64,000 nucleotides of DNA from Nitrogeniibacter mangrovi. Lineage in GTDB: Bacteria; Pseudomonadota; Gammaproteobacteria; Burkholderiales; Rhodocyclaceae. The stretch covers positions 1 through 64,000 of the forward strand of contig NZ_CP048836.1 in the NCBI RefSeq assembly GCF_010983895.1. Direction: 5' to 3'. Position numbers and translations under genes: made by a program. Of this stretch, positions 1 through 64,000 are shown in pieces. The notes below the pieces were generated by a model. That model was not told where the DNA came from and did not search any database. It saw only the letters and a list, made by a program, of their open reading frames with translations. Positions within the stretch are counted from its first letter, which is position 1. The number at the start of each line of letters is the position of its first letter.

Positions 1-1455
1 GTGACGCAAGATTTCTGGAATTTCTGTCTGGTCCGACTCCAGGGCGAGCTGCCTCCGCAGCAGTTTTCCACCTGGATCAAGGCACTGCGCGCCGAGGACG
101 TCAATGACGCCGAGACGCCCGCCGTGCGCATCGTCGCGCCCAACCGTTTCGTCCTCCAGTGGGTGCGCGAGCGCTACGTGCGTCGCATCGGCGAGCTGGG
201 GCAGGAGTTCTACGGCGCGCCGGTCGATCTGGCGCTGAGCCTGCCGGGCAGTGGCGAGGCCGCCGCCGCGCGCCCGGTGCGTCCGGCGCCGAGTGCCGCA
301 CAGCCGGCCGTGGCAGCCCCGGTAGCGACGCCGACGCCGGCCGTCGCACCAGCCGCAGCGCCCGCCGCGCCGGCACGCGAATCCAGGGCGCCCAAGGCGG
401 TGGCGCCGGCGCGCAACAACGGTTCGAGCTACGAGAAGAGCCGCCTGAACCCGGACTTCACCTTCGAGACCCTGGTCACCGGCCGCGCCAACGACCTGGC
501 CCGTGCCGCGGCCATGCAGGTGGCCGACAACCCGGGCGTGTCCTACAACCCGCTGTTCGTCTATGGCGGCGTGGGCCTGGGCAAGACCCACCTGATCCAC
601 GCCCTGGGCAACGAGGTGCACCGGCGCAATCCGAAGGCGATCATCCGTTACGTGCACGCCGAGGACTACTACGCCGACGTGGTGCGTGCCTACCAGCAGA
701 AGAGCTTCGACGTCTTCAAGCGCTACTACCGCTCGCTCGACGTGCTGATGATCGACGACATCCAGTTCTTCAACAACAAGAACCGGACCCAGGAAGAGTT
801 CTTCCACGCCTTCAACGCCCTCACCGAGGCCAAGAAGCAGATCATCATCACCTGCGACACCTACCCCAAGGACATCCAGGGCCTGGAAGACCGGCTCATC
901 TCCCGCTTCGACTGGGGCCTCACGGTGCAGATCGAGCCGCCCGAGCTCGAGATGCGGGTGGCGATCCTGAAAAAGAAGGCCGAGAGCCACGGCGTGCCCC
1001 TGTGCGACGACGTGGCCTTCCTCATCGCCAAGAACCTGCGCGCCAACGTGCGCGAGCTCGAGGGCGCGCTCACCAAGGTGGTCGCCTTCGCCCGCTTCCA
1101 CAACCGCGACATCACCCTGGACGTGGCCAAGGAGGCGCTCAAGGACCTGCTGCACGCCCACAACCGGCAGCTGTCCATCGAGCACATCCAGAAGACGGTG
1201 GCCGACTACTACAAGATCAAGGTCGCCGACATGCACTCCAAGAAGCGCACCCGGGTCATCGCCCGGCCGCGCCAGGTCGCCATGTTCCTGGCCAAGGACA
1301 TCACCCCCATGAGCCTGCCGGCCATCGGCGAGGCCTTCGGCGGGCGCGACCACACCACGGTGCTGCACGCCTGCCGCACCATTGCCGATCTGCGCCGCAA
1401 CGACGCCCAGCTCAATCACGATCTGCACGTGCTCACCCAGGTCCTGCGCGGCTGA
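1..1455 (+). CDS. dnaA: Chromosomal replication initiator protein DnaA
   Basis: DnaA is the AAA+ initiator that binds DnaA boxes at oriC and opens the origin. The 484-residue product shows the four expected domains: an N-terminal oligomerisation domain (about 1-85), an Ala/Pro-rich linker (about 86-145), the AAA+ core with Walker A GGVGLGKT at 189-196 and Walker B LMIDDIQF around 249-256, and a C-terminal DNA-binding domain with the DnaA signature GGRDHTTV from residue 447. It starts with GTG at the first base of the window, so its promoter, ribosome site and the usual upstream origin lie outside. dnaN follows 61 bp downstream, the standard bacterial order. Identification is secure. Confidence 0.98.
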
Positions 1456-1516
1456 GCGCGTATCCCGATATCATCGACAAACGCGAACGTACCCGATCCA
1501 CGGAGACCGAAAAACA

Positions 1517-2623
1517 ATGCAACTGCTGACCACCACCCGCGATGCCCTGCTCGGACCGCTCCAGTCGGTGTCCGGCATTGTGGAAAAGCGCCACACGCTG
1601 CCGATCCTGTCCAACGTGCTGATCGAAAAGCACGGCAGCCAGCTCACCCTGCTGGCCACCGACATCGAGATCCAGATCCGCACCACGGCCGAGGTGGGGC
1701 CGGGCGGTGAAGACACCAGCATCACCGTGGGTGCGCGCAAGCTGCAGGACATCCTGCGTGCGCTGCCCGGCGACAACGACGTCGCCCTCACCCTCGACGA
1801 CGCGCGCATGACCGTCAAGGCCGGCCGCTCGCGCTTCGCCCTGCAGACCCTGCCGGCGGCCGACTACCCGCGCCTCTCCGTGGAAGAGGGCGAAGGCGTG
1901 CGCTTCAGCGTGCCCCAGGGCGCCTTCAAGAAGCAGCTCGCCCTGGTGCAGTACGCCATGGCCCAGCAGGATATCCGCTACTACCTCAACGGCCTGCTCA
2001 CCATGGTCGAGGGCAACACCCTGCGCATGGTCGCCACCGACGGCCACCGCCTGGCCTACGCCGAGAGCGGCATCGCGGGCAACTTCGAGCGCACCGAAGT
2101 CATCCTGCCGCGCAAGACCGTGCTCGAACTGGCGCGCCAGCTCACCGACTCCGAAGAGCCGCTGGAGGTCATCATCGCCGGCAACCAGATCGTGTTCCGC
2201 TTCGGCCCCATCGAGCTCATCTCCAAGCTCATCGACGGCAAGTTCCCCGACTACGAGCGCGTCATCCCCAAGAACCATCCCAAGGAACTGCACCTGGCGC
2301 GTCAGCCGCTGCATGCCGCCCTGTCGCGCGCGGCCATTCTCACCAACGAGAAGTTCCGCGGCGTGCGCGTGGTGCTCGAAGACGGCAGCCTCAAGATCAT
2401 CAGCTCCAACGCCGAACAGGAAGAGGCCCAGGAAGAGCTCGAGATCGACTACCACGGCGAGGGCCTGGACATCGGCTTCAACGTCACCTACCTGCTCGAC
2501 GTGCTCAACAACGTCTCGGCGGACGAGGTGGTGGTGCGCCTCAACGACGGCAACTCCAGCGCGCTCATCAGCCTGCCCGGCAACGACAGCTTCAAGTATG
2601 TCGTCATGCCGATGCGCATCTGA
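1517..2623 (+). CDS. dnaN: DNA polymerase III beta subunit (sliding clamp)
   Basis: The product is the ring-shaped clamp that tethers DNA polymerase III to the template. It has 368 residues, close to the E. coli clamp (366). It begins MQLLTTTRDALLGPLQSVSG and ends VVMPMRI, matching the conserved start and the C-terminal MPMR(I/L) of the family. The ATG at 1517 was chosen because the frame upstream reads back into the end of dnaA with unrelated sequence and because the family begins here. It sits between dnaA and gyrB, probably in the same transcription unit as dnaA. Confidence 0.97.
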   Translation: MQLLTTTRDALLGPLQSVSGIVEKRHTLPILSNVLIEKHGSQLTLLATDIEIQIRTTAEVGPGGEDTSITVGARKLQDILRALPGDNDVALTLDDARMTVKAGRSRFALQTLPAADYPRLSVEEGEGVRFSVPQGAFKKQLALVQYAMAQQDIRYYLNGLLTMVEGNTLRMVATDGHRLAYAESGIAGNFERTEVILPRKTVLELARQLTDSEEPLEVIIAGNQIVFRFGPIELISKLIDGKFPDYERVIPKNHPKELHLARQPLHAALSRAAILTNEKFRGVRVVLEDGSLKIISSNAEQEEAQEELEIDYHGEGLDIGFNVTYLLDVLNNVSADEVVVRLNDGNSSALISLPGNDSFKYVVMPMRI

Positions 2624-2647
2624 GCGCCGCCACTCCTGATGGATCGC

Positions 2648-2665
2648 GGGCGCCAGCGGGCGCCC
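2648..2665. other. Short GC hairpin in the dnaN-gyrB gap
   Basis: A 7-bp perfect inverted repeat, GGGCGCC then a 4-base loop then GGCGCCC, lies 24 bp after the dnaN stop and 20 bp before the gyrB start. There is no T-run after it, so it is not a standard intrinsic terminator. It could be a pause or attenuation hairpin, or chance in GC-rich DNA. Confidence 0.3.
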
Positions 2666-2672
2666 GGTTTGA

Positions 2673-5171
<2,499 letters not shown>

Positions 5172-5180
5172 GGTTGTCGG

Positions 5181-5230
5181 GTGACACAAAAGATGAGATT
5201 TGTGCCAAATAGGTGAGATGTTTTTGTCAC
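5181..5230. repeat. AT-rich inverted repeat at gyrB/defence-island junction
   Basis: GTGACACAAAA at 5181-5191 and TTTTTGTCAC at 5221-5230 form an imperfect inverted repeat starting 9 bp after gyrB. The bases between carry related GATGAGAT and GGTGAGATG words. This stretch is much richer in A and T than its surroundings. It may be the remnant of a mobile-element end at the point where the restriction island entered. No transposase gene is present to support that. Confidence 0.3.
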
Positions 5231-5241
5231 AGATGATGAGA

Positions 5242-5283
5242 AGAAATGCAAAACAGCTCCCTTGGGAGCTGTTTTGCATTTCT
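5242..5283. terminator. Bidirectional hairpin terminator between gyrB and hsdR
   Basis: The arms 5242-5261 and 5264-5283 are perfect 20-base reverse complements with a 2-base TT centre. The stem carries A-rich and T-rich ends (GCAAAAC and GTTTTGC inside it), so an RNA read in either direction has a strong stem followed by U-rich bases. It lies between convergent gyrB (plus) and hsdR (minus) and probably terminates both. Confidence 0.8.
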
Positions 5284-5367
5284 GAATCTGTTGCTGGTGA
5301 GAAATCGGCCAAAGCAGCCTTTCAAGAGCCCGCGTTCGAATGACAGCTGTCGAGCGAGCTCGATTCG

Positions 5368-8300
5368 TTAGTCATCGCGAACTGAATCCACCACGTCTTC
5401 AGCGGGGATCGTCTCGTATATGACCTTGGACAGCACCGCAAACGCGGCATCTTCGAACGCCTTGTCATCCATGTAGCGCGAAACGATCTTGTCGTTCTCG
5501 CTCATCCGCTGAATCATCAGGTCTTCCAGCATCTGGCGCAGGCCCAACTGGAACTTGTCGAAGGGGTTGGCTTGCCGGAGGCGAACCACCTCTGGGCTAT
5601 TGGTCGCCTTCTCTCTGATCTGCTCGAAGAACAGCCGGTCTTCCTCGGAAAAATTGGTTCCGAAGCGCTCATTCAGCACTTCGATGATCTCCGACAGCGG
5701 GGCTTTGTCCTCCCTGGCCCTGCCGCTGCCGATATCCGTTGGGCTCTTGACCCCGTACTCAGCTTCACCTTCGCGCAGCTCGATGGCGCCCGAATAGACC
5801 CGCTGAAGACGGTAGTACTGCAGGCCGACCTCGTCGCCCAACGTGACGGTGCTGGTATCGCGCTCCAACGGCAGGAGCGGCAGCAAGAAGCGGCCATAGC
5901 TGTAGAGCATTTCCAGGTCCGCGTCGCCATAGGGAATGATCTGGCTGAGAAAGCTGTATACCTTCACATAGCCGCTCAGCTTGTCGCGGAATTCGCCGCG
6001 CTGTTCCTCGTCCTCCATCGCCTTGAAGCGATCCACTGCTGGTTGCAGATGGCGCTGCAAATGGGCGTGGTCGGCCGGATTCTGTTTTCCCGGTGTCCGG
6101 TAAAAGATATGGGCAAAGGCCTCCACTTCGCTCCAGTGGTAGACCTGAAAGGTGTCGAGCTCGTGCTTGAGCTGTTCGAGCTGGGCGGGGTCGGAACCTT
6201 CCTGCAGGCTGGTGGCGTCGTAGTAGGGTTTGAAGGCTCGGTAGATGTCCTCGGCCTCGTTGACAAAGTCGAGCACGAAAGGCGTCTCCTTGCCTGGCAC
6301 CATGCGATTAAGGCGCGACAAGGTCTGCACCGCCTGCACGCCGTCCAGCCGCTTGTCCACGTACATGGCCATCAACAGCGGCTGGTCGAAGCCGGTCTGG
6401 TACTTGTTGGCCACCAGCAGCACCTGGTAGTCCGGTGAAGCGAACCGCTCCGGCAACTGTTTTTCGCTGATCGGCTTGCCGCTGACCACATCGATGTTCA
6501 TGCCCGGTTCCGTGTATTCCTGGCCGGACTCCGGGTCGCGTACCGTACCGCTGAAGGCCACGAGTGGGCGGACGTCGCCGTAGCCCTTCTCCACGATATA
6601 GCGTTGGAAGGCCTCCATGTACTTCACCGCCTGCAGGCGCGAACTGGTCACCACCATCGCCTTCGCACGCCCGCCCAGGTGAGTGCGCACATGGCTGCGG
6701 AAATGCTCGACGATCACCTCAATCTTCTGGCCGATGTTGGTCGGGTGCATCACCAGGAACTTGGCGAGCGCCCGCGCTGCTTTCTTCTTCGGCAGATTGG
6801 GGTCGTCCTCCACTGCCTTGACCAGCTTGAAGTAGGTCTTGTAGGTCGTGTAGTTCTGCAGCACGTCCAGGATGAACCCTTCCTCAATGGCCTGGCGCAT
6901 GCTGTAGAGGTGAAACGGCTCCGGTTTGCCGCTGGGGCCGGTGCGGCCGAACAGTTCCAGCGTCTTGCCCTTGGGCGTGGCGGTATAGGCGAAGAAACTC
7001 AGGTTCGGCTGACGGCCACGCGAGGCCATCACAGAAGCAAGGCCGTCCTCCCAGTCGGCTTCCTGATCGGCTTCGTCTCCTGCCCCGTTGGCAGCGCCAG
7101 TGCCGAGAATCGCCTTCAACTCCCGCGCCGTCTCGCCGGTCTGGGATGAATGCGCTTCATCGACGATCACCGCGTAGCGACGCTTGCCGATCTGCGCTTC
7201 CCAGGCCTTTGCCTGCTTCTCGGTCGCCTCGTCCGGCTCGTCAGCATTTTCAGCGCCTGCAGCGTGGAGCAGCCCCCTCAGCACGAAGGGAAACTTCTGC
7301 AGCGTGGTGACCACGATCCTGGTGCCGTCTATCAGCGCTTCGGCCAGTTGCTTCGAATCCTGGTCGATCGCCCTGACTACCCCCTGGGTGTGCTCGATCT
7401 GGTAGATGGCGTCTTGCAACTGGCGGTCGAGCACCTGCCGGTCGGTGATCACGATCACGCAGTCGAAGACCTTGTGCTCGCTCTCGTCGTGCAGGCTGGC
7501 GAGTCGATGCGACAGCCAGGAGATGGAGTTGGTCTTGCCGCTGCCCGCCGAATGCTGGATGAGGTAGTTCTGCCCCGGCCCCTCGTCGCGGGCGGCAGCG
7601 ATCAGCCTGCGGGTGGCATCGAGCTGGTGATAGCGGGGGAAGATCATCGTCTCCCGGGTCACCAGGCGCATGCAGCCCTTGCCGTCGTCAAGCTTCTCTT
7701 CCTTCTTCTCGACGAAGACGAAGTGGCCGAGGATGTCGAGAAAGCTTTCCCGCTCCAGCACTTCTTCCCAGAAATAGCCGCTGCGGTAGCCGGAGGCGTG
7801 CTGCGGATTGCCCGCGCCGCACAGCACCTCGCCGGGGTGGCTGCCGCGATTGAAGGGCAGGAAGAAGGTCTTGCCGCCGGCGAGCCGGGTGGTCATGTGA
7901 ACTTCGTCCGGATCGGCGGCAAAGTGCACCAGCGCCCGCTGCTTGAACTCGAACAACGGCGCACGCGGGTTGCGGTCCTCCTTGTACTGCCGCACCGCGT
8001 TGCGCCAGCTCTGCCCGGTCCAGGGATTCTTCAGCTCGCAGGTTGCCACCGGCAGGCCATTGACGGCGAACACCAGATCCACCGTCGAATGGTCGCCCGG
8101 GTGGCAGGGTACCTGCCGGGTCACGGTCAGGCGGTTGGCTTGGTATTGCGCCAACACCTCTTGGTTGAGGCCATGGGCGGGCTTGAAGTAGGCCAGCCGA
8201 AAGGTCTTGCCGTAGAACTTGAAGCCGTGGCGCAGCACATGCAGCGAGCCCTTGATGGCAAGCTCCTTCACCAGCGTCGCCAGCAGCATCGGCTCAAGCT

Positions 8301-8487
8301 GTGTCCCATGCTGACCGCGCATCGCCTCCCACAACTGCGGCTGGGTTTCGGCGATGAAATCAGTGATCGCCTGCGGGAAGAGCGCCAGTTCCTTGTCCCA
8401 GCCACTGACGACGCCTTGCTGCCAGCCCTTGGCCAGCAGCATCTGCGCCACGTAGGATTCGAAGGCCTTTTCGGTGGTCTGGGTCAT
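5368..8487 (-). CDS. hsdR: Type I restriction enzyme, R (HsdR) subunit
   Basis: HsdR is the motor and nuclease subunit of a type I restriction-modification complex; it translocates DNA with ATP and cuts far from the recognition site. The 1039-residue product has a PD-(D/E)XK nuclease domain with D137 and E151-L-K153 (CELKNPWTG), a P-loop QHSAGSGKT with K318, the DEAH box VIVDEAHSS, and further SF2 helicase motifs such as FFAYTATPKGKTLELFG. The ATG at 8487 was preferred over an in-frame start 54 bp upstream because that one overlaps the neighbour's stop and MTQTTEKAFE is a typical start for the family. It is the last gene of the defence operon, 11 bp after the FRG gene. No truncation is seen, so the enzyme should be active. 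Confidence 0.93.
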   Translation of the reverse strand: MTQTTEKAFESYVAQMLLAKGWQQGVVSGWDKELALFPQAITDFIAETQPQLWEAMRGQHGTQLEPMLLATLVKELAIKGSLHVLRHGFKFYGKTFRLAYFKPAHGLNQEVLAQYQANRLTVTRQVPCHPGDHSTVDLVFAVNGLPVATCELKNPWTGQSWRNAVRQYKEDRNPRAPLFEFKQRALVHFAADPDEVHMTTRLAGGKTFFLPFNRGSHPGEVLCGAGNPQHASGYRSGYFWEEVLERESFLDILGHFVFVEKKEEKLDDGKGCMRLVTRETMIFPRYHQLDATRRLIAAARDEGPGQNYLIQHSAGSGKTNSISWLSHRLASLHDESEHKVFDCVIVITDRQVLDRQLQDAIYQIEHTQGVVRAIDQDSKQLAEALIDGTRIVVTTLQKFPFVLRGLLHAAGAENADEPDEATEKQAKAWEAQIGKRRYAVIVDEAHSSQTGETARELKAILGTGAANGAGDEADQEADWEDGLASVMASRGRQPNLSFFAYTATPKGKTLELFGRTGPSGKPEPFHLYSMRQAIEEGFILDVLQNYTTYKTYFKLVKAVEDDPNLPKKKAARALAKFLVMHPTNIGQKIEVIVEHFRSHVRTHLGGRAKAMVVTSSRLQAVKYMEAFQRYIVEKGYGDVRPLVAFSGTVRDPESGQEYTEPGMNIDVVSGKPISEKQLPERFASPDYQVLLVANKYQTGFDQPLLMAMYVDKRLDGVQAVQTLSRLNRMVPGKETPFVLDFVNEAEDIYRAFKPYYDATSLQEGSDPAQLEQLKHELDTFQVYHWSEVEAFAHIFYRTPGKQNPADHAHLQRHLQPAVDRFKAMEDEEQRGEFRDKLSGYVKVYSFLSQIIPYGDADLEMLYSYGRFLLPLLPLERDTSTVTLGDEVGLQYYRLQRVYSGAIELREGEAEYGVKSPTDIGSGRAREDKAPLSEIIEVLNERFGTNFSEEDRLFFEQIREKATNSPEVVRLRQANPFDKFQLGLRQMLEDLMIQRMSENDKIVSRYMDDKAFEDAAFAVLSKVIYETIPAEDVVDSVRDD

Positions 8488-8498
8488 GCCGGTTCCCG

Positions 8499-9425
8499 TC
8501 AGGTCATTCCGTTGATCTCGAACACCCGATACTTGAGCCACTTGGCAATGCCGTCGAGATCGGGGAACAACTGTTTGTCGAAGACGCCGTACTGGTCCAG
8601 CCGACGGCGAATATCGTCATGGGCCGCATGGCTGATCACGATTTCCAGCACGTCTTTCTCCTCAAGAGGCAGCATCGGCTGATGGCAGGCGAGCAACACG
8701 CCATCCTGGGCGCGGATCCGCGGCGAGACATGCGGCGGGTCGTAGATGACGTTGGCGCTGATTTCGAAGGGAGATGGATCACCCTCCTTGGCTGTTTCTG
8801 ACTGGGAGCGAGGTCTGGCAATGGTCGCTGTCTCCAGCTCGTCGTCCACGACCACGGGCGGCTCGCCCTCCTCATCCAACTCGTAGTTGTCGTAGCCATC
8901 TTCATCGCCGGCTACTGCGATGGCGGTCTCAGATTCCGCCACTTTGGCGCCACCGTTCTTCTGCTGTCGGCGCAACTCGCTGTAACGCGGCGGTTCGCTG
9001 ATCAGCACGTAAACAGCGCTGTCCAGCGGGTTCCCATCCTTGTCCTTTTTGGACTCGCGGCAGGCGAAGTAGAGCGCCACCAGCGGGTTGGTGGTCCAGT
9101 CCATGAAACGGGTGGGCAGGCCGTGGTGCTGGGCAATGGCCAGCGCCTCCCAGTCGTTGCGCGGCAGGTGGTTTACATAGGTGAGGAGATGGTTGCCGAA
9201 GGTTTCCAGCACCTCGTTTTCCAGCCTGTCGCGCTCGGCGGGCGGCAGGCCGCTCAGATGGTCATAGCGGCCGATGGAAGGCTTAAGGTCGTACCCTTCG
9301 AAGGCCCGTTTGCTCTGGCCGCGGAAATACCGGCGCACCCGCTTGCCGTTCTTCTCCACGACACCCAGGCTGTCGCGGACCTTGGTCAGGTATTCCTCGA
9401 AGCTCTCGACGGTGAACTCGTTCAT
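8499..9425 (-). CDS. FRG-domain protein in the type I RM operon
   Basis: This 308-residue protein carries an FRG domain, named for its F/Y-R-G motif. YFRGQSKRAFEG lies near residue 28, followed by LKPSIGRYD and the hallmark QHHGLPTRFMDWTTNPLVALYFACR around residues 94-122. The middle (about 155-215) is acidic and low in complexity, while the C-terminal part looks folded. FRG proteins are frequent passengers of defence loci but their biochemical activity is not established; an ADP-ribosyl-transferase-like fold has been proposed for some. The start codon overlaps the hsdS stop by 4 bp (ATGA) and hsdR follows after 11 bp, so it is translated together with the S and R subunits. A direct role in restriction or in guarding the system is inference. 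Confidence 0.8.
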   Translation of the reverse strand: MNEFTVESFEEYLTKVRDSLGVVEKNGKRVRRYFRGQSKRAFEGYDLKPSIGRYDHLSGLPPAERDRLENEVLETFGNHLLTYVNHLPRNDWEALAIAQHHGLPTRFMDWTTNPLVALYFACRESKKDKDGNPLDSAVYVLISEPPRYSELRRQQKNGGAKVAESETAIAVAGDEDGYDNYELDEEGEPPVVVDDELETATIARPRSQSETAKEGDPSPFEISANVIYDPPHVSPRIRAQDGVLLACHQPMLPLEEKDVLEIVISHAAHDDIRRRLDQYGVFDKQLFPDLDGIAKWLKYRVFEINGMT

Positions 9426-10765
9426 GCCACCGCCTCCCGAACGTCGATCTTGCCGGTCACGGCGGCCGTGATCAGGGCAGTGCGGTATTCCTGCAAACGG
9501 GCAATGGCCGCCTCGATCTTTTTCACCAGCCGGTCGATCTTGGCGGTTTCGCGGTCGAGGTAGGAGACGATGGCGGTTTGTTCAATGGGATGGGGACATG
9601 CAACTCTAATTGACCGGATCTTTTCCTGACTGATATTTGGCTGCCCGCCACCCGACGCCAACAAAATGATTTGTTCGCGGAATGCCTGAAACCAGAAAAA
9701 CATGAAGCGAACACTTAAGGCGCGCTCGCCATACAGGACACAGCATGCCTGATTCGTTGCAGCTCGCAGCCCTAGTATGCCAAGGCGGCCAATAGTCGCC
9801 CCGTACATTGCAATGGCAAGGGATCCTTCTGGGAAAAGTTTGAGTGCGCTAAATGTCGCTACCGCGTCTTCGGAAATTTTTTTTTTGGTATCAAAAATAA
9901 TTGACTCTCTGAGCTCAGAGGTTGTTATCCAGGGAATGTCACCGTCGAACCAAGCGTCATTATCAGATGGTGGAGTGGTGCCGCTGCCGGTGCTTCGAAA
10001 ACCGTGCGAGATTTTCCACACCTCCCACATCTCAGGCACCTCGCCCAGCCATTCAATTCCGGAATCCTTGAACCGGGTGTGCGGTTCGAGGCCGAATTCG
10101 CGGGCGGCGTCTTCTGGCAGACCACGGGTAACGGTGCGGGAGATGAGCGCGGAGCGCTTCTCCTTGAGCAGCGCTATCAGCCGCCGCTTCTTCGCCACCA
10201 GCGTATCGATCCGCCCCGTCTCCCGGTCGAGGAAATCGGCGATGGTGGTTTGTTCATCTTCAGAAGGCAACGGAATCGCTATGTCGCCGATCTCCGATGC
10301 GTTCACCGCGGGGTAACTGACGCCTGTCGAACGAGCGACAATGCTTTCGACGAAATAGGACTCGCGTAGCGCATATGCGAGAAAAGCTGAACTCACTTTC
10401 CTCGGGCGAATTACCGCAAACCCTGTTGACACAACAAGGGGGTCGAAAATCTCTGGAATTGGGGCTATGGCTCGAAGGTAGGTCCTGACGGTGGAAACAA
10501 TGGAATCTCCAGGCGCGACCTTGCGTCGTGCCCTTGAAGGAGCATTCTCGAAAATCATTGGTTCGGTGCTTGTGATGCCTTCTCCCGGACTCACACTGCC
10601 GATATCGACATAGGAGAACTCGAAATCCGGGTCAGTTGTTTCCGGCAAGGCGTCATCGTTAATCGTGGCCGAGAATTTCAGCCGCTTCACCTCCCAATGC
10701 CCCGGCACACGCCCCAACCACTGGACGCCGCTATCTCTGTACTCGGGATAGGCGGGGAATCTCAT
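9422..10765 (-). CDS. hsdS: Type I restriction enzyme, specificity (HsdS) subunit
   Basis: HsdS reads the bipartite DNA target for both methylation and restriction. The 447-residue product has the expected internal duplication: two target-recognition domains, each opened by a similar block (EYRDSGVQWLGRVPGHWEV near residue 8 and RFKDSGIEWLGEVPEMWEV in the middle) and each followed by a conserved coiled-coil spacer (EDEQTTIADFLDRETGRIDTLVAKKRRLI and the corresponding C-terminal helix). The ATG at 10765 has a strong GGGAGGGG ribosome site just upstream, which decides against longer in-frame starts. The second recognition domain contains a small AT-rich stretch (about 9880-9905), consistent with domain swapping by horizontal exchange. 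The stop overlaps the FRG gene start by 4 bp. Confidence 0.93.
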   Translation of the reverse strand: MRFPAYPEYRDSGVQWLGRVPGHWEVKRLKFSATINDDALPETTDPDFEFSYVDIGSVSPGEGITSTEPMIFENAPSRARRKVAPGDSIVSTVRTYLRAIAPIPEIFDPLVVSTGFAVIRPRKVSSAFLAYALRESYFVESIVARSTGVSYPAVNASEIGDIAIPLPSEDEQTTIADFLDRETGRIDTLVAKKRRLIALLKEKRSALISRTVTRGLPEDAAREFGLEPHTRFKDSGIEWLGEVPEMWEVWKISHGFRSTGSGTTPPSDNDAWFDGDIPWITTSELRESIIFDTKKKISEDAVATFSALKLFPEGSLAIAMYGATIGRLGILGLRAATNQACCVLYGERALSVRFMFFWFQAFREQIILLASGGGQPNISQEKIRSIRVACPHPIEQTAIVSYLDRETAKIDRLVKKIEAAIARLQEYRTALITAAVTGKIDVREAVA

Positions 10766-10840
10766 ACGCCCCTCCCTTGCGAGTTGCACCGTGCTGCACT
10801 CGTATGGCTCAAGCCCCCGCATCCACCTTGGCGGCGGTTT

Positions 10841-10950
10841 CCAGTCAAGCAACGGTCAAGCAACACGCTGGCCGCAACGCGTTGAAATGCAAAGGAATGG
10901 AGGGAGGGCGACCCGAAAACCGGCCCTCCAGTCAAACAACGGTCAAGCAA
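10841..10950. repeat. Near-identical 23-bp direct repeats upstream of hsdS
   Basis: Two copies at 10841-10863 and 10928-10950, starting CCAGTCAA and ending GGTCAAGCAA, differ at one base and are 87 bp apart. Each copy is itself a tandem duplication of an 11-base unit GTCAAGCAACG. They fill much of the 199-bp gap between the AlbA/ATPase gene and hsdS, the only long gap in the restriction operon. They may be binding sites for a regulator, a recombination scar, or part of an internal promoter region for hsdS-frg-hsdR. Confidence 0.6.
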
Positions 10951-10964
10951 TGGCCGGTTCTCCA

Positions 10965-12431
10965 TCACGCCCACCTCGGCAGGTACTTCCTGGCCCGACT
11001 GCCGACCGTCTCGTCATGGCAGCGGATCAGGCCGGCCTCGATGGCATCCTTGATGATGCGGGAGACCATGGAGCTGTTCTTCTCGTCGATGCCGAAGCGC
11101 TCCCGCAGGGTGGTGTTGGTCATATAGTCCCGCTGCACGTAGCGCAGGCAGGCGTGCAGGTAGCAGGCGCGGATACGGTCGCCCTTGTCCATCTCCTTGA
11201 ATTCGCGGTGGGCGAAGAGGACGGCGCGGGTGTGGTCGTCGCTGGTTTCGAACAGCGGCGCGGGAAGCTGGTAGAACTCGGTCTGGAAAACCACCTTGTC
11301 CACGCCGCTGCCGCGCTCCTCGCAGACGCCGACGCGGCGCATGAAGGAGGCCAGTGCCTCGTTGCGGGAGCGGGGCGGGCTGTCGAGAAAGCGATCGGTC
11401 TGCACCAGCGGCAGGCCGGGGTTGGTGATCTCCATGCGATCGGAAAAGATCTCCACCATGGGGCCGGTGCCGGTGAGGTGGAAATCCTGGTGGATGATGG
11501 CGTTGGCCACCAGCTCGCGGATGGCCAGTTCCGGGAACATGGGCACCTGCTTGCGCAGGGCCTGGCCGATCACTTCGTTGCTGGGCAGCAGATTGGTGAC
11601 AAATCCGATCAGCCCCTCGAAACCAGCGCCATAGCCCTTGCCGCCCTCCTGCTCGCGCACGGTTTCCACCCGGCTCTCACCCTTGTAGAGCACCACCCGC
11701 ACCGCCTTGCGAGTGAGGGTGCGGAAATTGGCGAGACGTTTGGCGAACAGCACGGCGCCCAGGTTGGTGATGTTCCACTTGCCGCCCTTGCCGGGGGCGA
11801 TCATGTCGTCGGCTGCCAGGGCGGCGAGGATGCCGTCCCGGCCTTCGGGCAGCGGCAGGGAGAGCAGGTCGAAATAGGCCGGATACTCGAGTAGTCGCAG
11901 TACCTCCTCGGCGGTAACGTTTTCGGCGGCGATCTCCTTCTCGAAGGGGATGCGGTCGAACACCCGCCACAGCTCGCGCTCCTTTTCCGGGAAGTCCTTC
12001 AGCTTCTTCTTGTAGGAACCGATGCGGATGTACTCCGTGCCCTTGAACTGCACCGGGTGGCGGAAGGCAGCACCGATTTCCAACAGAACCACCGGTTTGT
12101 TCTCTGCCTGAAGGGCGTAGAAGCGGAAGTTGATCTTGGGCGAGAGCAGACGCAGCAGCCAGCTTTCCAGTTCTTCGTTGCCGACGCGGGCGGCTGCCGG
12201 GTTGAACGTGGTATCGATAATTGCATGGGAGTCATTGTCCACGCCCCAGACGAGCCAGGCGTGGACCTTGCCGGTCAAGGCGGCGGCATTGGCGAGGGCG
12301 GACAGGTATTCACCGATCTCGTCCGGATCGGCGTTGTTGTGCTTGAACTCCACCCACTCGGTCTCGCTGGGCAGTTTGCGCAGCTCGGTCAGGATGCCGA
12401 GAAGATCGCTCTCCGGCCGGTCGATGCTCAC
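10965..12431 (-). CDS. AlbA_2-domain ATP-binding protein of the RM locus
   Basis: The 488-residue product has an N-terminal AlbA_2 (divergent AAA_4 / Schlafen-like) domain with the ETEWVEFK motif at 23-30 and the GKVHAWLVWGVDN glycine-rich strand. A C-terminal ATP-binding segment includes IRELVANAIIHQDF and a MEITNPG block, and a winged-helix-like tail ends the protein. Proteins of this build are often annotated as transcriptional regulators or helicase-related and recur inside type I restriction loci, but their task there is not settled. It starts with GTG at 12431, overlapping the hsdM stop by 4 bp (GTGA), so it is co-translated with the methylase. It could regulate the operon or act as an extra anti-phage component; both are inference. 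Confidence 0.8.
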   Translation of the reverse strand: MSIDRPESDLLGILTELRKLPSETEWVEFKHNNADPDEIGEYLSALANAAALTGKVHAWLVWGVDNDSHAIIDTTFNPAAARVGNEELESWLLRLLSPKINFRFYALQAENKPVVLLEIGAAFRHPVQFKGTEYIRIGSYKKKLKDFPEKERELWRVFDRIPFEKEIAAENVTAEEVLRLLEYPAYFDLLSLPLPEGRDGILAALAADDMIAPGKGGKWNITNLGAVLFAKRLANFRTLTRKAVRVVLYKGESRVETVREQEGGKGYGAGFEGLIGFVTNLLPSNEVIGQALRKQVPMFPELAIRELVANAIIHQDFHLTGTGPMVEIFSDRMEITNPGLPLVQTDRFLDSPPRSRNEALASFMRRVGVCEERGSGVDKVVFQTEFYQLPAPLFETSDDHTRAVLFAHREFKEMDKGDRIRACYLHACLRYVQRDYMTNTTLRERFGIDEKNSSMVSRIIKDAIEAGLIRCHDETVGSRARKYLPRWA

Positions 12432-14554
12432 GCAGTGACCTCCCTGAGCAGGTCGAGGATTTCGCCTTCCAGCCCTTTGATTTCGGCCTCGATCTCGGCC
12501 AGCTCGCGCGGTGGTTCATAGCGGTAGAAGTGGCGGTTCATGGGGATTTCGTAGCCGACCTTGGTCTTGCTGTGGTCGATCCAGGCGTCGGGCACGTGGG
12601 GCAGCACTTCGCGCTGGAAGTACGCTTCGATGCTCTCCTTGAGCGGTACGGTTTCGGTGTCGCGCAGGTCGGTGTCCGGTTCTGGCTCGCCCTTCTTGTC
12701 GCGGCAGATTTCGGCCGTTTCATCTCGCTCGCTCATGGCGGCGAGCACCGCCTTCAGTTCGGGCGCGGAGAGTTTCACCCCGTGGGCGCGGTCGATGTCG
12801 CGCAAGGCGAGCAGGAACTGTTTGCGGTCCTTGAACAGGGCTTCGCCGTGCCGTTCGGCAAAGGCGGCAAGCAGATCGCGGATCTCCTGCTGGCGCGCGC
12901 GGCCGGCCGCGATTTCCTGCTGGCGGATGGTCTCGTTCTTCTTGTTGCTGGAGGCGATGTTCTTGAAGGCGGTTTGTTCCTCCAGGCGGGCAATGCGCTC
13001 GGCCGTCGCCTGGAAGTTGAGGCGCAGCGGGCGTTCGACGGTGATCTTGTGGTAGCCGAAGTCGTCGTTGTCGAACACCTTACTGACGATCAGCTCCTTC
13101 TCCTTGCCGTCGAGGCTGAAGCTGCGCGTTTCGCCGTCCTGGAAGCTCTCGTAGATGCGGGTGATTTCGGCGATATGGTCCGGGTCTCTGGCCTTGTCCT
13201 GCGGGTCGCCGATGCGGCGGCGCTTGTTGCCGAGCGACTTTTCCATCGGCACCCAGAAGTTGCGGGCGTCGATCAACTGAACCCTGCCCTTGCGCGCCCG
13301 GGCCTTGCGGTTGGTGATGACCCAGACGTAGGTGGCGATGCCGGTGTTGTAGAAGAGCTGTTCGGGCAGGGCGACGATCGCCTCCAGCCAGTCGTTTTCG
13401 ATGATCCAGCGGCGAATCTCGCTCTCGCCGCTGCCGGCGTCGCCGGTGAAGAGCGGCGAGCCGTTGAAGACGATGGCGATGCGGCTGCCGTCCTTATCGA
13501 CCGGGCGCATCTTCGAGATCATGTGCTGCAGGAACAGCAATGCCCCATCGTTGATACGCGGCGTGCCGGCGCCGAAGCGTCCGGCGTAGCCCAGGGTGTC
13601 TGCCTCCTGGTTGATGTATTTCTGCTGCTGCTTCCACTCCACGCCGAAGGGGGGGTTAGCCAGCATGTAGTCGAAGGTCCACTTGTTGCCGTCGGGATCA
13701 CGGTCGAAGCCGTCGCGAGTGAAGGTGTCGCCGAGAATGATGTTGTCGGCATCCTCCCCTTTGATGAGCATGTCCGATTTGCACACCGCCCAGGCCTCGT
13801 CGTTCCAGTCCTGACCGAAGAGCTTGGGTTTTGCCTCACTGTTGAGATGACGGATGTATTCCTCGGCGACCGAGAGCATGCCGCCGGTGCCGCAGGCCGG
13901 ATCGTAGATGGTCTTGACCACGTGGCTCTTGGCAAGATCCTGTTCGGGCGCCAGCAACAGGTTGACCATCAGCATGATGACCTCGCGCGGCGTGAAGTGC
14001 TCCCCGGCCTCTTCGTTCGACTGTTCCGCCCCGATGCGGATGAGTTCCTCGAACACATAGCCCATCTGTATCTGATCCACCCGTTGGGGGGAAAGATCGA
14101 TTTTGGCAAAGGCCTTGACCACCTCGAACAGGATGTTCTTCTCCCCCATGTGTGCGATCTGCTCGCTGAACTTGAACTTTTCCATGATGGCGCGAACGTT
14201 GGGGGAGAAGCCGTTGATGTAGCTGTTCAGGTTCGGTGCGAGGTTGTTGGGGTCGTCCAGCAATGAATGAATCTTCTCACCCGGCAGGGTGAGCTGCATT
14301 CGCGACAGGTTGTAGAACCGGTGGCCGGTGATCTGCTGCAACCGTGCCTGCTGGACACGCTCGGGCTTGGTCTTGAGCGATTGAAACGCTTCAAACGCGG
14401 CGTGGCGCGTCGGCGCCAACAGACACTCGAAGCGACGCAGTACAGTCAGCGGAAGGATGACCTTGCGGTACTCGTTGCGCTTGTAGGGGCCGCGCAGCAG
14501 GTTGCAGATGGACCAGATGAAGTTGGCCAGTTGGCTGTGGGTTTCGCCGTTCAT
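12428..14554 (-). CDS. hsdM: Type I restriction enzyme, modification (HsdM) subunit
   Basis: HsdM is the N6-adenine DNA methyltransferase that protects host DNA and is also part of the restriction complex. Motif I DPACGTGGML begins at D218 and the catalytic motif IV NPPF is at 300-303, with an N-terminal helical domain before them. At 708 residues it is longer than the classic EcoKI HsdM (529). The extension is C-terminal, contains a charged helical region (RLEEQTAFKNIASSNKKNETIRQQE) and probably contacts HsdS. The ATG overlaps the stop of the upstream HTH gene by 4 bp, and the stop overlaps the next gene by 4 bp, so the proximal half of the operon is tightly coupled. Confidence 0.95.
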   Translation of the reverse strand: MNGETHSQLANFIWSICNLLRGPYKRNEYRKVILPLTVLRRFECLLAPTRHAAFEAFQSLKTKPERVQQARLQQITGHRFYNLSRMQLTLPGEKIHSLLDDPNNLAPNLNSYINGFSPNVRAIMEKFKFSEQIAHMGEKNILFEVVKAFAKIDLSPQRVDQIQMGYVFEELIRIGAEQSNEEAGEHFTPREVIMLMVNLLLAPEQDLAKSHVVKTIYDPACGTGGMLSVAEEYIRHLNSEAKPKLFGQDWNDEAWAVCKSDMLIKGEDADNIILGDTFTRDGFDRDPDGNKWTFDYMLANPPFGVEWKQQQKYINQEADTLGYAGRFGAGTPRINDGALLFLQHMISKMRPVDKDGSRIAIVFNGSPLFTGDAGSGESEIRRWIIENDWLEAIVALPEQLFYNTGIATYVWVITNRKARARKGRVQLIDARNFWVPMEKSLGNKRRRIGDPQDKARDPDHIAEITRIYESFQDGETRSFSLDGKEKELIVSKVFDNDDFGYHKITVERPLRLNFQATAERIARLEEQTAFKNIASSNKKNETIRQQEIAAGRARQQEIRDLLAAFAERHGEALFKDRKQFLLALRDIDRAHGVKLSAPELKAVLAAMSERDETAEICRDKKGEPEPDTDLRDTETVPLKESIEAYFQREVLPHVPDAWIDHSKTKVGYEIPMNRHFYRYEPPRELAEIEAEIKGLEGEILDLLREVTA

Positions 14555-14763
14555 TTTGTTAGGTCTTTCTTGTCGGAGCCGCTGCTTGCGTTGGTATGCG
14601 CCTTCATCCAGCGATCGATCGCCTCACGGTCGAATCGCCACTGGCTGCCTATCTTGGAGGCGGGGATCTCGCCGCGCTGAGCCATGCCGTAGAGCTTGGT
14701 GCGGCTCAGCTTGATGTAGCTGGCCAACTCGTCAATGGTCAGCCATTTATCGAGTGCGTCCAT
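14551..14763 (-). CDS. Small helix-turn-helix (excisionase-like) protein
   Basis: This 70-residue protein contains a MerR/excisionase-type DNA-binding domain: WLTIDELASYIKLSRTKLYGMAQRGEIPASKIGSQWRF, the pattern of the helix-turn-helix 17 family, followed by a short charged tail. The ATG at 14763 was chosen because the domain begins five residues later; a longer in-frame form starting at 14829 cannot be excluded. It is the first gene of the restriction operon, and its stop overlaps the hsdM start (ATGA). A plausible role is autoregulation of the operon through the GATAAC repeats just upstream, comparable in logic to controller proteins of other restriction systems. That role is inference. Confidence 0.8.
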   Translation of the reverse strand: MDALDKWLTIDELASYIKLSRTKLYGMAQRGEIPASKIGSQWRFDREAIDRWMKAHTNASSGSDKKDLTK

Positions 14764-14798
14764 GGCCTCACGGTAGGGGAGAAAGTTAGTCAGAAATT

Positions 14799-14814
14799 GA
14801 TAACGGACGATAAC
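14799..14814. promoter_or_regulatory. Tandem GATAAC sites before the RM operon
   Basis: GATAAC occurs at 14799-14804 and again at 14809-14814, exactly 10 bp (one helical turn) apart, 36 bp upstream of the preferred start of the HTH gene. It is a candidate operator for that gene's product. No experimental motif is known to me for it. Confidence 0.35.
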
Positions 14815-14829
14815 CTTAGATAGTGCCAA

Positions 14830-15184
14830 CTACAAGAGCGTGATTTACGTCCGCCCCAGCGCAATACTCAGGACCCTTTGGTGGGACATTTAAACGCAAT
14901 CGGTCTGTGCCGCAAGGGTCGCGTCAGTGGGGGCGCCGAGAACTTGGGACGTGAATTCCGAAGCAGCCGTTCACTCACGGAAGACCGACCGGCCGCTTAG
15001 GCCGACCAGCCGCCGCTTCACGGTGACATGCCTACCTTCACCAACGCGCGGCAATGCAATCCACTCAACGTGACGATGCGCGATGTCAAAAGGGATCAAA
15101 AAGTCCTTTTAGGGTGATGACGTAAACGCCAACATGGCACCAGCGCGTGTACGCCTAGTTCGCACCAGCACCACCGTAGTCCTC
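14830..15184. other. Non-coding stretch between RM operon and DUF3883 gene
   Basis: About 355 bp without a credible gene in either strand. It should hold the promoter of the minus-strand restriction operon and whatever ends transcription of the DUF3883 gene. I see no clear terminator hairpin, repeat or RNA gene. Base composition is less GC-biased than the neighbouring genes, in keeping with an island edge. Confidence 0.5.
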
Positions 15185-16033
15185 CTAAACCGGCCTCGCG
15201 ACAAATTCCGACGGCGCAAGCACGCACGATTCCCTCAAGTGCCCCTGCAATGCAAACACTCGTGGCGCCACGCGGAACCTGAAGATCCGGTACAGGAAGT
15301 AGCGCGTCGCGTTGTCACGCGAGAACCGCAGTTCGTTCGGGGAGATGAAGAACGGCGTGTTCTTGCCGTATTTGGTGGTCTTCACTTCGATGAAGCGATC
15401 CGCGCCGCTAGTTTCGAAGGAGCGGATGTCGAAGCCGGCCGATGGGCCCACAGTGGTGGAGACCTGTTCGATGCGCTCGGTGAGGGCGTCCTTGCCGGCG
15501 TGGATGAGGCGGGCGCGTTCGAAGTTGAGGACGAATTGTTCGCCCGCTTCGCCCAGTGATTGGTTTCGGGCTTCGAGTTCGAGGTAATTGACGCCGGCCG
15601 GGTTGTAAATGGCGGGGGGCTCGGCAACGCCCGGCGTGTGGCGCGCTTCCGGTGTGGGAGGCGCTTCCATCGCGGCGAGGAAATCGTGAACAGTCGGCGT
15701 TTGTGGTGTGGTTTGCGAGTCGCTGGCGAACAGGGTTTGCAGGTCGGGGTGCCGTGTCAGGTAGTCCGTCACCACGCCGGGTAGCAGCGTTCGCTGGTAG
15801 TTGGTGCGGGGTTTGTAGCCGTCGATGTAGGGGATGCCCATTTCGATCAGCACGGCGCTGATGTTCTGATGTTTCAGCTCGACCGACCCGTCGGAGCGGT
15901 GGTTCAACTGCGCCATCAGCGCATGGCGATGCCGCGTCTTGTTGTAGCGCTGGCCTGTCAGTTCGAGACGCAGCATGTCGAAGTAGTCTTCGACGGCGGC
16001 TCGGACTTCGGCTTCGGACCAGTGGTGTGCCAT
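15185..16033 (-). CDS. DUF3883 domain protein, nuclease-like
   Basis: The 282-residue protein ends in a DUF3883 (NO VEIN C-terminal-like) domain: NYLELEARNQSLGEAGEQFVLNFER, then SAGFDIRSFETSGADRFIEVKTTKYGK and FFISPNELRFSR. The D, E and K of GFDIRSF and IEVKTT are arranged as in PD-(D/E)XK nucleases, so DNA cleavage is plausible but unproven. The N-terminal third (WSEAEVRAAVEDYFDMLRLEL, RHALMAQLNHRSDGSVELKHQNISAVL) looks like a domain often paired with it. It stands alone between the type I restriction operon and an efflux system and reads in the same direction. By position and domain it is probably another defence gene. Confidence 0.75.
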   Translation of the reverse strand: MAHHWSEAEVRAAVEDYFDMLRLELTGQRYNKTRHRHALMAQLNHRSDGSVELKHQNISAVLIEMGIPYIDGYKPRTNYQRTLLPGVVTDYLTRHPDLQTLFASDSQTTPQTPTVHDFLAAMEAPPTPEARHTPGVAEPPAIYNPAGVNYLELEARNQSLGEAGEQFVLNFERARLIHAGKDALTERIEQVSTTVGPSAGFDIRSFETSGADRFIEVKTTKYGKNTPFFISPNELRFSRDNATRYFLYRIFRFRVAPRVFALQGHLRESCVLAPSEFVARPV

Positions 16034-16151
16034 GGGGGATCGTGACGGGCGCGAGATGTCTTGGATGGTATCAAAGCCGCCTGAGTGGCATGGGTCGGCG
16101 ATTCCACGTGAAACGGCGCTGCTGTGGGTTGCCTCAGCCGTGCCGCAGCCC

Positions 16152-19100
16152 CTACCCGAACCGACCGAACCGCAGCGCCATCGTCGGCAGCACGAGCAGA
16201 TTCAGGGCGGTGGAGCTGAACAGGCCGCCGAGGATGACGATGGCCATGGGGCCTTCGATCTCGTTGCCCGGGGCGCCGCTGGTGAGCGCCAGCGGGAGCA
16301 GGGCGAGGCCGGTGACGAGGGCGGTCATGAGGATGGGGATCAGGCGCTCGGAGGCGCCGCGCACGGCGGTGTCCAGCCCCCAGGGCAGCTTTTCGACGTA
16401 TACCAGGTGCTCGAAGTGGCTCACGAGCATGATCGAGTTGCGCAGGGAGATGCCGAACAGGGTGACGAAGCCGACCATGGCGCCGAGTGACAGGTCACCG
16501 CCGGCGCCGGCTACGCTGACCACGCCGCCGACGAGGGCGAAGGGCAGGTTGGCCATCACCAGGGCGACGCCGCGGCGGCTTTGCAGGGCGAGGAACAGCA
16601 GCATGGCGATGCCGACGCCGGCCATGGCGCCGTGCAGCAGCAGGTCGCGCTGGGCGCGGCCGCGCGCTTCGTTTTCGCCGGAGAAGATGGCGTAGGTGCC
16701 CGGCGGCATCTTCACTTCGCGTGCGACCCGCTCGCGGGCGTCGCGCACGAAGTCGCTCACCGGTCGGTCGCCGAGGACGACCGACACCATCTGCATGCGC
16801 CGGCCCCCGTCGTGGCTGATCTGGTAGCGGCCGGCCACCTGGCGCACGGTGGCCAGGCGGGCGAGCGGCACCATCAGCCCGTCCGGGCTGCGCAGGGGCA
16901 GCTCGGCGAGCTGGGCGACGCGTTCGCGGTCCTCGGGGGCAAGGACGACCACCACGTCGCGGCTGCGGTTGCCGTCGTGGATCTGGCCGACGGTGGCGCC
17001 CTGGTAGGCGTCGTGGATGGCGTCGAGCACCTGCCCGGGGGCGAAGCCCCAGCGGTTCAGGGCGGCCGGATCGAGGCGGATCGACAGCGCCGGCATGCCC
17101 GGTTGCGAGTCGACCCGCACGCCGGCGGCGCCGTCGATGGCCGCGACCACCTGGGCGATTTCCTGCGCCTTGGCGTCGATGATGTCCAGATTGTCGCCGA
17201 ACACCTGGATCACGACCGGCGCCGGCGCGCCGGAGATGGTCTCGTCGATGCGCTCGACGAGAAAGGTGTTGACCGAGGCGGTGACGCCGGGAAAGTCCGC
17301 CAGCGCGCGGCGGATGCCCTGCAGCGTGCGCTCCTGGCCCTCGCCGTCCATGGGCTCGAGTTCCACCTCGATTTCGCTCAGTTGCACGCCCACCGGGTCG
17401 ACCATCTCGTCGGCGCGCCCGGCCCGCTGGCCGACCAGCCGCACCCCGGGCACGGCCAGCAGCGCGGTGGAGATCTGCCGGCCGACGCGCATGGACTCCG
17501 CCAGCGAGGTGCCGGGGGCCACGCCGACATGGGCGATGTAGTGGCCTTCGTGCAGTTGCGGGATGTAGCTGCCGCTGAGGAAGGGCAGCGTCGCCAGGGC
17601 CGCGAGCGTGAGCAGCACGGAGGCGGTCATGACCGTCCGCGGCGCGCGTTCGAGGCGGGCCAGCACCGCGCGGTAGTGGCGCTTGAGCCAGCGCGGGAAG
17701 GCCGGTTCGTCGCGCGCCGCGGTTTCCTTGGCCAGCAAGGCCAGGGCCATGGCCGGGGTCAGCGTGAGCGCCACCGCCAGGGAGGCGAGCACGGCGAGGA
17801 TGTAGGCGATGCCCAGCGGCGCGAACAGGCGCCCGGCCACGCCGCTCAGGCCCAGCACCGGCAGGAAGATGAGGATCACGATGAAGGTGGCGAACACCAC
17901 CGCGCTGCGCACCTCCAGCGAGGCCGTCAGCACCACCGCGAAGGCGGAGCGCGGCTCGGCCAGGGCGCGGTTCTGCAGCAGGCGCCGGTGGATGTTCTCG
18001 ACATCGATGATGGCGTCGTCCACCACCTCGCCGAGGGCGATGGCCAGGCCGCCCAGGGTCATGGTGTTGAGGGTGACGCCGAACGCGCTCAGGGCGATCA
18101 CCGCGGCGAGCAGCGAGATCGGGATCGCCACCGCCGAAATGAGCGCGGAGCGCACGTTGAGCAGGAACAGGAACAGCACCGCCACCACCAGCACCGCGCC
18201 CACCAGCAGCGCGAGGCGCAGGTGCTCCAGCGACGAATGGATGAAGCCGGCCGGGTTGAACACGTCCGAATACAGCGTCACGCCCTGCTGCGCGAAGGCC
18301 GGTGCCAGGGCCTCGAGCCGGGCCTCGATGTCGCGGGTCACCTCCAGCGTGTTGCTGCCGTACTGGCTCTCGATCACCATCATGATGCCCGGGTCGCCGT
18401 TGATGGACGCCGCCCCCACCGCCGGCGCGCTGGCGTAGGTCACCCGCGCCACGTCGCGCAGGCGCACCGCCGCACCGTCATGCCAGCGCAGTACCGTGGC
18501 CCCCACCGTGGCCGGCGTGGTCGCGGGCGTCTCGGCCTGCAGGGTGATGCGCTGGTTGGCGTTCTCGATGAAGCCGGCGCCGCGCACGCCGGTGGCCTGG
18601 CGCGCGGCGGCCACCACCTCCGCCATGGCCAGGCCGTGGCGGGTGAGGCGGGCCGGATCGACCTGGATCTGCAGTTGCCGCGGCGAGCCGCCGAAGACGA
18701 TCGCGTCGGCCACGCCGGGCACGTTGAGCAGCTGCGGCCGGAGCGTCCATTCGGCGAATTCGCGTACGTCGGCGACGCGCCCCGAGGCGTTGGTGAGGCC
18801 GATGATGCGGGCCACGTTGGTGGCGGTCGTCAGCGGCAGCACGCGCGGCGGGCCGGTGCCGGCGGGCAGCGTGGTGCGCACCGCGCCCAGGCGTTCGGAC
18901 ACGCGCTGGCGCACCTGCCACACGTCGGCGTCGTCGCCGAACACCAGGGTGACCATCGACAGCCCCTGCAGCGAATGGGAACGCATGGAGCGCAGCCCGG
19001 TGATGCCGCCCAGGGCGTTTTCGATGGGCTGGGTGACCAGGGTCTCCACCTGTTCGCTCGACAGCCCCGGCGCCTCGGTGTGCACCATCGTCATCGGCGG

Positions 19101-19229
19101 CGCGAACTCGGGAAACACGTCCAGCCGCGCGCGGCTCAGGGTATACACCCCGTAGCCGACGAGGAGCACCGCCAGCGCATAGACGATGCCGCGAAAGCGC
19201 AGCGAGAAGCGGATGATGGCGTCGAGCAT
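16152..19229 (-). CDS. Heavy-metal-type RND efflux pump (CzcA/CusA family)
   Basis: The 1025-residue inner-membrane protein is an RND permease. It has an N-terminal membrane helix, a large periplasmic region, a central helix bundle with LGEVVDDAIIDVENIHRRLLQNR, a second periplasmic region with GTSLAESMRVGRQI, and a final helix bundle (VGFVTLFGISLRNSIMLVSHFEHL). The motifs match the heavy-metal efflux subgroup rather than the multidrug AcrB subgroup. It lies downstream of a fusion-protein gene and an outer-membrane-factor gene on the same strand, giving a complete tripartite exporter driven by protons. The substrate cannot be read from the sequence; copper/silver or cobalt/zinc/cadmium are the usual cargoes. 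Confidence 0.88.
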   Translation of the reverse strand: MLDAIIRFSLRFRGIVYALAVLLVGYGVYTLSRARLDVFPEFAPPMTMVHTEAPGLSSEQVETLVTQPIENALGGITGLRSMRSHSLQGLSMVTLVFGDDADVWQVRQRVSERLGAVRTTLPAGTGPPRVLPLTTATNVARIIGLTNASGRVADVREFAEWTLRPQLLNVPGVADAIVFGGSPRQLQIQVDPARLTRHGLAMAEVVAAARQATGVRGAGFIENANQRITLQAETPATTPATVGATVLRWHDGAAVRLRDVARVTYASAPAVGAASINGDPGIMMVIESQYGSNTLEVTRDIEARLEALAPAFAQQGVTLYSDVFNPAGFIHSSLEHLRLALLVGAVLVVAVLFLFLLNVRSALISAVAIPISLLAAVIALSAFGVTLNTMTLGGLAIALGEVVDDAIIDVENIHRRLLQNRALAEPRSAFAVVLTASLEVRSAVVFATFIVILIFLPVLGLSGVAGRLFAPLGIAYILAVLASLAVALTLTPAMALALLAKETAARDEPAFPRWLKRHYRAVLARLERAPRTVMTASVLLTLAALATLPFLSGSYIPQLHEGHYIAHVGVAPGTSLAESMRVGRQISTALLAVPGVRLVGQRAGRADEMVDPVGVQLSEIEVELEPMDGEGQERTLQGIRRALADFPGVTASVNTFLVERIDETISGAPAPVVIQVFGDNLDIIDAKAQEIAQVVAAIDGAAGVRVDSQPGMPALSIRLDPAALNRWGFAPGQVLDAIHDAYQGATVGQIHDGNRSRDVVVVLAPEDRERVAQLAELPLRSPDGLMVPLARLATVRQVAGRYQISHDGGRRMQMVSVVLGDRPVSDFVRDARERVAREVKMPPGTYAIFSGENEARGRAQRDLLLHGAMAGVGIAMLLFLALQSRRGVALVMANLPFALVGGVVSVAGAGGDLSLGAMVGFVTLFGISLRNSIMLVSHFEHLVYVEKLPWGLDTAVRGASERLIPILMTALVTGLALLPLALTSGAPGNEIEGPMAIVILGGLFSSTALNLLVLPTMALRFGRFG

Positions 19230-19270
19230 CGCTCAGCTCCGCCCGGTCGTGGTCGACGCCGGCGTGCGCA

Positions 19271-20335
19271 TCAGTCGTCGCATTCGGGCGGGTCCTCGCA
19301 CTCGGCGGCGGCGCCACGCGGCCGCAGCTCTTCGGACAGCAGCAGCTGCGCGCCGCGCACCACGACCCGGTCGCCCGGGTGCAGCGCGCCGGTGGGCACG
19401 ACCCGCACGTCCGTGTCTTCCGCCACCGGCAGGGGGCGGCGCACGAAGCGTTCGGGCGCCGGGCTCACATAGACCCAGCGCTGCCCGCCGTACCACACCA
19501 CCGCGTCCTTCGGCACCGTCACCCCGGTGGCGGGGGAGGCGGTGTCGGCGGTGTAGCGCGCCTCGGTGCGCATGCCGCCGGGCAGGCCCCGGTCCGCCAG
19601 ATAGAGCCACGGCTGGCCCTGGATCTGCGGGTCGCTGTGCGGGAAGGGCGACAGCCGCTGCGCGGACACCGGGGTGCCGTTCGGGTCGGCGAGGGTCACG
19701 CTGGCGGGTGCCGGCATCGGCGTGGCAGGCGGGAAGGTGACCCGCACCAGCGCCGCGTTGCCGGCCAGGATGGCCTCCAGCCGCTGGCCGGTCCGCGCGT
19801 CCTCGACGCCGGCCAGTGCCGGCCCGAACTGCAGGCGCAGCGCGGCGCGGGCGCCCTGCACCGCGGTGCGCGCCGCATTCACCTGCTGTTGTGCCACGGC
19901 GGCGGCGGCCTGGGCCTGCTGGAGCGCCTTGGCCGAGGTGTTGCGGTCGTCCGCGAACAGGGCGCGGGTGCGCCGGTATTCCGCCTGCGCGGCGTCGGCA
20001 CCGGTGCGTGCCTGCGCCAGCTGGGCCTGCGCCGCGAGCAGGCGGGCGCGCAGCTCGAACAGCGGTTGCGGATCGAGCACGGTGGCGTAGGCGGTGGACT
20101 CGGTGGTGATCTCGGCCGCCGCCAGGGGCGCGGTGGCGAGGTCGGCGGCGCGCTGTTCGGCCGCGTCGAGGGTGATGACCGTCTCGCCGTCGACGGTGCT
20201 GACACGGGGCGTCTGCGCCGCTGGCGGGGCGTCATCGGTGGCGGGCGGGCGCTCGACGGCCCGCTCGCCCAGCCAGGCGCCGGCCGCCAGCACGGCGACG
20301 ACGACGAGGGCGAGGATGAGGCGTCGGGCGCTCAT
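19271..20335 (-). CDS. RND efflux periplasmic adaptor (membrane fusion protein)
   Basis: The 354-residue product begins with an uncleaved or Sec-type hydrophobic helix (RRLILALVVVAVLAAGAWLG), followed by a long alpha-hairpin rich in Ala and Gln (about 95-165) flanked by lipoyl/beta-barrel segments. This is the structure of periplasmic adaptor subunits that bridge an RND pump to its outer-membrane channel. The C-terminal tail has two Cys and several acidic residues (ECEDPPECDD), a possible metal-binding end. The ATG at 20335 overlaps the stop of the upstream outer-membrane-factor gene (ATGA). The pump gene starts 41 bp downstream. Confidence 0.85.
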   Translation of the reverse strand: MSARRLILALVVVAVLAAGAWLGERAVERPPATDDAPPAAQTPRVSTVDGETVITLDAAEQRAADLATAPLAAAEITTESTAYATVLDPQPLFELRARLLAAQAQLAQARTGADAAQAEYRRTRALFADDRNTSAKALQQAQAAAAVAQQQVNAARTAVQGARAALRLQFGPALAGVEDARTGQRLEAILAGNAALVRVTFPPATPMPAPASVTLADPNGTPVSAQRLSPFPHSDPQIQGQPWLYLADRGLPGGMRTEARYTADTASPATGVTVPKDAVVWYGGQRWVYVSPAPERFVRRPLPVAEDTDVRVVPTGALHPGDRVVVRGAQLLLSEELRPRGAAAECEDPPECDD

Positions 20336-21711
20336 GGCGACACCCCCGCGGCGGCCGCCTCGGTGGCCGGGCCGAGTGGCATTTGCATGGCGTTCTCCAG
20401 ATCGCCGGCGGCCCGCTGGGTCGCGAGCCGGGCGTTGAGGTGGTCGATGGCGGCGGCGTCCTGCTCCGTCGCCGCCTGGACCAGCGCGAGGCGGCCGATG
20501 TCGCCCGCGGCGAAGCGGGCCTTGAGGCGGGCGAAGGTGCGCGTGGCGCTGGCGAGCGCGTCGCTGGCGGCCCGGTCGGTGCGCCGGGCCTGGCGGTAGC
20601 GGGACACGGCGCGCTCCAGTGCGTTGAGGATGCGGTACTGCAGGGCGGCGGTGCGCGCGGCGGCTTCCTTGCGCCCGGCTTCGGCCTCGGCGATGCCGCC
20701 CTGGTTGCGGTCGAACACCGGCAGGGTGATGCCCGGCAGGCCGAAGGCGATCCGGTGGTCGCCCTGGTCGTAGCTGAAGCCGGGGCCGAGGTGGATGTCG
20801 GGGTATTGCCGCGCCACCTCCAGCTGCAGGGCCGCCTGGCTGGCTTCGTAACGCGCCAGCGAGGCGAGCAGATCGGCGCGATGGAAGAGGGCGGCGCGGT
20901 CGGCATCGTCCGGCGCGGGCGGCAGCGGCCGGTCGAACTCGTCCAGATCGAGCCTCAGCGCGTCCAGCGCCGCGACCGGGACGCCGATGGCCCGGGCCAG
21001 GGTGGCGCGCGCATCGATCCAGGCGCCTTCGGCCGCGGCCAGCGCGGTGCGGGCGCGGCTCAGCGCCAGGGCGGACAGGTCCGCCGCCGCGGCCGGGCTG
21101 TCGCCGACCGCGACCCGGCGTTCGATCATGGCGTGGATCTGCTCCCGGTCCGCGACCTGGCGGCGCGCCAGGCGGCGATGCTCGCGCGCGCCGAACAGCC
21201 CCAGCAGCGCCTGGCGGACCTCGCCGCGCACCTGCCAGGCCCGGTCGAGGACGTCGAGACGCGCGGCCTCGGCCAGCGCCTGCGCCTGGCGGATGCGATC
21301 GTCGCGCTTGCCCGCCGTTTCGATGGGGATGTCGAGCAGCAGGCCGGCGGTCCACGGGCTCGTGGTGCCGCGGGCGTCGGTGGTGTACTCCAGCGGCAGC
21401 TGCAGGGTCGGATTGGGCATCGCGCCGGCCACCTCGATGCCGGCGACGGCCCGCTGCCAGCGGGCGCGGGCGATCGCCAGCTCGGGGTTGAAATGCCACG
21501 CGGCGCGCGTCAGCAAGGTGCGGTCCCAGCGCGCGGGGGGCCAGGAGGCCGGTGCATGGCCGAGCTGCTCGGTCAGCGCGTGGCGCATGTCGTCGCCGGT
21601 GAGCGAGCGCTGCTCGAACTGCTGCGCGAGCCCGGCCGGGGTGATGGGCGCCGGCACATAGCTGGCGCAGCCGGCCAGCGCGGCGCAGGCGAGGATCAGG
21701 CTGCGGCGCAT
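20332..21711 (-). CDS. TolC-like outer-membrane efflux lipoprotein
   Basis: The 459-residue protein has a lipoprotein signal (RRSLILACAALAGC, with Cys at about residue 15) and the long helical duplication of the TolC/CusC family, visible as repeated Ala/Arg/Gln-rich helices. PNPTLQLPLEYT and PDIHLGPGFSYDQG mark the two halves. It forms the outer-membrane exit duct of the RND system encoded next to it and is the first gene of that operon. It overlaps the adaptor gene by 4 bp. The start at ATG 21711 gives the complete signal peptide. Confidence 0.85.
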   Translation of the reverse strand: MRRSLILACAALAGCASYVPAPITPAGLAQQFEQRSLTGDDMRHALTEQLGHAPASWPPARWDRTLLTRAAWHFNPELAIARARWQRAVAGIEVAGAMPNPTLQLPLEYTTDARGTTSPWTAGLLLDIPIETAGKRDDRIRQAQALAEAARLDVLDRAWQVRGEVRQALLGLFGAREHRRLARRQVADREQIHAMIERRVAVGDSPAAAADLSALALSRARTALAAAEGAWIDARATLARAIGVPVAALDALRLDLDEFDRPLPPAPDDADRAALFHRADLLASLARYEASQAALQLEVARQYPDIHLGPGFSYDQGDHRIAFGLPGITLPVFDRNQGGIAEAEAGRKEAAARTAALQYRILNALERAVSRYRQARRTDRAASDALASATRTFARLKARFAAGDIGRLALVQAATEQDAAAIDHLNARLATQRAAGDLENAMQMPLGPATEAAAAGVSP

Positions 21712-21854
21712 GGGTGGGCGTCGGGGCGCGCGGCGGCGGCGGGTGGGTGCGTGTCGGGCATCTTGTTCCGGCGCGGGGGCGGTGAGCGTTAGGCGAGTGT
21801 CGGGAAAACGGCGGATTCTTGCAACTTCGGGCGCCACCGGCCCGGCGTGGCGGG

Positions 21855-23087
21855 TCAGCGCGCCGCCATCACCGCGTCGAGCCCGGCGAGCAGGCGGTCG
21901 ACGTCGTCGGCGCTGGTGTAATGCACCATGGACAGGCGCAGCACCCCGCGCGCCGGATCGATGCCTATCGCCTCGAGCAGCCGCACCGCGTAGAAGTGGC
22001 TGGCGCCCACCATCAGGCCGCGCTGGCCGAGGGCTTCGGCCAGCGCCAGCGGGGTGGGCTCGTCCGGCACCACGGCGACGGTGGCGGCGCGAGCGTCCGG
22101 CGTTTGCGGCCCGAGGACGCGCAGCCCCGGGCGGGCGGCCAGGCCGTCGAGGAGGCGGGCGAGCAGCGCCGTGTCCGCCGCGTGCATCAGTGCGCGCACC
22201 CGCGCCGGACGGTCCGCGGCCGGGGCACCCGGGTGGTGGTGGGCGTCGAGCGCGTCGAAGTAGTCGGCGATGCCCGCGGCGGCGGCCACCTGGGCATGGT
22301 CCGGGCCGGCCGGGGTCAGGCATTTGCGTGGCTGGTCGGCGTTGAAATAGTGCCCTTCGTTGCCCAGTTCCGCGCGCAGCTCGGGGCGGATCACCATCAG
22401 GCCCTGATGGGGGCCGAAGGTCTTGTAGAGCGAGAACAGATAGGCATCGGCGCCCAGCGCGGCCACGTCCGGGAAGCCATGGCCGGCGAAGGACACCGCG
22501 TCGACCACGCAATGCGCGCCGTGGGCGTGCGCCATGGCCACGATGTCGGCCACCGGGTTGATCTCGGCGACGATGTTGGAGCAATGGGGGAAGCACACCA
22601 GCCGGGTGCGGGGGCCGAGCAGCCGGGCCAGGGCCGCGGGGTCGAGGTGGCCGCTGTCCGGGTCCACCCGCCATTCGCGTACCGCCACCCCGTCGGCCGC
22701 GAGCCGTCGCCACACGCCGCTGTTGGCCTCGTGGTCCTGGTTGGTGACGACGATCTCGTCGCCGGGCGCGAGCCGGCGCCGGAACGCCTGCGCGAGCACA
22801 TAGGTGTTCTGCGAGGTGGACGGGCCGAAATGCAGCCAGTCGTCGGGCACGCCGAGGTAGGGGGCCAGGCGGCGATAGGACTCGTCCATCCATTCACCCG
22901 CTTCGCGCGAGGCCGGGTAGGCGCCGTAAGGCTGCACCTTGAGGCGCCGGATGTAGGTGTCGAGCCGGTCGATGACCGGCGCGCAGGCATAGGAGCCGCC
23001 GGCGTTCTCGAAGAACGCGGTCGACGTCAGCGTCGGCTCGGCAAACGCGGGAAAGCAGCGGCGGACGAAGTCGAGATCCAGGGGCAT
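21855..23087 (-). CDS. Cysteine-desulfurase-like class V aminotransferase
   Basis: The 410-residue product is a PLP-dependent class V aminotransferase. FENAGGSYACAPVIDRL lies near the N-terminus. The block VDAVSFAGHGFPDVAALGADAYLFSLYKTFGPHQG carries the cofactor-binding Asp and, in SLYKTFG, the Schiff-base Lys. It belongs to the group annotated as cysteine-desulfurase-like rather than to true SufS or IscS: the C-terminal part lacks an obvious RxGHHC active-site loop. The substrate is unknown. It is a single gene between the efflux operon and a DUF3460 gene, about 5.7 kb from the start of the broken sufS. Whether it can supply sulfur for Fe-S clusters is open and is discussed as a finding. Confidence 0.75.
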   Translation of the reverse strand: MPLDLDFVRRCFPAFAEPTLTSTAFFENAGGSYACAPVIDRLDTYIRRLKVQPYGAYPASREAGEWMDESYRRLAPYLGVPDDWLHFGPSTSQNTYVLAQAFRRRLAPGDEIVVTNQDHEANSGVWRRLAADGVAVREWRVDPDSGHLDPAALARLLGPRTRLVCFPHCSNIVAEINPVADIVAMAHAHGAHCVVDAVSFAGHGFPDVAALGADAYLFSLYKTFGPHQGLMVIRPELRAELGNEGHYFNADQPRKCLTPAGPDHAQVAAAAGIADYFDALDAHHHPGAPAADRPARVRALMHAADTALLARLLDGLAARPGLRVLGPQTPDARAATVAVVPDEPTPLALAEALGQRGLMVGASHFYAVRLLEAIGIDPARGVLRLSMVHYTSADDVDRLLAGLDAVMAAR

Positions 23088-23156
23088 CGGGCGGGCTCCG
23101 GGGGCAAACGCCCAGTATGCCAGCCCGCGCCCGGCGGACCTCGTGCGCCGGCGGCC

Positions 23157-23390
23157 TCAGTGCGGCTCGTCGGGCGAGTCGAAGTAGTAGTAGCCCGGCG
23201 TGGGCACCTCGCTCTCGTCGCGTTCATGCTGGGCCTTCAGGTCCACCTGCTTGTCCCAGAAGATGCGCCAGCCGTCGCGCTGTTCCTCGCGTTCCTCGGG
23301 GTGGTGGTCCATGAAGTCCTCCATGAAACGGGTGAACTCCGACACATAGGCGCGCTCTGGCGCCCCCTTGTGATGATGAAACCGATGCAT
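23157..23390 (-). CDS. DUF3460 family small protein
   Basis: A 77-residue, highly charged soluble protein with AYVSEFTRFMEDFMDHHPEE followed by QRDGWRIFWDKQVDL, the conserved core of DUF3460. The family is small, largely betaproteobacterial and without known function. The ATG at 23390 gives the complete family length. It lies 71 bp downstream of the MBL-fold gene on the same strand and could share its transcript. Confidence 0.82.
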   Translation of the reverse strand: MHRFHHHKGAPERAYVSEFTRFMEDFMDHHPEEREEQRDGWRIFWDKQVDLKAQHERDESEVPTPGYYYFDSPDEPH

Positions 23391-23461
23391 GACTCGCCTC
23401 CTTGTCGGTGGTGCTGTCCACAGGGTGGACGGACCGGCGGCGGGGGCGGTTCCGTTCGTGT

Positions 23462-24478
23462 CTACGGAGCCTGGCCGGTGTGGGCGGCGCGCACTTCCTC
23501 GCGCAAGGCGTCGGGCGCGTCGGCGTAGCGCGGCGAGAAATGGAAGGGAATCACCTCGCGGGCCTGCAGCCGGCGCGCGATGGTGCCGGCCTGGTGGGCG
23601 GTGAGGTGGTGCTTGCGCTCGGCGTGGTCGGCGTCGCGCTGACGGAACACGGCCTCGATGTAGAGCTGGTCGGGCGCGGGCATGAGGTGTTCGAGGGCGG
23701 CGACGTTGGCGGCGGTGAAGCACAGGTCGGTCACGTAGCCGATGCGCCGTGCCGGCACGAGGTCGAGCACCTGGGCGCGCAGGAGGCCCACGGTCTGGCG
23801 CGCGCTGTGATCGCCGTCGCGGTCGCGCCAGCGCATCTCGATGGGGGTGTCGTCGGGCATGCCGCGCAGCACCGCCTGCTTGAGCTCGGTGAGCCAGGCG
23901 CCGCGGGTGTAGCCGGCCGCGGCGAGGCGGGCCGGGTCGACCCGCGGGCGGGCGGCTTCCTCGATCAGGTAGGCCAGGCAGGGGGTGCCGTGGTCCACCA
24001 CCGTGGCGCGCACGCGCAGGGCGGGCTCGTCGAGCAGCAGGCCGCCGGTGACGGGCAGCGGGGTGTCGTCCTCGCGCGCGAAGCGGTGCCGGCTGGAGAA
24101 GCGGGCCCGGCGCAGGGTGTCGGCGCCGTCGTACTCGCGTGCCTCCAGGCGCAGCTCCACCGGGTAGCGATGGGCCACGTTCCAGCAGTAGGCGGCCAGC
24201 TTGTGGGCGACCGCGTCGATGAAGCCGGGGCCGCCGGTGAGCACCAGGGCCGGCTTGCGTCCGAGGATCACGCGCAGCAGGTGGTCGAAGCCGGCGAAGT
24301 GGTCCATGTGGGTATGGGTGACGAACACATGCGACAGGCGCATCAGATGGCGCGGCCACAGCGGGCGCAGCTCGCCCAGGTCGAACAGCAGCGCGCGCCG
24401 CGCCTCGCGCACGTCCACGTACAGACCCGGGTCGCCGAAGACGTCGTTCACCAGCCGGGGGGCGAGCAAGGTGTCCAT
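23462..24478 (-). CDS. MBL-fold metal-dependent hydrolase (RNase Z-like)
   Basis: The 338-residue product has the metallo-beta-lactamase signature THTHMDH (H55, H57, D59, H60), with further metal ligands likely at VDHGTP near the middle and a late His. The overall build (early LLFDLGE strand, [10 protein letters not shown] near the end) resembles the ribonuclease Z-like branch of the fold. The ATG at 24478 was chosen because the sequence before it is unrelated reading-through. It is transcribed divergently from the suf operon, with under 100 bp between the two starts. The exact substrate is not predictable. Confidence 0.78.
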
Positions 24479-24574
24479 GCCCTGATTCTGGGTCGGCCGG
24501 CGGCGCTTCGCCAGGGCGGGAACAAAACAGGACCAAGCAGGTACTAATTGACGTATCCACCACGGAGCGGCGCG

Positions 24575-25023
24575 ATGTTGCGACTGGCGAAACTGACCGA
24601 CTACGGCATGGTGATGCTCACCGCCATGGCGCGCGAGCCGCGCCGCCACTTTGCCACCGCGGCCCTGGCCGCCGGCGCCCAGGTGAGCCACGCGACCGCG
24701 GCCAAGATCCTCAAGACCCTGGTGCGTGCCGGCGTGCTCGCGTCCATGCGCGGCGCCCACGGCGGCTACGCGCTGGCGCGGCCGGCCGAGGCGATCTCGC
24801 TGGCCGAGGTGATCGAGGCCCTCGAAGGTCCGCTGGGCGTGACCGAGTGCGCGGTGCGCTCGGGCCTGTGCGCGCAGGAGGCCTCGTGCGCGGTGCGCGG
24901 CAACTGGCTGGCGCTGGACCGCGTGCTGCGCCGGACCCTGGAGCAGACCAGCCTGGCCGACATGACGCGGCCGCCGGTCCTGCCCGTGGCGCCACCACCG
25001 ACAACGACGGGAGAACACGTGAC

Positions 25024-25027
<4 letters not shown>
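24575..25027 (+). CDS. Rrf2-family Fe-S regulator of the suf operon
   Basis: This 150-residue Rrf2-family protein has an N-terminal winged helix ([47 protein letters not shown]) and three cysteines at 92, 99 and 105, which match the cluster-binding cysteines of IscR (92, 98, 104). It should bind a [2Fe-2S] cluster and adjust suf transcription to Fe-S demand. The ATG at 24575 follows GGAG. The stop codon overlaps the sufB start by 4 bp (ATGA), so regulator and scaffold are co-translated. This is the SUF-system type of regulator found at the head of suf operons; autoregulation is expected from the family. Confidence 0.9.
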
Positions 25028-26517
<1,490 letters not shown>

Positions 26518-26551
26518 ACCCGCCGGGTGACGCGCGCCATCCCCCCACGTA

Positions 26552-26612
26552 GGTCGGACTTCAGTCCGACATCGATGGTGGATAGGGCGGAGTTGTCCGA
26601 CTGAAGTCCGAC
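26552..26612. repeat. REP-like palindrome between sufB and sufC
   Basis: The 19-base arms 26552-26570 and 26594-26612 (GGTCGGACTTCAGTCCGAC and its near reverse complement, one mismatch) are separated by 23 bp. Each arm is itself palindromic around TTCAG. This is the widely dispersed type of extragenic palindrome seen in environmental proteobacteria. It can fold in the suf mRNA and may set the ratio of sufB to downstream genes. Confidence 0.75.
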
Positions 26613-26673
26613 CGCCGGACGCGACGGCGCGCGGCTCGGCCCGGAAAACGAACGGTATGGAGGTAAACGAACC

Positions 26674-27447
<774 letters not shown>

Positions 27448-27449
27448 GC

Positions 27450-28766
27450 ATGGGCGCGCGCGAACACTTCCTCGACCAGCTCGAACAGCGCCAGGCCGCC
27501 CTGCCCGGCACCCAGCTGCCCTGGCTGCGCCGCGCGCGCGGGGCGGCGCGGCGCCGCTTCGCCGAGCTGGGCCTGCCGACGACGCGTGACGAGGACTGGA
27601 AATACACCCGCCTCACCCACCTCGACGCCCAACCGCTCGAGCTCGCCGGCCCGGCACGCATCACGCCCGAGGCGGCCCTGCTCGCGCCCCATCTGATCGC
27701 CGGCTGCGACCGCCTGGTGTTCGTGGACGGGCGCCTGGCCCCGGCGCTGTCGTGCCTGGAGGCGCATGCCGAGGATGTGGTCATCGAGGGTCTGGCGAAC
27801 GCCCTCGACACGGTCCCCATGCGCTGCGCGCACTGGCTGCGGGCCGACGCCGACGGGGTGGCCCACGCGGACGGCTTCACCGCCCTGGCCGCCGCCGCGT
27901 GGACCGACGGCGCCTTCATCGACCTGCCGGCCGGGCACGGGCTGGCGCGGCCGCTGCAGCTGCTGTTCGTCACCACCCTCAGTGACGCCACCCTGTGCAC
28001 CCGCAACCGGATCCGCCTGGGCGCCGGCGCGCGCGCCCGGATCGTCGAGCACCACGTGGGCCTGGGCACGGGCGCCTGCCTGAACGACACCCTCACCGAG
28101 ATCGAGCTCGCCGACGGCGCACATCTCGACCACGTGAAACTGCAGGCGGAGGGGCCGCGCGCCACCCACATCGCGGCGCTGCGCGTCGACCAGGCCGCCG
28201 GCAGCCGGCTCGCGTCCACCTCGATCGCGCTCGGCGCCCGCCTGTCGCGCACCGGCATCGCCACCCGGCTGGGCGGCGAGGGCGCGCAGGCCGGGCTGAA
28301 CGGGCTCTACCTGGCCGACGGGCGCCGCCATGTGGACCACCACACCCTGGTCGACCACGCCAGCCCCGGCGCCACCAGCCGCGAGCGCTACAAGGGCATC
28401 GTGGACGGCGGTGGCCGGGCGGTCTTCAACGGCCGCGTGATCGTGCGCGCCGACGCCCAGGGCAGCGACGCGGCACAGGCCAACCACAACCTGCTGCTCT
28501 CCGAGCACGCCGAGGTGGATACCAAACCGCAACTGGAGATCTGGGCCGACGACGTCAAGTGCAGCCACGGCGCCACCGTGGGCCAGCTCGATGCGGACGC
28601 CCTGCACTATCTGCGCAGCCGCGGCATCGGCGCGACGGCGGCGCGGGCCCTGTTGATCGAGGCCTTCGCCGGCGACATCGTCGCCGGGCTGGAGCCGCCG
28701 GCGCTGCGGGCCCATGTCGACGCCTGCGTGCGCGAGCGCCTGCCCGGCGCGGGAGGAAGCTCATGA
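27450..28766 (+). CDS. sufD: Fe-S cluster assembly protein SufD
   Basis: SufD is the partner of SufB in the scaffold complex. The 438-residue product contains [13 protein letters not shown] near the N-terminus, a family hallmark, then a beta-helix core ([25 protein letters not shown]) and the C-terminal block [35 protein letters not shown], with the conserved Cys and His at the SufB interface. Its stop overlaps the sufS start (ATGA), so the two are translationally coupled. Confidence 0.95.
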
Positions 28767-30018
28767 CCCAACCGACCGACGTCACCGTCGTGTGCCGGCC
28801 CTTCGAGATCGCCGGCATCCGTGCGGATTTCCCCATCCTGGCGCGCACCGTCAACGCGCGCCCGCTGGTCTACCTGGACAACGCCGCCACGGCGCAGAAG
28901 CCGCAGGCCGTGATCGACGCCGAACTGGCCTGCTATCGGGACTACAACGCCAACATCCACCGTGGCGTGCACGCCCTCAGCCAGCAGGCCACCGAGGCCT
29001 ACGAAGGCGCGCGCGAACGGGTGCGCCGCTTCCTCAACGCCGAACGCGTCGAGGAGATCGTGTTCGTGCGTGGCGCCACCGAGGCCATCAACCTGGTGGC
29101 CGCCAGCTTCGGCCAGCGCCTGCAGCCGGGCGACGAAATCCTCGTCACCGAGATGGAGCACCACTCCAACATCGTGCCCTGGCAGCTGCTGTGCGCACGC
29201 AGCGGCGCGACCCTGCGGGTGGCGCCCATCGACGAGAGCGGCGCGCTGCCGCCCGACGCCTTCGCCCGCCACCTGAACCGGCGCACCCGCCTGGTGGCGG
29301 TGACCCACCTGTCCAACGCGCTGGGCACGGTCAACCCGGTGCGCCACATCGTCGAGCTGGCCCACGCCCACGGCGTGCCGGTGCTGGTGGACGGCGCCCA
29401 GGCGGCGCCGCACCTGGCGGTGGACGTGCAGGCCCTGGACTGCGATTTCTATGCCTTCTCCGGGCACAAGCTGTACGGCCCGACGGGCATCGGCGTGCTC
29501 TACGGCAAGGCCGCGCTGCTCGACGAGATGCCCCCTGGCAGGGCGGCGGCGACATGATCCGCCGGGTGCGCTTCGAAGGCACCACCTACAACGACCTGCC
29601 CTACAAGTTCGAGGCCGGCACCCCCAACATCGCCGGCGCCATCGGCCTCGGCGCCGCCATCGACTACCTGGAGGCGCTCGGCTTCGACGCCATCGGCGCC
29701 CATGAGCATGACCTGCTCGACTACGCCACCGCCCGCGCGCAGGACGTCCCCGGCCTGCGCCTGATCGGCACCGCGCCGCGCAAGGCGGGGGTGCTGTCCT
29801 TCGTGCTCGACGGGGTGCATGCCCACGACGTGGGCACCATCCTCGACCACCACGGTGTCGCGGTGCGCACCGGCCATCACTGCGCCATGCCGGTCATGGA
29901 TCACTTCGGCGTGGCGGCCACGGTGCGGGCCTCGTTCGCGCTGTACAACACGCGCGCGGAGGTGGACGCCCTGTTCGAGGCGCTGGCTGCGGTGCGGGAG
30001 GTGTTCGGCGATGGCTGA
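28763..30018 (+). pseudogene. sufS: Cysteine desulfurase SufS, interrupted by a -1 frameshift
   Basis: SufS takes sulfur from cysteine and hands it to SufU. The first 256 codons encode a normal N-terminal part with [25 protein letters not shown] and the PLP-lysine block [14 protein letters not shown]. At 29531-29535 the frame is lost: the tract after DEM has five C where [11 protein letters not shown] needs six, and reading in frame stops at 29557. Shifting the frame restores a perfect SufS C-terminus ([26 protein letters not shown] and the active-site loop RTGHHCAMP) up to the TGA at 30018. The catalytic Cys therefore lies behind the shift. Causes to weigh are a sequencing error in a homopolymer, a true null mutation, slippage or phase variation. 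sufU overlaps its end by 8 bp. Confidence 0.9.
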
Positions 30019-30457
30019 CCTGCGCGGGCTCTACCAGGAGCTGATCCTCGACCACGGCCGCCGGCCGCGCAACTTCGGGCCCCTGCCCGAAGCCAACCGC
30101 GATGCCGAAGGCGTCAATCCCCTGTGCGGCGACCAGCTCCACCTGCATCTGAAGGTGGAGGACGGGCGCATCGTCGACCTGCGATTCGATGGCCATGGCT
30201 GCGCCATCTCCACCGCCTCGGCCTCGCTCATGACCCAGGCCCTCAAGGGCCGGACGGTGGCCGAGGCCGAGGCCCTGTTCGACGCTTTTCACGCGCTCAT
30301 GACCGGCACCCCGGCGCCCGACGCCGCGCCCCTGGGCAAGCTCGAGGTGCTCGCCGGGGTGCGCGAGTTCCCCACCCGCATCAAGTGCGCCACCCTCGCC
30401 TGGCACACCCTGGCCGCGGCGCTGCACGGCGGGGACGAGACCGTGAGCACCGAATGA
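30011..30457 (+). CDS. sufU: Fe-S assembly sulfur-transfer protein SufU
   Basis: SufU is a small zinc protein that accepts sulfur from SufS. The 148-residue product has the family ligands C39 and D41 (CGDQLHL), C64 (GHGCAIS) and C126 (IKCATLAW). The start ATG at 30011 lies inside the end of sufS, an 8-bp overlap in another frame, which fits coupled translation. A palindromic repeat lies between it and sufT. Its presence instead of SufE or SufA suggests the Gram-positive/actinobacterial-like SUF layout also found in some betaproteobacteria. Confidence 0.93.
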   Translation: MADLRGLYQELILDHGRRPRNFGPLPEANRDAEGVNPLCGDQLHLHLKVEDGRIVDLRFDGHGCAISTASASLMTQALKGRTVAEAEALFDAFHALMTGTPAPDAAPLGKLEVLAGVREFPTRIKCATLAWHTLAAALHGGDETVSTE

Positions 30458-30478
30458 GGTACGTCGTTGCCGGCGGGT

Positions 30479-30587
30479 GTAGGGCGGATCAGCGGCGCAG
30501 CCGCGCCATTCGCCGGTCCACGCCTCACGCGTGCCCGGTGTTTGCGACGCCACCTGCGGCGGATGGCGCTGCGCTGATCCGCCCTAC
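30479..30587. repeat. Extragenic palindrome between sufU and sufT
   Basis: Outer arms GTAGGGCGGATCAGCG (30479-30494) and its exact reverse complement (30572-30587) enclose 77 bp that also contain GC-rich complementary pieces. The unit resembles the common proteobacterial extragenic palindromes with GTAGGGCGGAT ends and is a different class from the element after sufB. It fills almost the whole sufU-sufT gap. Confidence 0.75.
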
Positions 30588-30614
30588 GCCGGCCCGATGA
30601 GGCAAGGAGTTGTC

Positions 30615-30983
30615 ATGACCAAGTTCAAATGGCTGTCGAAACGCGAGACCCGCGAGGTCGAATCCGGCGCACCGGAGCGCCCCCTGCGCGAGCGCATCAT
30701 CGCCGCGCTGCGCCAGGTGCACGACCCCGAGATCCCGATCAACATCTACGACCTGGGCCTCGTCTATGAGCTGCACGCCGACGAGACCACCGGCACCGTG
30801 CACCTGCGCATGACCCTCACCGCCCCCGGCTGCCCGGTGGCGCAGACCTTCCCCGGCGTGGTCGAGCGCGCCGTCGAGGCGGTCGACGGGGTCGAGGAGG
30901 CGCAGGTGGAACTGGTGTGGGAGCCGCCGTGGACGCCCGAGCGCATGAGCGAAGCGGCCCGCATCCATCTCGGGCTGGTGTGA
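30615..30983 (+). CDS. sufT: SufT, MIP18/DUF59-type Fe-S assembly factor
   Basis: The 122-residue protein has the DUF59 core VHDPEIPINIYDLGLVYEL, followed by MTLTAPGCPVAQTFPGVVE, including the conserved Cys in APGCP, and ends with the WEPPWTPERMSEAARIHLG block typical of SufT. SufT helps mature Fe-S proteins under high demand. The start ATG at 30615 has the ribosome site AAGGAG. It belongs to the suf operon despite the palindrome before it. Confidence 0.92.
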   Translation: MTKFKWLSKRETREVESGAPERPLRERIIAALRQVHDPEIPINIYDLGLVYELHADETTGTVHLRMTLTAPGCPVAQTFPGVVERAVEAVDGVEEAQVELVWEPPWTPERMSEAARIHLGLV

Positions 30984-31004
30984 GCACCGACAAGGAGGAC
31001 CGAC

Positions 31005-31325
31005 ATGGATGAGTGGACCGATGTGGCGCCCGTCGACGACTTTCCCGCCGGCACCGTGCGCACCGTCGACCTCGACGGCACGCCGGTGGCGGTGGTCAAC
31101 GTCGATGGCCGATACCATGCCATCGAGGACCTGTGCAGCCACGAGGAGGAGACCCTGTCCACCGGCGCGGTGGAGGGCGACCAGATCATCTGCCCGCGCC
31201 ACGGCGCGCGCTTCTCGCTCGTCACCGGCGCGGCCCTGAGCGCCCCGGCGTGCGAGCCGGTGACCTGCTTCCCGGTGCGCGTCGAGGCAGGCACGGTGCA
31301 GGTGCGGGACGATCGCTGGGACTGA
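31005..31325 (+). CDS. Rieske-type [2Fe-2S] ferredoxin
   Basis: The 106-residue protein is a soluble Rieske ferredoxin. The cluster ligands are C44 and H46 (DLCSHEEE) and C63 and H66 (CPRHGARFS). The length and the lack of a membrane anchor match the ferredoxin partners of non-heme iron oxygenases (NirD/BphF-like). It follows sufT after 21 bp with its own AAGGAGG ribosome site and is the last gene of the suf operon. Here it may serve as electron donor for cluster assembly, which is inference from position. Confidence 0.88.
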   Translation: MDEWTDVAPVDDFPAGTVRTVDLDGTPVAVVNVDGRYHAIEDLCSHEEETLSTGAVEGDQIICPRHGARFSLVTGAALSAPACEPVTCFPVRVEAGTVQVRDDRWD

Positions 31326-31370
31326 GCCGCCGCGCTCATCATGCCACTGCCAGCGGGCGGGTGACGGACC

Positions 31371-33371
<2,001 letters not shown>

Positions 33372-33472
33372 CCGTTCGATCTCCTCCTTGTCGAAAGCAG
33401 TGTCCTGCTGCTCTGGCGGCAGCTGGGGTCGGCGGTGCCGCCCGGTGGCGACTGCTCGATGCCCCGCGCGGC

Positions 33473-33502
33473 GGGATGTGTCGGCGCGAACGCGCACATC
33501 CC
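33473..33502. other. Leader hairpin in front of acxR
   Basis: GGGATGTG (33473-33480) pairs with CACATCCC (33495-33502), and GCG/CGC can extend the stem inside. If transcription starts near 33521, as the sigma-54 match predicts, this hairpin lies in the acxR 5' leader about 100 bp before the start codon. It may slow transcription or hold a regulatory role; no T-run follows. Confidence 0.4.
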
Positions 33503-33531
33503 GTCACGCGGGACGGGTGTGTTTCTACATT

Positions 33532-33547
33532 AGCAAAGACGGTGCCA
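33532..33547 (-). promoter_or_regulatory. Sigma-54 promoter (-24/-12) of acxR
   Basis: Read on the minus strand: TGGCACC, four bases, TTGCT. This matches the -24/-12 consensus TGGCACG-N4-TTGCW at all positions but one, with the required GG-N10-GC spacing. The predicted start is near 33521, about 150 bp before acxR. It would put the regulator under sigma-54 and probably its own control. Confidence 0.7.
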
Positions 33548-33640
33548 TCGTGCCGATGTTTGAGCACCGTCCGGAGACGACCGCATGGCGACGATCCGCC
33601 GCGGCCGGCGGCGGCCGTGGCGGTGGGGTTGGGGGCGATG

Positions 33641-33690
33641 CGTTCGATTGTCGAACGTTCGTCGGACGCCGACCGTTCGACAATCGAACG
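33641..33690. promoter_or_regulatory. Twin palindromes between acs and acxR
   Basis: CGTTCGATTGTCGAACG (33641-33657) and its exact reverse complement (33674-33690) are each palindromic (CGTTCGA-N3-TCGAACG), with centres 33 bp (three helical turns) apart. A GTCGG/CCGAC hairpin lies between. They start 5 bp after the acs stop and lie about 145 bp upstream of the predicted acxR start of transcription. That is the usual place of upstream activator sites for a sigma-54 regulator. Alternatively the pair folds into one long hairpin; a T6 run follows on the plus strand only, so it would end antisense rather than acs transcripts. Confidence 0.6.
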
Positions 33691-33695
33691 TTTTT

Positions 33696-35678
<1,983 letters not shown>

Positions 35679-35708
35679 GGGGGCGAGCTCCTCCATCGTC
35701 AATGCCGC

Positions 35709-36746
35709 TCAGGCTTCGAGGATCACTTTCATCGCCTTCTCGCGGGCGGCGTCGCCGAACACGCGATAGGCTTCCTCGATGTCGTCGAGGGCGAAGCGAT
35801 GGGTGACCAGCGACCCGGGCGAGAGGGTGCCGGCCTGGACGGTCTGCAGCAGCATCGGGGTGGTGTTGGTGCTGACCAGGCCGGTGGTGAGGGTGATGTT
35901 GCGGATCCAGAGCTTTTCCAGATGCAGGTTCACGCTCGTGCCATGGACGCCCACGTTGGCGATGTGGCCGCCGGCGGCGATGATCTCCTGGCACACCTCG
36001 AAGGTGGCGGGAATGCCCACCGCCTCGATGGCCACGTCGGCGCCGCGTCCGCCGGTGAGCGCCATGACGCGTTCGACGATGTCGCCCTCGGCGGCGTTGA
36101 AGGCGTGGGTGGCGCCGAGCTGGCGGGCGGTGTCGAGGCGGTTGGCGTCCATGTCCACCATCACCAGCCGGGCCGGCGAGTAGAACTGGGCGGTGAGCAG
36201 CGCCGCCATGCCGACCGGGCCGGCGCCGACGATGACCACCGTGTCGCCGGGTTTGACCTGGCCGTTGAGCACGCCGATCTCCAGGCCCGTGGGCAGGATG
36301 TCGCTGAGCATCACCAGCGCTTCCTCGTCGGCGCCTTCCGGGATCGGGTGCAGGCTGTTGTCGGCATGGGGGATGCGCACGTACTCGGCCTGGGTGCCGT
36401 CGATGAGGTGGCCGAGAATCCAGCCGCCGTCGTCGCAATGCGCGTAGAGCTGGCGCTTGCAGTTGAGGCAGCGGCCACAGGCGCTGATGCAGGAGATGAG
36501 GACGTGGTCGCCGGGCTTGAAGTTGCTCACGCCGTCGCCCACGGATTCGACGATGCCCACGCCCTCGTGGCCGAGGGTGCGCCCCGGCGTGACGGTGGGC
36601 ACGTCGCCCTTGAGGATGTGCAGGTCGGTGCCGCAGATGGTGGTGCGGGTGATGCGGACGATGGCGTCGGTCGGCTTGTCGATGACCGGGGCGGCCTTGT
36701 CCTGCCAGGCCATCTTGCCGGGGCCTTGATAGACGAGTGCTTTCAT
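35709..36746 (-). CDS. Zinc-dependent alcohol dehydrogenase
   Basis: The 345-residue enzyme is a medium-chain zinc dehydrogenase. The catalytic zinc site is C38 (TTICGTDLH) with H60-E61 (GHEG), the structural-zinc cysteines lie in CISACGRCLNCKRQLYAHC, and the NAD(P)-binding stretch is VVIVGAGPVGMAALLTAQ. The family includes secondary-alcohol dehydrogenases. In this operon it would oxidise 2-propanol to acetone, the substrate of the carboxylase encoded upstream. That substrate is inferred from the neighbourhood, and other alcohols are possible. The ATG at 36746 has a GGAG ribosome site. Confidence 0.85.
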   Translation of the reverse strand: MKALVYQGPGKMAWQDKAAPVIDKPTDAIVRITRTTICGTDLHILKGDVPTVTPGRTLGHEGVGIVESVGDGVSNFKPGDHVLISCISACGRCLNCKRQLYAHCDDGGWILGHLIDGTQAEYVRIPHADNSLHPIPEGADEEALVMLSDILPTGLEIGVLNGQVKPGDTVVIVGAGPVGMAALLTAQFYSPARLVMVDMDANRLDTARQLGATHAFNAAEGDIVERVMALTGGRGADVAIEAVGIPATFEVCQEIIAAGGHIANVGVHGTSVNLHLEKLWIRNITLTTGLVSTNTTPMLLQTVQAGTLSPGSLVTHRFALDDIEEAYRVFGDAAREKAMKVILEA

Positions 36747-36857
36747 GGGAACTCCGAAAAAAGGTGCCGACGCGGCTCGATCGGACCGCGCCGGCAGGAG
36801 AGAACTGAAACAAAGGGGCGGCGCCCCGGCGGCCGGGGCGGGTGCGACGGGTTCGGC

Positions 36858-37364
36858 TCAGGCGGCCTTCTCGGGCACCGGCAGGCCGACCCACTCTTCG
36901 TAGAAGGCCTCGATGTCGGGCTCGAAGTCGTGGATCACCGGGTACCACGGCGTCGGCGCTTCGACGTCGTGCATGGTCCCGCAGCTGGGGCAGTAGTACT
37001 CGCGATAGACCTGCCAGGCGGTGTCCGGCGCCATGAGCTTGGGATAGACCTCGGTCATGGCTTCTTCGGTGTCGCGCACGTACACCACCGCCTCGAGCTT
37101 CCAGTTGTCGCGGTAGTCGCCGAACTCGTGGCCGCACTCGCACTTGGTGACCCATTGCTTGCTCTTGGCGTTTTGGGCGATGTACAGGTGCGGGCCCAGC
37201 GGCAGGACGATCTTGTCGGCCCAGCTCACCTTCTTCTGCAGGGCCTCCACGTAGAGGCTGAAGCGCTCGTTGTCCTTGGGCATGGCGAGCATGCGCATGG
37301 TGGTGTCCCAGTCGAGCTTGCCGTCGGCGAGTTTGGCGACCTGTTCTTTCGTGTAGGTAGACAT
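36858..37364 (-). CDS. acxC: Acetone carboxylase gamma subunit
   Basis: The 168-residue protein matches the small subunit of acetone carboxylase in length and content. YTKEQVAKLADGKLDWDTTMRMLAMPKD lies at the start, and KCECGHEFGDYRDNWKLEAVVYVRDTEEAMTE and YYCPSCGTMHDVEAPTPWYPVIHDFEPDIEAFYEEWVGLP follow. The two Cys pairs (CECG and CPSC) suggest a zinc ribbon. The ATG at 37364 begins the family sequence and is preceded by AGGAG. It is separated from acxB by 216 bp carrying an inverted repeat. Confidence 0.92.
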   Translation of the reverse strand: MSTYTKEQVAKLADGKLDWDTTMRMLAMPKDNERFSLYVEALQKKVSWADKIVLPLGPHLYIAQNAKSKQWVTKCECGHEFGDYRDNWKLEAVVYVRDTEEAMTEVYPKLMAPDTAWQVYREYYCPSCGTMHDVEAPTPWYPVIHDFEPDIEAFYEEWVGLPVPEKAA

Positions 37365-37410
37365 CTTGATTACTCCTTGGATTCGGGTTGGCTTGCGCGG
37401 CGCTGGCAAA

Positions 37411-37541
37411 CCCATCCCCACCCCGACCCTCCCCTTGAAGGGGAGGGGGCTGCGTGCCCCATGCAGGATTCGGGGCGGCGCGCAGTCGGGCGGGCTCTGC
37501 CTTTACCCTCCCCTTCAAGGGGAGGGCAAGGGTGGGGATGG
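37411..37541. repeat. Inverted repeat inside the acx operon (acxB-acxC gap)
   Basis: A left unit at 37411-37447 (CCCATCCCCACCC to CTTGAAGGGGAGGG) and a right unit at 37505-37541 (CCCTCCCCTTCAAGGGGAGGG to GGTGGGGATGGG) are near-complete reverse complements about 57 bp apart. Each contains the self-complementary core CTCCCCTTGAAGGGGAG or its equivalent. This is a dispersed betaproteobacterial repeat family; in the acx mRNA it would fold into a large structure that could protect acxAB message or reduce acxC. Confidence 0.75.
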
Positions 37542-37580
37542 GGTCAGCGTCGGCGCGTCAGTTGCTGCTCCGGTGGGCGG

Positions 37581-39905
37581 TCATTCCTCGACCAGGGTCA
37601 CGGTGCGTACGTCGGGCATCTTCGCCAGGTCCATGCGGTACTTGCTGCCGTAGGACGGCACGTCCAGCTCGTCCTCGGTGAGGTTCCAGTCGGCGGGCAG
37701 GTTCCAGAACGCCTTGAACTGGGCGAGGAACTTGGCCGACAGGCCGAAGCTGGTGGCGAACATGTGCTTGACCTGGGCGCTGGCATGCTTGGTGACGATG
37801 CGCTCGCGTTCCTCATGCATCCAGTCGCGGGTGGGCACGGCGCGGGCGAGCCGCTCCTTGCGTACTTCCGCACGCCGAGCCTTCGTCGCCTCGGCATCGA
37901 CGCTCCACACCCCCTTGTCGTCCTGCGCAATCACCGCGCCATAGACCTTCTGCGCGTATTCCGGCAGCAGCCACGCGTTGTTCAGGTCGCGGGCGATGGC
38001 CTCCGGCTCGCGGTCGAGCGGGTCGCCGTAGCCGGGGCCGCCACGCAGGTAGTTGAGGTACAGGTCGTAGTTCTCGTAGCAGTCCTCGGTGGTCATGCAC
38101 TGGTGATCGCGCTTGACCCGGGCGCCGGCATCGATGTGGCGTTCGTAGTCCGGTTCGTCCGGATTCACGTCGGCGCCCAGCGGCAGGGTGTCGCCCACCA
38201 CGATGCGCTGCTCGAGACCCGTCTTGTGGGCCTCGAAGCGGTAGCCGGTGGCGGACGGGTAGCCGCCCATCAGGCCCCAGTCGCTGTTCATGAAGCCGTT
38301 GCCCATGAAGAACATGGTCCAGTCCTGCGCCTTCCACACCATGCGCAGGGTCTCGAAGCCGCAGCCGCCGCGGTACTGGCCGTAGCCGCCGGAGTTGCAC
38401 TTGGCGTTGCGACCGAGGTAGAGCAGCGGTTCGGCCATCTCCCAGATCTCGATGTCGCCCATGTCGCCTTCCGGGTTCCAGATCGCGGCGGCGTGGTTGA
38501 GGCCGTCGCGGATGGCCGATGCGCCGGTGCCGCAGGAGGAGGCCTCGAAGGAGTTGACCGCGTGGATCTCGCCGTCCTGGTTGATGCCGCCGCCCTGCAG
38601 CCAGTTGGAGGTGTTGGCGTTGCCGGCGTTGACCTCTTCCAGATAGCCGCGGCTGAAGTAAGCCTGGGAGAGGCCGCGCCACATGGTGGTCCAGGCCGAG
38701 ACCAGGAAGTGCCAGGCGTAGGCGTGGCCGGTGCGGCGGTCGTCCGGGTTGTTCCAGCCGCCCTTGGGCATGTGGAACTCGGTGCCGTAGTAGGCGCCGT
38801 CGTTGATGCGCTGGGTGGGCACCAGGGTCTGGGTCATCATCACCCAGATGCCGCTGGTGAAGGCCACCTGGTGGGCGTTGTAGCTGTGCCACCCCCAGCG
38901 GCTGGCGCCCTCGAAGTCGAGGCGCCAGGTGCCGTCCTTGCGGATCTCCATCTCCACCGGCGCATGCATGATGGTGTCGAGCTTGGCGAAGGCATTCGAC
39001 GTTTGCACATCCTCGTGGGCGTAGGGCACGTCCACGAAGGCCACCTTGCGGTAGGTGCCCGGCAGGGTCATGGCTTTGAGACGGGTCGAGAGGCCGCGGC
39101 GGCCTTCCTCGATGACCTCGAAGGCGAACTTCTCGTAGGCCTCCAGGCCGTCCTCGGCGATCACCTCTTCGACCAGCTGGCGGATCATGTGGCAGCCGGC
39201 GATGCGGGTCTTCTCGTCGAGAATCCAGTACTTGGGCGTGCGCACCGAGCGCTGCGACTCGTGCAGCCAGTCGCGCAGCGGCTGGTCGTTCACCCCGGTC
39301 TTGCGGCAGGTGATCATGTAGCCGTCGCCGAAGCGCTGGGTCTGGCCGGTGGACATGGAGCCTGGGGTGACCGCGCCGGTGTCGATCACATGGGTGACGC
39401 CGCCGACCCAGCCGATGAGCTTGCCGTCGTGGAAGATGGGCACGATGGTGGCGATGTCGCAGGGGTGCACGTTGCCGATCGAGCAGTCGTTGTTGGTGAA
39501 CATGTCACCGGGGTTGATGCCGGGGTTGGCCTCCCAGTTGTTCTCGATCATGTACTTGATCGCGGCGCCCATGGTGCCCACGTGGATGATGATGCCGGTG
39601 GAGGTCAGGATGCAGTCGCCGGCGGCGTTGTAGAGGGTGAAGCACAGCTCGCCTTCCTGCTCCACGATCGGGCTGGCGGCGATCTTCTTGGCGGTCTCCC
39701 GCGCATGCACCAGGCCGCCGCGCAGCTTGGAGAACAGCTTCTCGTAGCGGATCGGGTCGGCCTCGCGCAGCTCGAGCGTCTCCAGGCCGTTGTAGTGGCC
39801 GGTGGCCGCGGTGCGCTCCAGGATCGCGTCGCGGTATTGCTTCAGGGTCTGGCCGGTGCCGAGCAGGTTGGCGAAACCGGTTTCCTTGTTGGTCATCATG
39901 TTCAT
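37581..39905 (-). CDS. acxB: Acetone carboxylase alpha subunit (HyuB family)
   Basis: The 774-residue protein is of the hydantoinase B/oxoprolinase family and matches the acetone carboxylase alpha subunit in size. Visible blocks include GDCILTSTGIIIHVGTMGAAIKYMIENNWEANPGINPGDMFTNND, PCDIATIVPIFHDGKLIGWVGGVTHVIDTG and HMPKGGWNNPDDRRTGHAYAWHFLVSAWTTMWRGLS. With AcxA and AcxC it carboxylates acetone with bicarbonate and ATP to acetoacetate in the cytoplasm. It starts 10 bp after acxA and is clearly co-transcribed. Confidence 0.93.
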   Translation of the reverse strand: MNMMTNKETGFANLLGTGQTLKQYRDAILERTAATGHYNGLETLELREADPIRYEKLFSKLRGGLVHARETAKKIAASPIVEQEGELCFTLYNAAGDCILTSTGIIIHVGTMGAAIKYMIENNWEANPGINPGDMFTNNDCSIGNVHPCDIATIVPIFHDGKLIGWVGGVTHVIDTGAVTPGSMSTGQTQRFGDGYMITCRKTGVNDQPLRDWLHESQRSVRTPKYWILDEKTRIAGCHMIRQLVEEVIAEDGLEAYEKFAFEVIEEGRRGLSTRLKAMTLPGTYRKVAFVDVPYAHEDVQTSNAFAKLDTIMHAPVEMEIRKDGTWRLDFEGASRWGWHSYNAHQVAFTSGIWVMMTQTLVPTQRINDGAYYGTEFHMPKGGWNNPDDRRTGHAYAWHFLVSAWTTMWRGLSQAYFSRGYLEEVNAGNANTSNWLQGGGINQDGEIHAVNSFEASSCGTGASAIRDGLNHAAAIWNPEGDMGDIEIWEMAEPLLYLGRNAKCNSGGYGQYRGGCGFETLRMVWKAQDWTMFFMGNGFMNSDWGLMGGYPSATGYRFEAHKTGLEQRIVVGDTLPLGADVNPDEPDYERHIDAGARVKRDHQCMTTEDCYENYDLYLNYLRGGPGYGDPLDREPEAIARDLNNAWLLPEYAQKVYGAVIAQDDKGVWSVDAEATKARRAEVRKERLARAVPTRDWMHEERERIVTKHASAQVKHMFATSFGLSAKFLAQFKAFWNLPADWNLTEDELDVPSYGSKYRMDLAKMPDVRTVTLVEE

Positions 39906-39915
39906 GCTTGTCTCC

Positions 39916-42066
39916 TCACTTCACTTCGCGGAGGTGGAAAAGGCGATGCTTGTCGAGCCGGGTGGCGAAGCCGTCGGGCACGACGAAGGTGGTGGCGTCC
40001 GATTCGATGATGGCGGGGCCGGTGATCTCGTTGCCCGGCTTGAGCGCCTCCATCTTCCACAGCACCGCATCGACCCATTGCTTGTTGCGGTAGAAGGGGC
40101 GGGTGCCCAGATGGGCTTCCTGCGGCGGGGTCGGGCCGGCTTCCTCGTCCTCGGGCAGCGAGGGCTTCTGCACCGTGACCAGGCCGCGCATGATGGCGCC
40201 GGTGACCGAGAAGCCCAGTTCCGGCGAGCGCGCCGAGCTGGCATACACGCGCGAGTAGGTCTCCTCGTAGGCCTCGACCATCTTGTCCCAGTCCGCGGCG
40301 GTGGCGGCGCCGGTGACCGGCGAGTCGATCTCCAGGTCGTTGAGCTGGCCCATGTACTGCATGCGGTAGCCCGGGCGCAGGATCACGTCCTCCGGCTTGA
40401 AGCCGTTGATGACGAATTCCTCCACCACCTTGGCGGCCAGTTCCTCCCACGCGGCCTGGAGGGTCTGGCTGGCGGCGACCTTCTCTTCGTCGCTGCCGTG
40501 CTGGGCCACGGCCACGTCCACGCTCTTGTCGTAGCGGTACTCGAAGTCGGCGCAGGCGCAGCCGAAGGCCGAGAAGCCCGCCGCCCAGGCCGGCACGATC
40601 ACGTCCTTGAAGCCGGCGCCCTCGGTGTAGCCGTAGGTGTGCACCGGGCCGGCGCCACCGTAGGAGAAGCACACGAAGTCGGCCGCGTTGTAGCCCTTGG
40701 CGCTGATGTTGGCGCGCAGGTAGTCACGCAGCTGCAGGTCGAGCAGCTCGATCACGCCGGCGGCGGCGTCTTCCACCGACAGGCCGAGCGGGTCGGCGAG
40801 TTGTTCCTTGATGTGCTGACGGGCGCGGTCCACGTCCAGGGTGATGGCACCGCCGAGGAAGTTGTCCGGATTCAGGTAGCCGAGCACCACGTGGCAGTCG
40901 GACACCGACACCGTGTCGAGCCCGCTTTCCGGCCAGCAGGTGCCGACCCGGTAGCCGGCCGAATCCGGCCCCAGCTTGATGCCGCCGCTGTACGGGTCGA
41001 TGCGCACGAAGCTGCCCGCGCCCGCGCCCACCGAGTCCATCGCCACCAGCGGCAACGACAGCACCAGCCGCGCCATGTCCGGGTCGGAGTGGATGGAGAA
41101 GCTGCCCTTGGTGATCAGCGCCATGTCGAAGGAGGTGCCGCCGATGTCGGAGCAGGCGATGTTCTCGTAGCCCAGGGTCTCGCCCAGCAGCTTGGAGCCG
41201 ATCACCCCGCCGATGGGGCCGGAGACGATGGTGCGCGCCAGCTCCTTGGCCTTCCAGCTGATGGTGCCGCCGTGGGTGGCCATCACCCGCAGGTCGAACT
41301 TGGCGCCATGCTTCTTGAAGCGGTCGGAGACCTTCTTCAGCGTCTGGCGCGAGGGCTCGGCCGCATAGGCTTCGAGCACCGTGGTGTTCATGCGGTGGCT
41401 CTCCTTGCGCGAGGGGTAGTAGTCCACCGAGGCGAACACCGGGATGTCCACGCCCAGGGCCGCCAGTTCCTCGCGGCACACGTCGCGGGCGCGCTTCTCG
41501 CTGGTCTCGTTCTTGTGCGACTGGAGCAGGCAGATCACGATCGCCTGGGCGCCGGCCTCGACCAGCTCGCGGGTGGCCTGGCGCACCTCGTGCTCGCGCA
41601 GCGGGATCACCACCTGGCCCTGCACGTCGGTGCGCTCGGTGACGCCTCGGGTGCGCGCCAGCGGCACCAGCGGCTCGTCGTAGCGGTGGGTGTTCAGGTG
41701 GATGCGGTCTTCCAGCGCGTAGCCCAGGTAGCTCTGGATCGCCCGGCCCATGGAATGGACCTGCTCGAAGCCCTTGTTGCACATCAGGCCCACGTCCAGG
41801 CCCTTGCGCTGCACCACCCGGTTGAGCATGGCGGTGCCCGAATACACGCAGGTGACCAGCTCCGGATAGACCTGGTCCACGGTGCGGGCCCAGTGGGCCA
41901 GCGCGTCCTCGGAGGAGTTGAAGATGGCGAGCGATTCGTCCGCCGGGTTGCTCTGCGCCTTGCCGACCACGAAGCGGCCGTCTTCACGCACGAAGAAGGT
42001 GTCGGTCATCGTGCCGCCGGCATCGATGCCCATCACCTCCACACGGGATGCGGTTTGAACTTCCAT
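39916..42066 (-). CDS. acxA: Acetone carboxylase beta subunit (HyuA family)
   Basis: The 716-residue protein is the ATP-handling subunit of the hydantoinase A family. It has the phosphate-binding start MGIDAGGTMTDTFFVREDG near residue 12, CSDIGGTSFDMALI in the middle (ASKHA fold), DSVGAGAGSFVRIDPYSGGIKLGPDSAGYRVG and FVCFSYGGAGPVHTYGYTEGAG. The size matches the known AcxA subunit. The ATG at 42066 was chosen because the family begins MEVQTAS... and a GGAG site precedes it. It is the first gene of the acx operon, with a sigma-54 promoter match 64 bp upstream. Confidence 0.93.
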   Translation of the reverse strand: MEVQTASRVEVMGIDAGGTMTDTFFVREDGRFVVGKAQSNPADESLAIFNSSEDALAHWARTVDQVYPELVTCVYSGTAMLNRVVQRKGLDVGLMCNKGFEQVHSMGRAIQSYLGYALEDRIHLNTHRYDEPLVPLARTRGVTERTDVQGQVVIPLREHEVRQATRELVEAGAQAIVICLLQSHKNETSEKRARDVCREELAALGVDIPVFASVDYYPSRKESHRMNTTVLEAYAAEPSRQTLKKVSDRFKKHGAKFDLRVMATHGGTISWKAKELARTIVSGPIGGVIGSKLLGETLGYENIACSDIGGTSFDMALITKGSFSIHSDPDMARLVLSLPLVAMDSVGAGAGSFVRIDPYSGGIKLGPDSAGYRVGTCWPESGLDTVSVSDCHVVLGYLNPDNFLGGAITLDVDRARQHIKEQLADPLGLSVEDAAAGVIELLDLQLRDYLRANISAKGYNAADFVCFSYGGAGPVHTYGYTEGAGFKDVIVPAWAAGFSAFGCACADFEYRYDKSVDVAVAQHGSDEEKVAASQTLQAAWEELAAKVVEEFVINGFKPEDVILRPGYRMQYMGQLNDLEIDSPVTGAATAADWDKMVEAYEETYSRVYASSARSPELGFSVTGAIMRGLVTVQKPSLPEDEEAGPTPPQEAHLGTRPFYRNKQWVDAVLWKMEALKPGNEITGPAIIESDATTFVVPDGFATRLDKHRLFHLREVK

Positions 42067-42129
42067 GAGTGTCTCCGTTCCTTGTTGTCGATGGCGGCGC
42101 ACGGTGTCGCGCCGCACCGACCGTCCAGT

Positions 42130-42145
42130 GGCAAGCGTCATGCCG
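42130..42145 (-). promoter_or_regulatory. Sigma-54 promoter candidate of the acx operon
   Basis: Read on the minus strand: CGGCATG, four bases, TTGCC. GG and GC stand at the required 10-base distance; the match to TGGCACG-N4-TTGCW is moderate (three mismatches). Transcription would begin near 42119, giving a leader of about 53 bases to acxA. It is supported by the presence of the sigma-54 activator gene in the same locus. Confidence 0.5.
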
Positions 42146-42210
42146 GAACGGAAATGCTGCGATGCATTTGGCTCGCAGAACGCGACCCGAATGGAAGTCA
42201 GGGCGATGTG

Positions 42211-42225
42211 CGTTGCGCCGCAACG
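42211..42225. promoter_or_regulatory. Palindrome upstream of acxA, possible activator site
   Basis: CGTTGCGCCGCAACG is a perfect 7+1+7 palindrome about 100 bp upstream of the predicted acxA transcription start, where a sigma-54 activator would bind. It differs in sequence from the twin palindromes in front of acxR, which weakens the idea that the same protein binds both. Confidence 0.4.
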
Positions 42226-42567
42226 ATGTTGTGCGATCTTGAAAAAACGGCGCGAAAGACAATGAACGTCTGGAAATCAAACGCTTTCGTCAGGGCTTGG
42301 CGCGTGTCGTCGGGGGGTGATTCAACGCCGGCGGCCGGCGCTGGCAACGTGTCGTCGAGACACGGGGGACGGCGGGCAGCGCACGATGGCGCTCCGCAGC
42401 GGGCGTCGGTCCGCCGAAACGCCCGCCTGGCGGGCGAGAGCGCAATTAAGCGTGACCACACGGGCAAGGATAGGTTTCCCGCGGCGGGGATTCGGGCTAT
42501 CAAAAAACGGCCTGATCTGAAGGCGCGGCCGGCCCGGATGCTTGTTGTGAGTGCACCGTTTGGCTAT

Positions 42568-42640
42568 TGTGAAACTGCTTTTTCACATAAAAGCGACGCT
42601 CCTGAAAAGAAATAATTCCAATTAAATACATATATAAGGC
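42568..42640 (+). promoter_or_regulatory. AT-rich promoter region of qhpR
   Basis: A perfect inverted repeat TGTGAAA-N6-TTTCACA lies at 42568-42587, and an AT-rich stretch with TATATAA at 42631-42637 lies about 65 bp before qhpR. The latter can serve as a -10 element. The palindrome resembles a CRP half-site pair but has the wrong internal spacing, so the binding protein is unknown. The rest of the 633-bp gap between acxA and qhpR holds no gene I can support. Confidence 0.4.
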
Positions 42641-42699
42641 GGGCTCGATGTGATGACCTCCCGCCGCAGCCTCAGGAGCGGGAAAGGAGGCCGTTGTTC

Positions 42700-43731
42700 A
42701 TGACAGAGAAGGCAGCAAAAGGGGCATCCGAAAATTACCCGGAGGATATGGCGCGCCATGCCCGGATTCTGACCCGGGATCCGTGCGAACACGCCGCGAG
42801 CCTGCCGGCGTGGTCACAGGAATATCTGCAATTGACGCCCGGTCTGTTCGAAGGCGAGATATCCGAAGCCACGTTTGGGCCGGTGCAGGTTTTTCGCGAA
42901 ACCATCGCGCAGTGCGTCGACGAGAAAGCCAATCCCAGGAAAAACAGCTACACGCTGGGTGTGCCGATCCGCGTGGAACCGGATGGGCTGTGGCAGGGCC
43001 GTGAATTGGTCCCCGATTCGCTCATGTCACTGCGGCCCAACGAGGAACTGCATTTCCGGACGCCGCCCTATTCGAGCATTCTGGTGACGGTGATCGACTG
43101 CCATGCGCTCGAGGCCTTTGCCGACGAGGTCGAGCAGTCCGATGTGGACGTGCTGATGACACGCCCCCATGCGGAGCAGATCCGGCCGGCAGACGCCGAG
43201 GCCTTTCGCGGGACTCTTGCCCGTACGCTCGAGATGGCCCTCGCGTCGCCCGAGGCGCTTCGCTATCCGGCGGTGCGTGATTCACTGAGTGAAACGGTCA
43301 TGAGTGCCGCGCTCGGGGCCCTGGAGGGTGAGAGGGCATCGGCGCGCCGATGCGTGTCCGGACAGCTGGTCCAGCGTGCGATCGTGGAGCGCGCGCGCGG
43401 CTACGTGCTGGCGAATCGCGGCCGTGCCATCAGCGTCGGGGAGTTATGCACCTACCTCAAAATGAGCCGGCGCGGCGTGCATCATGCCTTCATGAACGTG
43501 CTTGGCATCAATGCCGTCAGCTTTCTCAGATACGTCCGGCTGCACGGGGTCCGGAAAGATCTGCTGGCTGCCGAGCCGGAACAGACGGTGTCTTCGATCG
43601 CCTTCAGCTGGGGCTTCTGGCACATGGGTATGTTCGCCACCTATTACAGACAGTTGTTCGGAGAGACGCCCTCGACCACGCTCAAGAAACGTATGCATCG
43701 TCACGCCCGGATGCGGGAGCCGGTGAGTTGA
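42700..43731 (+). CDS. qhpR: AraC-family regulator of the qhp locus (QhpR)
   Basis: The 343-residue protein ends in an AraC/XylS double helix-turn-helix (RAIVERARGYVLANRGRAISVGELCTYLKMSRRGVHHAFMNVLGINAVSFLRYVRLHGVRKDL and VSSIAFSWGFWHMGMFATYYRQLFGETPSTTLK). Its N-terminal ligand domain (about 40-200) is of the kind seen in amine and ethanolamine regulators. In Paracoccus, QhpR activates the quinohemoprotein amine dehydrogenase genes in response to n-butylamine, and this gene sits directly upstream of qhpA in the same direction. ATG 42700 is preferred over TTG 42694 because GGAAAGGAGG ends 9 bases before it. A terminator follows, so it is transcribed apart from qhpA. Confidence 0.85.
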   Translation: MTEKAAKGASENYPEDMARHARILTRDPCEHAASLPAWSQEYLQLTPGLFEGEISEATFGPVQVFRETIAQCVDEKANPRKNSYTLGVPIRVEPDGLWQGRELVPDSLMSLRPNEELHFRTPPYSSILVTVIDCHALEAFADEVEQSDVDVLMTRPHAEQIRPADAEAFRGTLARTLEMALASPEALRYPAVRDSLSETVMSAALGALEGERASARRCVSGQLVQRAIVERARGYVLANRGRAISVGELCTYLKMSRRGVHHAFMNVLGINAVSFLRYVRLHGVRKDLLAAEPEQTVSSIAFSWGFWHMGMFATYYRQLFGETPSTTLKKRMHRHARMREPVS

Positions 43732-43780
43732 TCCGAAATCGATTGGGAAGATATCGGTTTTAATTATTCGTATCCAATCA

Positions 43781-43820
43781 ACAAAAAGCCGCGATTCAAT
43801 CGAATCGCGGCTTTTTGTTT
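43781..43820 (+). terminator. Intrinsic terminator after qhpR
   Basis: The 17-base arms 43781-43797 (ACAAAAAGCCGCGATTC) and 43802-43818 are perfect reverse complements around a 4-base loop. The right arm ends in CTTTTTGTTTT. It is a textbook terminator that separates qhpR from qhpA. Confidence 0.85.
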
Positions 43821-43862
43821 TCTTCTCCAGGTTCCCGGATGCCGTTTCAGTGTGGCCGTTAT

Positions 43863-43927
43863 TTGATAACCGGGCCTTTTGGACGGCCGATTCTTGATAA
43901 CGGAACGGCCGCGGTCATTTTTATAGT
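43863..43927 (+). promoter_or_regulatory. qhpA promoter region with two TTGATAAC repeats
   Basis: TTGATAAC occurs at 43863-43870 and 43894-43901, 31 bp (three turns) apart, each followed by a GGCCG-containing word. A -10-like TATAGT is at 43922-43927, so the second repeat ends where a -35 element would lie. This is the layout of an AraC-activated promoter with the protein touching the polymerase, and the repeats are candidate QhpR sites. The leader to the qhpA start is about 85 bases. Confidence 0.5.
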
Positions 43928-44019
43928 GATTGACGCCGGCCAATATTAATCGGCTTGAAAGAATCCTGTCTTGCAACGGCAAGCGCGGGGTTGTCCGCAA
44001 CCAACGGGAGAGGTCCCTA

Positions 44020-45624
44020 ATGGGAAAAACAGTATATGCCAATGCGCTCGCGCGCAGCCTGTTGATCACCGCAGGCATCGCGTCGTCGACGTTTTCGTCC
44101 GGTGCGCTGTCCGCACCGTCCGGTGAAACTCTGGTCAATAGCAAATGTACGGCGTGTCATGCGCCCAAGGCCGATGGCCAGCTCGACCGCATCAGCGATT
44201 CGCGTCGCACCCCGGAAGGCTGGGACATGACGGTGGCCCGCATGGGCTATGCCCATGGCGTCAAGCTGACGCGGGAGGAGCGCGGCGCGATCGTCAAGTA
44301 CCTGTCCGATAACTACGGCCTGGCGCCGGAGGAGACGGAGCACTACCGCTACATCATCGACCGCACGCCCAGCGTGGTCGAGCACGCGGAAAACCAGCTG
44401 GTCTTCGATACCTGTGCCCGCTGTCACTCCTACGGGCGCATCGCCGTGCAGCGGCGCACCGAGGACGACTGGCGCAAGCTGGTGCATTTCCACCTCGGTC
44501 AGTTCCCGGCGATCGAGATTCAGGCCGGCGGCCGGGACCGGAACTGGTTCGAGATCGCCACCGGGGACGTGGCCCGGACGCTGGGCAACATCTACAGCTA
44601 CGAGTCCGCGGCCTGGAGCAAATGGAAAGCCATGAAGGCGGCCGATGCCAGCGGCCAGTGGCGCGTGGTGGGCCGCAAGCCGGGACGTGGCGACTACCAG
44701 GGTGAAGCGCGCATCGAGCGCAGCGGCGACGATCGCTATCGCATCGAGATGACCCTGCACTACGCGGATGGCAAGACCGAGACATCCTCGGGCAACGCCA
44801 TCGTCTACACCGGCCACGAGTGGCGGGGGACGGTCCAGCAGGGCGGGCGCGAGATCAACCAGATCTTCAACCTGCTCGATGGCGGCAAGGCGCTCACCGG
44901 GCGCTGGTTCGAGACCGACAACGACGCCATCGGCGGCACCCTGCGCGCCGTTCGCATGGGCGATGCCCCTGCGGTGCTGTCGATCACGCCGACCGCGGTA
45001 CGCGCCGGCTCGTCCGGACGCCTGACGGTCAACGGCGTGGGGCTCGGCGGTGACGTCGATCTGGGCGGTGTGAAGGTGACCAAGGTCGTCAAGCGCAGCG
45101 CCGACCAGGTGGTGGTCGACTACGTGGCGCCGGCCTCGCTGGGCACGGGTGAAGTCGCCGTGAAGATCGGCGGCACGTCCGCGCCGATGCCGCTGGCCAC
45201 CTACGCCCGCATCGACCATGTGAAGGTCACGCCCGAGCATCCCATGGCCCGTGTCGGCGGCAACGGCGGGTCGATGCCCAAGGTGCCGGCGCAGCTCGAA
45301 GCGGTGGCCTTCGCCAACGGTCCGGACGGCAAGCCCGATACCGACGACGACGTTCGCCTCGGTGTGATGCCGGCGAAGTGGTCGGTGGCCAACCTGAATC
45401 CGGTGGCCGCGAAGATGCGCGACACCGAATTCGCCGGGCACATCACCCAGGACGGCCTGTTCGTTCCGAACGGCGCGGGCCCGAATCCGAAGCGCAAGTT
45501 CGGCACCAACAACGCCGGCGAGCTGAAGGTGACGGCCACCGTCCGCGATGGCGACCGCGATGTGAGCGGCTCGGCCGCGCTGATCGTCACGGTCCAGCGC
45601 TTCAACGATCCCCCGATCCGCTGA
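44020..45624 (+). CDS. qhpA: Quinohemoprotein amine dehydrogenase alpha subunit (di-heme)
   Basis: The alpha subunit carries two c-type hemes that take electrons from the CTQ cofactor of the gamma subunit and pass them to external carriers. The 534-residue product has a Sec signal peptide (about 1-32, cut near LSAPSG), the first heme motif CTACH at 43-47, the second CARCH at 132-136, and then beta-rich domains of immunoglobulin type (SITPTAVRAGSSGRLTVNGVGLGG) as in the known enzyme. The ATG at 44020 has a GGGAGAGG ribosome site and gives the full signal peptide. It acts in the periplasm and is first in the structural operon, 26 bp before qhpD. Confidence 0.93.
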   Translation: MGKTVYANALARSLLITAGIASSTFSSGALSAPSGETLVNSKCTACHAPKADGQLDRISDSRRTPEGWDMTVARMGYAHGVKLTREERGAIVKYLSDNYGLAPEETEHYRYIIDRTPSVVEHAENQLVFDTCARCHSYGRIAVQRRTEDDWRKLVHFHLGQFPAIEIQAGGRDRNWFEIATGDVARTLGNIYSYESAAWSKWKAMKAADASGQWRVVGRKPGRGDYQGEARIERSGDDRYRIEMTLHYADGKTETSSGNAIVYTGHEWRGTVQQGGREINQIFNLLDGGKALTGRWFETDNDAIGGTLRAVRMGDAPAVLSITPTAVRAGSSGRLTVNGVGLGGDVDLGGVKVTKVVKRSADQVVVDYVAPASLGTGEVAVKIGGTSAPMPLATYARIDHVKVTPEHPMARVGGNGGSMPKVPAQLEAVAFANGPDGKPDTDDDVRLGVMPAKWSVANLNPVAAKMRDTEFAGHITQDGLFVPNGAGPNPKRKFGTNNAGELKVTATVRDGDRDVSGSAALIVTVQRFNDPPIR

Positions 45625-45650
45625 TCACCCCATTTCAAGGAGAGAGGCTC

Positions 45651-47093
45651 ATGAGTGAATCAAGCGCCCTCTATGTGGACAGCCACGCCTATCACGACTT
45701 CGTCGTCAAGGATCGACACGTGATGCTTCACGTGCCGAGCAGCGGCATCTTCGATCTGGACGGCCTGACCGGCTCGATCGTCGATTACCTGCGTGGCAAG
45801 GAACAGGTCACCTACGACGAAATCCGGCGCACGTTCGCGTCCGCGCCGGAGCCGGGGCGGCTGGCCGAGTCCATCGAGGATCTCAAATCGCTGGGTGTAT
45901 TGAGCGAGCACTTCCCGACGCGCGACCTGGGTGCCCAGGTCAGCGTCACGGAGTTCCCGCTGAGCACCATCGTCATCAACGTGAATACCGGCTGCAACCT
46001 CAGCTGTACGTATTGCTACAAGGAGGATCTGACCACCCCCGCCAAGGGGGAGAAGATGGACCTGGACAAGGCGCGCAAGAGCATCGATCTGCTGCTGGCG
46101 GAAGGGGCGAAGCGGGACCGCCTGAACGTGGTCTTCTTCGGCGGCGAGCCGCTGACGAACATGCCGCTGATCCGGGCGGTGACCGACTATGCCGAGCTGC
46201 GGTGTGCGGCCGGAGGCAAGGGGCTGGACCTGTCCCTGACGACGAACGCCACCATGCTGACCGAAGAGATCATCGATTTCTTCGACGCCCACCGCTTCGG
46301 CATCTCGATCAGCATGGACGGCCCCCAGGCCGTTCATGACGCCCGGCGCAAGACCATCGGCGGCAAGGGGACCTACGAGGTGGTGGCGGCCAAGTCGCGC
46401 ATGCTGCTCGAGCGCTACCGGTCGCGGCCGGTGGGTGCGCGGGTGACGCTCACCGCGGGGTATTCCGACGTGGCGGCGATTCATCGCCACCTGAAGGACG
46501 AGATCGGCTTTGCCGAGGTCGGCTTCGCGCCGGTGACGAGCAACCCGATCACCACCTTCAACCTCGTCGGCGACGAGTTGCGCGCGGTGTTCGACGCCAT
46601 GAAGGCCCTCGGGCGCGAGTATGTGGCGGCGGCCCTCGAGAACCGGAACATCGGCTTCTCGAACATGCACCAGATGCTCTCCGACCTGTACGAGGGGCGC
46701 AAGAAGGCCCTGCCCTGCGGGGCGGGAATCGGCCTGCTCGCGGTGGACCACGAAGGCAAGCTCAACCTGTGCCATCGCTTCACCGGGTCGGAACTGCCCA
46801 CCTTCGGCGACGTGGACTCGGGCATCGACAAGCCCCGCCTCGGCGAATTCCTCGACCAGGCGCTGGACCGGAGCGAACGCGGCTGCAGTACCTGCCGGAT
46901 CCGCAACCTGTGTTCCGGCGGCTGCTACCACGAGTCCTACGCCAACTTCAGCGACCCCCACTCACCCGTCTATCACTACTGCGAATTGCTCAGGGAATGG
47001 GTCGATTTCGGGATCGAGGCCTACCTCGAGATCCTCGAGAAGAACCCCGCCTTCCTTCAGCGGCATGTTGCCAACAGGAGCTCAGAGTTATGA
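45651..47093 (+). CDS. qhpD: Radical SAM maturase QhpD
   Basis: QhpD makes the three intra-peptide Cys-to-Asp/Glu thioether bonds in the gamma subunit. The 480-residue product has the radical SAM motif [11 protein letters not shown] with C115, C119 and C122, the SAM-binding FFGGEPL and an N-terminal peptide-binding domain (about 8-95). A C-terminal SPASM-type cysteine cluster follows ([40 protein letters not shown]). The start at ATG 45651 has AAGGAGAG. Its stop overlaps the start of its own substrate gene qhpC (ATGA), which matches the need to modify the nascent partner. Confidence 0.93.
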
Positions 47094-47410
47094 AACGAAT
47101 GAAAGCGTTGAACAAGAAAGCGCACCAGATCGGGTCCTCGACGGACCAGGGTGCCATCGACCAGGTGGTCGCCATGTCGGCCTCGGTGGCCGGCTGTGCC
47201 ACGACCTTCGACCCGGGCTGGGAGCTGGACCCGTTCCTCGGCGTGGCCGGGCTGTGCCAGCCCATGGAAGCGGATCTGTACGGATGTTCCGACCCGTGCT
47301 GGTGGCCGGCGCAGGTGCCCGACACGCTGCACAGCTACACCGACTGGAACGAGGGCCGGGACGACGCGGCCCGCGACTGGAAGGCCCTGAAAAGTGTGTT
47401 CCCGAAGTGA
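47090..47410 (+). CDS. qhpC: Amine dehydrogenase gamma subunit (CTQ carrier)
   Basis: The 106-residue precursor carries the catalytic quinone. Its four cysteines C36, C56, C66 and C70 have the same spacing (20, 10, 4) as Cys7, 27, 37 and 41 of the mature Paracoccus subunit. With an offset of 29 all partners are present: E45 (Glu16), D62 (Asp33), W72 (Trp43) and D78 (Asp49). C66 and W72 would form cysteine tryptophylquinone, and the other three Cys the thioether bridges. The first 29 residues ([19 protein letters not shown]...) are a leader without Sec features, removed by QhpE; the mature chain should begin SASVAGC. The gene is coupled to qhpD by a 4-bp overlap. Confidence 0.95.
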
Positions 47411-47457
47411 TGCAACGGGAACTTTCAAGCGTTTTCACCCGGAGGAAACCATCCATC

Positions 47458-48570
47458 ATGGCTAATACCGTGTTTCGTATCGCGCGTCGCGCGCTGATCG
47501 CCGCGACCTCGATTCTCGCGTTGCATTCGACCGGCGCGCTGGCGGCGAAGGACTACATCGTCACCGCCGCGCGCCCGAACCTGATCTTCGTGGCCGATGC
47601 CAAGGCGCGCAAGGTCGTGCGCTCCTTCGAGATCCCCAATACGTCGATGGGCAACAGCCCGCAGGCGCTGGTGGTGTCCAAGGACGGCAAGGTCGGCTAC
47701 GTCATCCACAACCGCTGGGAGACGATCTCCGGCATCGATCTGGACAACGGCAAGGAAGTGTTCCGCGCCGAGCTGTCGGGGGGCGACATTCGCGGCAAGG
47801 CGCCGTTCGCCATCGACCTGAGCCCGGACGGCAAGGAGCTGGCGGTGTTCGTCAATCCGACCCAGCTGTTGCCCGGCGAGTACAAGTCGCTCGATCCGTA
47901 CATCGCCATCTACCGCACCGATGCCGGCGTGGGCGCCCAGCCGGAGCGCAAGCTGAAGACGCCGCGGCGGGTCTCGTCGCTCATCTACTCGGCCAAGGGC
48001 GACATCCTGTACGTCTATAGCTGGGACATGCTCAAGCTCGATCCGAAGACCGGCGAAGTCAAGGGCAAGCATCCGTGGCGCGACTGGAAACGCAAGGATC
48101 GCGGCGAGCCGGACACCCTGGCGATCTGGCCGCAGTGGGAGCAGAGCAACATCTTCGCCACGCCGTTCTACGTGGCCGACACCACCCGCGACACCAGCGA
48201 TTTCTCGACCTATCGGGCGGGGATCTGGTCGCTGGACCTGGAGACCGACCAGGTGAAGTTCACCGAATTCGAGGACGCCTCGGTGGTGCTGTTCTCCACC
48301 GCGGTCAACCCGGTCCGGCGCAACGAAACCTACACGGTCTACACCCAGCTGACCAAGGTGGACCTGGACACCGGGAAGATGCAACGGGTCGATCTGGACC
48401 ACACGTATTACGACGTGAACGTGTCCAGCGATGGCTCCGAGCTCTACATCGGCGGCACCCAGGGCGACATCGCGGTCTATGACAGCAAGACCCTGAAGCG
48501 GCTCGGCAACATCCGTACCCCGAGCGGCGGCGACCAGGTGTTGTCGTCCCTGCGCATGTTCACCCGCTGA
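47458..48570 (+). CDS. qhpB: Amine dehydrogenase beta subunit (propeller)
   Basis: The 370-residue protein has a signal peptide (RIARRALIAATSILALHSTGALA, cut near residue 28) and a seven-bladed beta-propeller pattern. NLIFVADAKARKVVRSFEIP, GKVGYVIHNRWETISGIDLDNGKEV and SSDGSELYIGGTQGDIAVYDSKTLK are typical YVTN-like blades. In the enzyme the beta subunit covers the gamma subunit and helps form the active site. The ATG at 47458 is preceded by GGAGGAAACC, one of the best ribosome sites in the operon. It acts in the periplasm. Confidence 0.93.
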   Translation: MANTVFRIARRALIAATSILALHSTGALAAKDYIVTAARPNLIFVADAKARKVVRSFEIPNTSMGNSPQALVVSKDGKVGYVIHNRWETISGIDLDNGKEVFRAELSGGDIRGKAPFAIDLSPDGKELAVFVNPTQLLPGEYKSLDPYIAIYRTDAGVGAQPERKLKTPRRVSSLIYSAKGDILYVYSWDMLKLDPKTGEVKGKHPWRDWKRKDRGEPDTLAIWPQWEQSNIFATPFYVADTTRDTSDFSTYRAGIWSLDLETDQVKFTEFEDASVVLFSTAVNPVRRNETYTVYTQLTKVDLDTGKMQRVDLDHTYYDVNVSSDGSELYIGGTQGDIAVYDSKTLKRLGNIRTPSGGDQVLSSLRMFTR

Positions 48571-48577
48571 GCGACGC

Positions 48578-50290
48578 ATGAGCACCGATACCCTGGGCAT
48601 GGCCACGGGCGGGCAGGCAATCGCCGTGCCCGCACCGGCCGACATGGCGGATCGCGGTCTGCGGGCATGGATCACATCCTGCCTGCGCCCGGAGTATCCG
48701 GCGCTCATCCTCATCTTGTTCCTGTCGGTGGTCGCGGTGCTGGCGGGGCTGGCCCAGCCCTACCTCACCAAGGCCCTGATCGACGGCGGCATCCTCGCCG
48801 GCGATCGCGACACCATCGTCCTGGTCGGCGCGGGCATGGTGGGGCTGTCCCTGGCCTCGCTCGGCGTCGGCCTGGCCTGTCGCCGGGTGCATGTGGCGGT
48901 GTCGGCGCGGGTGCTTCATCGCCTCCGCGAAGACCTGTTCGCCCATGTGCTGACCCTGCCGCCGGCCTTCTTTTCCCGGATCCGCCAGGGCGATCTGCTG
49001 ACGCGCCTCGAAGGCGATCTGGGCGAGGTGCAACGGTTTGCCGTCGATGCCCTGCTCTCGGCGGTGAGCGCGGTGCTCACCCTGATCGGTACCGTGATCG
49101 TGCTCAGTACCCTGAGCGTCAAGCTGGCGCTGTTCCTCGGCGGGCTCATCGCCCTCAACAGCCTCGCGCTTGCCTGGGTACGGCCGCGCATCGAGGTGTT
49201 GTCCAGACGGGTGCGCGACGCGGGCGTGGACATGTCCAGCTTCCTGGTCGAGCGCGTGGGCAAGGTGCGCTGCGTGCAGACCCATCTGGCCGAGACGCGC
49301 GAACTGACGCAGCTCCAGGGCCTGCATCAGGTGCTGCGCCGGCGCATGATCGACGCCCAGCTGTTCGGTTATCTCGGTGGCGCCATTCCCAACCTGGTGT
49401 TGTCGCTGGCGGTCATCGGCATCTTCGTGTTCGGGGCGCTGGCCATGCTCGGCGGCGAGGCGCTCACGCTCGGCACCCTGGTGGCGTTCGCCACCTACGT
49501 CCAGCGGGCCAGTGCCCCGGTGCACAGCCTGATGGGCATCTACATGCAGTGGCAGCGGGTCAAGGTCGGCCTCGCACGGGTCGATGCCCTGCGCGCGGTG
49601 GCCGCGACCGCGCCGGGCGGTGGCGACGCCTTCCGCCCTGGGGACATCGTCATCCGCGGCCTCACGCATGCCTATCCCGACGCCGCGGCACCGGTGCTCG
49701 ACGGCGTCGACTGCCGCATTGCGCGCGGCGCCAAGGTCTGGCTGCGCGGGCCGTCGGGCTGCGGCAAGTCCACCCTCATCGATCTGCTCCATCGCCAGCT
49801 GGCCTGCCAGTCGGGCGAGATCACCATCGGCGGGCGGGCCATCGACACGATCGAGCTGGCCGCCTTGCGTGCCCAGGTGGTGGTGGTGTCCCAGCAGACC
49901 GAGCTGTTCGCCTGTTCCCTCCTCGACAACATCCGCTATGGCCGGCCATCGGCCGGCGCGGCGGACGTGCAGGCCGTGGTCGAGGCCTCGGGGGTGGGCC
50001 GCTTTGCCGCGCGTCTGCCCCAGGGGCTGGACACCGTGGTGGGCACCAGCGGCACCACCCTGTCCGGTGGCGAACGCCAGCGCGTGGCCCTGGCGCGGGC
50101 GTTGTTGATGGCGCCGGCGGTGCTGATCGTGGACGAGGGCACGTCCTCGTTCGACGAGGCGCTCGAGCTCGATGCGCTGCGGGCCATCGACGCCCTGCTG
50201 CCCACCGCGACCCGCATCATCGTCAGCCATCGTCCGCTCGATCCCGAGGCGTTCGATCAGGTCATCGACATCGACCGGAGCGCCGCATGA
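48578..50290 (+). CDS. qhpF: ABC exporter QhpF
   Basis: The 570-residue half-transporter fuses an N-terminal six-helix membrane domain (about 35-315) to an ATPase with Walker A GPSGCGKS at 391-398, signature LSGGERQRVALARALL and Walker B VLIVDEGTSSFDEA. In the Paracoccus system QhpF is needed to bring the modified gamma subunit into the periplasm. The gene begins 7 bp after qhpB and its stop overlaps qhpE (ATGA). There is no fused peptidase domain; the protease is encoded separately by qhpE. Confidence 0.9.
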   Translation: MSTDTLGMATGGQAIAVPAPADMADRGLRAWITSCLRPEYPALILILFLSVVAVLAGLAQPYLTKALIDGGILAGDRDTIVLVGAGMVGLSLASLGVGLACRRVHVAVSARVLHRLREDLFAHVLTLPPAFFSRIRQGDLLTRLEGDLGEVQRFAVDALLSAVSAVLTLIGTVIVLSTLSVKLALFLGGLIALNSLALAWVRPRIEVLSRRVRDAGVDMSSFLVERVGKVRCVQTHLAETRELTQLQGLHQVLRRRMIDAQLFGYLGGAIPNLVLSLAVIGIFVFGALAMLGGEALTLGTLVAFATYVQRASAPVHSLMGIYMQWQRVKVGLARVDALRAVAATAPGGGDAFRPGDIVIRGLTHAYPDAAAPVLDGVDCRIARGAKVWLRGPSGCGKSTLIDLLHRQLACQSGEITIGGRAIDTIELAALRAQVVVVSQQTELFACSLLDNIRYGRPSAGAADVQAVVEASGVGRFAARLPQGLDTVVGTSGTTLSGGERQRVALARALLMAPAVLIVDEGTSSFDEALELDALRAIDALLPTATRIIVSHRPLDPEAFDQVIDIDRSAA

Positions 50291-50937
50291 AGCCGCGCAT
50301 CCGGGTGGGGTTGATCGATGGCGCGGTGGCCGGCGAGGCGGCGCCGGCGGTGGTCGAGAGCCGTCGTTTCAACGGCCTCGACGCCGCCGACGGGGACCAC
50401 GGCGGCCTGGTCGCGCAGTGCGTGCTCGAGCACTGCGCCGAGGCCGAGCTGATCGTCGCGCAGGTGTTCGACCGTCGCCGGGTGGCGCCGGTCGCCGCCA
50501 TCGTCGATGCCATCGACTGGCTCGTCGAGCGCGACGTGGCGATCATCAACATGAGTTTCGGCATGGCCCACGAGACCCCGCTCATGGCGGCGATGTGCCG
50601 GTATGCCGCGGGCTGCGGAGCCACGCTCGTCGCGGCCGCGCCCGCGCACGGGCCGGCCGCGTTTCCGGCGCGGCTGGACGCCTGCCTCGCGGTGACCGGC
50701 GACGCGCGCTGCCAGCGCGGCGAGATCGCCTATCTGGGCACCGCCAACAGCGATTTCGGCACCCATCCCTTCGTGCGCCCGGGGCAGCCGCAGGCGGGCG
50801 GCGGGGCGAGCATCGCCACCGCCCGCATGAGCGGCCTGGTGGCGGCCCGGGTCGCCGCGGGGGTGCCCGCGTCCCGACTCCGTCAGACCCTCATCGGGGC
50901 AGCGCGACATGTGGGCCCGGAGGTGCGTCATGGCTAG
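50287..50937 (+). CDS. qhpE: Subtilisin-like leader peptidase QhpE
   Basis: The short 216-residue serine protease removes the leader of QhpC. The catalytic triad is visible: D11 (VGLID), H38 (GDHGGLVAQ) and S175 (GGASIATARMSG), with NMSFG carrying the oxyanion region. There is no signal peptide, so it acts in the cytoplasm. The length is far below secreted subtilisins, as expected for QhpE. Its end overlaps the start of the CcmF-like gene by 8 bp. Confidence 0.9.
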   Translation: MKPRIRVGLIDGAVAGEAAPAVVESRRFNGLDAADGDHGGLVAQCVLEHCAEAELIVAQVFDRRRVAPVAAIVDAIDWLVERDVAIINMSFGMAHETPLMAAMCRYAAGCGATLVAAAPAHGPAAFPARLDACLAVTGDARCQRGEIAYLGTANSDFGTHPFVRPGQPQAGGGASIATARMSGLVAARVAAGVPASRLRQTLIGAARHVGPEVRHG

Positions 50938-53089
50938 TCGCCTCTTCGCCCTGTCGCTGGCCCTGTGCGCGATCACGCTGGCGCTCGTGCCGGCGCTGGG
51001 CAATGCCGTGCTCGTGGCGACGGCCCTGCTCGTGGTCGCCGCCTGCCGGCGGCCCGGCCAGCGCGACCGCTGGCTCGCGCTGGCCACCGGACTGGTCTGG
51101 GGCGCCCTGGCCGCCCTGGCGTTCGCCTTGCTGACCGACAACTTCGCACTGCGCTACGTGTGGATCTACAGCGGCGCCGAGCTGCCGGCGTATCTCAAGT
51201 TTGCCAACCTGTGGGGCGGTGACGAAGGCACCACCTTGCTGCTCGCGGCGGTGCTCCTGGCGCTGGCGCGCCGGCCGGCGGCACGCACCGCGCCCGGCCA
51301 GGCGACTGCCTGGCTGGCGGCCTGGTATCTGGCGGTCGCCGCATGGCTGGGGCCCTTTGCCGCCACCCCGGCCGACTGGCTGGCGCAGAAAGCGGCGCAG
51401 GGCATGAACGCCCATCTGATGGAGATCTGGATGGTCCTGCATGCGCCGCTGGTGCTCCTGGCCTATGCCTGGACCCTGGCCCTGTGCGCGCCGGCGCTCG
51501 ATGCCCTGGCCGGGCGCCTCAAGCGCTGGCCGGCCGGGGCCTTGCACGACGCCCGGCGCGCCTGGGCGCTGCTGACCGCCGGCATCGGCTTCGGCATGAT
51601 CTGGGCCTTCGAGGATGCGATGTACGGCCAGTTCTGGCATTGGGACCCGGTGCAGACGGCGGTGTTCGCGGTGTGGTGCGCCCTCGGCGCCCACCTGCAT
51701 GGCGCGCGCGGCTGGTCGGCCCGCGCGGGGGCCTGGCGCTGGGTGCCGGTGTGGGCGTTGCTGGCGGCCGTGTTCACCGTGGCGGCCATGGCGGTGACGC
51801 GCAACGAGACCCTGGCCAGTTCCCATCGCTATATCGGGACCACCTCCTGGCGTGCCCATGGCCTCACCCTGGTGGCGTTGATCGTCGCCGGTGCGCTGGC
51901 GGCGTGGCGGGGCCGGGCACCGGCTGAGCCGACCGCCGCGCGGCCGCGCGCGGCCCCGCTCAACGCGCTCGCGCTGCGGCTGACCCAGCTGTGCTTCGTG
52001 GTGCTCGCCGTCTGTGCCGCGGCCTATCTGGCCTGGGCCTTCACCGCCAGCGCCCTCGGCCTGCCCCGGCCGGATCATCTGCGCCCGTTCTTCGAAACCC
52101 TGAACAACTGGGCCAACAGGACCGAGATACCGCAGCTGCGCGCCGCCTTCGCCCAGTGGGACATGGACGGCTACGGCGCCGCCCGCGGACTGATATGGCC
52201 GCTGGCCTGCCTGGGCGTGGTCGGCGGCTGGTTCTTCATGCGCCGCATCGCGCCGCTGGCCGGCTGGCTCTCGCTGCCCCCGGTGCTGCTCGCGGGCACC
52301 TGGGTGTTCCTGACCGGCGGGCCGCTCACCGAGGGCTATCGTGGTACCGGCGTGCTGTCCCAGTCCATCGTCCACCTCCTGCCGGGGCTCGACGTGTGCC
52401 TCGTGGCCGGTGCGTATCTGGCCATCGCCTGTGCGCTGTGGGCGCTCGGCCGGGCATGGAAGACCCCGTCCTCGGCCGGCTACGTGCTGCCGCTCGGCCT
52501 GGTGCATGTGGGGGCCATCCTCGCCCTCTGGGGCGGGCTGATGGCCACCGCGCTCAACGGCTATTCCCAGCACCGGATCGAAGTGGGCGAGGACTGGGTG
52601 CACGGCTATCGCGGCTATCAGCTGCGCATCACGGAGGTGGCGGTGGAACGGGGGGACGACGGCGGTGCCCGGGTCTCGCCGTCCCCCTACCGGGCGGCCG
52701 CCACCATCGAGGTGAAGCGCCCGGGCCGGCCGCGGGTGAGCGGCCAGGCGCTGTACCGCGACAGCCGCTCGGCGCTGGAGAACTACAGCGGCCCGGTGCG
52801 CCAGATCTGCGAAATCCTCGACTACCGCTACTCGCGCTACGCCTCGGTGCCCGGCTATGTGCTGCATCCGTTCATCGAGCACGGCTGGGGCCGCGACGTG
52901 CAGCTGTGGGTGAATCCGGCCGCCATCGTCGCCGGGCTGGGCGATGCGGGTGCGTCGCGTGAGGTGGTGGCGGTGCTGCGGATCTTCCCGTTCGCGTCGT
53001 GGCTGTGGATCGGCCTCACGCTGATGGCGCTGGCCAGCCTCTGGCTGGGATTCCTGCCGCCACGCAAAGCCAAGGAGCCTGTCGCATGA
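50930..53089 (+). CDS. CcmF-like cytochrome c heme lyase in the qhp operon
   Basis: This 719-residue polytopic membrane protein belongs to the CcmF/NrfE heme-handling family. NLWGGDEGTTLLL corresponds to the early WG..EGS block, the heme-binding tryptophan-rich (WWD) loop is YGQFWHWDPVQTAVFAVW with W236, W238 and D239, and VTRNETLASSHRY matches the region after it. The C-terminal periplasmic part (LVHVGAILALWGGLMATALNGYSQHRIEVGEDW, GYRGYQLRITEV, YRAAATIEVKR) follows the CcmF pattern. ATG 50930 has GGAGG six bases upstream. It overlaps qhpE and qhpG, so it belongs to the operon. It probably helps attach heme to QhpA. I know of no such gene among the classic qhpADCBFEGR set; the assignment to QhpA is inference. 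Confidence 0.85.
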   Translation: MASRLFALSLALCAITLALVPALGNAVLVATALLVVAACRRPGQRDRWLALATGLVWGALAALAFALLTDNFALRYVWIYSGAELPAYLKFANLWGGDEGTTLLLAAVLLALARRPAARTAPGQATAWLAAWYLAVAAWLGPFAATPADWLAQKAAQGMNAHLMEIWMVLHAPLVLLAYAWTLALCAPALDALAGRLKRWPAGALHDARRAWALLTAGIGFGMIWAFEDAMYGQFWHWDPVQTAVFAVWCALGAHLHGARGWSARAGAWRWVPVWALLAAVFTVAAMAVTRNETLASSHRYIGTTSWRAHGLTLVALIVAGALAAWRGRAPAEPTAARPRAAPLNALALRLTQLCFVVLAVCAAAYLAWAFTASALGLPRPDHLRPFFETLNNWANRTEIPQLRAAFAQWDMDGYGAARGLIWPLACLGVVGGWFFMRRIAPLAGWLSLPPVLLAGTWVFLTGGPLTEGYRGTGVLSQSIVHLLPGLDVCLVAGAYLAIACALWALGRAWKTPSSAGYVLPLGLVHVGAILALWGGLMATALNGYSQHRIEVGEDWVHGYRGYQLRITEVAVERGDDGGARVSPSPYRAAATIEVKRPGRPRVSGQALYRDSRSALENYSGPVRQICEILDYRYSRYASVPGYVLHPFIEHGWGRDVQLWVNPAAIVAGLGDAGASREVVAVLRIFPFASWLWIGLTLMALASLWLGFLPPRKAKEPVA

Positions 53090-54459
53090 AATCGTCGCCG
53101 GTGATCGTTCTGGGCGCGGGTCCCGCCGCGAGCCTGTTGGCCATGGCCCTGGGCCGAAGCGGTATCGATGCCACCGTGATCGGGATGCCCCGCCGGGAGA
53201 GCGCGGTGGAGGGGTTGTCGCAGCGGGTGGTGGAGGCCCTGCAGCAGTTCGGCTGCGAGCACGCCTTGCGCCTGCTCGGGCCGCGCTGGTTGCGGGTGTC
53301 CCGATGGGGCGGCGAGGAATCGTCGATGAACGGCGAGTTCGTCGTCGAGCGGCGGGCCTTCGATCAAGCCCTGCTGCGCGACGCCGGCGACCATGGCGTG
53401 CGCCAGGTGGCGGGGCAGGTGCGCCGGGTACGCAAGGACGACGACGGCCGCGGCAGGGTGGTCGGCTGGACCGAAGCGGACGGTACCGAACAGACGGCGC
53501 GGGCGGCGCTGGTGGTGGAATGCCGTGGCCACACCGCGCCCAAAGGCGGCCCCGACCGCCATGCCGGCCGCCCCCTGGTGGCCATCAGCCGGACCTTTCA
53601 GGGCGCCCGCGCGCAGGCGCGCACGACGCTGACCGAATCCTTCCCGATGGGCTGGGCCTGGGGCGGGGTGGACCCGACCGGCACCGCCTGCATCCAGGTG
53701 GTAGTCCTGCCCGAGCTGGTCACCCGGTGCCGGGGCGATCTGGATGCGGTCCATGACGCCTGCCTGTCGCAGCTGACGCTGATCGGCGAGCGCCTCGGTC
53801 GGCGCCTGAGCCCGATCGGCACGGCCCGCGCACGGGGCATCCGCCCAGCGCTGCGCGATCGCTGTTTCGCCCCCGACTACCTGCGGGTGGGCGATGCCTG
53901 CTACACCAGCGATCCGCTCTCCGGACATGGTGTGTTCGAGGCGGCCTCGGGGGCCCTGGCCGCCGCGCCGGCCATCAACACCTTGCTCAACCACCCGGCC
54001 GAGGTGGCCACCGCCATCGACTATCTGGACGAGCGGGTCCGCACGGTTTACAGCGCGCGCATGAGCGCCGCCCGCGAGCACTACCGGGCCGAGAGCGCCT
54101 GGGCCGAGGCCCCGTTCTGGCGTTGCATGCATGCCATGAGCGTGCCCCAGGCGGCCGACGAGCTGGCGCCGGAGGCGCCGATGCGGCTGGTGGACAAGGG
54201 GGTGGTCGAGCATGGACGCATCGTGTCCCGTCCGGTCCTCGTGAGCCCGGCCTATCCGCGCGGCGTGCGTTTCGTGGGGGCGGTCGATCTGGGCGAGCTG
54301 ATCGAAACCACCCGCCGGCAGCCGGGCCTGAGCGTCGACGACCTGAGCCGCGCCCTGCGCTTGCCCGCCGACGAGGTGAGCCGGGCGTGCGCCTTCATCC
54401 ACCGTATTCGGCAAGCAGACCCTGCCGACACTCGAGAAGCAAACTCACGACATTCCTAA
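53086..54459 (+). CDS. qhpG: FAD monooxygenase QhpG
   Basis: The 457-residue flavoprotein begins with a Rossmann motif (VIVLGAGPAASLLAMALGRSG) and contains YLRVGDACYTSDPLSGHGVFEAASGA, the second FAD block of the single-component monooxygenase/halogenase group. QhpG hydroxylates the future CTQ tryptophan of QhpC, working on the chain already cross-linked by QhpD. The start overlaps the stop of the CcmF-like gene (ATGA). The tail of about 90 residues (LIETTRRQPGLSVDDLSRALRLPADEVSRACAF) looks like a small helical domain, perhaps for binding the QhpC/QhpD complex. Confidence 0.9.
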   Translation: MKSSPVIVLGAGPAASLLAMALGRSGIDATVIGMPRRESAVEGLSQRVVEALQQFGCEHALRLLGPRWLRVSRWGGEESSMNGEFVVERRAFDQALLRDAGDHGVRQVAGQVRRVRKDDDGRGRVVGWTEADGTEQTARAALVVECRGHTAPKGGPDRHAGRPLVAISRTFQGARAQARTTLTESFPMGWAWGGVDPTGTACIQVVVLPELVTRCRGDLDAVHDACLSQLTLIGERLGRRLSPIGTARARGIRPALRDRCFAPDYLRVGDACYTSDPLSGHGVFEAASGALAAAPAINTLLNHPAEVATAIDYLDERVRTVYSARMSAAREHYRAESAWAEAPFWRCMHAMSVPQAADELAPEAPMRLVDKGVVEHGRIVSRPVLVSPAYPRGVRFVGAVDLGELIETTRRQPGLSVDDLSRALRLPADEVSRACAFIHRIRQADPADTREANSRHS

Positions 54460-54471
54460 GGAGACAAACCA

Positions 54472-55257
54472 GTGAATCCAAGACGCAGCCAATTTGCCCT
54501 GATCGCCCTGCTGCTGGGGGCCTCGGCACCGGTCGGCCACGCCGTGGCGGGGGACATGACCGACCGTTTTTCGGTGACGACCAACGTCGGGCTGTTTTCC
54601 CAGTACATCTTCCGCGGCATCAGCTACACGCAGGAAAATCCGGCGGTGCAGGGGGGTGTGGACATCGCCCACGACAGCGGCCTCTACCTCGGCATCTGGG
54701 GCACCAACGTGAGCGATGCCGCCCTGAACAACGCGGCCGGTGAAATCGACGTGTATGGCGGCTACGCCGGTCAGGTGGGCGATTTCGGCTACGACGTCGG
54801 CTTCCTGCAGTTCCTCTTCCCGGGGGGCGAGATCAACGGCACCAGCGAGAGCTACAACACCCTGGAGCTGTATGCCGGCCTCAGCTGGGGCCCGATCGGC
54901 CTGAAGTACTCCCACACCGTGTCGGATTACTTCGGCTTCAACAACGACACCTTCGGCCAGGGGCGTGGCGGCTCGAGCGGCTCGAACTACATCGAGGCCA
55001 ACTTCAACCACGAATTCCTGCCCGGCTGGTCGGTCAGCGCGCACGTGGGCCGCCAGCACGTCGAGGAATACAGCGAATACAGCTTCAACGACTGGAAGGT
55101 GGGCGTGGTGCGCCAGTTCGGCAGCGGCTGGGAGGCCGGGGTGGCCTGGGTCGACACCAGCGCGGATTCCGATCTGTACACCGTCTGTGACGACAACAGC
55201 CACTGCAAGGACACCGGCAAGGGCAAGTGGCTGGTGCATGTGAAGCGAAGCTTCTGA
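54472..55257 (+). CDS. TorF-family putative outer-membrane porin
   Basis: The 261-residue protein starts with GTG behind AAGGAGAC and has a Sec signal peptide ending near HAVAGD. The rest is a beta-barrel pattern with alternating strands and the TorF/Gcw_chp blocks SVTTNVGLFSQYIFRGISYTQENPAVQGGVDIAH and GLYLGIWGTNVS. It ends in a terminal Phe (VKRSF), as usual for outer-membrane proteins. It lies 12 bp after qhpG and before a terminator, so it is the last gene of the qhp operon. Uptake of amine substrates across the outer membrane is the obvious guess, but no transport data are known to me for this family. Confidence 0.85.
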   Translation: MNPRRSQFALIALLLGASAPVGHAVAGDMTDRFSVTTNVGLFSQYIFRGISYTQENPAVQGGVDIAHDSGLYLGIWGTNVSDAALNNAAGEIDVYGGYAGQVGDFGYDVGFLQFLFPGGEINGTSESYNTLELYAGLSWGPIGLKYSHTVSDYFGFNNDTFGQGRGGSSGSNYIEANFNHEFLPGWSVSAHVGRQHVEEYSEYSFNDWKVGVVRQFGSGWEAGVAWVDTSADSDLYTVCDDNSHCKDTGKGKWLVHVKRSF

Positions 55258-55350
55258 GCCCGCGGGCCGGGTTTCTCCTCGCCGCCGAAGGGCGGTGACT
55301 CCTAGCGCTGGATCTTGATTCCGAAAGCGGTGTGTCTCGTCCGGTGTTTC

Positions 55351-55381
55351 GCCCCGATCGCGTTGCGGTCGGGGCTTTTTT
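55351..55381 (+). terminator. Intrinsic terminator of the qhp operon
   Basis: GCCCCGA (55351-55357) pairs with TCGGGGC (55369-55375), with an inner CGC/GCG pairing, and is followed by six T at 55376-55381. It lies about 95 bp after the TorF-type porin gene, in the correct direction, and 19 bp before the end of the convergent aminotransferase gene. Confidence 0.8.
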
Positions 55382-55399
55382 CGTGTGCGTCCCGTGCCC

Positions 55400-56302
55400 T
55401 CACGCCGCCACACGCGCCGCCGGGGCGGTGATCGAGGCCCGGAAATCCGACATCAGCTGCCGTGTCACCGGGCCGACCGGCCATTCGCGGGTGCCCGCGT
55501 CGGTGAGCAGCGCCACCACCGGCTGCAACTCCACCGAGGTGCCGGCGGTGAAGACCTCGTCGGCCGCGCGCAAGGTGTCGAGGCTCACGCGGCGCTCCTC
55601 CACCGTCAGGCCGCGCTGGCGGGCCAGCGCCATCACGTGGCGCTTGGTGATGCCGTCGAGGAAGCCCGTGGCGGTCGGCGTGATCAGGCGGCCGTCGTGC
55701 ACCAGCAGCAGGTTGGTCGCGGTGGTCTCGGCCACATGGCCGTCGCTGTCGAGCAGCAGGGCGTCGTCGCAGCCGGCGGCCATGGCCTGGTGGCGGGCGA
55801 GGGTGCCGATCATGTACAGGCCCGAGCACTTGGCGGCGGTGGGAGCGGTGTCGGGCCGGGGGCGGCGCCAGGTGGACAGGTGCAGGCGGATGCCTTTGTC
55901 CGCCTCGCCGCGGGCCGCGGCGGTGGGCCAGTGCCAGGCGGCGATGGCCACGTGGATGCGGGCCTGTGGCGAGGCGATCGACACGCTCTCGGTGCCGCGC
56001 CAGGCGATGGGGCGGATGTAGGCGTCGGCCAGCCCGTTGGCGTCGAGCACCGCTTCGATGGCCTCGCTGAGCTGGTCGTGGGTCCACGGCAGATGGAAGT
56101 CGAGCAGGGATGCCGAGCGGGCGAGGCGTTCCAGATGCGGGGTGTTGAGGAACACCCGGCCGCCGTAGGCGCGCATGCCCTCGAAGACCGCGCCGCCCAT
56201 GTGCAGGGCGTGGGTGAGCACATGCAGGCGCGCATCGCGCCAGGGGATGAGTGCGCCATCGAGCCAGATGTGGCCGTCGCGGTCGTCGAGCGGGATGAAC
56301 AT
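55400..56302 (-). CDS. Branched-chain amino acid aminotransferase
   Basis: The 300-residue enzyme is a fold-type IV PLP aminotransferase of the IlvE family, which makes or degrades leucine, isoleucine and valine. HALHMGGAVFEGMRAYGG is near residue 31, the cofactor lysine is K158 in TAAKCSGLYM, and ETTATNLLLVHDG and TPTATGFLDGITKRHVM are typical phosphate-binding blocks. The sequence around AGTSVELQPV matches the branched-chain branch better than the D-amino-acid or lyase branch. The ATG at 56302 has only a weak ribosome site. It stands alone, convergent with the qhp operon and divergent from the LysR gene. A second ilvE elsewhere in the genome is likely, so no symbol is given. Confidence 0.82.
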   Translation of the reverse strand: MFIPLDDRDGHIWLDGALIPWRDARLHVLTHALHMGGAVFEGMRAYGGRVFLNTPHLERLARSASLLDFHLPWTHDQLSEAIEAVLDANGLADAYIRPIAWRGTESVSIASPQARIHVAIAAWHWPTAAARGEADKGIRLHLSTWRRPRPDTAPTAAKCSGLYMIGTLARHQAMAAGCDDALLLDSDGHVAETTATNLLLVHDGRLITPTATGFLDGITKRHVMALARQRGLTVEERRVSLDTLRAADEVFTAGTSVELQPVVALLTDAGTREWPVGPVTRQLMSDFRASITAPAARVAA

Positions 56303-56472
56303 GGGGCGGGCCCGTCAGGTCGATTGAGAAGTCATCGAGTCTGCCAAGCCCCGCCGCGAAGCACGAGTGAGCAGTTTTCAGATCGGGTTGAGTTTTGTTC
56401 CACCGAGCGAAGGCGGCGATGCGGTTTAATGGGCGTCTTCGCCCATGCGTTCGTTCAGGAGGGGCTCGACCC

Positions 56473-57363
56473 ATGCGCATTCCGGTTCCGCTCAACGCCC
56501 TGCGCGCCTTCGAGGCGGCGGCCCGCCACCTGTCGATCAAGGGCGCGGCCGTGGAGCTGGCGGTGACCCCCTCGGCGGTGAGCCATCAGCTGCGTGCCCT
56601 CGAGGACCTGCTCGGCGTCGAGCTGTTGCGGCGGGTGGGCACGCGCCTCGAGCTGACCGAGGCCGGCCGCCGCCTCGCCCCGGACCTGGAGGCCGGTTTC
56701 GGCCGCATCGCCGAGGCGGTGGCCGCGCTGCGCGATGCACGCCTGGCCGGGCCGCTGCGGCTGAACATGCTGCCCACCTTCGCCACCAACTGGCTCTCGC
56801 CCCGGCTGAGCCGCTATCCCTTCGACCGCCAGGGCTTCTCGCTCGAGATCTCCACCACCCAGGACGGCGCCGACCTGCTCGCCGGTGCCGCCGATGCCGG
56901 CATCTGGTTCGGCCACGGCGACTGGCCGGGCCTGCTGTCCGAACGCCTCTTCGAGGCCACCATCGACCTGTACGCGCAGCCTGGCTTCGCGGCAGGCGCA
57001 CGCAAGGCGCGTCTCGCGACGGTACGCCGGGCCAACCTGTTCGTCTCCTGCCACTGCCTGACCTGGCGCCGATGGCTGGACAGCGTGCCGGGCGGGCCGC
57101 TGGACCCGGCCCTGGTGACCCATGTGGACTCCAGCGGCCTGACCCTGCAGGCCGCCGCCGACGGTGCCGGGGTGGCCATCGCGGTGTGCGAGCTGGCCGA
57201 TCACGCGGTGCGCCAGGGGCGGCTCGCGTCGGTGTTCGCGCACCCCATCGACGCCGGTGCCGGCTTCTATCTGGTGTATCCCGAGGCCCTGTGCGAGGAC
57301 CGCCGCCTCGGCAACCTGCGCCGCTGGCTGCACGAGCAGCTGCGCGGCGCGACGGCGGCGTGA
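56473..57363 (+). CDS. LysR-family transcriptional regulator (GcvA-like)
   Basis: The 296-residue protein has the N-terminal winged helix typical of the GcvA/AmpR branch: PLNALRAFEAAARHLSIKGAAVELAVTPSAVSHQLRALEDLLGVELLRR. A periplasmic-binding-like effector domain follows (about 95-290). The ATG at 56473 has AGGAGG nine bases upstream. It is transcribed away from the aminotransferase gene, and the 170-bp space between them is the usual place for a shared LysR operator, so that gene is the likely target. The effector is unknown. Confidence 0.85.
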   Translation: MRIPVPLNALRAFEAAARHLSIKGAAVELAVTPSAVSHQLRALEDLLGVELLRRVGTRLELTEAGRRLAPDLEAGFGRIAEAVAALRDARLAGPLRLNMLPTFATNWLSPRLSRYPFDRQGFSLEISTTQDGADLLAGAADAGIWFGHGDWPGLLSERLFEATIDLYAQPGFAAGARKARLATVRRANLFVSCHCLTWRRWLDSVPGGPLDPALVTHVDSSGLTLQAAADGAGVAIAVCELADHAVRQGRLASVFAHPIDAGAGFYLVYPEALCEDRRLGNLRRWLHEQLRGATAA

Positions 57364-57411
57364 CGGTGCAGGGGCGGCGGCCGGCTCAGATCGAGGCACC
57401 GCCCGAGTGGT

Positions 57412-57975
57412 CTATCCGCGGGTGCGGAAGCGCAGGCGCAGCGGGCGTTTCCGACGCAGCGGATTGATTTCGACGACAAGCGCAATACGTGTCCACCCGG
57501 CGCGCTCGAAGGCGCGCAGGGACGGTGTGTTGGAATGCCAGACGCGGGCGTAGGCCTGGTGAAATCCCTTCGACAGGAGTTGGGCGTGGGAGGCGGCAAT
57601 GAGCGTGGTCGCGACGCCTCGGCCCCGGGCGGCAGGGGTGGTGATGATCTGGACGAGCTTGGCTTCACCGGTGTCGAGTGGCCAGAAGTTCCGCGTGCGG
57701 TATCGATCGCCGTACCAGTAGATGCAGATACCCGCGAGACGGTCGTCGGCGAAACCGCCGTAGGCGAGCGCCTGGTCACCGAGATAGGGCAACTGTGCCC
57801 GGATCACCTCGTCATCGCAGGATTCGACCGCCGAGCGTTCCAGCAAGCGCACGTCGTCGGTGGTCGCCAGGGCATCGTGAGCCCGGTCCGGGCTGCGATA
57901 GATGTAGTACGCGGCATACTCGCCGAGCAGAAGGCGTGCTCCGGCTTTCAGGAGCTCCTTGGGCGTCGGGCGCAT
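57412..57975 (-). CDS. GNAT-family acetyltransferase
   Basis: This 187-residue soluble protein contains a GNAT fold. The acetyl-CoA binding loop is TTPAARGRGVATTLI, followed by the late strand ARVWHSNTPSLRAFERAGWTRI. The N-terminal half (YAAYYIYRSPDRAHDAL) is less typical. It is the last of three minus-strand genes, 4 bp after the FemAB-like gene, so it probably acts on a cell-surface sugar or amino-sugar together with those. The acceptor cannot be read from the sequence. Confidence 0.8.
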   Translation of the reverse strand: MRPTPKELLKAGARLLLGEYAAYYIYRSPDRAHDALATTDDVRLLERSAVESCDDEVIRAQLPYLGDQALAYGGFADDRLAGICIYWYGDRYRTRNFWPLDTGEAKLVQIITTPAARGRGVATTLIAASHAQLLSKGFHQAYARVWHSNTPSLRAFERAGWTRIALVVEINPLRRKRPLRLRFRTRG

Positions 57976-57979
57976 CAGC

Positions 57980-58909
57980 TCATTTAAACCGGATCAGACG
58001 CTTGATGCGGGCTTTCAGCCCGAGCTTGTCCAGCGTGTTGCCGAGCCAGTTGGAAAAACGGTTCATCAGATGATGCGAACGGACCACGGCGGCGTTGCGC
58101 AATGACGCCCGTACCATGAACACATGGGCGCGCAGCATCTGGTGGGTGGAGAACAGGCGCTTGTGGTCCGACTGACCTTCGGTGAAATCGAAGGCCTTGA
58201 AACCGCCTTCGGCAAACAGGGATTCGAGCGCCAGCCACTGCAGGACGGTACCCACCGAGTGCTTCATGTACCCGGGGTCGTAGCCCAGATAGGCGTAGAT
58301 GAGGACATCGTTTTCGATGGGGCAGTAGAGGTAGGACACCGGCCGATCGCCGTCGAAAAGGATGTAGGCGCGCACGGTGCCGTTGGCGGCACGCGCCTCG
58401 GCCTCGCGGATGTAGTCCTCCGAGTCCGGTAGCCCCGCGTCGAGCAATCGTTCCTGATAACTCACCGCGGAGACTTCACGTGCCAGCCGGAAGAATTCGC
58501 GCATCTGCGCCGGCTCACGGTAGATCTTCCAGGGAATCTCGCCCCCGCAATGTTCGGCGTACTTGCGGATCTTGCGTTTGATCGTGGAGCGGGTCTTGGA
58601 AGAGAACTTCTCCTGGTAGCGCTCGAATCCGAGGGTCAGGTCGATGTAACAATGCTCGTATTGCAGCGGGACGTAACGCAGATAGTCGCCGGTTCGCGTG
58701 AGGGGCGGCAGGCGCTCCTCGAGGGGCAGGGCGCGGATCATGAACCCCTCGCTTCCGGGCAGGCGTTCGGCGTCGGGCGGTAGCGACGCCGGGATCGGCG
58801 CGCCCAGCAGGGTGGCGGATCGGCACTGCAGGGGCAGCGCACAGCTGAACAATGTCCAGTCGCTCAACTGGTACTTGAAGGGGACGTGTCGCAATTCCCA
58901 GGGGGTCAT
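57980..58909 (-). CDS. FemAB-like (GNAT_6) acyltransferase
   Basis: The 309-residue product resembles the FemAB/BioF2-like group of acyltransferases. Its core is YEHCYIDLTLGFERYQEKFSSKTRSTIKRKIRKYAEHCGG, followed by EFFRLAREVSAVSYQERLLDAG and VRAYILFDGDRPVSYLYCPIENDVLIYAYLGYDPGYMKHSVGTVLQWLALESLFAEGGFKAFDFTEGQSDHKRLFS. Members occur in exopolysaccharide and PEP-CTERM loci, where the role is unclear. The ATG at 58909 overlaps the deacetylase stop by 4 bp. It likely modifies the same surface glycan. Confidence 0.75.
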   Translation of the reverse strand: MTPWELRHVPFKYQLSDWTLFSCALPLQCRSATLLGAPIPASLPPDAERLPGSEGFMIRALPLEERLPPLTRTGDYLRYVPLQYEHCYIDLTLGFERYQEKFSSKTRSTIKRKIRKYAEHCGGEIPWKIYREPAQMREFFRLAREVSAVSYQERLLDAGLPDSEDYIREAEARAANGTVRAYILFDGDRPVSYLYCPIENDVLIYAYLGYDPGYMKHSVGTVLQWLALESLFAEGGFKAFDFTEGQSDHKRLFSTHQMLRAHVFMVRASLRNAAVVRSHHLMNRFSNWLGNTLDKLGLKARIKRLIRFK

Positions 58910-59868
58910 GAGTACTTCCTGCGATAGGCCTGTTCGAGAATACGTCTGCCTGTCTTCATAAACGAGGTTCTGAGCGGTGCGGGTTGCGTGTCGACGATGT
59001 GCGGCGCCAGATCCTTGAAGCCGCAGGTCCGGAAGCTGTCGCGGTGGCGCTCGAAGAAGCGGCACAGCTTTTCGAGTCGGGCGATGACGACCGGATCGGG
59101 CGCCGTCTTGCCCGGATTCAGCAGTTCGAAATTGTGGGACAGGATCACGAAGGACTTGCGTCCCGCCTCGAGCGATTGCCACAGCAGGGATTCCAGTTCG
59201 CCGAACGAGCAGGACGTCAGCTGCGTGTGGCGTGGCGAGCCGAGGCCATCGGTGAACACCGTCATCGGGTACTCGACGACGTTCTCGCATTCGACCGGTT
59301 CGATCAACTGCTCACCCGGCCGGACACCGCTGGCCGGCCCGAACATGGTGGCGTTGTAACTGCTGTCGAAGCGGATGCCGTTCGTGGCGAGCGCGCGCAA
59401 GGTATCGAGGTTGAAACCGAAGCTCCCGGCGCGGAACGCCTCGATACCGGACGCTCCCGCCTCGGCGAGCATGGCGGCGCCGGCACGGATGAGCTCGGTC
59501 TGTTCTTCCAGCGTGTAGTGGAAGAGGTGCTGGCGCTTCGTCGAGGTGTCCGCAATCAGCGGTTTGATGGATTCGTCGACCCACTCGGTATGCATATGGA
59601 GCTGGACGTCCTGCCCCTGGTCCTGAATCAGGCCGACGATGTCGGCGAGCGGTTGTGGGCCGAAGCGGGTGGAGAAGAGCGGTTCGACGAAGCAGGTGCC
59701 CAGTACGCCGTGATCCGCGAGCATCTGGAGCTGGAAGGGCAGGCCGTAGTCGCCCCGGGAGGTGGGGCCGAGGATGTATTTGCGGTAGGCCTCGGGGAAC
59801 TTGCGGTCGATGTCGGTCCATCCGTCGCACCAGATTTCCACATCGATGGTGAAGAAGACGTCGAGCAT
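58906..59868 (-). CDS. Polysaccharide deacetylase family protein
   Basis: The 320-residue protein starts with FTIDVEIWCDGW, the first acid motif of the NodB-like deacetylase fold, and has the metal-binding VQLHMHTEW about 90 residues in. FRAGSFGFNLDTLRALATNGIRFDSSYN lies in the middle and VILSHNFELL near the end. It has no signal peptide, so it is probably cytoplasmic, as are several exopolysaccharide-locus members. It is the first of a three-gene minus-strand unit with the FemAB-like gene and a GNAT. The substrate is likely an N-acetylated surface sugar. Confidence 0.78.
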   Translation of the reverse strand: MLDVFFTIDVEIWCDGWTDIDRKFPEAYRKYILGPTSRGDYGLPFQLQMLADHGVLGTCFVEPLFSTRFGPQPLADIVGLIQDQGQDVQLHMHTEWVDESIKPLIADTSTKRQHLFHYTLEEQTELIRAGAAMLAEAGASGIEAFRAGSFGFNLDTLRALATNGIRFDSSYNATMFGPASGVRPGEQLIEPVECENVVEYPMTVFTDGLGSPRHTQLTSCSFGELESLLWQSLEAGRKSFVILSHNFELLNPGKTAPDPVVIARLEKLCRFFERHRDSFRTCGFKDLAPHIVDTQPAPLRTSFMKTGRRILEQAYRRKYS

Positions 59869-59886
59869 GTCGTGTCAGGTCCGCAG

Positions 59887-59920
59887 TGGCACGAGTGTCG
59901 CGCAGGCGTGCATCGTGCCA
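59887..59920. promoter_or_regulatory. Inverted sigma-54-like elements before the deacetylase gene
   Basis: TGGCACGA at 59887-59894 and its reverse complement at 59913-59920 face each other. Read on the minus strand, TGGCACG, four bases and ACGCC give a perfect -24 element, with GG-N10-GC spacing but a weak -12. The plus strand gives the same with TCGCG. The minus-strand reading would start transcription near 59895, 26 bp before the deacetylase gene. It may be a sigma-54 promoter or an operator palindrome. Confidence 0.4.
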
Positions 59921-60262
59921 GGCGCTTCATGGCTTTGCCACGGCGTCACGGACAGTGCGTTGGCGCCTGACGCATGAAAGCGGCTGCGCAGGGACGTGGG
60001 TGATGACAACAGTGTGGTTCCCGAGGCTGGTCGACACCGCGTCTGTCAATGACGGGCGCAAGAAATGGAAGGCATGATACTGCTTCCGATTCGCCGCGGA
60101 TGCGAACTTGTTGGGACTGGCGGCCATTTACCGGTCCCATGATCCGAGTCATCCCCGGCGAGCTTCGAGCTTACGCGAGTTGCATGACACGCGTGGAACG
60201 CGGGCGTGGCCAGGGCTTCGAGCACGGACCTCCGCGACCCGGCGTTCCGCGCGGCCGCTCCC
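59921..60262. other. Non-coding stretch before the pyc end
   Basis: About 340 bp between the deacetylase promoter region and the stop of pyruvate carboxylase. I found no credible gene, RNA or strong hairpin. Short open frames here lack ribosome sites and recognisable content. Confidence 0.5.
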
Positions 60263-63200
60263 TTACCCCAGCTCCACCAGCAACTCCTTGGCCTGCACGG
60301 TCTCGCCCGGCTTCACATGCACGGCGGCGACGGTGCCGTCGTCCGGGGCGGTGAGCAGGGTTTCCATCTTCATGGCTTCGAGCGAGAGCAGCGCGTCGCC
60401 CTTCTTGACCTTCTGGCCGGGCTTGACCGAGACGGTGGCGATCATGCCCGGCATGGGGGCGCCGACCTGCTTCGGGTCACCGTCCTTGGCCAGCGGCCGG
60501 GCGGTGCCGGTGCCCTGGATGCCGGCCTTGGCCACGCGCACCGCGCGCGGCTGGCCGTTGAGCTCGAAGAAGACCTTGATCTTGCCCTCTTCATCCACGG
60601 TGTCGGAGCGGCCGGTCTGGCGGATGACCAGGGTCTTGCCCTTGTCGATGTCCACCGAGATCTCATCCAGGTCCGACAGGCCGTAGAAGAAGGCCGGGGT
60701 GGGGATGCGCGCGACGTCGCCGAACTGCTTGCGGTGCTTGGCGAAGTCGGTGAACACCTTCGGGTACATGAGCCAGGAGGCCAGATCGGTGTCGGTGACC
60801 TGACGCTCGATGGCGGTCTCTGCCTTGGCGCGGGCGGCTTCCAGATCCACCTCCGCCAGAGTGGCGCCCACGCGCCCTTCGACCGGCTTGCCGCCGCGCA
60901 GGATCTTGGCTTCCAGGTCCTTGGGGAAGCCGTCGGCCGGGAAGCCCAGTTCGCCACGGAACAGCTGCACCACGGATTCGGGGAAGTCGATCTCGCGCGC
61001 CGGGTTGCGCACATCGGCCGGGGTGAGGTCGTTGGCCACCATGAACAGGGCCATGTCGCCCACCACCTTGGAGGTGGGGGTGACCTTCACGATGTCGCCG
61101 AAGAGCTGGTTCACATCCGCATAGGCGCGGGAGACTTCCGGCCAGCGGTGCTCCAGCCCGATGGCGCGGGCCTGCTCGCGCAGGTTGGTGTACTGCCCGC
61201 CGGGCATCTCGTGGTTGTAGACGTCGGAGGTGCCGGCGCGCATGTCGGCCTCGAAGGGGCTGTACTGGCGGCGCACGCCCTCCCAGTAGTGGGAGAGGCG
61301 CTGCATGGCGTCCAGGTCGAGGCCCGGGTCGCGCTCGGCACCGGCCAGCGCGGCCGCGATGGAGCCGAGGTTGGGCTGGGAGGTCATGCCGCTCATGGCA
61401 TCGAGCGCGCCATCGACCGCATCGCAGCCGGCCTCGATGGCCGCCAGCACCGAGGCGGCGGAGATGCCGCTGGTGTCATGGGTGTGGAAGTGGATGGGCA
61501 GGCCGACCTCCTGCTTGAGCGCCGTCACCAGTTCTTTCGCGGCGCGCGGCTTGCACACCCCGGCCATGTCCTTGATGCCCAGCACATGGGCGCCGGCCTT
61601 TTCCAACTCCTTGGCGAGATTCACGTAGTAGGCGAGGTCGTACTTGCTGCGCTTGGGGTCGTGCAGGTCGCCGGTGTAGCAGATGGCCGCCTCGCACAGG
61701 CCGCCGGACTCGATCACCGCATCCATGGCCACGCGCATGTTCTCCACCCAGTTGAGCGAGTCGAACACGCGGAAGATGTCGATGCCGTTCTCCGCCGCCT
61801 GCTGCACGAAGTATCGCACCACGTTGTCCGGGTAGTTGGTGTAGCCCACCGCGTTGGAGGCGCGCAGCAGCATCTGGAAGGGGATGTTGGGCACCGCTTC
61901 GCGCAGGCGGGCGAGGCGGTCCCACGGGTCTTCCTTCAAGAAGCGCATGGCCACGTCGAAGGTGGCGCCGCCCCAGCATTCCATGGAGAACAGCCCCGGC
62001 AGCATGCGCGCATAGTGCGGCGCGATGGCCAGCATGTCGTGGCTGCGCATGCGCGTGGCGAACAGCGACTGGTGCGCATCGCGCATGGTGGTGTCGGTGA
62101 GCAGCACCTGCTTGCAGTCGCGCATCCACTGGGCGAACCGGGTCGGGCCCATCTCCTTGAGGTAGTCGCGAGTGCCTTTCGGGATCTGGGTGCGCAGGTT
62201 CAGCGTCGGCTTGATGGGTTTGGCCAGCGGCAGCGCCGGGGCCACGCGGCCCTTCATCTCCGGGTTGCCGTTGATGGCCACTTCCCCCAGGAAGCGCAGC
62301 AATCGGGTGGCCCGGTCGCGGCGCTTCTGGAAGTTGAACAGCTCCGGCGTGGTGTCGATAAAGCGCGTGGTGCACTCGCCCGAACGGAACAGCGGGTGGT
62401 CGATCACGTTCTCGAGGAACTGCAGGTTGGTGGACAGCCCCCGCACGCGGAACTCGCGCAGTGCCCGGTCCATGCGCGAGGCCGCTTCATCGGGCGTGTG
62501 GCCCCAGGCGGTCACCTTCACCAGCAGGGAGTCGTAGTACGGGGTGATCACCGCGCCCGAGTACGCCGTGCCCGCATCCAGGCGGATGCCGCCACCGGCG
62601 GCGGAGCGATAGACCGCGATCTTGCCGTAGTCGGGGGTGAAGTTGTTCTCCGGGTCTTCGGTGGTCACCCGGCACTGCAGAGCGTGGCCGTTGAGGGCGA
62701 TGTTCTCCTGCGCCGGCAGCAGGTCGTCGGCGCCGATGCGCTTGCCTTCGGTGACGCGGATCTGCGCCTTGACGATGTCCACGCCGGTCACTTCCTCGGT
62801 GACCGTGTGCTCCACCTGAATGCGCGGGTTCACTTCGATGAAGTAGAACTGGTCGGTGTCGGCGTCGAACAGGTATTCCACCGTGCCGGCGTGGGAGTAG
62901 TGCGCTTCGCGCGCCAGGCGCAGGGCGGATTCGCACAGCTCGGTGCGCTTGGTCTCGTCCATGTACGGCGCCGGGGCGCGTTCGACCACCTTCTGGTTGC
63001 GGCGCTGCACCGAGCAGTCGCGCTCGAACAGGTGCACCAGGTTGCCGTGGGTGTCGCCCAGCACCTGCACTTCCACATGGCGGGCGCGGCGGATGAGCTT
63101 CTCCAGGTACACCTCGTCATTGCCGAAGGCGGCGGCCGCCTCGCGGCGGGCCACGTCGATCATCGGCGCCAGGTCCGCTTCGGTCTCGATGGCGCGCATG

Positions 63201-63709
63201 CCGCGGCCACCGCCGCCCCAGCTCGCCTTGAGCATGAGCGGGTAGCCGATCTCGGCGGCCATGCGCTTCACTTCTTCGATGTCATCGGGCAGGGCGCCGG
63301 TGGCGGGCACCACCGGCACGCCGGCCTTGATCGCCACCTCGCGCGCCGCCACCTTGTTGCCCAGGGTGCGCATCACGTCGCCCTTGGGGCCGATGAAGGC
63401 GATGCCCGCCTTGGCGCAGGCGTCGGCAAACTCCGGGTTCTCGGACAGGAAGCCGTAGCCCGGGTGGATGGCGTCCACCGCGTTCTCTTTGGCGATGCGG
63501 ATGATGTCGTCGATGTCCAGGTAGGCCTGCAGCGGCTTCTTGCCCGCGCCCACCAGATAGGATTCGTCCGCCTTGAAGCGGTGCAGGGCGAAGCGGTCTT
63601 CGTTGGAGAAGATGGCCACGGTGCGCAGCCCCAGTTCGGAGGCCGCGCGCAGCACCCGGATGGCGATCTCGCTGCGGTTGGCCACCAGGAGGCTCTTGAT
63701 CTGTTTCAT
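60263..63709 (-). CDS. pyc: Pyruvate carboxylase
   Basis: This 1148-residue biotin enzyme refills oxaloacetate by carboxylating pyruvate with ATP and bicarbonate. The order of domains is complete. Biotin carboxylase is at the N-terminus (IKSLLVANRSEIAIRVLRAA; ATP-grasp LMLKASWGGGGRGMR). The carboxyltransferase in the middle has its metal site in DTTMRDAHQSLFATRMR and HTHDTSGISAASVLAAIEAG. The biotin carrier domain is at the end, with the biotin lysine K1114 in EAMKM. The ATG at 63709 was chosen because the 24 residues before it are not conserved-looking. It stands alone on the minus strand. Confidence 0.95.
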   Translation of the reverse strand: MKQIKSLLVANRSEIAIRVLRAASELGLRTVAIFSNEDRFALHRFKADESYLVGAGKKPLQAYLDIDDIIRIAKENAVDAIHPGYGFLSENPEFADACAKAGIAFIGPKGDVMRTLGNKVAAREVAIKAGVPVVPATGALPDDIEEVKRMAAEIGYPLMLKASWGGGGRGMRAIETEADLAPMIDVARREAAAAFGNDEVYLEKLIRRARHVEVQVLGDTHGNLVHLFERDCSVQRRNQKVVERAPAPYMDETKRTELCESALRLAREAHYSHAGTVEYLFDADTDQFYFIEVNPRIQVEHTVTEEVTGVDIVKAQIRVTEGKRIGADDLLPAQENIALNGHALQCRVTTEDPENNFTPDYGKIAVYRSAAGGGIRLDAGTAYSGAVITPYYDSLLVKVTAWGHTPDEAASRMDRALREFRVRGLSTNLQFLENVIDHPLFRSGECTTRFIDTTPELFNFQKRRDRATRLLRFLGEVAINGNPEMKGRVAPALPLAKPIKPTLNLRTQIPKGTRDYLKEMGPTRFAQWMRDCKQVLLTDTTMRDAHQSLFATRMRSHDMLAIAPHYARMLPGLFSMECWGGATFDVAMRFLKEDPWDRLARLREAVPNIPFQMLLRASNAVGYTNYPDNVVRYFVQQAAENGIDIFRVFDSLNWVENMRVAMDAVIESGGLCEAAICYTGDLHDPKRSKYDLAYYVNLAKELEKAGAHVLGIKDMAGVCKPRAAKELVTALKQEVGLPIHFHTHDTSGISAASVLAAIEAGCDAVDGALDAMSGMTSQPNLGSIAAALAGAERDPGLDLDAMQRLSHYWEGVRRQYSPFEADMRAGTSDVYNHEMPGGQYTNLREQARAIGLEHRWPEVSRAYADVNQLFGDIVKVTPTSKVVGDMALFMVANDLTPADVRNPAREIDFPESVVQLFRGELGFPADGFPKDLEAKILRGGKPVEGRVGATLAEVDLEAARAKAETAIERQVTDTDLASWLMYPKVFTDFAKHRKQFGDVARIPTPAFFYGLSDLDEISVDIDKGKTLVIRQTGRSDTVDEEGKIKVFFELNGQPRAVRVAKAGIQGTGTARPLAKDGDPKQVGAPMPGMIATVSVKPGQKVKKGDALLSLEAMKMETLLTAPDDGTVAAVHVKPGETVQAKELLVELG

Positions 63710-64000
63710 GTCGATTCCAGGGCCTGGCGCGCTCGCAGGCGCCCATGGCGGTGTGGATGGAGTGGATGGCAGATGCCGCAAGGGGCATGCCAGATGAACC
63801 GGAATGCCTGCCTGCCGCGGGCCTGCCGACGCTACCGCGTGTTGTTGTGGACTGCCGACCGAGCCGATGCCCCCGCCCCCCGCATCGACCCGGCCACCGA
63901 CGGAAATCTTGCGAGATCCGCTGGCCTAATGGCGTTGTATGGCGTAAATTAACACAAAATCTCGAGATTTAAACCCAGCGCTCCGAGCCTCTGCGACAGC
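63710..64000. promoter_or_regulatory. Upstream region of pyc with a 14-bp palindrome
   Basis: No gene is seen in these 291 bp. The perfect palindrome AAATCTCGAGATTT lies at 63957-63970, about 250 bp before the pyc start, and a related AAATCT...AGAT word is at 63904-63917. The stretch 63935-63975 is AT-rich and probably holds a promoter. The palindrome is a candidate operator for pyc or for a gene beyond the window. Confidence 0.4.

Follow-up and report, generated by a model that had tools for sequence, protein, structure and literature searches.

Does the CcmF-like gene in the quinohemoprotein amine dehydrogenase (qhp) operon of Nitrogeniibacter mangrovi serve that enzyme, or is it a spare copy of the general CcmF? 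The window, the whole 64,000-nucleotide stretch of DNA that we analysed, contains this gene, named ccmFL here, on the plus strand from an ATG at 50930 to a stop at 53089 (719 amino acids). Our analysis indicates that CcmFL is probably a specialised helper for the amine dehydrogenase and not a spare general copy, because all the heme-holding residues are kept while one residue required for attachment has been swapped.

The ccmFL gene and its distance from CcmF

All the genes of the operon lie on the plus strand. They are a candidate qhpR (42694..43731, the longest ORF, with a provisional start) for an AraC/EutR-like regulator with an HTH_18 match and an EutR model below its cut-off; qhpA (44020..45624; TIGR03908, 705.6 bits) for the diheme alpha subunit with two CXXCH motifs; qhpD (45651..47093; TIGR03906, 775.6 bits) for the radical SAM maturase; qhpC (47090..47410; NF037958, PF08992) for the gamma subunit carrying CTQ; qhpB (47458..48570; TIGR03907) for the beta subunit; qhpF (48578..50290) for an ABC exporter with ABC_membrane and ABC_tran matches, for which none of the listed NCBIfam models passed its cut-off; qhpE (50287..50937; NF049966, over the cut-off) for the subtilisin-like protease; and qhpG (53086..54459; NF049967, 409.9 bits) for the flavin monooxygenase. 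Of these genes, qhpA, D, C, B, E and G each passed the relevant NCBIfam cut-off in our model search, which drew on NCBIfam and Pfam. The ORF coordinates bear out the overlaps that had been claimed for ccmFL, 8 bp with qhpE and 4 bp with qhpG. A TorF-type putative porin (54472..55257, the longest ORF, whose start may be further in; TIGR02001, PF09694) follows qhpG and occupies the same place in sister operons. Thus the named genes of the Paracoccus/Pseudomonas operon (qhpABCDEFGR) are all here, qhpF being assigned from its place in the operon and qhpR tentatively, and ccmFL and, in this clade, the porin come in addition to the gene set named in the available text of PMC7876137.

The relationship of CcmFL to CcmF is remote. 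Its sole Pfam match is PF01578 (46 bits, residues 103-283), it misses the curated family cut-off of the CcmF model TIGR00353 (69.3 bits against 569.05), and two NrfE models also score far under their cut-offs. A profile-profile alignment (hhalign) with CcmF/NrfE, by contrast, covered residues 58-715 of 719 with a probability of 99.7 and an E-value of 6.2e-26. The earlier note had described a full-length CcmF-type protein with a C-terminal CcmF domain: Pfam and TIGR00353 do not detect that domain, but the nearly whole-length alignment shows that it is present as remote homology, and the full-length description holds as homology and not as closeness, since CcmFL is very divergent. Its sequence identity is 21.4% with E. 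coli CcmF and 21.8% with the CcmF of its own genome, which is itself 53.3% identical to the E. coli protein. Thermus CcmF (6zmq) was the only match in a PDB sequence search at E <= 0.01. In a quick tree of the kind proposed earlier, built with CcmF and NrfE rows, CcmFL formed its own clade and grouped with neither family: the 16 ccmFL rows lay on one side of a branch (97) and the 32 CcmF and NrfE rows on the other (98). The AlphaFold2 model, built from 14 sequences with L059 excluded from the alignment, was weak (mean pLDDT 64.5, pTM 0.65), and when it was compared with the PDB by Foldseek, nothing matched at E <= 0.001 and the 50 rows listed included no CcmF. Divergent as it is, ccmFL is under purifying selection (dN/dS 0.14-0.37 in seven pairs with shared members).

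Linkage to qhp genes and the housekeeping Ccm system

We searched 297 genomes of the host's family and found ccmFL (E <= 1e-80) in at least 15, every one of them qhpC-positive; that is, in at least 15 of the 43 qhpC-positive and in none of the 254 qhpC-negative genomes (Fisher p 2e-14, uncorrected for relatedness). At least 24 loci were found overall, two of them from another family of the class. These counts are lower bounds, drawn from at most three scored candidates per genome in the family and at most two per genome in the search of other families. CcmF homologues beside qhp genes, which the earlier note had proposed to look for, are thus a recurrent arrangement: 23 of the 24 ccmFL loci accompany qhp genes and the remaining one lies on a 10-kb contig. 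All 16 loci of the family are on the same strand as qhpD, 1.3-6.2 kb from qhpC, and the two from the other family lie directly upstream of qhpA. The position is not fixed, since six of the 16 family loci have ccmFL either behind qhpB, behind a gene of U32 or aldehyde dehydrogenase type, or in front of qhpA. Outside its own genome, the best match in an order-level search of 200 genomes reached 83 bits, and a plasmid search with the CcmFL protein returned one weak CcsA match and nothing else. The strong linkage to qhp genes bears out the membership of ccmFL in the qhp operon and supports its description as dedicated to qhp.

The gene is not needed in every lineage, since 28 of the 43 qhpC-positive family genomes lack it among the matches listed. 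When these 28 were searched again with a ccmFL profile, 20 gave housekeeping-level matches only (<=59 bits) and eight gave none at E <= 1e-5, which does not mean that CcmF is absent, because the profile recognises CcmF poorly. In genome G734, which carries two qhpC loci with QhpD closely resembling those of G777, a genome with two copies, neither the genome search nor the profile search found ccmFL; this may be an assembly gap, as the contigs with its qhp genes break off at 8.5 and 5.0 kb. QhpG was present in 14 of the 15 ccmFL-positive against 8 of the 28 ccmFL-negative qhpC-positive genomes (Fisher p 6e-5, uncorrected for relatedness). A separate observation concerns the 21 qhp-bearing genomes that have no qhpG: in 16 of them the qhp genes are accompanied by a U32 gene resembling UbiU, itself next to a UbiV-like gene (L166 was omitted from the invariant-column listing of the U32 alignments).

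A look for a second ccm cluster, also proposed earlier, identified CcmA, B, C, E, F, G, H and I, and did not identify CcmD, in a separate cluster elsewhere in the genome. We therefore rejected ccmFL as the housekeeping or only CcmF, the possibility that the earlier note had set against its own claim. In each of the 15 ccmFL-positive family genomes a single CcmF passed the family cut-off, and there was one CcmH. In the host, a genome-wide search found a single CcmH, at the housekeeping place, and no CcmH-like partner gene accompanying ccmFL.

Conserved residues and the putative client

The WWD-type segment of CcmFL, WAFEDAMYGQFWHWDPVQTAV, is encoded by the codons for residues 225-245 (51602..51664, plus strand, counted from the ATG), and the W236, W238 and D239 claimed for it were all found in the translation. 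By alignment, the four heme-ligand histidines of E. coli CcmF correspond to plus-strand codons of ccmFL: H173 (P-His1) to His171 (51440..51442), H261 (TM-His1) to His257 (51698..51700), H303 (P-His2) to His299 (51824..51826) and H491 (TM-His2) to His526 (52505..52507). They are kept in 33 of 33 ccmFL rows, which a check by sequence reduced to 24 genes because nine genes occur twice, from two collections. After identical strings had been merged (31 to 28 distinct rows), the four histidines, both conduit Trp and, in E. coli numbering, W229, W240, W242 and D243 were present in all 28 rows and in two later ones. CcmFL shares these residues with the System I CcmF of E. coli and Thermus (6ZMQ).

The counterpart of E. 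coli CcmF E246, in contrast, is Gln (Gln242 in CcmFL) in all 28 distinct rows and both later rows, covering all 24 genes, whereas all 46 rows of other CcmF proteins (42 genes, checked by sequence) keep this WWD Glu, as do E. coli CcmF and NrfE. Of the WWD pair W229/E246, CcmFL thus keeps W229 only. According to the available text of PMC10746174, both residues are needed for the synthase activity of E. coli CcmF, E246 is not replaceable by Ala or Cys, and its counterpart is needed in CcsBA. CcmFL further differs from E. coli CcmF in having His for F241, Thr for N247, changes at W236 and W239 and an extra histidine, His162, which stands ahead of P-His1; H162 and H237 are two additional histidines invariant in ccmFL genes.

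We also examined QhpA as the presumed client. Two ordinary CXXCH motifs were found in 48 of 50 QhpA pieces of 49 regions (16 with ccmFL, 32 without; short-contig regions L126 and L127 included), the remaining two pieces being cut off at region ends, as well as in 18 of 18 QhpA rows (only three from operons without ccmFL) and in both later rows. We therefore rejected the idea that an atypical heme motif in QhpA calls for a dedicated lyase, the motif being ordinary with or without ccmFL. Among the 40 neighbour clusters listed (ORFs of >=80 aa, cluster in >=4 of 49 regions), one besides QhpA carried CXXCH, in 5 of the 16 ccmFL-positive regions, and no other c-type cytochrome was general to the ccmFL regions. 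Joint assembly with the gamma subunit or limiting Ccm, which the earlier note had suggested as reasons, find no support in the ordinary CXXCH of QhpA or in the 28 genomes without ccmFL. Its proposal of an own heme lyase for QhpA stands as far as dedication to qhp goes; as a heme lyase loading QhpA, CcmFL is putative, given the Gln in every copy and the one CcmH.

Possible roles of CcmFL

Our leading reading, on which we are about evenly divided, is that CcmFL is a qhp-specific protein that handles heme for QhpA or attaches it there, with the help of the one CcmH of the housekeeping system. It is supported by the operon linkage, the invariant residues, the dN/dS values and the housekeeping CcmF and CcmH alongside, and also by QhpA being the operon's heme protein and by dedicated CcmF paralogues being already known. 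Against it count the Gln, the ordinary CXXCH, the lack of a CcmH-like partner and the genomes without ccmFL; the weak structure model, without a CcmF fold match, is uninformative. Heme binding, QhpA as client, the partnership with CcmE and CcmH and any catalysis are what we infer for CcmFL. Produced together with the amine dehydrogenase as a qhp-specific CcmF paralogue, it would sit in the cytoplasmic membrane and use the four His known from CcmF to hold two hemes, one a transmembrane b-heme and the other periplasmic, with the two Trp of CcmF as the path for electrons from the inner heme to the outer one. Heme would most likely come from holo-CcmE to CcmFL and be handed or attached to apo-QhpA, and the cell's CcmG/CcmI would be borrowed along with its CcmH. 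The active site has been remodelled, with Gln in place of Glu, His in place of Phe and one more His ahead of P-His1, so that the attachment step, if made, would differ from that of CcmF.

The intact reduction conduit and the replaced synthase Glu would also suit a heme reductase, or a chaperone for heme loading, that makes the heme or apo-QhpA ready, with the thioether bonds formed by the housekeeping CcmF/CcmH present in 15 of 15 ccmFL-positive family genomes. We know of no such two-step scheme, which counts against this option. CcmF itself has moreover been proposed as the reducer (PMC10663686, available text), and we regard the option as unlikely. It is quite improbable that CcmFL has lost its synthase role and become a diheme membrane redox protein in CTQ maturation, taking electrons from 6,7-dihydroxy-Trp QhpC in the periplasm and delivering them to the membrane by way of its two Trp and its b-heme. 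The kept heme ligands and Trp conduit, the replaced Glu and the new, invariant H162 and H237 agree with such a role; the available text of PMC7876137, the QhpG paper, adds that the last CTQ oxidation is without an assigned enzyme, with the QhpA hemes suggested, and that the diheme MauG performs a comparable job in TTQ formation. However, the b-heme potential of CcmF (-147 mV) is low for a quinol acceptor (PMC10663686, available text), and 28 of the 43 qhpC-positive family genomes lack ccmFL. A bolder proposal, decidedly unlikely to hold, is that a CcmF, its catalytic Glu lost and two active-site His gained, changed from a synthase into a diheme oxidoreductase of the membrane that is specific to qhp and finishes CTQ in the periplasm with its Trp-linked heme pair, like MauG but with another fold, or into a new QhpA-specific heme insertion device.

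An operon membrane protein with predicted transmembrane and periplasmic hemes might instead be an electron-transfer partner of the finished enzyme, from the QhpA hemes to the quinone pool. Soluble acceptors of quinohemoprotein amine dehydrogenase are known, which argues against this very improbable role. The CcmF b-heme potential also runs the wrong way for it (PMC10663686, available text). The low similarity to CcmF would fit a decaying or spare housekeeping paralogue without a role of its own; this, like an only CcmF of the cell, is barely credible and already contradicted by the dN/dS values, the invariant ligands, the qhp linkage and the separate housekeeping cluster.

For CcmFL as a heme-handling or attachment protein, NrfE and SirE are close parallels, each a CcmF paralogue within its client's gene cluster with a separate housekeeping CcmF, whereas CcmF itself is encoded in ccm and CcmFL in qhp. 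In the available text of PMC6976685, SirE is required for SirA and NrfEFG for E. coli NrfA; NrfE and SirE serve atypical sites (CXXCK, CX12NKGCH) and are paired with the CcmH-like NrfF and SirF, unlike CcmFL, which has no CcmH-like gene and a presumed client with ordinary CXXCH. E. coli NrfE, unlike CcmFL, also keeps the WWD Glu and groups with CcmF in the quick tree; SirE is likened by description only. CcmC shares with CcmFL a WWD-type segment with no Glu at the E246 position (Leu in WDARLT of E. coli CcmC, placed by eye), but is about a third of its length and acts with CcmD/CcmAB on CcmE, without TM histidines, as a heme handler and not a synthase (PMC10663686 and PMC10746174, available text).

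If our proposal is true, the maturation set of the amine dehydrogenase would have an unnamed membrane part in some lineages, and a dedicated CcmF paralogue would serve ordinary CXXCH sites, which NrfE and SirE do not explain. The subfamily, with Gln throughout yet every heme ligand, would serve as an experiment of nature on whether heme attachment truly needs the WWD Glu, and the last step of CTQ formation would become testable by the deletion of one gene.

The CcmF-like gene of the qhp operon

The CcmF-type gene described in the earlier note, here called ccmFL, runs from an ATG at 50930 to a stop at 53089 on the forward strand, encodes 719 amino acids and, as had been noted, shares 8 bp with qhpE and 4 bp with qhpG. 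The operon has the order qhpA-D-C-B-F-E-ccmFL-G, followed by a gene for a TorF-type putative porin (54472-55257), and a gene for an AraC/EutR-like regulator lies upstream. QhpA, D, C, B, E and G of the window passed their curated NCBIfam cut-offs, while QhpF, an ABC exporter according to Pfam, was named from its position. CcmFL scored far under the cut-off of the CcmF/NrfE models (69 bits vs. 569) and its only Pfam match was PF01578; the C-terminal CcmF domain attributed to it was recovered by profile-profile comparison only, in which residues 58-715 align with the CcmF/NrfE profile (probability 99.7, E 6.2e-26).

The N. mangrovi genome has four PF01578 places, one of which falls within a separate ccm cluster. 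This cluster encodes CcmA, B, C, E, F, G, H and I, CcmD not being identified; CcmH was recognized with PF03918, above cut-off, the NrfF model remaining under its own. The CcmF of this cluster (753 bits) rules out that CcmFL is the housekeeping copy. Each of the 15 ccmFL-bearing genomes of the Rhodocyclaceae set carries exactly one CcmF above cut-off and one CcmH; CcmFL is therefore additional to these and, if it depends on CcmH, must share it.

We built a CcmF/NrfE tree by quick maximum likelihood, with the 16 CcmFL of the Rhodocyclaceae set, 32 CcmF plus NrfE and E. coli CcmC as outgroup, leaving out the 8 loci beyond that set. The CcmFL proteins occupied one side of a branch (97), with CcmF and NrfE opposite (98), and stem lengths were large. 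The dN/dS of ccmFL was 0.14-0.37 across seven pairs, and that of qhpE and qhpG was comparable. CcmFL is a subfamily of its own, under selection.

Linkage to qhp genes and distribution

Among the 297 genomes of the set, qhpC was found above cut-off in 43 and ccmFL (E <= 1e-80, up to 3 candidates scored per genome) in at least 15, all 15 being qhpC-positive (Fisher p 2e-14, genome relatedness ignored). A more sensitive search of the 28 qhpC-positive genomes without ccmFL gave at most 59 bits, a housekeeping-level score, in 20 and no match in 8; the ccmFL-positive G667, included as a 29th genome, reached 1152 bits. The 16 ccmFL loci of the 15 genomes all lie on the qhpD strand, 1.3-6.2 kb from qhpC. 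The order E-ccmFL-G occurs in 10/16; in the remaining six the gene follows qhpB (one), a U32 gene (three) or an aldehyde dehydrogenase gene (one), or precedes qhpA (one).

Thirteen ccmFL loci came from a scan of named genomes (Methyloversatilis, Thauera, Azoarcus, and bins with a name at phylum or class level only); seven of them are genes already counted among the 16. In twelve the retrieved stretch included qhp genes; the other, L076, is a 10-kb contig that carries ccmFL without them. In a phylum-wide sample of 398 genomes, with up to 2 candidates scored in each, ccmFL was present in at least two more genomes, from another family of the same class, where it scored 734 and 733 bits (the next best match had 102) and lies directly 5' of qhpA-D-C-B. 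The distinct loci thus amount to 24 (16 + 6 + 2), 23 of them with qhp genes. On a QhpD tree of 49 operons, ccmFL occurs in 10/10 rows of the window's clade, in a nearby Thauera-type operon (L130) and in 5/10 rows of a second clade, a patchiness that indicates gain, loss or transfer of the gene between qhp operons more than once.

Thauera sp. Sel9 (L072, L077) and Thauera butanivorans (L073, L076) each carry two distinct qhp clusters and two distinct copies of ccmFL, with 57-59% and 52-53% identity to that of the window over the best segment. In Sel9 both clusters and both copies share one contig; the second copy of T. butanivorans is on a separate short contig. Passages of a 2015 study give the Methyloversatilis universalis cluster as qhpRADCBFE and mention a plasmid with 'qhpX' flanks, leaving qhpX undefined there (PMC5023235). 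CcmF together with amine dehydrogenase was absent from the open PMC literature, and subscription work may mention the gene; CcmF with tryptophylquinone appeared there only in work on archaeal iron and sulfur metabolism.

Other genes of qhp regions

Operons of the window's clade, L059, L065-L069, L071, L074 and L075 among them, have the TorF-type porin gene after qhpG (or ccmFL), and a second copy lies 5' of qhpR in L065, L069, L141, L142, L145 and L154. A second QhpG-like flavoprotein is encoded in the N. mangrovi genome (G000:C1:396114-397103; 170.7 bits, under the family cut-off), with similar under-cut-off matches in G207, G233, G662, G767 and G778.

Two further genes, UbiV-like and UbiU-like, follow qhpE in 18/49 qhp regions (L062:12329-14234, L147-L153, L155-L159, L161-L165), and the pair also occurs at L077:7904-9867 and L132. 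In two examples the second gene belongs to the peptidase-U32 family (PF01136) and is nearest UbiU, at 80 and 91 bits, under the 440-bit cut-off. For the first gene, Pfam gave no match in either of two examples, nor did NCBIfam in a single example. Compared with the patterns described in PMC6747719, the first has UbiV-like cysteines in 26/26 rows (24 distinct), namely a lone Cys far upstream and then, in the reference, C-X18-C-X3-C, where UbiV has X12 instead of X18. The UbiU-like gene has three cysteines with a UbiU-like CX6C start in 27/27 rows. With both strands counted, the qhp region contains both genes in 16 of the 21 qhpC-positive genomes without QhpG above cut-off and in 7 of the 22 with it (Fisher p 0.006), which suggests that the pair may replace QhpG, hydroxylating the CTQ tryptophan without oxygen. 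Tryptophylquinone together with U32 was not found in the open PMC literature. Five genomes of the Rhodocyclaceae set (L061, L137, L138, L139, L140) have qhpADCB and neither QhpG above cut-off nor the pair near qhp. A very divergent qhp-like cluster, L166 (G803), contains both genes and a TAG stop within its qhpC match.

Conserved residues and the proposed role of CcmFL

We aligned CcmFL with NrfE and with E. coli CcmF and relatives of the latter; positions follow E. coli CcmF unless stated otherwise. The four heme-ligand histidines, which we take to be H173, H261, H303 and H491 (all four positions confirmed as His), are retained in 28/28 distinct and 2/2 later CcmFL rows, as are W216 and W253, and W229, W240, W242 and D243. 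The ligands are named P-His and TM-His in PMC10746174, and W216 and W253 are the conduit tryptophans (PMC10663686). In the same rows E246, which is Glu in 46/46 other CcmF rows (42 genes), is always Gln, F241 is invariably His and N247 Thr; W236 is replaced by Tyr or Phe and W239 mostly by Val. Two histidines numbered after CcmFL, H162, nine residues ahead of P-His1, and H237, occur in 33/33 ccmFL rows (24 genes) and 0/47 CcmF rows. Changing E246 of E. coli CcmF to Ala or Cys abolishes cytochrome c synthesis, and the CcsBA counterpart is likewise required; E246Q is not among the substitutions that the relevant passages record (PMC10746174).

The altered WWD site leaves room for the proposal that CcmFL does not itself make the heme bonds, which we consider unlikely. 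It also leaves room for a redox role in the final step of CTQ formation, for which the QhpG paper suggests the QhpA hemes as agents (PMC7876137), a role that seems to us more improbable still. QhpA itself offers no reason for a special lyase, since 48/50 QhpA pieces carry two CXXCH, whether or not ccmFL is present, and the remaining two are truncated. Judging from the retained ligands and conduit, CcmFL would still handle two hemes and could reduce the outer one, and its operon points to the amine dehydrogenase as client, QhpA being the known heme protein encoded there. Taken together, the simplest reading, to which we give an even chance, is that CcmFL may serve as a QhpA-specific heme-handling or attachment factor.
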